Below, in pieces: positions 1 through 32,434 of a stretch of DNA of 32,434 nt. This DNA is from Deltaproteobacteria bacterium (GTDB lineage: Bacteria; Myxococcota; Myxococcia; Myxococcales; UBA5297): assembly GCA_016218885.1 (NCBI GenBank), contig JACRCT010001023.1, positions 1 through 32,434 of the forward strand, read 5' to 3'. The notes under the pieces are model-generated. The model saw only the letters and a program-made list of their open reading frames with translations, searched no databases and was not told the DNA's origin. A program made the translations under genes and the position numbers. How positions within the stretch are numbered: the stretch's first letter is position 1; the number at the start of each line of letters is the position of its first letter.

Positions 1-128
1 ACGAGGCCAGAGCGCTCCTTTGTGGGCCCCACGAGCAAGTACGTCCCCGCCCGCCGCGACTCGCGATCGCCGGCCCTACGCAGGCGCCGCTGTGCGATCA
101 GGCCAGCGGGATGTGCCGGCCCGGGTGG

Positions 129-1931
129 TCAGTTGAAGTCCTCGATGCGCACCCCGCCGTTCTTGGCGAAGGTGACGAACACCGCGTTGTCGCCCCAGAC
201 GCCGCCGAGCATCAGTTGGTAACGCTCGATGGCGGAGTCGAAGCCCACCGCGGACTCGTCCGGGGGCGGTGCCTCGAGGTCGGCGGCCTGGGCCCAGCAG
301 GTGCGCAGCGCCACCTCGAGCCGCGCGGCGTCGGGCAGCTCTGGGTCGGCGACCATCTGCGCAGCGTGGGTGCGCGCGAGCTCGATAGCCAGGTCACGGG
401 CCAGCTGCTTGTCGCTGGCCGAGGTGGACATCGCCTTGGAGGTCACCGTGGCGGTCTCGCCGCCGACGTGGATGCGGACGGTGGACAGCGTCACGGGGCC
501 GTCGCTCGTCGGCCGGTGCGCGACCACGAAGCCGGGGCCCTGAGAATTGTCCCGCCCCACCCAGCCGAGCACCTCGCGCGGCTCTCCCAACGCAGTCTGC
601 AGCCGCTGCGCGAGGCCCTGCGCCAGGTCCGGCTCCGGCATCGGCGGCAGCTGCAGGCCATCGATCGCCGGCTCGCCACCGCCGGAAGGGACCGTCAGCT
701 TCGCCTCGATGACCCGGCCCGACGGTGGACGCCAACGCAGGTCGAGCTGCTCGCCGGCCGGGGTTTGGCGGCGGGCGAGGACCTCCACCTCGCGGTCCAC
801 GCCCAGCAGGTTGCGGACGACCTCGCGGGGATCGGCGCCGACGGGCGTCGTCTGGCGCGCGGACACGTGGAGCGCGGCCAGCGCGCGGCCGTCGGCCGAG
901 GCGCCGAAGAGCGCCAGGCCCGCATCCTTCTGCACCCCGTCGGAGCCCTGCGAATAGGTGCGGCCAGCGTAGAGCGTGCCTTTCGAGTCGGCCAGCGCAA
1001 GGACCGCGGCCCGCGCCTCGCTGGTGGTGGCGCCCGACTCGCGAAGCAGGTGCTGCGCCTCGGCCTTGGTCACCGGAACGACCTGCGTGGGGAAGAGGCT
1101 CCAGGCCTGGCGGGTCAACTGGCTCAGGGTGTAGATGCCGGGAGGGACGGTGCCGGAAGAGGCCGTGCCCCGGGCGATCTTGGCGTCCCGGCTCCACTCG
1201 CTGCCTGTGCCTACCGGGGCCTGGGACATGTCGCCGACCGTGGCCGTCGGGGCGTCGGCGTACAGGCCGCACAGCTTGTCGGCGTAGGCGCGCGAGCTGC
1301 TGGTGAGCCTCGACCACGAGTCGGCCAGCATGCGCCGCAGCGCGGCGTTCTCGTAGCCGTCTACCGAGGCGGTGGTCAGCTCCTCGCCCACCAACTTGCG
1401 CGCCGCGTCGCGGACCTCCTGCACGGTCAGCTTGGCGCCTGAGGGCGACGAGGGCTGCTCCGCCTCTACGACCGCATCGTGGAAGGCGGTCAGAGACTCG
1501 GAGACGTCCCGCGGGGCCACCCGCTCCCGCACCGCGCCCGGCGTCGGATCCCAACGGATGGCCCGCCGGCCCTCCGCATCGAAGCCGGTGGTTCCGCTGG
1601 CCAGCAGCGTCCCCTTCTCGCTGAATAGCTCGAGGAAGCCGTCGTCGCCGTCGGTGGTGGTGTGCAGCGCCCACAACGTCTGGGTCGCGGCGGTCGTCCG
1701 CAGCAGGCGCGCGCTGCCCAGGTCGTTGTCCTCCCAGGTCCGGTAGAGGGCGTAGGCGCGCTGCAGCGTCGCCGGTCCGGCGCGCTCGGCCTCGGGGCGC
1801 GCGACCTCCAGGTTCTCGACCGCGGAAGCGTCGCCGAAGTCGAACCCTTCGGCCCAGGACCGGGCGCGGGAGGTGAGGGAGGTGGAGGAGGAGCCAGACG
1901 GACTGGCGGCGTTGTTGACGGGGATAGGCAT
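129..1931 (-). CDS. Hypothetical 600-aa protein, no recognised domain
   Basis: I do not recognise this protein. It starts with ATG at 1931 and has no hydrophobic N-terminus, lipobox or membrane segment, so it is probably cytoplasmic or exported by a non-Sec route. The first 25 residues are rich in Ser, Thr and Asn and look disordered. The rest is a mix of charged helices and strands with no metal-binding or catalytic motif I can name. Cysteines are rare. No strong Shine-Dalgarno precedes the ATG. The gene is divergent from the small ankyrin gene at 2127, with a 195-nt region between them. It is real rather than a shadow: it is long, its composition is protein-like, and the overlapping opposite-strand frames are Arg/Pro-rich. 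Function unknown. Confidence 0.75.
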   Translation of the reverse strand: MPIPVNNAASPSGSSSTSLTSRARSWAEGFDFGDASAVENLEVARPEAERAGPATLQRAYALYRTWEDNDLGSARLLRTTAATQTLWALHTTTDGDDGFLELFSEKGTLLASGTTGFDAEGRRAIRWDPTPGAVRERVAPRDVSESLTAFHDAVVEAEQPSSPSGAKLTVQEVRDAARKLVGEELTTASVDGYENAALRRMLADSWSRLTSSSRAYADKLCGLYADAPTATVGDMSQAPVGTGSEWSRDAKIARGTASSGTVPPGIYTLSQLTRQAWSLFPTQVVPVTKAEAQHLLRESGATTSEARAAVLALADSKGTLYAGRTYSQGSDGVQKDAGLALFGASADGRALAALHVSARQTTPVGADPREVVRNLLGVDREVEVLARRQTPAGEQLDLRWRPPSGRVIEAKLTVPSGGGEPAIDGLQLPPMPEPDLAQGLAQRLQTALGEPREVLGWVGRDNSQGPGFVVAHRPTSDGPVTLSTVRIHVGGETATVTSKAMSTSASDKQLARDLAIELARTHAAQMVADPELPDAARLEVALRTCWAQAADLEAPPPDESAVGFDSAIERYQLMLGGVWGDNAVFVTFAKNGGVRIEDFN

Positions 1932-2126
1932 GGCCCATTGTCGACAGGAGAGAGGACGGCGTTGCTATGCGGCGAGCGGGCGGTTCAACCACCTGCAGAC
2001 ACATTCATCTTCTTTGGCGGCGAGCTGTTCGTACGCCAGGAGGCGACCACGGTGCAATCGAGCGGAGTCTTCAGCGCGGCAGCGTCTTGCCCGCGTTCAC
2101 GCGGACCGGGTAGCGTCCCTGAGGCC

Positions 2127-2513
2127 ATGAGAGACATCCACGAGGCCGCTTTCGCTGGGGACATCGAAACCGTTCGAAGGCTGCTCGACGACGGCGCTGA
2201 CCCCGATGTGAAGGCCAGCAATCTCGATGGACGGTGGCTCAGCTGCGAGGACCACCCGACCCCCCTGCACTGCACGCTGATCGCCCACGACTTCGGTGAA
2301 CGTCATCTCGAGATCGTCCGACTACTGCTCGCCAACCGCGCCCAGGTGCGCGAGTCCCATATCAAGGACTTCTGTGTCGAGGCCTCCGGCTCGAAGCACG
2401 ACACCGCCGCTTGGAAGCTGCTGCGCGAGCGCGCCCCTCCATTGAACCTGAGCGACGAAGCGCCATGGGATCAGGTCCAGGCGCAGCTTCGCTCCAGAGC
2501 GGGCAAGGATTGA
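2127..2513 (+). CDS. Small ankyrin-repeat protein
   Basis: This 128-aa protein begins at ATG 2127 with an ankyrin helix pair (residues about 1-30: IHEAAFAGDIETVRRLLDDG followed by an ADP turn). A second repeat around residues 48-75 has the HLEIVRLLLANRA pattern. Ankyrin repeats are protein-protein interaction modules, and the partner here is not evident. There is no signal peptide, so it is cytoplasmic. An open frame extends upstream of 2127, but that part overlaps the divergent 600-aa gene and is Arg/Gly-rich, so I chose the ATG where the ankyrin fold begins. The central segment between the repeats, with Cys and His, is atypical. It could be a partner or regulator of the divergent gene, but only adjacency suggests that. 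Confidence 0.75.
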   Translation: MRDIHEAAFAGDIETVRRLLDDGADPDVKASNLDGRWLSCEDHPTPLHCTLIAHDFGERHLEIVRLLLANRAQVRESHIKDFCVEASGSKHDTAAWKLLRERAPPLNLSDEAPWDQVQAQLRSRAGKD

Positions 2514-2566
2514 TGGACCGGCCAGGTAGGCAGGGGAGGGGGAGAGGGGAACGGCGGGAGGCCCCT

Positions 2567-2583
2567 GTGCTAGAAGACTGCTC
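2567..2583 (+). promoter_or_regulatory. Extended -10 promoter next to the permease start (possibly leaderless)
   Basis: GTGCTAGAAG lies here, giving the extended -10 pattern TG-C-TAGAAG. Only 7 nt separate the hexamer (2571-2576) from the GTG start at 2584, so a normal initiation distance puts +1 at the start codon. There is no Shine-Dalgarno just upstream. The same spacing recurs at other genes in this window. Confidence 0.45.
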
Positions 2584-4614
2584 GTGCCTGCCTCCCTGCC
2601 CAGCCCTGCTCCTGCGCCCCCGGGCTCCGGCTCCGAGCCAGGACAGCTCATCCGCGAGCGCGTGCCCTCGCCGCACCACAGCCCGAAGATTCCCGGAGCG
2701 CTGCGGCGCTTCCTGAAGCGTGGCTCCTCGGCGCACGGTCCGGGCGAGCAGACCTATCCCTGGTGGAAGGTCCTCTGGCTCACCGGCGTCGACTACTTCT
2801 CGACCTTGGGCTACCAGCCCGGCATCGCCTTCCTGGCCGCCGGCGCTCTCTCGCCCCTCGCCACCGCCCTGGTCGTGCTGGTCACGCTCGCGGGCGCGCT
2901 GCCCACCTACGCCGCCGTCGCCCGCCGCTCTCACATCGGCCAGGGCTCCATCGCCATGCTGGAGAAGATGATCGCCGGCTGGAAGGGCAAGCTCGCGGTC
3001 CTGCTGCTCATCGGGTTCGCCTCCACCGACTTCGTCATCACCATCACCCTCTCCGCCGCCGACGCCGCCAAGCACGCGGTGGAGAATCCGCTGCTCGAGC
3101 CGCTCATCGGGCACCACGCGATGGCTGTGACCCTGGTGCTGCTCGCCCTGCTCACCGCCGTCTTCCTCAAGGGGTTCCGCGAAGCCCTGGGCATGGCGCT
3201 GCTCGTGGGCGTGCCCTACGTGGTCATCAACGGGGTGGTGATCGCCCGGGCCCTGGTAGCGGTGGGGATGCAGCCTGACCTGCTCACGCGCTTCCAGCTC
3301 GATCTCGCGGCCCGAGGGAACTGGCCGGCGCTGCTCATCGGGGCGGGGCTCATCTTCCCCAAGCTGGCGTTGGGGATGTCGGGCTTCGAGACCGGGGTCT
3401 CGGTGATGCCCCTCATCCGCGGGCAAGGGATACCCGAAGGAGCCAGCGAGGAGGCGCAGGTCGCGGCGCGGGTGGCCGCCACGCGCAAGCTGCTGACCGT
3501 GGCGGCGGTGCTGATGAGCGTGCTGCTCATCGGCTCCTCGCTGGTGACGACGGTGCTGATCCCCGCGCAGGAGTTCGCTGCCGGTGGCAACGCCAATGGC
3601 CGTGCGCTCGCCTACCTGGCCCACGAGCTGATGGGGCGCGGCTTCGGCACCGTCTACGACGTACTCACCGTCCTCATCCTCTGGTTCGCGGGCGCCTCGG
3701 CGATGGCCGGGCTGCTCTCTCTCATACCCCGCTACCTGCCCCGCTTCGGCATGGCGCCGGGATGGGTCTCCTACACCCGTCCGCTGATCCTCCTCATCTT
3801 CGCCATCTGCCTGGTGGTGACTTGGGTCTTCGACGCCGACGTGGACGCACAAGGCGGGGCTTACGCCACCGGCGTGCTGGTGCTCATGCTCTCCGCGGCG
3901 GTGGCGGTGGCCCTGGCCACCTGGCGCGAGGCGCGCGCCGAGCGGCGCTTGCCCCTCAAGAGCCTCTACTTCTGGCTCGTCAGTGCGGTCTTCGTCTTCA
4001 CGCTTGGGGACAACGTCGTCGAGCGCCCCGACGGCGTGATCATCGCCAGCATCTTCTGCCTCCTCACCCTGGCGGTCAGCGCCTTCAGCCGCTTCCAGCG
4101 CGCCACCGAGCTGCGGGTGGAGACCCTGGACTTCGCCGACGAGCGCAGCCGCCAGCTCTGGGAATCGATCAAGAACAAGAAGGTGAACCTGGTGCCGCTG
4201 CGCACCGACGAGCGCGCCGCCTGTCTGGCCAAGGCCGCCGAGCTGCGCCGCTACTACAACACCGAGGCCCCCTGCGCCTTTCTTCACGTCGAGCTGCGTG
4301 ACGACCGCAGCCACTTCTCCACGGGGCTCAAGGTCAGGGTCGAGCACGACGAGCGCGACCCCGAGGGCTGGGTGAGGATCCGCATCACCGGCGCGGTGGC
4401 CATCGCCAACACCATCGCCTACATCAGCGAGCAGCTCGATCCCATCGCCCTCTTCCTGGGGCTCACGCTCTCCAACAAGATGGCCCAATCGTTCAAGTAC
4501 CTGCTGTGGGGCGAGGGCGAGATCGGCGTGCTGGTCTACGAGATTCTGGTGCGGTACTGGGAGTCGACGCCGGAGGACGACGTTCGGCCCTTGATCTTCC
4601 TGATGAGCGAATAG
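2584..4614 (+). CDS. APC-superfamily permease with C-terminal cytoplasmic domain
   Basis: This 676-aa inner-membrane protein looks like an uncharacterised branch of the APC (amino acid-polyamine-cation) transporter superfamily. After a polar N-terminus of about 55 residues comes a stretch with WKVLWLTGVDYFSTLGYQPG, the conserved first-helix region with a helix-breaking Gly. About eleven to twelve hydrophobic segments follow, to roughly residue 505. The last 170 residues are hydrophilic and mixed alpha/beta (QLWESIKNKKVNLVPLRTDE onward), so a soluble regulatory domain is likely. The substrate cannot be read from the sequence; amino acids or a monovalent cation are the usual options in this superfamily. 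The start is GTG 2584, with an in-frame GTG at 2662 as the alternative. A SecD-like lipoprotein follows 27 nt downstream. Confidence 0.85.
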   Translation: MPASLPSPAPAPPGSGSEPGQLIRERVPSPHHSPKIPGALRRFLKRGSSAHGPGEQTYPWWKVLWLTGVDYFSTLGYQPGIAFLAAGALSPLATALVVLVTLAGALPTYAAVARRSHIGQGSIAMLEKMIAGWKGKLAVLLLIGFASTDFVITITLSAADAAKHAVENPLLEPLIGHHAMAVTLVLLALLTAVFLKGFREALGMALLVGVPYVVINGVVIARALVAVGMQPDLLTRFQLDLAARGNWPALLIGAGLIFPKLALGMSGFETGVSVMPLIRGQGIPEGASEEAQVAARVAATRKLLTVAAVLMSVLLIGSSLVTTVLIPAQEFAAGGNANGRALAYLAHELMGRGFGTVYDVLTVLILWFAGASAMAGLLSLIPRYLPRFGMAPGWVSYTRPLILLIFAICLVVTWVFDADVDAQGGAYATGVLVLMLSAAVAVALATWREARAERRLPLKSLYFWLVSAVFVFTLGDNVVERPDGVIIASIFCLLTLAVSAFSRFQRATELRVETLDFADERSRQLWESIKNKKVNLVPLRTDERAACLAKAAELRRYYNTEAPCAFLHVELRDDRSHFSTGLKVRVEHDERDPEGWVRIRITGAVAIANTIAYISEQLDPIALFLGLTLSNKMAQSFKYLLWGEGEIGVLVYEILVRYWESTPEDDVRPLIFLMSE

Positions 4615-4641
4615 GCAACCGAAACGAGGGGAGAGGTGGAC

Positions 4642-5553
4642 ATGCTGCGAAATGGTGCGATGGCGTTGGTGGCGACTCTAACCCTGCTCTCCTGCAAGGG
4701 CGGCGGCGCGGACATGAGCAAGGGCGGGCTCGAGCTGGTCTACGAGGCGGCGCCGGCAGGCACCGACGACGGTCGCGCCGCGGCCTTGGCCGACTCGGCA
4801 CGCAAGATCGTCTTGGCGCGCCTGGCGGCGGCGAAGATCCCCGCGGTGGTGCGCCTGGACGGTCGCAAGCTGCGGGTGGGGTTGCCCGCGGGCGAGGGCA
4901 TGTCGCGCGCCGAGGACGCCAAGAAGGTGCTGGGGATGGTCGGCGCCTTCGAGGTCCGCGAGGTCCAGGACGCCCAGTTCCTCAAGGAGCTCGGCGCCGG
5001 CCTCGACGAGGAAGGGCCGGTCAAGGTCAGCCGCGACACCTGGAGCGACGTCAACGGCGCCCCGCGTGGCTGCTTCATGGTCGACGCCGCCGACGAAGCC
5101 AATGCACGCAAGGTCTTCCCCAAGGACAAGCTGCCCTCAGGGGTGGATCTGCTGCAGCAGCAGGGCGTCCCCGGTGAGCGCCTGGTGTTCATCGCCGTGA
5201 GCGCCCCGGTGCTCAACAACGAGTCGATCCTCTCGGTGAAGGCGATCAAGGACCCGATGGGCACCCCGGTGACCAACCTCAAGCTGACCCCCGACGGGGC
5301 CAAGAAGCTCGAGGAGGCCACCCACCGCATCAAGGGCAAGAAGCTGGCCCTCGTCCTCGACTCGGTGATCCTCTCGACCCCGGTGGTGATGACCGCGATG
5401 GACCAGGGCGAGCTGCCTCTGCCCCAGGCTGATGTGGGCGACCGCAAGGCCCGAGAGCGCGCTGCCGACCTGCTCGCTGCCGCGCTGGGCTCAGGGGCTC
5501 TGCCTGCCGCGCTCACTCTGGTCGAGGAACGGCACGTCGCCAAGTCGCACTGA
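4642..5553 (+). CDS. SecD periplasmic-head-like lipoprotein
   Basis: This 303-aa protein has a short signal peptide ending in a lipobox (LLSC, Cys18), so it should be lipid-anchored at the cell surface or periplasmic face. The mature part resembles the periplasmic region of the SecD translocation subunit. It has an N-terminal alpha/beta segment with RKLRVGLPAGEG and a 'KVLGMVGAFEVRE' element. The C-terminal part carries LKLTPDGAKKLEEATHRIKG, then LALVLDSVILSTPVV and GSGALPAALTLVEERHV, which match the order of motifs in SecD. The six SecD transmembrane helices are absent, so it cannot be a translocase subunit by itself. I chose ATG 4642, preceded by a GAGGGGAGAGG Shine-Dalgarno; GTG 4636 is the alternative. 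It lies between the permease and another lipoprotein and may be co-transcribed with the permease. Role unknown. Confidence 0.82.
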   Translation: MLRNGAMALVATLTLLSCKGGGADMSKGGLELVYEAAPAGTDDGRAAALADSARKIVLARLAAAKIPAVVRLDGRKLRVGLPAGEGMSRAEDAKKVLGMVGAFEVREVQDAQFLKELGAGLDEEGPVKVSRDTWSDVNGAPRGCFMVDAADEANARKVFPKDKLPSGVDLLQQQGVPGERLVFIAVSAPVLNNESILSVKAIKDPMGTPVTNLKLTPDGAKKLEEATHRIKGKKLALVLDSVILSTPVVMTAMDQGELPLPQADVGDRKARERAADLLAAALGSGALPAALTLVEERHVAKSH

Positions 5554-5571
5554 CGCCGCGCTCGCGGGGGC

Positions 5572-5588
5572 GTGCTATCAAAGGGCGC
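5572..5588 (+). promoter_or_regulatory. Extended -10 promoter next to the DNRLRE-like lipoprotein start
   Basis: GTGCTATCAA gives TG-C-TATCAA, the best match to TATAAT among the start-proximal motifs. The hexamer 5576-5581 is 7 nt from ATG 5589. An AAGGG at 5581-5585 is too close to the ATG for a good ribosome-binding site, which again favours a leaderless or near-leaderless message. Confidence 0.45.
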
Positions 5589-6605
5589 ATGACGACCCGC
5601 GCCCTTCCTGCTCTCGCGCTCCTGGTCCTGCTCCTGTTCGCCGTCGCCGGCGGCTGCTCCGAGGAGGAGTCCAGCCAGGCGCCTGACGCCGGGGCCATCG
5701 CCGAGGACGCTTCGCTCCCCGGTGGGGATGCCTCGGCCTCGGGGCCGGATGCTGCCGGCCCCGCCCACGCGGATGTGGGCGAAGGGACGCCCGACTCCAG
5801 CGTGCCGGGCGCCGATGCGGGCGGCGCCGCGGCTGAAGATGCGTCGGCGGATGGCCGGGACGCGTCCGCGGCGGGAGAAGACGCCGCGGGGGTGGTCGGC
5901 GCGGACGCCGCCGCCGTCACCGAGCCCGACGCAGGTCCGCTCGCCTCGCCCGCCGTGGCCCGCCTCGGCTCGCCCGAAGACGCGGTGGCCTCCTACCTGA
6001 TGGACGCCGCGCACTCGGAGTGGAACATGTTCTTCGGCGCCCACGTGCCGGTGGGGCGGCACTTCGACGGCGCCCACGTCTCCTACCACACCGCCTTGCG
6101 CTTCCCCGCGGTGATGGTTCCGCGCGGCGCGACCATCACCAGCGCGAAGCTCAGCTTCTTCCCCCACAGCGCCGTCGACGGGTCCAACAACCTGTGGCTC
6201 AACCTGTACGCGGAGAAGGTGGGCAACTCCTCTGCGTTCGACCCGCTGAGCTACCAGTCCGGCCGACCGGACCAGCGCGCGAAGACCGTGGCGCACGTCG
6301 ACCACTGGCTGGTGCGCTGCAACTCCGGTTGCACCGACCTCACCGAGTGGGACTGCCTGCAGCGCAAGCTCGACTGCTGGGATCCGGCGGTCTCGTTCAC
6401 CTGCCCCAAGGATCTCAAGGCGCTGGTGCAGGAGGTGGTGGACCTCTCCGACTGGTCTGCCGGCAACGCGATGACGCTCTTCCTCGTCAATGCGGCCACC
6501 GACCAGGACGGGGCAAACTACCGCGATCACCGCACCATCGTCGGCTACGACCCGACGCCGGGCGCCTCCCAGCCGCCACAGCTGGTGGTCGAGTTTGCGC
6601 CTTGA
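5589..6605 (+). CDS. Lipoprotein with Asp/Ala-rich linker and DNRLRE-like domain
   Basis: This 338-aa protein has a hydrophobic signal sequence ending at Cys23 (AGGC, an acceptable though not perfect lipobox). A low-complexity linker of about 95 residues follows, rich in Asp, Ala, Gly, Ser and Glu with recurring DA pairs. The C-terminal 220 residues are a beta-rich domain: a tyrosine that begins YLMDAAHSEWNMFFG, then ALRFPAVMVPRGATITSAKL, and an ending that repeats the 'QPPQLVVEF' pattern. This is the layout of DNRLRE-type domains, in which a metal-stabilised jelly roll sits on secreted proteins. Four clustered cysteines (in the RCNSGCTDL and CLQRKLDCW region) could form disulfides. I infer surface exposure; function unknown. 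Confidence 0.8.
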   Translation: MTTRALPALALLVLLLFAVAGGCSEEESSQAPDAGAIAEDASLPGGDASASGPDAAGPAHADVGEGTPDSSVPGADAGGAAAEDASADGRDASAAGEDAAGVVGADAAAVTEPDAGPLASPAVARLGSPEDAVASYLMDAAHSEWNMFFGAHVPVGRHFDGAHVSYHTALRFPAVMVPRGATITSAKLSFFPHSAVDGSNNLWLNLYAEKVGNSSAFDPLSYQSGRPDQRAKTVAHVDHWLVRCNSGCTDLTEWDCLQRKLDCWDPAVSFTCPKDLKALVQEVVDLSDWSAGNAMTLFLVNAATDQDGANYRDHRTIVGYDPTPGASQPPQLVVEFAP

Positions 6606-7036
6606 GGGCAAGGGCAAGGTCGAGCGGCAAGGCTCGACCGTCGCCTCTACGCTGAGATGCGCCGCCGGAGGTTGCGCTGCCTCCTCCCAAAGGGTGTCGG
6701 CAGCCGAGCCTGACTTGCCCTCCGGAGGGGCGCTCCTGATGGGCGCTTGAAGCCTGGCGCCTTGCTGTCCAGCCTCCAGAGCCGATGGCACGCAAGTGCA
6801 TCACCTGGTCGAGCTTCCAGCCGGCCTGCTGCTCAGGGCTGGCGCGGGTTGCCGAGGCGTACACATCGCTCCCCATCGCGCGCGCACATCGCGATCTCAT
6901 GGGAGCCGTCGGAGTACGGCATCGTTCGCCTCGTCATCGCCGAGAACGAGCCTCTGAGGCGCGATCTGTCGCCCGCGCGCCCGGGAGAATCTCGAGCTGG
7001 GGCGACCGCTAGCGTGCTCACACACGAGGGGGAGCG
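6606..7036 (+). other. 431-nt gene-free interval
   Basis: Between the DNRLRE-like lipoprotein and the REC-EAL regulator I see no credible gene; the short frames here are Arg/Pro/Ser-rich with no start signals. It contains a terminator-like hairpin at its left end (6618-6639) and a perfect 12-bp dyad without loop at 6718-6729. At its right end is the Shine-Dalgarno GAGGGGGAGCG before ATG 7037. No riboswitch or tRNA fold was recognised. Confidence 0.6.
6618..6639 (+). terminator. Terminator-like hairpin after the DNRLRE-like lipoprotein
   Basis: A perfect 8-bp stem, GGTCGAGC/GCTCGACC, with a 6-nt loop begins 12 nt after the stop codon. It is not followed by a T-run, so it may be a weak or Rho-assisted terminator. 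Confidence 0.5.
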
Positions 7037-8215
7037 ATGCAGCAGTGCCAGGCTGTTCCACCGCCGCAGCCGGGCTGCGGCCGCGTCCTCGTGGTGGATG
7101 ACGATCCCCTGCAGCGCGAGTCCTGCTCCGAGGGCCTCGCGATCCTGGGCCACGCCGTCGAGACCGCCGCGGATGGCGCCGAGGCAGTCGCGCGCCTGCG
7201 CGAGGTCTACTTCGACGTGATCTTCAGCGACGTCTCGATGCCCCGCATGGGAGGCGTGGAGTTCCTGCGCAACGTGCGCGAGGTCGACCTCGACGTGCCG
7301 GTGGTCCTCATGACCTCGGGGCCGGCGGTCCAGTCGGCTATCCGGGCCGTCGAGTACGGCGCGTTCCGTTTTCTGCTCAAGCCCGTCGAGATCCAGCTGA
7401 TGGAGGAGGTCGCGACGCGGGCCATCCAGCTGCACCGATTGGCCAGGCTCAAGCGCCAGGCCCTCGAGCTGCTGGGCTGCGATCAGTTCCTCAATGATCG
7501 CGCCTCCCTGGACGCTCGGTTTGCCCGGGTGATCGAGACGCTGCAGCTGGCCTACCAGCCCATCGTGCACGTCGGACGACGCAGCGTCTTCGGCTACGAG
7601 GCGCTGGCACGCGTCGACGAGCCCACGCTTGCACGCCCCACCACGCTTTTCGAGGCGGCCTGGCGGCTGGGGCGCGTGCACGAGCTCGGTCGCGCCGTGC
7701 GCCGCTTGGCGGCCACCGCGGTCCGCGATCTGCCCCAGGCAAGCCTCCTCTTTCTGAACCTCCACGCCGAGGAGCTGAGCGACGAGGAGCTCTACTCGGC
7801 GTCCGCGGCGCTCTCCTCGGTCGCCTCCCGCGTGGTGCTGGAGATCACCGAGCGAGCGCAGCTGTCGGGCGTCGACGATCTCGAGGCGCGCGCGGAGGCT
7901 CTGCGGCGATTGGGCTACCGCATCGGCATCGATGACCTGGGGGCAGGCTGCGCTGGCCTGGCCAGCGTCGCCCGCCTTGCGCCGGAGTACGTCAAGATCG
8001 ACATGCCCCTGGTGCGCGACATCCACGCCCAGCCCACCAAGAGGCAGGTGGTGGCGGCGATGGCCTCCCTCTCTCGAGCCCTGGGGATGGTGGTCATCGC
8101 CGAGGGGGTCGAAGCCCAAGAGGAATGCGATGCCCTCCGTGCCTTGGGCTGTGAGCTCCAGCAGGGCTTTGCCTTCGGCCACCCGGGCAGCGGCTTCGTC
8201 AAGCCCGAGCTCTGA
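7037..8215 (+). CDS. Response regulator with REC and EAL (c-di-GMP phosphodiesterase) domains
   Basis: This 392-aa cytoplasmic protein joins a receiver domain (residues about 15-130) to an EAL domain (about 160-385). The receiver has the acidic pair D21/D22, phospho-acceptor D65, T93 and K115. The EAL domain keeps the motif residues expected for hydrolysis of cyclic di-GMP to pGpG: E188 in FGYEALAR, N241, E269 in LEITER, D299/D300 in GIDDLGAG, K320, E356 in IAEGVE and Q376. The canonical DDFG(T/S)G loop reads DDLGAG here, a mild deviation. No GGDEF domain is present. The ATG is preceded by a strong GAGGGGGAG. The gene stands alone with no kinase beside it, so its phosphodonor must be encoded elsewhere. 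A catalytically active phosphodiesterase is likely. Confidence 0.92.
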   Translation: MQQCQAVPPPQPGCGRVLVVDDDPLQRESCSEGLAILGHAVETAADGAEAVARLREVYFDVIFSDVSMPRMGGVEFLRNVREVDLDVPVVLMTSGPAVQSAIRAVEYGAFRFLLKPVEIQLMEEVATRAIQLHRLARLKRQALELLGCDQFLNDRASLDARFARVIETLQLAYQPIVHVGRRSVFGYEALARVDEPTLARPTTLFEAAWRLGRVHELGRAVRRLAATAVRDLPQASLLFLNLHAEELSDEELYSASAALSSVASRVVLEITERAQLSGVDDLEARAEALRRLGYRIGIDDLGAGCAGLASVARLAPEYVKIDMPLVRDIHAQPTKRQVVAAMASLSRALGMVVIAEGVEAQEECDALRALGCELQQGFAFGHPGSGFVKPEL

Positions 8216-8315
8216 CGAGGTCGAGCATGCAATCAGCCTCCTGCGCGTGGTGTCAGAAGGGGGCGAGACGCAAACCGGGTTCCGTGGACGCCCGATAGTC
8301 GGGAGTCCAGCGCTC

Positions 8316-8346
8316 GCTCTCCCCCCGGCCGGAGGAGGGCGAGAGC
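8316..8346. terminator. Hairpin between convergent genes
   Basis: GCTCTC (8316-8321) pairs with GAGAGC (8341-8346), and the inner C-rich and G-rich arms extend the stem with small bulges. A 5-bp hairpin (CCCGA-TAG-TCGGG) lies just upstream at 8291-8303. The position between the converging REC-EAL gene and the TPR-PEGA gene fits shared termination. Confidence 0.4.
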
Positions 8347-8461
8347 CGATCATCGTGCCGAAGGAGCGAGGTCCAAGCGCAAGGTGTCCGCACCCATGAC
8401 CGCCGATCCCGACGGAGCTGCGCGACTCCAGGCCTGCTTGCTCCGCATGGGGGGAGCCGGG

Positions 8462-9436
8462 CTAGGGGAGCCGACCCTCGATGCTCAGAACCATTCCTCC
8501 AGGAGCTGCGCCAACGCCCAGCTGGATGCTGGAAGACAAGGATTTGGGCTTGGCGCCTTCGGGCGAGCTCAGCGCATCTCTGATCAGGAAGATCGCGCTG
8601 GTGAGGACGACCGCTCCCCCGACACCGCCGAGCACATAGCCAGCGATCTGGAAGCGCTCGCCGTCGTCCCTGACCCCGGCAGGGTTTGCGAGCGGCCGAT
8701 CCCCACTCAGATAGTCGTATCGCCTCTTGGCTTCCACCCCGCACCAGATGCCTCCGGCGGCTGCGAGCGCCCCTGCGCCTGCAGTGACCCATGGCCAAAC
8801 GAGCCTGTCGGCTGGCTGATGCTGCTCGCTCTCTGACGCGGCGGGCGGCTGCACGGGGGGCGTCAGAGCCGGCAGCGCGGCCGGAGGAGGTTTGGCCGAT
8901 GGAGGAGGCAGCGAGAAGGTCACTTCAGTCGCATTGCGCGGCCCGAGCAATAGCTCTCGCTCCACGGAAAGGGCTCCGTCGGGAGCCCTTGCCTGGACCC
9001 GGTGTCGACCGATGGCGACCTTCACCTCGAGGGGCGTCTCGCCGAGAGCCTTGCCGTCCAGCCAGATGGTCGCGGCTCGGTCGCTGGTGACGCGCAGGTC
9101 GGCCTTGAGCCGCTGGCGGAGGCCGGTGAGCAAGCCCACCAGCACCGGAGGTACCCGGCTCGCGTCGAGCTCGGACTCCGGATCCTGCACCAAGGCCTCT
9201 TCCAGGGCGCCCTCGGCCTTGGCGAGGTCTCCATTGGCGTTGAAGCAACGGGCGCGCAACAAGTGGATGTTCGCCAGCTGGCTCCGATTCTTGGAGCCGG
9301 CCACGGCCCGGTCGAGCAACTGCAAGGCCTTGTCGAACTCTCCGTCACGGAAAGCAGCCTGCGCCGCGCGGAGCTCGCCAGCCGGCTTGGCGGCGGTCGA
9401 CAGCATGCCCAGAAGAATGACGAGAGATACGCTCAT
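8462..9436 (-). CDS. TPR/PEGA-domain membrane protein coupled to the Ser/Thr kinase
   Basis: This 324-aa protein starts with a short hydrophobic signal (residues 1-16). Helical TPR-like repeats follow (about 19-95, with FRDGEFDKALQLLDRAV and NGDLAKAEGALEEALVQDP). A PEGA domain (about 112-175) contains ATIWLDGKALGETPLEVKVA and IGRHRVQARA. After a Pro-rich linker there are two hydrophobic segments (about 217-235 and 263-287) and a short tail. PEGA domains are small beta modules found on envelope proteins and kinases. The start ATG overlaps the stop of the upstream kinase by four bases (ATGA), so translation is coupled and the two products probably act together at the membrane, perhaps as sensor and partner. 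Confidence 0.85.
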   Translation of the reverse strand: MSVSLVILLGMLSTAAKPAGELRAAQAAFRDGEFDKALQLLDRAVAGSKNRSQLANIHLLRARCFNANGDLAKAEGALEEALVQDPESELDASRVPPVLVGLLTGLRQRLKADLRVTSDRAATIWLDGKALGETPLEVKVAIGRHRVQARAPDGALSVERELLLGPRNATEVTFSLPPPSAKPPPAALPALTPPVQPPAASESEQHQPADRLVWPWVTAGAGALAAAGGIWCGVEAKRRYDYLSGDRPLANPAGVRDDGERFQIAGYVLGGVGGAVVLTSAIFLIRDALSSPEGAKPKSLSSSIQLGVGAAPGGMVLSIEGRLP

Positions 9437-11040
9437 GGCACCAGCGTGAGCTTGAGGGTCTTGGTCCTGTTGGGGACGACGTCCACTTTCTCCTCCAGGG
9501 CACGATATCCCGCCCGTTCAACCCGCACCACATGCTTGCCCGCGGGCAGGGTGACGACCAGAGGAGCTGGCCGGTCCAGGCGCCGTCCGTTCAGGAAGAC
9601 CATCGCCCAGGTGGGCTCGCCGCTCTCGAGCGTCACGATGCGTAGGCGACCTGGGCGAAGGGCCTCGGGCCGCGGGCTTTCACCCCGCTCCTTCTCCTCT
9701 CCCTGCGCAGGGGCGGCAGGCGTTGGCGTCGCCCGAAGCGGTGTCGGCGAGGAGGGACCGCCAGGCTCAGGCTCCACCGGGACGGACTCTTGCGCGTCCC
9801 CCGCATTCCCTGCGTCGAGGGGGTCCGCACCGTCCCCGGCGCCGGGGATGGGGGGCGGCAGCGCAGCAGGAGCTCCAGGGCCCGGCGCGGAGATGACGAC
9901 CGGTGGCAAGGGCGGCCCAACCGGAGCCGGTTCCTTCAGGAGGTGCGTGTGCCTGAGATAGACGGTGACGAGACCGCCGATGGCTACCGCGATCCCCGCG
10001 GCGATTCCCCATCGCCACCCCTTGCGCCGGGCCTCGCCCTCCACTTCGAGAACCACGAGACTCTCGGCCTGCCGAGTAATTCGTCCGGGAATGGTCGGGA
10101 CGGCGCGAGTAATGGCCTCCGCCAGCTCTGCCATCGACTGGAAACGTTGGGCGGGGTCCTTGGCGGTCGCCTTCTGCAAGGCCGCGTCGAACTCGTCCAG
10201 ACCTTCCACTCCGTTCTCGCCCAGCCGCGGCATCGGGTCCTGGATCTGGGCGAGGAGGATCTGCTCCACCGACATGCCTCGCCGCCGGAAGGTGTTACGC
10301 CCCACCAGCATCTCGAACCCGATGACCCCCAGCGAATAGATGTCGGCGCGGTGGTCGACCGGCCGTCCGCCGATCTGCTCGGGCGCCGAGTAGCTCGGAG
10401 TTCCGAGGAGGGTGCCGGGCTGCGTCCCGTTCAGCTCCGCCTCTCCCAGGAGCTTGGAGATCCCGAAGTCGAGAACGTGGGCGTGATAGCCGCGCAGCGC
10501 CTTGGTGAGAATGATGTTCTCGGGCTTCATGTCGCGGTGGACGACCGCGTGAGAATGGGCGTACCCGAGCACGTCGCACAGCTGCAGCAGGACGTCCCCG
10601 GTGACCGACGAGGAGAACGTGGCCTCCCGCGCCAAGGAGCGTCTCAGGCTTTCTCCCTCGACGTACTCCATGCAGATGAAGAGGTCCCCGCTCTCCTCGT
10701 CTCGTCCGAAATCGTGGAGCCGAACCGCGTGGGGATGCTGCACGCGCAGGTAGCATTGCGCCTCGTTGAAGAACCGGCGAACCACTTCCGGGTCGGCGGA
10801 GAGCTTGCGATCGATGAACTTGATCGCCACTCTCTGGCCGACGCCGATCTGCTCTGCCAGGTAGACGCTTGCCATCCCTCCTTCACCAATCTTGGAAGTG
10901 ATCCGGTAGCGCCCCGCGATGGTCTTGTGCAGATAGCGGTCGATGGGCTCAGGTTGCTTGGGCTGCTCAGGCGAGCAACGCGAGCACCGCTCCGCACCAG
11001 CAGGAAGCTCGGTTCCGCAGCTGTAGCAGGTGCATGTCAT
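9433..11040 (-). CDS. Membrane Ser/Thr protein kinase with zinc ribbon and PEGA domain
   Basis: This is a 535-aa Hanks-type kinase. The N-terminus has a CxxC...CxxC zinc-ribbon pattern (C5, C8, C19, C22). The kinase domain (about 44-310) has the glycine loop GEGGMASVY, catalytic lysine K74, HRDMKPEN (D170), DFG (D191) and the SAPEQ motif, so it should be active. A membrane helix lies at about 342-362. A Pro/Ala-rich extracytoplasmic linker and a C-terminal PEGA domain (about 465-535) follow. This is a sensor-kinase layout typical of myxobacteria. I chose ATG 11040 because the zinc ribbon starts there; the frame is open upstream to 11115 but that part overlaps the preceding ORF. It is four-base overlapped with the TPR-PEGA gene and lies 16 nt after a 98-aa ORF. 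Substrates unknown. Confidence 0.9.
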   Translation of the reverse strand: MTCTCYSCGTELPAGAERCSRCSPEQPKQPEPIDRYLHKTIAGRYRITSKIGEGGMASVYLAEQIGVGQRVAIKFIDRKLSADPEVVRRFFNEAQCYLRVQHPHAVRLHDFGRDEESGDLFICMEYVEGESLRRSLAREATFSSSVTGDVLLQLCDVLGYAHSHAVVHRDMKPENIILTKALRGYHAHVLDFGISKLLGEAELNGTQPGTLLGTPSYSAPEQIGGRPVDHRADIYSLGVIGFEMLVGRNTFRRRGMSVEQILLAQIQDPMPRLGENGVEGLDEFDAALQKATAKDPAQRFQSMAELAEAITRAVPTIPGRITRQAESLVVLEVEGEARRKGWRWGIAAGIAVAIGGLVTVYLRHTHLLKEPAPVGPPLPPVVISAPGPGAPAALPPPIPGAGDGADPLDAGNAGDAQESVPVEPEPGGPSSPTPLRATPTPAAPAQGEEKERGESPRPEALRPGRLRIVTLESGEPTWAMVFLNGRRLDRPAPLVVTLPAGKHVVRVERAGYRALEEKVDVVPNRTKTLKLTLVP

Positions 11041-11056
11041 CGCGGTGTCCGGGCCG

Positions 11057-11353
11057 TCACCAACGGATGCGGATCTCGTCGAGGCGAACGAGCGCGCCGG
11101 CAGACCACTCGCCACCGACCAGCAAGAGCTCGAACCTCGTGGCGAAGTCGGCGTATCTCTCCATCACCGGCAATTCGAACGAGCCGCTCGGCAGACCGGC
11201 CGTGCACTGCGCGATCTCCCCCAGCTGGAGGCTGCGACACGTCGTCGTCGAAGGGACTTGAAACTCGGTCCAACGGTGGAATTGGGTCGTGCTATGGCCC
11301 GCCTCGACCTCGGACCTCACGGTTCCCGTCACCAGCTCATAGGACCGGTGCAT
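11057..11353 (-). CDS. 98-aa ORF related to the C-terminus of the 12089-13072 lipoprotein
   Basis: The last 40 residues resemble those of the neighbouring lipoprotein at 12089-13072: both end in VR-x-DEI-x-IRW after a GG-x-W element, about 14 of 40 positions identical by eye. The DNA at the two stop codons is also alike. The ORF has no signal peptide and lacks the N-terminal two thirds of its relative. An in-frame TAA lies two codons before the ATG, fixing this start, and AGAGG sits 7 nt before it. It may be a truncated remnant of a duplicated gene or a small intact gene leading the kinase operon. I cannot decide from sequence alone. Confidence 0.5.
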   Translation of the reverse strand: MHRSYELVTGTVRSEVEAGHSTTQFHRWTEFQVPSTTTCRSLQLGEIAQCTAGLPSGSFELPVMERYADFATRFELLLVGGEWSAGALVRLDEIRIRW

Positions 11354-12088
11354 CCCTTATCCTCTGGCGTGGCCAGCATTGAGCCGACTGATCGTCACAG
11401 ACAAGGTGAAGGTGCGCAGGACAGCTCGGACTCCGACTTTCCTCCTCTTTGCACGTGGCGGAGCTTCGGCCCGAGGCCACACCTCACGCTGGGTTGCCAA
11501 CCCCTCGTATCAGTCGCCCGAAATCTCGTGGAACAGTAACTGATGAGGTTTTGACCGTCAACGAACCCGCCTGCGCATGCACCGGCTAATTCCAGGGCCG
11601 TGTTCGTGAACGTTCGGAAGCCGACAGGCCCGCACCTCCTCTGCCAAGATCCGGGAGGTCACTCATGACACCCTGGGCGACCGGAGGGTAACCGCAGCCA
11701 AGGAAAGTTAGCCGGGGGTCGGGTGTGTTCCTTCCTGGCGAGACTTATCGCCTCCCTGGGCCAAGCGCTCAGAAAGGCTAGGAAACGCCACACAGCTGCG
11801 AAGCTTGAGACAGAATCGGCGGCCGCCTCTTGAGGATCCTGCTGCTATCGGTCCTGCCTCGCGATGGCCTCCTGCTCGGTTGTCCCTCAGTGGGGTGCTT
11901 CGACAGATCTCCGGATACCCACACTCCTACGGGTGGAGCGAGAGCGTTGATCCGGGAAGGAGGCCTTGCCGGGAGGGGCGTGAACCCGAGCGCAGCCTCT
12001 CAGGATCCCCATTTTGGAAAGCTGCGTGGAGTCGTTGGGGCGGCAGCAGGTCGCATCGGCGAGCCTCTGGTTGCGCCTTGCTTGCCGA
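11354..12088. other. 735-nt gene-free interval
   Basis: No frame here has protein-like composition, and there is no relative of the flanking lipoprotein that I can see by eye. There is a strong Shine-Dalgarno-like AGGAGG on the reverse strand near 11440, but no start codon at the right distance. A small hairpin (GGCGA/TCGCC) lies at 11737-11752. The region probably carries the promoter of the kinase operon and the end of the ECF operon. I searched it for tRNA and common riboswitch patterns and saw none. Confidence 0.5.
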
Positions 12089-13072
12089 TCACCACCGGAT
12101 GCTGATCTCGTCCACCCTCACCACGCCCCCATGCGTCCAGCCTCCTCCTATGATCACTCCTTGGAGGCTGTTGCCCAGATCGGCGAATTGGAGCAACAGG
12201 CCCTCTTGGTAGGGAAACTCGCCCATTACCCGAAGAGGAATTTGGTAGAGGTGATATTGCCCGTCGGAAGGGAAGGTAAGGACAGAATAGTAGTGGGAAT
12301 GCTGTGCGTCGAGACCAACGAAAAGATGCACCTCCGACCAGTAGGAAGCCTGGGTGCCGGAGTACGATACTGCGAACTCCATCAGACTCCCCTCGAACTG
12401 GTCTCGGTTCATATCGCCCAAAGAGAGCCCCAGCTGCCCCCATTGGAGATTCATCCAGCAAGGCGAGCCAGAATTGCCCGAGGGGCACGTCGAGTTGTAC
12501 TCGTAGGCCCATTGTCCTTGGTAGGGATTGGTCAGGGTTCGTTGAAACGCGGGAGCTCGCGGCTCGGCCCAGCCAGCTGGGGCATCCTCGCGGAAGATGG
12601 GGAGCCTGCTCAGGAGAACCGCGGTGGTGGTCGCTGTGGCGACATTGGACTTAGAGATGCGGCCGCGGCTATCGATGGCCTGGAGTTGCGCAAAGTACGT
12701 GGTGGAGTGCAGGTGCGGCCCGGACGAAGTCGCCACGATAGGTTGCCCATCCGGCATGGACATCAAGCCCAACTCTGGATTGAGCGCCGGACCATGGACG
12801 ACTGCGCTCCCGCTGCGTGTCTGCACATCCTGGGCGGAGGTGCCCACGACGAGCTCGAAACGCCCGAAGTCGACCGCTTGGCCAGTGCACGTCCAGCCCC
12901 AGCGAATGAACTTCTCCGTGGACCACAGCGGTGTGAGCGCGCTGACCGAGATGGCCGGCCTCGCGTCCTCGCCGCCAGCATCAGGCAGCCAATGATCGAT
13001 GACGGTGAGGTCGAGCGAGCACGCGAAAGAGAACAACAATCCGGAAGCAAAAATGGCGAAAAAAGTTCTCAT
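12089..13072 (-). CDS. Secreted protein with Fn3-like and C-terminal beta domains, last gene of the ECF operon
   Basis: This 327-aa protein has an N-terminal signal (residues 1-17) ending before Cys18. The lipobox is weak (SFAC), so it may be a lipoprotein or a normally cleaved protein. Residues about 40-150 look like a fibronectin-III-type sandwich (STTYFAQLQAIDSRGRISKS is the typical C-strand region). Residues about 165-327 form a second beta-rich domain ending in VRVDEISIRW, like a carbohydrate-binding jelly roll. The ATG directly abuts the TGA of the FecR-like gene, so it is translated from the same message. It is less GC-rich than its neighbours. It is probably a surface or periplasmic target of the ECF system; ligand unknown. 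Confidence 0.75.
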   Translation of the reverse strand: MRTFFAIFASGLLFSFACSLDLTVIDHWLPDAGGEDARPAISVSALTPLWSTEKFIRWGWTCTGQAVDFGRFELVVGTSAQDVQTRSGSAVVHGPALNPELGLMSMPDGQPIVATSSGPHLHSTTYFAQLQAIDSRGRISKSNVATATTTAVLLSRLPIFREDAPAGWAEPRAPAFQRTLTNPYQGQWAYEYNSTCPSGNSGSPCWMNLQWGQLGLSLGDMNRDQFEGSLMEFAVSYSGTQASYWSEVHLFVGLDAQHSHYYSVLTFPSDGQYHLYQIPLRVMGEFPYQEGLLLQFADLGNSLQGVIIGGGWTHGGVVRVDEISIRW

Positions 13073-14101
13073 TCAGTTCGCAGGCGGGCACCCAGCGCGG
13101 ACCCGAGCGGCCTCTGCCTCCCTCAGGAACCTTCCGGCGGTGAACTCGCGAGAGTGGCGTATCCAGTGGGAGCAGGCCCCCGGGTCACCCAGCCGGTCGG
13201 TGAGGAGGACCCCCAGCTCATAGCTCAGCTGCTCCCGCAGCGGGCCCCCCAGCCCGTGGGCCAGCGCCGATTCGATCTCCTCGGCGGCAGACTCGAAGCG
13301 CCCCAAGCTGCGCAGTCGCGCGACGCGGTCGAGCAGCGCCATGGCATCGACCTGCTGCGGAGCGCTGGGAGCAGGGGAGCTGGCCGCAGGGAGGCGAGTG
13401 GAGGGTCGCGCCCTCGGCGGGTTCGTCGTGAAGGCCTGCGGCGGCCTCTCTGCCTTCAGGTTGTCGCGCTCGCAGCGGAGCGGACCCTCGGAGAGCGGCC
13501 AGCGCAGAGCGCAGCCCGGCGAAAGAAGCAGCTCGCGTCCGTCCTGGGAAACGAAGCGAATCGCGCCCTCATGAAGCGCTACCGAGCCGCCATCGGGATC
13601 CTGCGTCACGCTGAAGCGGGTTCCGATGACCTCGATCGCGCCCGCGGAGACCAAGAAGCGCGTGGCCGCCGCCTCGAGGCCCTTGCGGACCGAAATCTCG
13701 ACGGCTCCCGCGACGATCCGGATGCCCTCGGGCTCAGCTCGCAGCCGCGCGGTGACGGAGGCCATCATCCGCGCGGGGCGCCCTGCGTGGTCGAAGGTGA
13801 AGGCTTCGCCCGCCGAGAGCTCCCATTCGGCTGGAGCTGCTTGGGCGACCGACGCCACGCTCTCGTGATCGGGGAAGACGGGGGACGGCCGGCCCTGCAG
13901 GTTGAGCCACACCAGCACCACCGTCGCTGCCGCTGCTGCTGCGAGGCCCACCCCCCATACCAACCCCCGCGATGCTCTCGAAGGGGTCTCTTTGCGTACC
14001 AGCCGCTCGCGTACCCTCCGGCTCGAGGTCCGGGGCATCCCCGCCCGCAGCAGGTCGGCGTCGGCGGAGCGGAGCAGACGGCGGAGGCTACTGGTTGCCA
14101 T
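13073..14101 (-). CDS. FecR-like transmembrane regulator with C-terminal helical repeats
   Basis: This 342-aa protein has a basic cytoplasmic N-terminus of 45 residues and one membrane helix (about 46-68). A FecR-type periplasmic beta domain (about 85-215) contains GAVEISVRKG, IEVIGTRFSVTQDPDGGSVA and LHEGAIRFVSQDGRELLLSPG. After a Pro/Ser-rich linker the tail (about 265-342) is helical and TPR-like. FecR proteins relay a periplasmic signal to an ECF sigma factor. The N-terminal anti-sigma domain seen in many FecR proteins is not recognisable here, only a short Arg-rich segment. I chose ATG 14101, which overlaps the last codons of the sigma gene by 14 nt; the frame is open upstream only through sigma coding sequence. 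Confidence 0.85.
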   Translation of the reverse strand: MATSSLRRLLRSADADLLRAGMPRTSSRRVRERLVRKETPSRASRGLVWGVGLAAAAAATVVLVWLNLQGRPSPVFPDHESVASVAQAAPAEWELSAGEAFTFDHAGRPARMMASVTARLRAEPEGIRIVAGAVEISVRKGLEAAATRFLVSAGAIEVIGTRFSVTQDPDGGSVALHEGAIRFVSQDGRELLLSPGCALRWPLSEGPLRCERDNLKAERPPQAFTTNPPRARPSTRLPAASSPAPSAPQQVDAMALLDRVARLRSLGRFESAAEEIESALAHGLGGPLREQLSYELGVLLTDRLGDPGACSHWIRHSREFTAGRFLREAEAARVRAGCPPAN

Positions 14102-14672
14102 CGTCGGCCTCCCAGCCCATCCCCTTGAGTCGTTCCAGGGCGCGTGCCAACAGCTTCGAGACATAGCCTTCGGACATCCCCAGGGCGTGAGCGATCTCCC
14201 GCTGGCTCTGGTCGTCGATGAGCTTCATCGTGACCACCACGCGCTCGCGATCGGGCAGCCGGCCCAGCAGGGCGAGCGCCGCCGTAGTCTCCTCACGCAG
14301 CTCCAGCTCGGCGGATGGCAGCGAGGGCTCGGGGCGAGCGTCCCCCAACAGCCTCACCACGCTCTTGATGAAGGAGCGCTTCGCGCGCAACCGATTGAGG
14401 GCCAGATTGGCCGTGACTCGATAGAGCCAGCCCGCCAGCTCGCTTGGGCGCTCCAGAACCTTGGAGCACTGAAGCGCCTTGAGGAAGACTTCTTGAACCA
14501 AGTCCTCGGCCAAATCCTGGTCTCCAGCCGTGTATCGAAGCGCCCAGGCAAAGACCCGGTCGCGATGGGTGTCATAGAGGTCCCCGATGGCCGCGGGGCT
14601 GCTCTTCTCAGTCTCAGGGAGACACACCGTGTCGACGAGCGACTTTCCCAATCCTGGCCGCGCCGGTCTCAT
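14088..14672 (-). CDS. ECF-family RNA polymerase sigma factor
   Basis: This 194-aa protein is a sigma-70-family factor of the extracytoplasmic-function type. Region 2 (about 28-95) has LYDTHRDRVFAWALRYTAG and the core-binding DLVQEVFLKAL. Region 4 (about 128-187) has LPDRERVVVTMKLIDDQS followed by a helix-turn-helix (REIAHALGMSEGYVSKLLAR) that reads the -35 element. No region 1 or 3 is present. I chose ATG 14672 because it overlaps the stop of the upstream gene as ATGA, and because upstream of it the frame is only Arg/Gly-rich shadow. It overlaps the FecR-like gene by 14 nt, the usual sign of a sigma factor and its regulator. It probably controls its own operon and perhaps the divergent lipoprotein. 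Confidence 0.92.
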   Translation of the reverse strand: MRPARPGLGKSLVDTVCLPETEKSSPAAIGDLYDTHRDRVFAWALRYTAGDQDLAEDLVQEVFLKALQCSKVLERPSELAGWLYRVTANLALNRLRAKRSFIKSVVRLLGDARPEPSLPSAELELREETTAALALLGRLPDRERVVVTMKLIDDQSQREIAHALGMSEGYVSKLLARALERLKGMGWEADDGNQ

Positions 14673-15595
14673 GGCGCCCATCCCACATCGACACCCATCT
14701 CCAATCGAGGGCCGCCGCGCCGCCAGATGGTCGCACCCTCCAGATGGTGCTCGATGGCGAGCGTCGACAGCCCTGGAGCAGCGCGAACCGCGATATCCAG
14801 CGCATGCGCCGGCCGCCAGCACACGCGGATGGCGACCGAGACCAGCGCTCCGAGGCGATCTCCTACTCCCTCGCTGGCGCTGGCATCCGCGAGCGAATAG
14901 CGGTGCCAGGTCAAGCCGCCGAGCAGTAGAGCTTCGCCGTCGACCTGCCGGGCAAGCTGGAGCCGAAACCCGCCGCCGGCCTGAACCTGCCAGTCGAGAA
15001 CCGAAATCTGCCCAGCTCCCGACGGGGTCAGCGCGCCCTGCAAGGCCATCCATATCGGGCCGAGGTGACGGCTGATGCCCGCGCCGAACTGAGGGTCGAA
15101 GGAGCTCGAGCGAAGGATTCCGCCAGCCAACGCCGCGAGCCTCCAGCGAGAAGACTCGTCGGCCTCCGCGAGTGGGGGAGCCTGCTGCAGAGCCACTTCA
15201 CGAGCCGCACTCCGAACCAATTCCACGGCCCGCTGGGCCACCTCGAGGTGGGTCTCGGGCAACGGTCGCTGCGAAAGCTCGATCAGCGCGCTCCCGGTCC
15301 CGGCCCTGAGCCGCAGCGCGCCCTCTTCGCGTAGCGCTCGCAAGACGATGTCCGGCTTGGTCTGCGGCGCCACCACCGCGAAGCCATCCTGGACCAGACG
15401 CACCACCACCCGATCCTCGAGCCGAAGCCCCTCGATCTCCTTGAAGAACCCCTCGTCCAGAGCGCTGAAGTCGACGGACACGGCAGTACGCAGGGGTGAG
15501 GCGCCCGCGGCGACCCCAGCCGCGAACAACACAGCCGCACCGCAAGCGACCTGCGCGATCCTTGCTCGGATCCAGGGCTGGTCCGCCACTTTCAC
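14669..15595 (-). CDS. Putative outer-membrane/periplasmic protein leading the ECF operon
   Basis: This 308-aa protein has a signal peptide (about 1-32, cleavage near AAGA). An N-terminal alpha/beta region (33-130) may be a small periplasmic domain. The C-terminal 160 residues show alternating hydrophobic and polar residues with Gly-rich turns, like strands of an outer-membrane beta barrel (for example AGGGFRLQLARQVDGEALLL). It has no family I can name with confidence. The start is GTG 15595, with the extended -10 motif 8 nt upstream. Its stop overlaps the sigma factor start as ATGA. By position it could be the sensor or receptor that feeds the FecR-like regulator; this is inference. Confidence 0.72.
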   Translation of the reverse strand: MKVADQPWIRARIAQVACGAAVLFAAGVAAGASPLRTAVSVDFSALDEGFFKEIEGLRLEDRVVVRLVQDGFAVVAPQTKPDIVLRALREEGALRLRAGTGSALIELSQRPLPETHLEVAQRAVELVRSAAREVALQQAPPLAEADESSRWRLAALAGGILRSSSFDPQFGAGISRHLGPIWMALQGALTPSGAGQISVLDWQVQAGGGFRLQLARQVDGEALLLGGLTWHRYSLADASASEGVGDRLGALVSVAIRVCWRPAHALDIAVRAAPGLSTLAIEHHLEGATIWRRGGPRLEMGVDVGWAP

Positions 15596-15612
15596 AGTGC
15601 GAAATCCTAACA
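15596..15612 (-). promoter_or_regulatory. Extended -10 promoter of the ECF operon (possibly leaderless)
   Basis: On the reverse strand TG-T-TAGGAT (15612-15604) matches the extended -10 form TGnTAnnnT exactly. Eight nt separate it from GTG 15595. An AGGA within the hexamer could also serve as a Shine-Dalgarno, so leaderless initiation is not proven. Confidence 0.45.
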
Positions 15613-15650
15613 GGCGCTACCTGACCGAGATAGAGGAGTATCGAGGGAAA

Positions 15651-15682
15651 GACTGTCGCAGTCCGGGTGTGTCTCCGAGACA
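15651..15682. promoter_or_regulatory. Two adjacent 13-bp dyads in a divergent promoter region
   Basis: GACTG-TCG-CAGTC (15651-15663) and TGTCT-CCG-AGACA (15670-15682) are both perfect 5-bp inverted repeats with a 3-nt centre. Their centres are 19 bp apart. They lie between the ECF operon and the divergent lipoprotein and could be operators for a dimeric regulator. No regulator is known, and chance is possible in GC-rich DNA. Confidence 0.3.
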
Positions 15683-15731
15683 GCGCTGGTCCTTCCCGCA
15701 TCCGCACGCCTCCCCACTTGGAGCTCGGCCG

Positions 15732-17012
15732 ATGAGACGCCATGGCGCAGCAGGCAACGCCACGAAAGTGCCCCGCGTCTCCTCGCTGCATCTCTGCGCC
15801 CTGGCAGCGCTTGCATTCACCATTCTGGCGTGCCCGGCGACCGGACCCGCTGACTCGGGAACGGTGCTCGTGCTCGACGCCACCACACCTTCGGGGCCCG
15901 ATGCCAGTAAGCCTGGAGGACTCGACGCCCGCGCGGATCCAGGACCGGACGCCGGAGCAGGACCGGGACTCGACGCCGGCACACCCTCAGGACCTGACGC
16001 CAGCCCGGAACCGCGATCTGACGCCAGCGCGGAGCCGGGATCGGACGCCAACACGGATCCAGGACTGGACGCCAGCATCTCTCCGGGACCCGACGCCGGC
16101 GCTGCATCTGAGGACATACCTGGCGGCGGCACCATCCTTTTCCGGGAGAACTTCGATGACCGGAGCTTCGCAGCGCGGGGCTGGTATGACGCCCCAGGGG
16201 GCACCCTCAGCGCCACGGAGCATGCTCCCGGCAGCGCGAGCTCATTTCAATGCGATTTTGCAGCGGGGGCCACCCGATGCACCGGCGGCGTTCCTGGGCG
16301 TCACAAGTTCCCCGCCACCGAAAGCATCTATTTGAGCTTCCACATCAAATTCAGCTCCAACTGGGTCGGCTCGGGGAGGCCCTATCATCCCCACATGCTG
16401 CATTTCTTGACTGACATCGACGGCGACTACCCGGGTTACGCCAATACGCACCTCACCACCTATACCGAAGTCGTCTGGGACGGAGCCTCCGGAGCTGGCA
16501 CCGCCATGCTGGGGCTCCAGGACACCCTCAACGTCGACCCGCGTTGCGTGCTTCTCAATAACGATTCGTTCCAGGGCTGCAATGGGGACTTCGACGGCTT
16601 CCCATTCACCGAGAATCGCTCCGTGTGCTCCTGTAATGGCATCGTCGGCGACCTCGATGGCCGAGACTGCTTCTCCATCGGCTCCAATGCCTGGTACAGC
16701 GCGCGTTCCTGGAACCATAGGCGGGCATTCACCGATGCCCCAGGCGTCAATGAAAAGACCGCCTGGCACTTCGTGGAGGTCTATTTCCAGATGAACTCCG
16801 TCCAGAACGGCGTGGGAGTGCCCGACGGAAAGATGCGCTGGATCCAGGACGGCAAGGTTCTTCACTCCTACGATCACATCCTTCTGCGCACCGGGGCTCA
16901 CGCCAATGCGAGGTTCGTGCAGCATGGCTTCGCCCCCTACATCGGCGACGGCTCCCCCACCGCCCAGACCTTCTGGATCGACGACCTCACCGTCGCCACA
17001 GCACGACCCTGA
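15732..17012 (+). CDS. Lipoprotein with octapeptide-repeat linker and ConA-like jelly-roll domain
   Basis: This 426-aa protein has a signal peptide and a good lipobox (ILAC, Cys34). Residues 49-120 are nine tandem octapeptides of the form D-A-x-x-x-P-G-x, a flexible spacer. The domain from about 130 to 426 is beta-rich. It starts with ILFRENFDDRSFAARGWYD and ends with FWIDDLTVATARP, and its middle has WHFVEVYFQMNSVQ plus a WIQDGKV strand. That order fits a concanavalin-like jelly roll as in some polysaccharide lyases and glucan-binding proteins; I cannot assign catalysis. Eight Cys in the domain suggest disulfides. I chose ATG 15732, with GGAG 8 nt upstream, because the frame before it is a shadow of the divergent operon. 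Likely surface carbohydrate binding or cleavage. Confidence 0.8.
   Translation: MRRHGAAGNATKVPRVSSLHLCALAALAFTILACPATGPADSGTVLVLDATTPSGPDASKPGGLDARADPGPDAGAGPGLDAGTPSGPDASPEPRSDASAEPGSDANTDPGLDASISPGPDAGAASEDIPGGGTILFRENFDDRSFAARGWYDAPGGTLSATEHAPGSASSFQCDFAAGATRCTGGVPGRHKFPATESIYLSFHIKFSSNWVGSGRPYHPHMLHFLTDIDGDYPGYANTHLTTYTEVVWDGASGAGTAMLGLQDTLNVDPRCVLLNNDSFQGCNGDFDGFPFTENRSVCSCNGIVGDLDGRDCFSIGSNAWYSARSWNHRRAFTDAPGVNEKTAWHFVEVYFQMNSVQNGVGVPDGKMRWIQDGKVLHSYDHILLRTGAHANARFVQHGFAPYIGDGSPTAQTFWIDDLTVATARP
15876..16091 (+). repeat. 24-nt tandem repeat encoding nine DA octapeptides
   Basis: Nine in-frame units of 24 nt encode octapeptides starting with Asp-Ala, usually with Pro at position 6. The units differ in the third to eighth residues, so they diverged under selection to keep DA and Pro. 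The array is inside the lipoprotein gene and forms its linker. Confidence 0.9.
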
Positions 17013-17050
17013 GCCCCTGAGGGGAGCCCCGCGGCCGAGGGCCCGACTCC

Positions 17051-17074
17051 GCTCCCACGCCGCGCGGCGGGAGC
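17051..17074 (+). terminator. Terminator-like hairpin after the jelly-roll lipoprotein
   Basis: GCTCCC (17051-17056) pairs with GGGAGC (17069-17074), and the inside of the loop has a further GCC/GGC stem. A small CCCC/GGGG hairpin lies at 17014-17024. There is no T-run. It sits 38 nt after the stop. Confidence 0.45.
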
Positions 17075-17233
17075 TACGCTCGGGGTGACCGGATTCCAGC
17101 GCCTCGAACATCGGGAGCGACTCGACCTCTGGCGGCTCGCCAGCTCGACCGACCGATCGTGCTATAGGATCTCCTCCGCGGCTCAGAGGTCGGCTCTCGA
17201 GACGCGATCGCCTTCCAAGCCTCAGGAAGTCCC

Positions 17234-18757
17234 TTGAACCTGGGTCGCTACGAGCTCTGCGAGAAGCTGTCCACGGGAGGCATGGGAGAAGTCTTCCGCG
17301 CCCGCATCCACGGGGCCGAGGGGTTCAAGCGCGACGTCGCGATCAAGCGCATCCACCCGCACCTCTCCGCCAAGGCCCGGCATCGCGAGATGTTCGTGCG
17401 TGAGGCCAAGCTCCTGGCCACGCTGAGCCACCCGAACATCGTCCAGGTCTACGAGCTGGCCAGCGACGGCGCGGAGCTCTTCATCGTCATGCAGTACGTC
17501 CACGGGGCGGATCTCGCCCGCTTGATCCCCAGTGGCGTGGGTATGGCGCCCGAGCAGGTGGCGGTGATCGCCCGCGATGTCCTCGCCGGGCTCGAGTTCG
17601 CGCACGGCCGGTGCGACGAGACCGGCCAGCCGCTCGGGATAGTCCATCGCGACCTCACCCCCGACAACCTCCTCGTGGATCTGCTTGGGACTGCCAAGCT
17701 ATGCGACTTTGGCGTGGCCCGTGTAGCGGAGGGGACCGGCACCAAGGTCGGCGAGATTCGGGGCAAGCTCTCGTACATGGCGCCCGAGCAGGTGCTAGGG
17801 CTGCCCGCAGACCCGCGGACCGATCTCTTCGCGTTGGGGGCGGTTCTCTACGAGGCGCTGACGGGGAAACGGCTCTTGAGAGACCAGCTCCCCCCAGAGC
17901 AGATCAGCCTTCTGCGCGAGGTCGCAAACCCGCTCGAACGATGCCCCCTCGACTCGGTGCCACGGAAGCTCGCCGATGCGATCTGGCCGGCGCTGTGTTG
18001 GGACCCGAGCCGCCGCTATCCGAGCGCTGCCACCTTCCGCGAGGAGCTCGAGAAGTACGTCGTGACCTTCAACGCCTTCGAGGCCAGGGCGAGGTTGACC
18101 GAAAAGGTTCGCGAGGCGGTCCGACCGTTGCCGGGGCACGGCGAGCAGCCTCCACCGCAGCGCACCTCACGGATGAGCAGCGACAGCCTGCGACCAGGAC
18201 TGACGCTCGCTCCGGGCAAGGAAGGCGGCGCGGTGCCCATCTCGGGGACGAGTGACGTCGAGGAGATCTGCACCCAGCCCCTCTGCGTGGGGCCGCAGGA
18301 GTCCGGGTTCGCCGAAAAGTCGGGCGACGTCGAAGAGATCCGCACCCAGCCCCTCTGGATGGGGCCGCAGAAGTCCGGGTTGCCAGGGGGAACGAGCGAG
18401 GTCGAGGAGATCCGCACCCAGCCCCTCTGCGTAGGGCCGCAGGAGTCCCGGTCTCCAGGCGGGACGACCGAGGCCGAGGAGATTCCCACCCTGCTCCTCG
18501 CCGCTGGGTCGCGGGATTCCAGGTTCCCGGGGACTCGAGTCCCGAAATCGTCGAAGCGGCGATGGCTCGTCGGTGCAGCAGGGTTCCTCGCCGCCGCCTG
18601 CGCAGCCCTCGCCGCGCACTTCTGGCAGAACGGCCTGTCGCTCAACTCGACCGCTCCTCGAGCCGAGCCGGCGAGCCGGGCGGAGCCGCCCCCGCCCGGC
18701 GAGCGGGACGAAGGTGCGGCTTCCAGTCATCCGGAGCGACCACCACGAGCTCCCTGA
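17234..18757 (+). CDS. Membrane-anchored Ser/Thr protein kinase with Thr-x-x-Leu repeats
   Basis: This is a 507-aa Hanks-type kinase. The kinase domain (about 5-275) has K38 in VAIKRI, the glycine loop TGGMGEVF, HRDLTPDN (D140, N145), DFG (D158) and APEQ. The HRD loop has Thr instead of the usual Lys after HRDL, a variant seen in other myxobacterial kinases. Between the kinase and the membrane helix (about 441-463) lie four 24-residue repeats (341-436), each with one Thr (347, 371, 395, 419) followed by Leu at +3. The C-terminus is a short Pro/Glu-rich extracytoplasmic tail. The start is TTG 17234, after AGGAAG. A GTGCTATAGGAT motif about 70 nt upstream may be its promoter. The FHA/sigma-54 activator gene follows after 193 nt. 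Confidence 0.9.
   Translation: MNLGRYELCEKLSTGGMGEVFRARIHGAEGFKRDVAIKRIHPHLSAKARHREMFVREAKLLATLSHPNIVQVYELASDGAELFIVMQYVHGADLARLIPSGVGMAPEQVAVIARDVLAGLEFAHGRCDETGQPLGIVHRDLTPDNLLVDLLGTAKLCDFGVARVAEGTGTKVGEIRGKLSYMAPEQVLGLPADPRTDLFALGAVLYEALTGKRLLRDQLPPEQISLLREVANPLERCPLDSVPRKLADAIWPALCWDPSRRYPSAATFREELEKYVVTFNAFEARARLTEKVREAVRPLPGHGEQPPPQRTSRMSSDSLRPGLTLAPGKEGGAVPISGTSDVEEICTQPLCVGPQESGFAEKSGDVEEIRTQPLWMGPQKSGLPGGTSEVEEIRTQPLCVGPQESRSPGGTTEAEEIPTLLLAAGSRDSRFPGTRVPKSSKRRWLVGAAGFLAAACAALAAHFWQNGLSLNSTAPRAEPASRAEPPPPGERDEGAASSHPERPPRAP
18254..18541 (+). repeat. Four 72-nt in-frame repeats in the kinase juxtamembrane region
   Basis: Units begin at 18254, 18326, 18398 and 18470, exactly 72 nt apart. 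The protein consensus has (D/E)-x-EEI-x-T-Q-P-L near its start. Three copies are close; the fourth is diverged (EEIPTLLL) but keeps Thr and Leu in register. They lie on the cytoplasmic side, between the catalytic domain and the membrane helix. Confidence 0.95.
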
Positions 18758-18933
18758 CAGGAGCGAGCGTCCACGGCGGCCCCAGTCGACTCCTCGTTGC
18801 CGGCCGGGCGGCATCGGGTCCCCGAGCTGCGCGCTGCGGGCGGGCTGAAGCGTGTCTCCGGCTCGAGTCAAGGACGGAGAAGCGATACGGCCCTTCGTCG
18901 AGCTCGAGCCCTGATTCGCCGGCACGATCTCGG

Positions 18934-18950
18934 TGATAGGCTGAGGCCCC
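18934..18950 (+). promoter_or_regulatory. Extended -10 promoter next to the FHA activator start
   Basis: TG-A-TAGGCT ends 8 nt before ATG 18951 (hexamer 18937-18942). A weak GAGG lies 4 nt before the ATG. This suggests that the activator has its own promoter in addition to possible read-through from the kinase. Confidence 0.4.
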
Positions 18951-20297
18951 ATGCCGCCTGAGCCCACCGGTTTGCCAGCCCCGACTGACATCATTGGCGC
19001 AGACTCGAGCCGCCTTCCTGGCGTTCACCTCCGGGTCGTCGAAGGAGAGCGAGAAGACGTTGGACGCTCGGTCTTCGCCAAGGCCGGGACCCTGCGCGTC
19101 GGCAAGGACCCGAGCTGCGATCTCATGCTGCACGACTCGACCGTCTCCCGGCAGCACGTGGAGCTGGCCATCCTCGAGGACGGCATCCGCGTTCGCGACC
19201 TGGGGAGCACCAACGGCACCTTCTATCTGGGCCAGCGCCTGGTGGAGGCGATCGTCCGCCCGGGCGCGCGGATCACGCTTGGCCGTACGTCCCTCGACTT
19301 GCTGCCGGGCAATGAAGGGGGCCAGGCCCGGCTGGAGTCAGAGAGGGAGAGCTATGGAGCGCTCATCGGCTCCAGCCAGCCGATGCGCCGGCTCTATGCG
19401 CAGCTCGAGCGGCTGGAAGGCAGCGAGGCCTCAGTTCTCATCAGCGGCGAGAGCGGGACGGGCAAGGAGCTCGCAGCCCGGGCGATCCACGAGGGCAGCG
19501 CCCGGAAGGGCCGGCCGCTGGTCGTCGTCGACTGCGGGAACCTGCAGAAGGAGCTCGTCGGCTCGGCGCTGTTCGGCCACCACAAGGGCGCCTTCACCGG
19601 AGCGATCGCCGACCAGATGGGCGCCTTCGAGGCGGCCCATGGCGGCACCATCTTCCTCGACGAGATAGGCGAGCTCCCCGCGGACATGCAACCGCGGCTC
19701 CTGCGGGTCCTGGAGACCGGCGAGATCACGCGCATCGGAGAGACGCGCCCGATTCGAGTCGATGTGCGGGTCCTGGCCGCCACCAACCGTGACCTGTTCC
19801 AGGAGTCCAGCGCGGGTCGCTTCCGGGTCGATCTCTACTATCGCCTGGCGGTCATCCATCTGACCCTGCCGCCCCTGAGGGAGCGGCGCGAGGACATCCC
19901 GGCGATCATCGAGCGCATGGTGCGCCAGGCTGGAGGTGACCCGAAGGCCTTCCCGCAGGCCGCGCGCGAGTTCATGCTGCGCTACGACTGGCTGGGCAAC
20001 GCGCGGGAGCTGCGCAACGCGGTGCAGCGGATCCTGGTTCTGGGTACGAGCGGTCTGGAAGGGTTGGAGCAGGAGCGCGCCGAGCCGCAGGCGGGTCCGG
20101 GGCCGAACCTGACCCTGCCGTTTCACGAAGCCAAGCGCCAGGTCATCGAGGACTTCGAGTCCGCCTACCTGAAGAACCTCCTGGAGAAGGCGCAAGGCAA
20201 CATCTCGAGAGCGGCCCGCTCGGCGGGGATCGATCGCAAGCACCTGCGCGACTTGCTGCGGCTGCGCAAGCTCTACGTCGGCAAGGATGACGACTAG
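18951..20297 (+). CDS. FHA-domain sigma-54-dependent transcription activator
   Basis: This 448-aa protein has an FHA domain (about 25-118) with the phosphothreonine-binding residues R49-x-G51, S66-R67-x-H69 and N88 in STNGT. It then has a sigma-54-interacting AAA+ domain (about 138-365) and a C-terminal Fis-type helix-turn-helix (about 400-440, QGNISRAARSAGIDRKHLRD). The AAA+ domain has Walker A GESGTGKE (166-173), GAFTGA (213-218) for sigma-54 contact and Walker B IFLDE (234-238). It should activate sigma-54 promoters, with the FHA domain replacing the usual receiver, so activity depends on Ser/Thr phosphorylation. The kinase immediately upstream is the natural candidate partner. Target promoters are not visible in this window. 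Confidence 0.95.
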   Translation: MPPEPTGLPAPTDIIGADSSRLPGVHLRVVEGEREDVGRSVFAKAGTLRVGKDPSCDLMLHDSTVSRQHVELAILEDGIRVRDLGSTNGTFYLGQRLVEAIVRPGARITLGRTSLDLLPGNEGGQARLESERESYGALIGSSQPMRRLYAQLERLEGSEASVLISGESGTGKELAARAIHEGSARKGRPLVVVDCGNLQKELVGSALFGHHKGAFTGAIADQMGAFEAAHGGTIFLDEIGELPADMQPRLLRVLETGEITRIGETRPIRVDVRVLAATNRDLFQESSAGRFRVDLYYRLAVIHLTLPPLRERREDIPAIIERMVRQAGGDPKAFPQAAREFMLRYDWLGNARELRNAVQRILVLGTSGLEGLEQERAEPQAGPGPNLTLPFHEAKRQVIEDFESAYLKNLLEKAQGNISRAARSAGIDRKHLRDLLRLRKLYVGKDDD

Positions 20298-20322
20298 GCT
20301 GGGAGGAGTTGGTCACTCCAGC
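20298..20322 (+). terminator. Terminator-like hairpin after the FHA activator
   Basis: GCTGGGAG and CTCCAGC pair with a one-base bulge around a 10-nt loop directly after the TAG stop. There is no T-run. Confidence 0.4.
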
Positions 20323-20531
20323 CCCCACCGCCTGGTGACTCCACGCCCCATCTTTGCGCAGGCGAGCTCCCCGGAGGGCTCGTCCGCGTGAATGTGCGCG
20401 GAAGTGAAGTGAAGGCTGATGAGCCCAGGCTTCACCCGCGTCGTGCCTGGCCGCAGAATCACGGGACGAATTGTCCGGCACGACGACTGCAGCTTCGCCA
20501 GGACTCACACTGGGCACCAGCGGAGGTGGTC

Positions 20532-21062
20532 ATGCGAAGCTCAATGGTCGGTTGCCTCATGCTCACGTTGTTGGAATGCGGGTTCTTGGTCGGGGTCGGC
20601 TGCGAGATGGGACTAAGGGAGGACAGTCTGTTTGCGGATGAGTCGGCCGCTCTCAGCGCGGATCAGATGCCTGCGTGCGAGGCAGCAGGTAAGGCCTTCG
20701 TCTGCCATGTCCCGCCTGGGAACCCAGCCGCCGCGCACAACATCTGCGTCGGCAAGCCGGCCGTGAGCGCACACCTGAAGCACGGCGACACGCTCGGCGC
20801 ATGCGCTGGAACCGGAGACGCAGACCACGGCGTCCCGGCCGACCCTGGCGAGCCCACGGATCCTGATGAGCCTGGTACTCCTGGCGACGTCGGTGAGCCC
20901 TCCGACCTCGGTGGCGACGAAGAGGGCAGTCCAGAAGCCCAAGATGGAACCGACCCCCATATCCCGACCTGCCAGCCAGTCGCGAGCGCCTGTGCTACGG
21001 AGTCCGACTGCTGCGACTTCCTCACCTGTCTCCATGCGGTCTGCGTCAGCAGCCCGAATTGA
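20532..21062 (+). CDS. Secreted cysteine-rich protein with CHxPPGNP motif and knottin-like C-terminus
   Basis: This 176-aa protein has an N-terminal signal (about 1-24; Cys24 could be lipidated but the lipobox is poor). Residues 49-91 hold a His/Cys-rich motif: CHVPPGNP, then HNICVGKPAV, HLKHGDTLGAC. I have seen this motif as a recurring element in exported bacterial proteins, but I know no function. A Pro/Asp/Glu/Gly-rich linker follows (92-145). The last 30 residues have six Cys spaced C-x6-C-x5-CC-x4-C-x4-C, the framework of inhibitor-cystine-knot peptides. I chose ATG 20532 with GGAGGTGG just upstream. It stands alone between the FHA activator and the convergent 904-aa gene; its role is unknown. 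Confidence 0.75.
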   Translation: MRSSMVGCLMLTLLECGFLVGVGCEMGLREDSLFADESAALSADQMPACEAAGKAFVCHVPPGNPAAAHNICVGKPAVSAHLKHGDTLGACAGTGDADHGVPADPGEPTDPDEPGTPGDVGEPSDLGGDEEGSPEAQDGTDPHIPTCQPVASACATESDCCDFLTCLHAVCVSSPN

Positions 21063-21176
21063 GCTTGCACCGCCAAGCCGTCACTCCTTCAAGGCGGGGC
21101 GGCTCCTCGGCTGAGAGCGCGGAGGAGTCGGCGGTCGGCGACACGTATCCGCCTAGCCGTGGTGGGGAGCAGCGCG

Positions 21177-21203
21177 GCGCGGCCACCCGCAGACCGGCCG
21201 CGC
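21177..21203 (-). terminator. Terminator hairpin after the 904-aa gene
   Basis: A perfect 8-bp all-GC stem (GCGCGGCC/GGCCGCGC) with an 11-nt loop starts 2 nt beyond the reverse-strand stop. It may also stop transcription from the convergent cysteine-rich gene. No T-run follows. Confidence 0.55.
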
Positions 21204-21205
21204 AG

Positions 21206-23920
21206 CTAGAGGTCGTAGAGCGAGATGTTCTTGCCGAAGGAGAGGGCCCACCAGGCGCGGCCGTGGTTGTCGCGCTCGAGCGGCGAGTAACCCGCGTGGA
21301 TTAGAACGGACCAGTCGAGCTCGGCTCCGAAGACCAGGCCCAGCCCGGCGCTCCAGCTCAGGATGGGCCCGAGGTCGGGTTCGCTGTGATCGGCCTGCCA
21401 CGCCAGCGCTCTTCCCACGTCGAAGACAGCAGCCTCGCCCCGCACCCCGAGATAGCGGTCAAGCCGCACGTCGCCTCCGATGCCGATGGGGATCGACGGC
21501 GCGATCGCCATCTTGTCCGCGAACTGCTCAGTGTGAAGGATCCCGAACGAGGGCTGGAACCGCAGCGCTACGTAGAGCCCCTTGTAGGCCCCCAGGTTCC
21601 TGGCCCGCTGGTTCGCGGTGGCGACCGAGAGCGCGGTCTTGATCGCGGCCTTCGCCGTGTCCTTGGCTTTCTGCTCGTCGCCGGGGGCCGAGTCGAGCAT
21701 GGCTGCCACGGCGCCGATGACCGCGAAGAAGGGGCTCTCCTGAGAGCCGGGGCCCGCCACCATCGCGCCGAGGCCGACGATGGCCTCGGACCAGCTCCGC
21801 TTGGCCACGCCTTGGGCGAAGCTGGTGAGCAGGACTTGCTGGCGGTCGGCCTCGATGGGGCCAGCCAGCTTGGCGCGCAGGACGTTGAGCCGATGTTGCA
21901 CGGACGCTGCGCTCTCGACTGCCTGCTGCGTTGCTTTCCGCAGCTCGATCTGCTTCTCCGCGAGGGTTACGCCGCTGAGCGTCACTTTCACTGCCAGGTT
22001 CTGCGTTGCGGAGGGTTTGAGCAGCCCTTCGATGCCGGGCACATCCAATCCGTCGCGGGACTGGAGGCGCTTTTCGAGATCGGCGGCGAACGTCAACCCT
22101 TGGCTGCTCGTGATGGACGCCTTGGCGTGAGCCAGCAGAATCCGCTCGGCCTGCTCAGCGAAGGCCTGCGAGGCCGTGCGTAGAGCGTTTCCCGCCTGCT
22201 CCTTTGCGCGAGTAGACCGCGCCAAGAGATCTGCGTCGACGCTCCCGACTGCTTTCAGGGAATTCTCGGCATCCTGGCTCGCGCGCTCCGCATCGCGTGC
22301 GTAGTCCAGGCTCTTCACCAGTGAGGTTATGCTCGCCATCTCTGCGGAAATCGTCTCCGCCTTCTCCGACAGGGCCTCCACGACCTTCTCGCGGAGGGGC
22401 TCAGGAAGTGCGATGGGCGGCGCGCCTTCGAGACAGACCTGGAAGGCCGTGAGCTCTGAGCTGGGGCACAAGAGCACGCGGCGTGACTCCAGGAGCATGC
22501 TCACCGTCGCGAGAGCCCGCTCCGCCGGAGGGGTCGCGTCCTCGACCGCGCGCTGGAGGTTCTCGGCGAGTGTGCCGGCACCCCTCCAGGCCTTGATGGT
22601 CGAGCGCAGGCGCGCCCAGTTGTTGACCAGGAGGAACCGGTCGGCTGCGACGAGCCGATCCTGCAGCGCGCGCGCATCGCACCCGGCCTCGGCGTAGCAC
22701 TGGGCCGCGAGCGCGACGACCGTACCGAGCACCGTCAGGCCATCGACGGGGCCATCGGAGTTGGTGGGGTAGACCGGGCTGCCCTGGAGCTCGTCGCGGA
22801 GAAGCCGCGCCCAGCGAGCGACCGCCAGCCGGTCATCGGCCTCTGCCGACCCGAGGATGGTGCCCGTCAGGATGTCGCTGAGGCTCGCGTCGAGGCCGAG
22901 GAGCAGGCGGCGGTGGGATGTGGTCTCTGGTGGAGCGGCCAGTGCGAATGCGTTGGTCACTCCGTCGGCCAGCACCGCACGGGCGAGCTCCTTCGCCACG
23001 ACCGCGAGCGCGTGGCTCGGGCCCACGCCTTTCAGGACGGCCTTGGTGCGAGGGAACTGGAGCGGCTTGAGGAGGTCGAGCCACTCGCTCAGCATCTCCG
23101 ACACCTTCTGACTCACCTTGTCGGATACGAACTCAGCGATGGCTTCTGCGACGATCTGGACTGTCTGCTCGGCCGCCTGCTCGAAGCCGCCGCCCAGCAG
23201 CGACCTCCTGCCATTCAGGTCCCGCCCTCCCGCGGCACCGCCGTGGGACGTCGCCAGGGCCTCGAGCGCCTTGCTGGGGCTGCGCAGGCGCGTGGGCCAG
23301 AGGGACAGGGTGGCGGCGCTATCGTTGGCGTCGCTCTTGAGCTTGAGGGAGAAGGCCCCGAAGGAGCTCTTGCTCTCCTTTTCCCCAACGAGCCCGCAAA
23401 CCTCGTCTGTGGCGTGGGCGTAGTTGCACTGCCATCTCTTGCTCCCAACTTCCTGAGCGGCGAGCTGCCACGACAGGTCCTTCCAATGCTGGTCCATCGG
23501 GTTGCGCAGCGGCACGCTCGACACGCCGATGACCCAAAGCCCAGGAGGCAGGATGACCTGCTTGACGAGCTTCTCGTCGACCAACGGATCCCAGACGATT
23601 TCCCGGCTTTCCCCCCGGGCGGACGTGAGGGTAACGGTCAGGCGGGTCGGGGGCTTTCGCGAGAGGAGGAGGTTGAGCAGATGGTGGCTGTTGGTGTCAG
23701 AGGGCTCGCCTGTGGCGTCGATGCCGCGCCCGCAGAGCCAGGGAGCGTCTTTCGGGGCCGAAAACGAATAGGACACCAGCCGGGTGGCGAATCTGCAGCT
23801 GAAGTCCTGGCCGTAGCCGGCGACGACCGAACCTTTGGAGGATTCCTCCGCGCCTGCCTTGCCGCAGAAGACGGCCAGGACGCCGGCGGCCGCCATGGTT
23901 GCCACGGTGTTTCTCTTCAC
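21206..23920 (-). CDS. Exported 904-aa protein with long helical region and barrel-like C-terminus
   Basis: I do not recognise this family. The start GTG 23920 follows AAGGGAGGG, and residues 1-24 form a clear signal peptide (MKRN... ending GAEE). Residues about 35-210 are beta-rich with a few Cys. From about 235 to 760 it is mostly helical, with Ala/Glu/Lys/Ser-rich stretches that may form coiled coils (for example around 520-680). The last 110 residues look like short amphipathic strands ending in an aromatic Tyr-Asp-Leu, as in outer-membrane barrels or surface-anchored tails. It lies 27 nt after the VWA-trypsin gene and is probably co-transcribed, so the two exported proteins may work together. 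Function unknown. Confidence 0.78.
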   Translation of the reverse strand: MKRNTVATMAAAGVLAVFCGKAGAEESSKGSVVAGYGQDFSCRFATRLVSYSFSAPKDAPWLCGRGIDATGEPSDTNSHHLLNLLLSRKPPTRLTVTLTSARGESREIVWDPLVDEKLVKQVILPPGLWVIGVSSVPLRNPMDQHWKDLSWQLAAQEVGSKRWQCNYAHATDEVCGLVGEKESKSSFGAFSLKLKSDANDSAATLSLWPTRLRSPSKALEALATSHGGAAGGRDLNGRRSLLGGGFEQAAEQTVQIVAEAIAEFVSDKVSQKVSEMLSEWLDLLKPLQFPRTKAVLKGVGPSHALAVVAKELARAVLADGVTNAFALAAPPETTSHRRLLLGLDASLSDILTGTILGSAEADDRLAVARWARLLRDELQGSPVYPTNSDGPVDGLTVLGTVVALAAQCYAEAGCDARALQDRLVAADRFLLVNNWARLRSTIKAWRGAGTLAENLQRAVEDATPPAERALATVSMLLESRRVLLCPSSELTAFQVCLEGAPPIALPEPLREKVVEALSEKAETISAEMASITSLVKSLDYARDAERASQDAENSLKAVGSVDADLLARSTRAKEQAGNALRTASQAFAEQAERILLAHAKASITSSQGLTFAADLEKRLQSRDGLDVPGIEGLLKPSATQNLAVKVTLSGVTLAEKQIELRKATQQAVESAASVQHRLNVLRAKLAGPIEADRQQVLLTSFAQGVAKRSWSEAIVGLGAMVAGPGSQESPFFAVIGAVAAMLDSAPGDEQKAKDTAKAAIKTALSVATANQRARNLGAYKGLYVALRFQPSFGILHTEQFADKMAIAPSIPIGIGGDVRLDRYLGVRGEAAVFDVGRALAWQADHSEPDLGPILSWSAGLGLVFGAELDWSVLIHAGYSPLERDNHGRAWWALSFGKNISLYDL

Positions 23921-23947
23921 GGGCCCTCCCTTGGATTGGTGTTCCAG

Positions 23948-26374
23948 CTACTTGCGAGCTGCTCTCATCGACTCTTCGATCCAGCCGCGCAGCGGCGCGA
24001 CCCGGGTATAGATCCCGCCCTCCCCGCAGGCGGCGCGTGTTGCATTCACCGGGCGGGAGGTGATGGCCACCAGCCGCCATGGACACTCCCCTTGGCCTGC
24101 GACGAACCGCTCGTACACGCCCCCGCCACTATCGCCTCGACACGTGTCCGACCCGCCGGGAGATCGGACGATCTCCTCGTAGGCCGGGATGCAGCCGGTG
24201 GTCTGGGAAGATCGCTCCGTGCAGGGCTCTTCCTGGCCATCGAGGACGAGCACTCGCCGCACCCCGAACCCCCTGGTCCCCATCCGGTCCTGTGCCCCGT
24301 ACCCCACGTGCACCAGCCCGACGCGCCCGCCGGCGTCGCCCGCCGAGTCCATCCCGAGGCGCAGCTCGCTCGGCTCCCCCGGCACCGTGTCCAGCAGCGG
24401 CCGGTCGAGCTTGAGCAGCGCGGCATCGACGTGAGGATCAGGGTGCCGAATCTGGCGCGACACGGCCACGGTCCGCGACAGGTCGGTGATGCCGCTGCCG
24501 ACGCCGACGTGGGAGGCGGGCAGGCAGTGCGCAGCGGTGAGCACTGTATGGGCGTTGAGGGCGACACCGGAGCACTTCCAGCGTGGCCCCGCTTCGCCCA
24601 CGACCACCGCGAATCCGTCCACGGGCAGGACCGGGGTCCGGCAGGGACGGTCGCAGGAGAGCAGGGCCGTCTCGGGGGTCGGCGCCTGTTGCACGCTTCC
24701 ATTCGGGCAGGGCTGCGTTCCTCCGTCGTTCCAATTGGGGAACCGGGTCTCGTAGCAGTCCACCGCGCGCCTGATGCAGAGCGCCAGCGGGTCGATGCAG
24801 CGGTTCGCCGCAACATTCGCCAGGGATGGCGACTCCTTCTCGAGAAAGTCGCGGACCTCCTGCTCGCTCGCGAAGACTCGAGCTTCTCGAGGCAGGACGA
24901 TGGCGTCTGAAGCTTGTGCCGGAAGCCGGCACAGCACCTTCTGGTGAGAGTGGAGCTGCGCCGAGAGCGAGGCCGCCGGGGCACTCGAGAACCCGATGGG
25001 CTCGGTGAAGGGCAGGTCTGACAGCGGCTTGCCCGTTCCACGGCAGCAGCCGATCGAGATCTCGCGGAACCCGCAAGGCCGGCCAGCGGTCGTCTCCAAG
25101 ACGGCGAAGGCCTTCTTGAAGAGCGGCTCGCTCGTGAAGGGGCACTGGGGTGCTTCATCGAAGCCGAGGTCAGCGGCGGGGCAGGCGGGGCCGGCATCGG
25201 GGGCGGCGCTTTCGAAGGCGAACCAGGAAGTCTCGCGGCAAGCCAGCTTCCCATCGGAAAGCTCCAGCGGGACCCAGCAGCCCTTCATGGAGCCAGGGAC
25301 TCCGGGAATCACCTCGAGCCGATACCAGGGCTTGAAGCAATGCAGTGGCTTCCAGGGATTCCCGTCCTCGCAGTGCCCCTTACGATCGAAGCCGGCGATG
25401 CGGCCGATGGCCGGCGCCCCCGCCTTAACGTCGATCACATCGATCGGCAGAGAGAGATCTTGGAGGAGGTGGAGGAGAAAAGCTCCGGTGTCGGCGAGGG
25501 CGACTCGTCGCCTCCGCACCTGGCACGCCTTCTCATCCGGAGGGGGATCAGCGAGGTCGCTGAGCTTCTGGAGCGCATCGAGGACGCCTCGCGCCGCGTC
25601 GTCCTTGAGCTTGTAGTCCACCTGGATGATTCCGGCCGCGGTGCTGCGCACTCGCGGGTCTTGCGTCGCGGCCTTCTTGATCTTGCAGGCAACCGAATCG
25701 ACTTCCCAGGGACACAGCTTGGCAGCCTGGGTGTACACCGCTTCAAGGTGCAGCTTGGTGTGTAGGGACTTGGGCGTGGGGGTGATCGGCGGCGCGGGAT
25801 CGTCCACGCCGTCCGAGAAGATGAGGAGGATCCGCTCCGATACGGTCGCCGCGGCCTGCTTGGAGATGCGATCTTCCTCGTTCTTCAGCCATTGCAGGAG
25901 AGGCGTGCCAGCCATGTCTGGCGCGATGCAGGGCTCCTTGTCACACCTGTACGTTGCAGGGGTGGAGATCGTCTGCCGGGCGAGGTGGCGACGGACCTCC
26001 GAGAGCCAATCGCTCAGCTCCTGCGATGAGTTGAGGGTGCTCTCGCAAGGGACGCAGCGAGCCGAGGGTGCGGGTTTGATCCCCGCGCGGCAGCAAAGCC
26101 GGGTGTCGAGCGGTGGGAGCATCTCGAGGCGCATCCGGAGCGGATGATGGCCCTGGCGCTGCAACGACGCAGCTAGGCTTTGCCAAGGGTCGGGGTCCGG
26201 GCCCTTGGCCTTATCCTCGAAGAACTGAAAGACCTTGGGCCAGTGGCGCTTCATGGTCCCGGACCGGTCGATTGCGATCGTGTACTCGATCACCTGCTGC
26301 GGTTCGGCGAAGCACTCGGAGCGTCCAGCGCCTACTACGACCGTGATGGAAAGGGCGGCGGTCCAGAACCTCAT
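23948..26374 (-). CDS. Exported VWA domain fused to trypsin-like serine protease
   Basis: This 808-aa protein has a signal peptide (about 1-23) and then a von Willebrand A-type domain. The metal-site motif is DRSGT (D36, S38, T40), and a later strand-turn has ILLIFSDGVDD. A Cys-rich middle region follows (about 240-575). The C-terminal 228 residues are an S1-family protease with the triad H616 (LTAAHC), D650 (HVDAALLKL) and S749 (CRGDSGGG). Asp743, six residues before the catalytic Ser, predicts cleavage after Arg or Lys. I chose ATG 26374, where the signal begins; upstream frame is not protein-like. The combination suggests a secreted, metal-dependent adhesive protease, perhaps needing activation. 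It leads a two-gene operon with the 904-aa protein. Confidence 0.88.
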   Translation of the reverse strand: MRFWTAALSITVVVGAGRSECFAEPQQVIEYTIAIDRSGTMKRHWPKVFQFFEDKAKGPDPDPWQSLAASLQRQGHHPLRMRLEMLPPLDTRLCCRAGIKPAPSARCVPCESTLNSSQELSDWLSEVRRHLARQTISTPATYRCDKEPCIAPDMAGTPLLQWLKNEEDRISKQAAATVSERILLIFSDGVDDPAPPITPTPKSLHTKLHLEAVYTQAAKLCPWEVDSVACKIKKAATQDPRVRSTAAGIIQVDYKLKDDAARGVLDALQKLSDLADPPPDEKACQVRRRRVALADTGAFLLHLLQDLSLPIDVIDVKAGAPAIGRIAGFDRKGHCEDGNPWKPLHCFKPWYRLEVIPGVPGSMKGCWVPLELSDGKLACRETSWFAFESAAPDAGPACPAADLGFDEAPQCPFTSEPLFKKAFAVLETTAGRPCGFREISIGCCRGTGKPLSDLPFTEPIGFSSAPAASLSAQLHSHQKVLCRLPAQASDAIVLPREARVFASEQEVRDFLEKESPSLANVAANRCIDPLALCIRRAVDCYETRFPNWNDGGTQPCPNGSVQQAPTPETALLSCDRPCRTPVLPVDGFAVVVGEAGPRWKCSGVALNAHTVLTAAHCLPASHVGVGSGITDLSRTVAVSRQIRHPDPHVDAALLKLDRPLLDTVPGEPSELRLGMDSAGDAGGRVGLVHVGYGAQDRMGTRGFGVRRVLVLDGQEEPCTERSSQTTGCIPAYEEIVRSPGGSDTCRGDSGGGVYERFVAGQGECPWRLVAITSRPVNATRAACGEGGIYTRVAPLRGWIEESMRAARK

Positions 26375-26404
26375 CGAACCCCCTATTGGCGCCGGAATGC
26401 GGGC

Positions 26405-26432
26405 ACTATCGCCTACCGGGCTCAAAAGACAA
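26405..26432 (-). promoter_or_regulatory. Candidate -35/-10 promoter for the VWA-protease operon
   Basis: On the reverse strand TTGTCT (26432-26427) and GATAGT (26410-26405) are separated by 16 nt, each matching four of six sigma-70 consensus bases. They lie in a locally AT-richer patch, 31 nt before the ATG. Confidence 0.35.
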
Positions 26433-26603
26433 ACAGGATTGGCGTGCGTACACTTTTGGCGCAGGCGCCCCCGTCCTGTTCGGACGGAGGCGCAATGAAG
26501 GGCCGCCGCGATCAACTGCGAGCGGAACGACGCATGCCGGCCTCCAACCAGCCCGTACCCCGGTTCTCGAGATGAGCCCCAAGGTCACCCTCCGCCGGTG
26601 AGT

Positions 26604-26622
26604 GTGCTACTACGCAAGCGCG
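26604..26622 (+). promoter_or_regulatory. Extended -10 promoter next to the TGT-fusion start
   Basis: GTGCTACTAC gives TG-C-TACTAC, with the hexamer 9 nt from ATG 26623. No Shine-Dalgarno is present. GTG 26602 is an in-frame alternative start, but it would overlap this motif. Confidence 0.4.
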
Positions 26623-28596
26623 ATGCCCTTCACCTTCCGAACGCTCACGCGCGATCCGGGCTGTGCGGCACGGAGCGGCGTGGTCGAGACCTCTCACGGC
26701 CGCATCGAGACCCCCGCCTTCATGCCGGTGGGAACGCGGGGGACCGTCACCACCCTGACCCCCGATGATCTGCGCGCCCTCGACGCGCAGATCATCCTGG
26801 GCAACACCTACCACCTGCTGCTGCGCCCCGGTCCCGAGACCATGCGGCACTTCGGGGGCCTGCACCGCTTCATGGCGTGGGACCGGCCCATCCTCACCGA
26901 TTCGGGCGGCTTCCAGATCTTCTCGCTCCCCGCGGACCGGACGCTCGACGAAGAGGGTGCGCGATTCAAGAGCTACGTCGACTGCCGCTATCACCACCTC
27001 ACCCCTGAGTCGTCCATCGCCATGCAGGAGGCGATCGGCTCCGACGTGATGATGGTGCTCGACATCTGCGTGCCCTCCACCGCCGAGCCAGGGGAGATCC
27101 GCTTGGCGATGGAGCGCACGCACCGCTGGGCGCTGCGCAGCCTCGTCGCGCGCCGCAGCTCGGAGCAGGCGCTCTTCGCCATCGTCCAGGGCGGGCTCTG
27201 CCCCGAGTGGCGCGCGGAGTCGGCGGCCTTCCTCAGCCAGCACCCGTTCGACGGCTTCGCCATCGGCGGGCTGGCGGTGGGCGACACGCGCTCGGAGCGC
27301 TTCGACGTGGTGGGGAGCACCGCGGCTCGGCTGCCCGCCGACCGGCCGCGCTACCTCATGGGCGTGGGCACGCCGCCCGACATCCTGGAGGGCATCGCGC
27401 AAGGCGTGGACATGTTCGACTGCGTCCTTCCCAGCACGCTCGCCTGGCAGGGCATCGCCTTCACCTCGACCGGGCGCGTGAAGCTGCTGCGCACCGAGCA
27501 CCGGCTCTCCGACGCCCCCCTCGACGCGGCCTGCAGCTGTCCCGCCTGCACGGCTCACCCGCGCGGCTACCTCCACCACCTCTTCAAGTGCAAAGAGACC
27601 CTGGGGCACCGCCTGCTCTCCATCCACAATCTGCACCATTACCTGTCGCTGATGCGCGCCGCGCGGCAGGCGATCGAGCAGGGCCGGTTCTCCGCCTTCC
27701 AGCGCCAGACCCTCGCCGCGATCGATCGGCACGAGCACGACGCGACCGCTCGTCCTCCGGGACGCACCTGCCGCGCGCCGGCAACGGCCCGATTCGAGAT
27801 CATCACCACCGAGAGCGGCGCCGCCTCCATCCGCGACCGGGAAGCGGGCGAGGTGATGCACCCCACCATCGGAGCCGCGCAGGAGTCGCGGGAGCTGTAC
27901 GTCGTCCAGTCCCGGCTCTTCGAGCGCTTGAGCCAGGAGACCGCAAAGCCTCTGGTCGTCTTCGACGTGGGGCTCGGAGCGGCCGGGAACGCGTTGGCGG
28001 CCATGCGGGCGGCCCGTGAGCTGGCGCAGCGACGTCCGCTGGAGCTGGTCAGCTTCGAGCGGGAGCTGGGCGCGCTGCGGCTCGCAGCCTCCGACGAAGG
28101 AGCGGCGCGCCTGGGCTGGACCGAAGCGGATCGTCTGGCGACGGGGAGCCTGCTGAAGACCGGGCGTCACGAGGAGCCGGGCATCGTCTGGCGCCTCGTG
28201 CACGGGGACATCGAGCGCACGCTCCCCGCCCTGGGGTCGCTCGCCCACGTGGTGTTCTGGGACCCGTTCTCGCCCAAGGCGAACCCGGGCCTGTGGAGCG
28301 CGGGGATCTTCCCGGCGCTGCGCGCCACCTGCGCCCCGGACGCGACGGTGTTCACCTACTCCAACGCGACCTCGACGCGCGGGGCCCTGCTCCTGGCGGG
28401 GTTCTTCGTGGGCCACGGCCTGCCGTCTGGAGCCAAGGAGGAGACCACGACGGCGGCGGTGCGCCTTCAGGACCTCGCCCGGCCGCTGGACCGGCGCTGG
28501 CTGGGGAGGCTCGAGCGATCGACCGTTCCCTTCCCTGCCGATGCGCCGCCAGACGCGCTGCAGGCGGTCCGGGGCCATCCCCAGTTCGCGGAGTGA
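26623..28596 (+). CDS. tgt: tRNA-guanine transglycosylase fused to MnmC-like methyltransferase domain
   Basis: This 657-aa protein has a TGT domain (about 1-370) and a second domain (about 390-657). TGT exchanges guanine 34 of GUN-anticodon tRNAs for a queuosine precursor. It keeps D93 in TDSGGF, D147 before Cys149, the nucleophile D266 in MFDCVLP, and the zinc ligands C304, C306, C309, H335. The canonical TRxxRxG after the nucleophile is replaced by STLAWQG, and the Glu of GGLAVGE is Asp221. The second domain resembles the methyltransferase half of MnmC, which finishes the U34 modification. It has FDVGLGAAGN (446-456), acidic E479 in VSFERE, and FWDPFSPKANPGLW (545-558, D547). Its tail has a Lys/Glu-rich loop typical of that family. 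Both relatives act on the wobble position. ATG 26623 is where the TGT fold starts. Confidence 0.9.
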   Translation: MPFTFRTLTRDPGCAARSGVVETSHGRIETPAFMPVGTRGTVTTLTPDDLRALDAQIILGNTYHLLLRPGPETMRHFGGLHRFMAWDRPILTDSGGFQIFSLPADRTLDEEGARFKSYVDCRYHHLTPESSIAMQEAIGSDVMMVLDICVPSTAEPGEIRLAMERTHRWALRSLVARRSSEQALFAIVQGGLCPEWRAESAAFLSQHPFDGFAIGGLAVGDTRSERFDVVGSTAARLPADRPRYLMGVGTPPDILEGIAQGVDMFDCVLPSTLAWQGIAFTSTGRVKLLRTEHRLSDAPLDAACSCPACTAHPRGYLHHLFKCKETLGHRLLSIHNLHHYLSLMRAARQAIEQGRFSAFQRQTLAAIDRHEHDATARPPGRTCRAPATARFEIITTESGAASIRDREAGEVMHPTIGAAQESRELYVVQSRLFERLSQETAKPLVVFDVGLGAAGNALAAMRAARELAQRRPLELVSFERELGALRLAASDEGAARLGWTEADRLATGSLLKTGRHEEPGIVWRLVHGDIERTLPALGSLAHVVFWDPFSPKANPGLWSAGIFPALRATCAPDATVFTYSNATSTRGALLLAGFFVGHGLPSGAKEETTTAAVRLQDLARPLDRRWLGRLERSTVPFPADAPPDALQAVRGHPQFAE

Positions 28597-28616
28597 GCGG
28601 CGTCCAGTCGCGCCGC
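28597..28616 (+). terminator. Terminator-like hairpin after the TGT fusion
   Basis: GCGGCG/CGCCGC with an 8-nt loop begins right after the TGA stop. The stem is all GC; no T-run follows. Confidence 0.4.
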
Positions 28617-28770
28617 CGTGAAGCGAGGGGGCGAGAGCATTCCGAGGGGCGCCAGCCTGGAGCCCCGTTCCGTCCAAGACGCTGCCCTGTAGGCTATCCT
28701 CCAGGGCCGAGGCGGTTTGGCCGCGAGGGGCGCTCGAGAGGCAAGGCTGCACAAAGGAAAAAGGAATGGC

Positions 28771-30789
28771 ATGACGACAGACGGCAAGAAAGGCGCAGGC
28801 CGGCCCATCGGAGAGCTGGAGGCGGCCCGGGCGCGGATCGCCGAGCTGACCCGGACCGTCGAGAGCTACCGGCGCCTGGTGGATGGCGCGGCGAAGTGCC
28901 GCACCTTCCTCGAAGCGGCGCCCGACCCCCTCTTCGCCCTGACGCCCGAGGGCCGCATCTCCTTTGCCACCCGGGCCCTCGCCGAGGCGTTCGGCAAGCC
29001 GGACGAGGACATCGTCGGGAAGAGCCTCTGGGATGTCTTCCCCAAGGAAGAGGCCGACAGGCGCTTCGCGCTCCTGTGCCAGGTCATTCGCTCGGGCAAG
29101 GAGACCACCCTCGAGGAGCGAGTCCCTCGGGCCGACGGCGACCGGTACTACCAGACCGCGATCAAGCCCCTCAAGGACCCGGCCGGGAACATGGTCTCGG
29201 CGATCTGCGCCTCCAGGGACATCACCGCACCCAAGCAGGCTGATGAGCGCCTGGTGAAGCTCTCGCAGCTGGTGCCCGGCGTCATCTACCAATACCGGCT
29301 CTTCCCCGACGGGCGCTCCTGCTTTCCCTATTCCAGCTCGGGGATGAACGACATCTACGAGGTCACCCCGGAGGAGGTGCGCGAGGACGCCACGCCGGTA
29401 TTCGGGCGGCTGCACCCTGACGAGCTGGCGAGCACCACGGCGGCCATCCACGAGTCGGCCCGCACCCTGGCGCTGTTCCACTGGGAGTTCCGGGTCGTGT
29501 TGCCCCGGCAGGGCCTGCGCTGGCGCGAGTGCAGCGCCACGCCAGAGCGCCTCTCCGACGGCGGCACGCTGTGGCACGGCATCATCACCGACATCAGCGA
29601 CCGCAAGCGGGCCGAGGAGGAGAAGGCCAGGCTCGAAGGCCAGCTCCAGCAATCCCAGCGGATGGAGTCGGTCGGTCGCCTGGCGGGCGGCGTGGCCCAC
29701 GACTTCAACAACATGCTGGGGGCCATCCTCGGGCACGCGGAGCTGGCGATGGAGCAGGTGGCCCCGGAGCTACCGCTCTACGACGACCTGGTCGAGATCC
29801 AGAAGGCGGCCCGGCGCTCAGCCGACCTGACCCGCCAGCTCCTGGCCTTCGCCCGCAAGCAGACCGTCGCGCCCAAGGTGCTCGACCTGAACATGACCGT
29901 GGATGGGATGCTCAAGATGCTGCAGCGGCTCATCGGCGAGGACATCCACCTGTCGTGGAAGCCCGATGCGCAGCTGTGGCCGGTCAAGGTGGACCCCTCG
30001 CAGATCGACCAGATCCTGGCCAACCTCTGCGTCAACGCCCGTGACGCCATCGCCGACGTCGGCGAGATCACCATCGAGACCGGCAACAGCACCTTCGACG
30101 CGGAATACTGCTCCGTGCACGCCGACGTCGTGCCCGGCGAGTACGTGCGACTCGCCGTCAGCGATACCGGCACCGGAATGGACCGAGAGACGCTCTCGCA
30201 TCTCTTCGAGCCCTTCTTCACGACCAAGGGCGTGGGAGAAGGCACCGGCCTCGGTCTGGCGACCGTGTACGGCGCCGTGAAGCAGAACAACGGCTTCGTC
30301 CACGTCGACAGCGAGCCGGGCCGGGGCACGACCTTCACGATCTACCTCCCGCGGAATTCGGCCGAATGCCGCGATGCTGAGGCCGCGGTCGCCACCGAAC
30401 CCACCCTGCGCGGTCACGAGACGGTCCTGGTGGTGGAGGACGAGCCGGCCATCCTCAGCCTTGCCAAGCGGATGCTCGGCCGCCAGGGCTACGGCGTGCT
30501 GGCGGCAGGTAGTCCGAGCGAGGCCCTAAGGCTGGCAGGCGAGTACCAGGGCGCGATCCACCTGCTGATGACCGACGTGGTCATGCCCGGGATGAACGGC
30601 CGAGACCTGGCGAAGAGCCTGCTGGTCCTGCACCCGAGCCTCAAGTGCCTGTTCATGTCGGGCTACACCGCCAACGTCATCGCTCACCACGGCGTGCTGG
30701 GCGACAAGGTCAGCTTCATCGAGAAGCCCTTCTCCATGAGCGAGCTGGCCGCCAAGGTTCGCGCCGCGCTCGACTCCGGGAGCTCTTGA
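28771..30789 (+). CDS. Hybrid histidine kinase with two PAS domains and C-terminal receiver
   Basis: This 672-aa cytoplasmic protein starts with a helical segment (about 12-42). Two PAS sensor domains follow (about 44-155 and 160-280), the second of PAC/PAS type with a RKRAEEEKARLEG helix. The dimerisation domain contains phosphoacceptor H310 in GGVAHDFNNML, followed by an ATPase domain with N-box N422, DTGTGM (G1, D465) and GTGLGL (G2, 491-496). A receiver (about 550-668) has D557, phosphoacceptor D602 and K652. No membrane segment, so it senses an internal signal. The output is not encoded nearby. ATG 28771 is preceded by AAGGAATGGC; an upstream open frame is not protein-like. Phosphorelay through the receiver is likely. 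Confidence 0.93.
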   Translation: MTTDGKKGAGRPIGELEAARARIAELTRTVESYRRLVDGAAKCRTFLEAAPDPLFALTPEGRISFATRALAEAFGKPDEDIVGKSLWDVFPKEEADRRFALLCQVIRSGKETTLEERVPRADGDRYYQTAIKPLKDPAGNMVSAICASRDITAPKQADERLVKLSQLVPGVIYQYRLFPDGRSCFPYSSSGMNDIYEVTPEEVREDATPVFGRLHPDELASTTAAIHESARTLALFHWEFRVVLPRQGLRWRECSATPERLSDGGTLWHGIITDISDRKRAEEEKARLEGQLQQSQRMESVGRLAGGVAHDFNNMLGAILGHAELAMEQVAPELPLYDDLVEIQKAARRSADLTRQLLAFARKQTVAPKVLDLNMTVDGMLKMLQRLIGEDIHLSWKPDAQLWPVKVDPSQIDQILANLCVNARDAIADVGEITIETGNSTFDAEYCSVHADVVPGEYVRLAVSDTGTGMDRETLSHLFEPFFTTKGVGEGTGLGLATVYGAVKQNNGFVHVDSEPGRGTTFTIYLPRNSAECRDAEAAVATEPTLRGHETVLVVEDEPAILSLAKRMLGRQGYGVLAAGSPSEALRLAGEYQGAIHLLMTDVVMPGMNGRDLAKSLLVLHPSLKCLFMSGYTANVIAHHGVLGDKVSFIEKPFSMSELAAKVRAALDSGSS

Positions 30790-30907
30790 CGACAGCCCAG
30801 CGGCGCAGGGCCTGGTGAACGTCGGGGTTCGAGGCGAAGTGAATCGCTTCGACGGCGAGTGCTCGCTCTCGTTCTTCGTGCGCCGCGCCCAGGAGGAGCG
30901 AGAAAGG

Positions 30908-30937
30908 GCGAGCGCCGTTCTCGCGAACGGCGCTCGC
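30908..30937. terminator. Strong bidirectional terminator hairpin
   Basis: A perfect 12-bp stem (GCGAGCGCCGTT/AACGGCGCTCGC) with a 6-nt loop lies between the convergent hybrid kinase and the 56-aa gene. On the reverse strand it is followed by CCTTTCTC, a modest T-rich tail, so it probably ends the small operon. Confidence 0.75.
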
Positions 30938-30949
30938 GGTCACGACTTG

Positions 30950-31120
30950 CTAGCGCTCGAAGCTGTCAGCGTCGGGACGGCGCTTGGCAGGGCTGGCCTT
31001 CTCCGCAGGGCGCCGCGCCACCTTCTTGGCCAACTTGAGCAGGCCCCGCACCGCCCGCTCGCGCTGCGGTGGCGTGAGACGGGAGTCGATCGGTGCGCCC
31101 TTGCCCTTCTTCCGTTTCAT
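30950..31120 (-). CDS. Small highly basic 56-aa protein
   Basis: The frame begins at ATG 31120 and encodes 56 residues with a very basic composition: MKRKKGKG at the N-terminus, RERAVRGLLKLAKKVARR in the middle and a KRRPDADSFER end. There is no signal or membrane segment. The ATG overlaps the TGA of the upstream gene by one base (TGATG), which favours translational coupling. The charge suggests binding to nucleic acid or to an acidic partner. The terminator at 30908 follows the stop. I have no family for it; its companion is the 169-aa gene. Confidence 0.6.
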   Translation of the reverse strand: MKRKKGKGAPIDSRLTPPQRERAVRGLLKLAKKVARRPAEKASPAKRRPDADSFER

Positions 31121-31629
31121 CACATGGCCTCGAGCTGCTCAGACTGATACTGAGGGGCCCCGGGGATCTGCAGACTCTCGGCGACCTCCGGCGAGAGCTG
31201 CTTGATGATGGGCTTGAAGAAGCTCTCGGCCGCCTTCGACTGCGGGAACGGCTCGTCGGACGTGAGGGCAACGGATCGGTCGGACCAGAGATTGTTGAGC
31301 CGGGTGAGAGTGACGCCGACGGCTTCGGAGTTGGACTTGTCGGGGAGGATGGAGCCTGCGAGGGCCTTCTGCAGCTTGCGCGTGTCCTCTTGGTACAGCG
31401 CAATCTGGTTGGCCTTGCTTCCAGCCACCTCGCGATAGACGAGGATCTGGTCGATGGCCTCGGCCGGGTTCTTGATGAGCTCGGCGCCAAGCTCCTTCCC
31501 GAGCTGCCGGCAGAGGTCAACGGTCTTGACCTGCGTCGAATAGAAAAGCGCCTGCAGCTCGGCTTCCTCCTTGAGCTGGGTCTTGAGGGCGCTGATCGGC
31601 GTCGTGCTAGTCGCTGAGCTCACCGGCAT
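31120..31629 (-). CDS. Hypothetical 169-aa helical protein
   Basis: I do not recognise this protein. It is almost wholly helical, with a Ser/Thr-rich start, no signal peptide and no membrane helix. A central segment (about 50-100) looks like a helical hairpin. The start is ATG 31629 with AGGGAGGAG 6 nt upstream, one of the best ribosome-binding sites in the window. It is coupled to the 56-aa basic gene. It is divergent from the asparagine-synthetase-type gene, 80 nt away. Function unknown. Confidence 0.7.
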   Translation of the reverse strand: MPVSSATSTTPISALKTQLKEEAELQALFYSTQVKTVDLCRQLGKELGAELIKNPAEAIDQILVYREVAGSKANQIALYQEDTRKLQKALAGSILPDKSNSEAVGVTLTRLNNLWSDRSVALTSDEPFPQSKAAESFFKPIIKQLSPEVAESLQIPGAPQYQSEQLEAM

Positions 31630-31664
31630 GGGTCTCTCCTCCCTTGGCAGAACGAAGGGCTAGC

Positions 31665-31694
31665 ACTATAGAGCTGCGCTGCGCAGGTGCACAA
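31665..31694 (-). promoter_or_regulatory. Candidate promoter for the 169-aa/56-aa operon
   Basis: On the reverse strand TTGTGC (31694-31689) and TATAGT (31670-31665) are separated by 18 nt. The -10 matches five of six bases; the -35 is weak. The position, about 36 nt before the ATG, is reasonable. A GTGCTA motif overlaps it just downstream. Confidence 0.35.
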
Positions 31695-31709
31695 GCGAGG
31701 TTCCCGTCC

Positions 31710-32434
31710 GTGTGTGGAGTGTTTGGAGCCTTCGACCTTCAGCTGCGCCGAGCGGCTTCTCCCGAGAGGCTCCGGCGGATGGAGCGCGCGCTGGCGCATC
31801 GCGGGCGAGACGGCAGCGCCGTCCGGTCCCAGGGCTCGGTCACGATGGGGTTGGTGCGCCTCGCGGTGACGGCACCCGAGGAGCCGGTCCAAGTCTTCAG
31901 CGGAGCGGGGGGCGAGATCATCGCCGTCGCCAACGCGGAGATCTACAACCACCGCGACCTGCGCCGAGAGCTCCGGTCCCGAGGTCGCGCCGTCCCGTCT
32001 GCCGTGGACTCGGCGATCCTCCCCGAACTCTACGATGCCTTCGGCGCGGATGGCTTCGCCAGGCTGCGCGGCCCGTTCGCGCTCGCGCTCTACGATCGCC
32101 GGAAGAACACCCTGCTCCTCGCCCGTGATCGGTTCGGGAAGAAGCCCCTCTTCTGGGCGCAGACTCCCGAGGGCCTCTACTTCGCTTCGGAAGCGAAGGC
32201 CTTGCTCGCCACCGGCGTCCTCGAGCTTCGGCCGCGCGCGAGCGCCTGTGCGCGCTTCCTCCTGCGCGGACGGTTCGAGGAGGACGACTACCTCCTTCAA
32301 GGGATCCACCCGGTCATGCCGGGCCAGTGCTGCAGCTTCACCTCCGACCGGGGCGCGTGGGCCGTCGGGCTCCACCGCTTCGCGCCGGACGCCCCCTCTG
32401 AGGGCGCCCCGCCCGACGCCGATGCGCTCGCCGG
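31710..32434 (+). CDS. Asparagine-synthetase-type glutamine amidotransferase (partial, runs off the window)
   Basis: Only the first 241 codons are present. The GTG start is followed by Cys2, which becomes the N-terminal nucleophile of a class II glutaminase after Met removal. The domain (about 2-170) has HRGRDG (canonical HRGPDG), R50, N75 in NAEIYN (canonical NGEIYN), D100, and ARDRFGKKPL followed by the YFASEAKALL motif. In AsnB-type enzymes this domain supplies ammonia to a synthetase domain, which would lie beyond the right edge. The Gly-to-Ala change in the NGEIYN oxyanion-hole motif is unusual. The start is supported by a GCGAGG nine nt upstream. It could be asparagine synthetase or a paralogue amidating another substrate. 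Confidence 0.85.
   Translation, partial: MCGVFGAFDLQLRRAASPERLRRMERALAHRGRDGSAVRSQGSVTMGLVRLAVTAPEEPVQVFSGAGGEIIAVANAEIYNHRDLRRELRSRGRAVPSAVDSAILPELYDAFGADGFARLRGPFALALYDRRKNTLLLARDRFGKKPLFWAQTPEGLYFASEAKALLATGVLELRPRASACARFLLRGRFEEDDYLLQGIHPVMPGQCCSFTSDRGAWAVGLHRFAPDAPSEGAPPDADALA

Follow-up and report, generated by a model that had tools for sequence, protein, structure and literature searches.

The 32,434 nucleotides of DNA analysed here (the window) contain a single open frame in which a TGT is joined to an MnmC2-like methyltransferase. Judged from sequence comparison, the fused TGT is a paralogue, here called TGT2, that is distinct from the queuosine TGT. TGT2 and the methyltransferase probably form a dedicated 7-deazaguanine modification unit that works independently of MnmEG. 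We tentatively propose that the gene product is a two-step RNA-modifying enzyme, in which insertion of preQ1 by TGT2 would be followed by methylation. The gene and the features of its TGT part are as follows.

26623..28596 (+): TGT2-MnmC2-like fusion gene, 657 amino acids plus stop, single open frame
26662..27720 (+): TGT domain, residues 14-366; TIGR00430 436.8 bits, cut-off 306.75
26899..26901 (+): Asp93, equivalent to catalytic Asp102 of Z. mobilis TGT; 43 of 43 TGT2 and 100 of 100 canonical TGTs
27418..27420 (+): Asp266, equivalent to the Z. mobilis nucleophile Asp280; 43 of 43 TGT2 and 100 of 100 canonical TGTs
27433..27453 (+): STLAWQG where canonical TGTs have TRxxRNG; loss of both Arg286 and Arg289 (Z. 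mobilis numbering), gain of an invariant Gln
27532..27627 (+): zinc site C304, C306, C309, H335, kept in 43 of 43 TGT2
27730..27786 (+): flexible linker, residues 370-388, disordered in the model with pLDDT below 50

The fusion is real and not an artefact. As the initial annotation described, the frame runs unbroken across both domains, from ATG 26623 to the stop at 28596; there is neither a stop or frameshift between the domains nor an unrelated methyltransferase fold in the second one, the two outcomes it had named as speaking against the fusion. ATG 26623 was taken as start codon in preference to GTG 26602, which is also in frame, because relatives start there. Codon third-position GC is 0.85-1.0 on both sides of the junction between TGT and methyltransferase. 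Pfam assigns TGT to residues 14-366 (481 bits, cut-off 26.3) and Methyltransf_30 to residues 521-612 (63 bits, cut-off 22). An AlphaFold2 model of the full protein, built with 14 sequences, reaches pLDDT 84.8 and pTM 0.60 and contains two confident domains on either side of the linker, whose mutual placement is uncertain. A genome search for the same fusion returned in-frame TGT2-methyltransferase fusions with a stop-free linker in many further genomes as well as in isolates, for example Anaeromyxobacter soli, which argues against an assembly accident. A contaminating contig is likewise an unlikely source, as its composition matches the rest of the bin and not Anaeromyxobacter-type DNA.

The TGT domain is complete, as had been annotated, and its model fits the Z. 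mobilis TGT structures with a TM of ~0.94 normalised by target length. All 43 TGT2 sequences conserve the preQ1-pocket residues D102, D156, Q203, G230, V233, M260 and D280, and Cys158 is present in 42 of them. Queuine is said to be excluded in bacterial TGT by Val233 (PMC6165067). Across 100 distinct canonical TGTs we find 75 invariant alignment columns, 62 of which are retained in at least 90% of TGT2. Only three columns are wholly lost, namely K52, R286 and R289 (Z. mobilis numbering), which occur in 100 of 100 canonical TGTs and in 0 of 43 TGT2. In TGT2, PTTLAWQG or PTKMAQQG replaces the canonical PTRxxRNG and the new Gln is invariant; half of the TGT2 sequences are without E339. We take Arg286 and Arg289 to be the readers of the UGU anticodon context in the Z. 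mobilis complex, and K52 and E339 to be residues of the Z. mobilis homodimer interface. Arg286 is located beside the ribose-34/phosphate-35 pockets of TGT (PMC5395182). With the loss of Arg286 and Arg289, recognition of UGU may be altered rather than abolished, and the pattern of exchanges suggests a new RNA target for TGT2.

In the tree, TGT2, which comprises the fused and the paired TGTs, is a single clade set apart from 27 canonical sequences drawn from many phyla (support 100/99). The window's own genome (G000; 86.7% complete, 5.9% contamination) carries a second, canonical TGT at C1106:3221-4273 that directly adjoins QueA at C1106:4344-5366, so that the fused TGT is not the queuosine TGT, a distinction the initial annotation had overlooked. 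TGT2 has the fold, the catalytic Asp pair, the zinc site and the preQ1 pocket in common with bacterial Tgt (TIGR00430, PF01702). In contrast to Tgt, it belongs to a clade of its own, lacks the invariant K52, R286 and R289, coexists with a canonical Tgt and is fused or linked to a methyltransferase. TGT2-like genes without the fused methyltransferase, both 63% identical to the window copy, are found at G152:C244:20615-21730 and G017:C72:5280-6389, with open frames of 387 and 382 amino acids, respectively; G152 also has a second, fused TGT2.

TGT2 and the methyltransferase are inherited as a unit. Counted over 195 Myxococcota genomes with relatedness ignored, both are present in 114, only one in 3 and neither in 78, and some of the 3 discordant genomes are fragmented. 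Nearly all genomes with the methyltransferase have two TGTs, while most others among the 195 have one. The two genes are fused or adjacent in nearly all inspected copies. In-frame fusion is found in the Anaeromyxobacter-type family and several other lineages, separate genes side by side in a large part of the Myxococcus-type family (both family names are inferred from matching records L003 and L076), and in two genera the genes lie 13-20 kb apart, for example at 222023 and 236009 on G075:C8 and at 924607 and 904482 on G095:C1. The tree requires about six changes between the fused and the split state, which indicates repeated fusion or fission. The neighbour analysis found no third conserved gene next to the pair. 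Among the matches listed in the genome-contig scan the pair does not occur outside Myxococcota, and viral contigs, phage and plasmid records gave just ordinary TGTs or weak MnmC matches and no pair. In the open-access papers searched, we found no TGT-MnmC fusion, no N-methyl preQ1 nucleoside and no enzyme of such kind.

The features of the methyltransferase part are listed below.

27787..28593 (+): MnmC2-like SAM methyltransferase domain, residues 389-657; profile match to PDB 3vyw, E 2.5e-34
27850..27861 (+): EVMH, within a GEVMHP motif that is conserved in nearly all paired copies and aligns with GEPYHS of Aquifex MnmC2
27961..27990 (+): SAM-binding loop FDVGLGAAGN (sequence motif), from residue 447
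28057..28059 (+): Glu479, counterpart in the alignment of the SAM-binding Glu101 in MnmC
28255..28296 (+): FWDPFSPKANPGLW, from residue 545; its Asp547 aligns with Asp178 of MnmC, the proposed catalytic base

From alignment and model, the second domain is assigned as an MnmC2-fold methyltransferase in which the catalytic Asp and the SAM-binding Glu are retained, in line with its annotation as MnmC-like. Modelled separately with 29 relatives, it reaches pLDDT 93.6, and in a Foldseek search against PDB Aquifex MnmC2 is the top match (E 1e-16) and the best nine matches are all MnmC2/MnmC chains. In MnmC, Asp178 is the proposed activator of the nm5U amine, and Glu101 contacts the SAM ribose (PMC3648344). 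The fusion shares fold and catalytic residues with MnmC2/DUF752 proteins, represented by Aquifex 3vyw and the methylase domain of E. coli MnmC. In contrast to these, it scores 84.1 bits with NF033855 (MnmC2), below the cut-off of 136 (other paired copies: 58-94 bits), and its methylase has a TGT, not the FAD domain MnmC1, as fusion partner. MnmC1 is missing from the fusion protein, and only 1 of 45 genomes has a match above the MnmC1 cut-off. Bifunctional MnmC likewise combines an MnmC2-fold methylase with a second RNA-modifying enzyme, but there the partner is an FAD oxidase and not a transglycosylase. GEVMHP was considered as a unique change of the pocket, an idea weakened by GEPYHS at the same place in Aquifex MnmC2.

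MnmC2 acts on nm5U34 and converts CH2-NH2 to CH2-NH-CH3 (nm5U to mnm5U). Here a methylase of CH2-NH2 groups is coupled to a transglycosylase that has a preQ1 pocket, which suggests the aminomethyl group of preQ1 as the target; conservation of the catalytic Asp favours an amine substrate. In the proposed mechanism, TGT2 would exchange guanine for preQ1 at an RNA site outside the usual U33-G34-U35 context; methylation of the aminomethyl nitrogen of preQ1 by the methyltransferase would follow and give a 7-(methylamino)methyl-7-deazaguanine nucleotide. We name N-methyl-preQ1 as the specific product with some reserve. Since 39 of the 40 pair-bearing genomes tested have both QueF and QueA, a supply of preQ1 is to be expected. 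The exception is G011 (92% complete), which has the pair and in which neither QueF nor QueA was detected, so that salvage or another base may serve there.

The known activity of bacterial TGT is a single reaction at a single site. Phage DNA is reported to contain a methylaminomethyl-7-deazaguanine. From a second TGT in which invariant residues are exchanged and which is coupled to an amine methylase, we predict a modified nucleoside not yet described. With more caution than for the product itself, we suggest that 7-(methylamino)methyl-7-deazaguanosine could be a new RNA modification, widely distributed among myxobacteria in addition to ordinary queuosine synthesis; its makers would be a TGT paralogue directed to a new site and a methylase derived from MnmC2. 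The predicted nucleoside would occur in Myxococcus and Anaeromyxobacter, which are culturable and genetically tractable.

Among the alternatives, TGT2 might aid the canonical TGT as a heterodimer of the QTRT1/QTRT2 type, with the methyltransferase decorating queuosine or another part of the Q-tRNA. Eukaryotic QTRT1/QTRT2 resemble TGT/TGT2 as two TGT paralogues per organism, the presumed dimer-interface residues K52 and E339 are lost in all and in half of TGT2, respectively, and nearly all pair-bearing genomes have QueA. We regard this arrangement as unlikely, as TGT and QueA occur in many relatives that lack the pair, and TGT2 keeps both catalytic Asp residues whereas QTRT2 is without the catalytic residues (PMC6165067).

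Somewhat less probable is that the methyltransferase is an ordinary MnmC2 with nm5U34 as its substrate, which came to be fused to TGT merely through the shared position 34. The MnmC2 fold and catalytic residues agree with it. MnmC2 requires nm5U, which is made by MnmEG. MnmE and MnmG are near-universal in bacteria as a rule. We searched for MnmG and MnmE separately, with positive controls, in 40 pair-bearing genomes. Both are missing from 12, including the complete one-contig genomes G031, G032, G033, G036 and G042. No nm5U substrate is expected in these 12 genomes, and nm5U from MnmEG cannot be what the methyltransferase requires there. In all Anaeromyxobacter-type genomes tested, complete ones too, neither MnmE nor MnmG is detectable; the genomes without them are G031, G032, G033, G036, G040, G042, G045, G046, G053 and G054 of family f3 and the tested f2 genomes. 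An MnmC-like annotation thus does not imply mnm5U, given the many such genomes without MnmEG. MnmE occurs in 28 of the 40, the window's own genome among them, and neither MnmM nor another MnmC2 was found in the examined MnmE-bearing pair genomes, the window's own included, so that an MnmC2 role on nm5U is possible there. However, MnmE and the pair show no association (28/40 versus 17/29, p 0.44), the fusion falls short of the MnmC2 cut-off while genes above it exist in Myxococcota without TGT2 (G171, G182, G187 and G190), and the strict tie to TGT2 is left unexplained. In the window's own genome there are two MnmG matches, G000:C1102:3575-5407 and G000:C761:19387-20229, one complete and one cut at the contig end beside MnmE, which represent a duplicate or bin contamination.

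These gene distributions also bear on the two readings of the fusion offered in the initial annotation. A single protein serving both wobble bases is disfavoured by the separate canonical G34 TGT in the same genome, by the three invariant residues that the fused TGT lacks and by the 12 genomes without MnmE and MnmG; of the two, a methylation step connected with queuosine synthesis fits better.

About as improbable as an ordinary MnmC2 is methylation of the free preQ1 base, with TGT2 specialised for inserting the methylated base. Such an order would suit the many genomes in which the two genes are split, and N-substituted preQ1 such as azido-propyl-preQ1 is accepted by TGTs (PMC9561289). Against it, tRNA is the substrate of MnmC2 relatives and the preQ1 pocket of TGT2 shows no apparent change in its residues. 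Least probable is a target other than tRNA, another RNA or DNA: a change of target to DNA is known for one TGT paralogue (PMC6884629) and TGT2 has lost invariant residues of the tRNA-acting TGTs, but TGT2 stays close to tRNA TGTs and above the TIGR00430 cut-off, and the neighbour analysis found no recurrent restriction or DNA-modification gene beside the pair. That paralogue type, DpdA (DNA 7-deazaguanine transglycosylase), is similar to TGT2 in its presumed new nucleic-acid target; it is much more diverged and often located within a DNA-modification gene cluster, whereas no such cluster surrounds TGT2. We favour preQ1 insertion by TGT2 at a new site followed by N-methylation, at the tentative level stated above.

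Two observations on the queuosine pathway stand apart from the pair. A second, diverged QueA-family gene (115-192 bits versus ~400 for the main copy) accompanies the normal QueA in G060, G061, G065, G066, G077, G087, G088, G119, G120, G128, G129, G156, G023, G024 and G182 and is not tied to the pair. G103, a Myxococcus-type genome of 98% completeness, has QueF, and both TGT and QueA are absent.

In the window, the fusion gene is flanked by a gene for a large protein with a C-terminal trypsin-like domain (23948-26515, minus strand) and a PAS hybrid histidine kinase gene (28717-30789, plus strand), neither of which is a recurrent neighbour of the pair. Further upstream, two Ser/Thr protein kinases, one with PEGA, and an FHA-sigma-54 activator are encoded at 9433-11115 (minus strand), 17234-18757 (plus strand) and 18951-20297 (plus strand), a typical myxobacterial signalling set.
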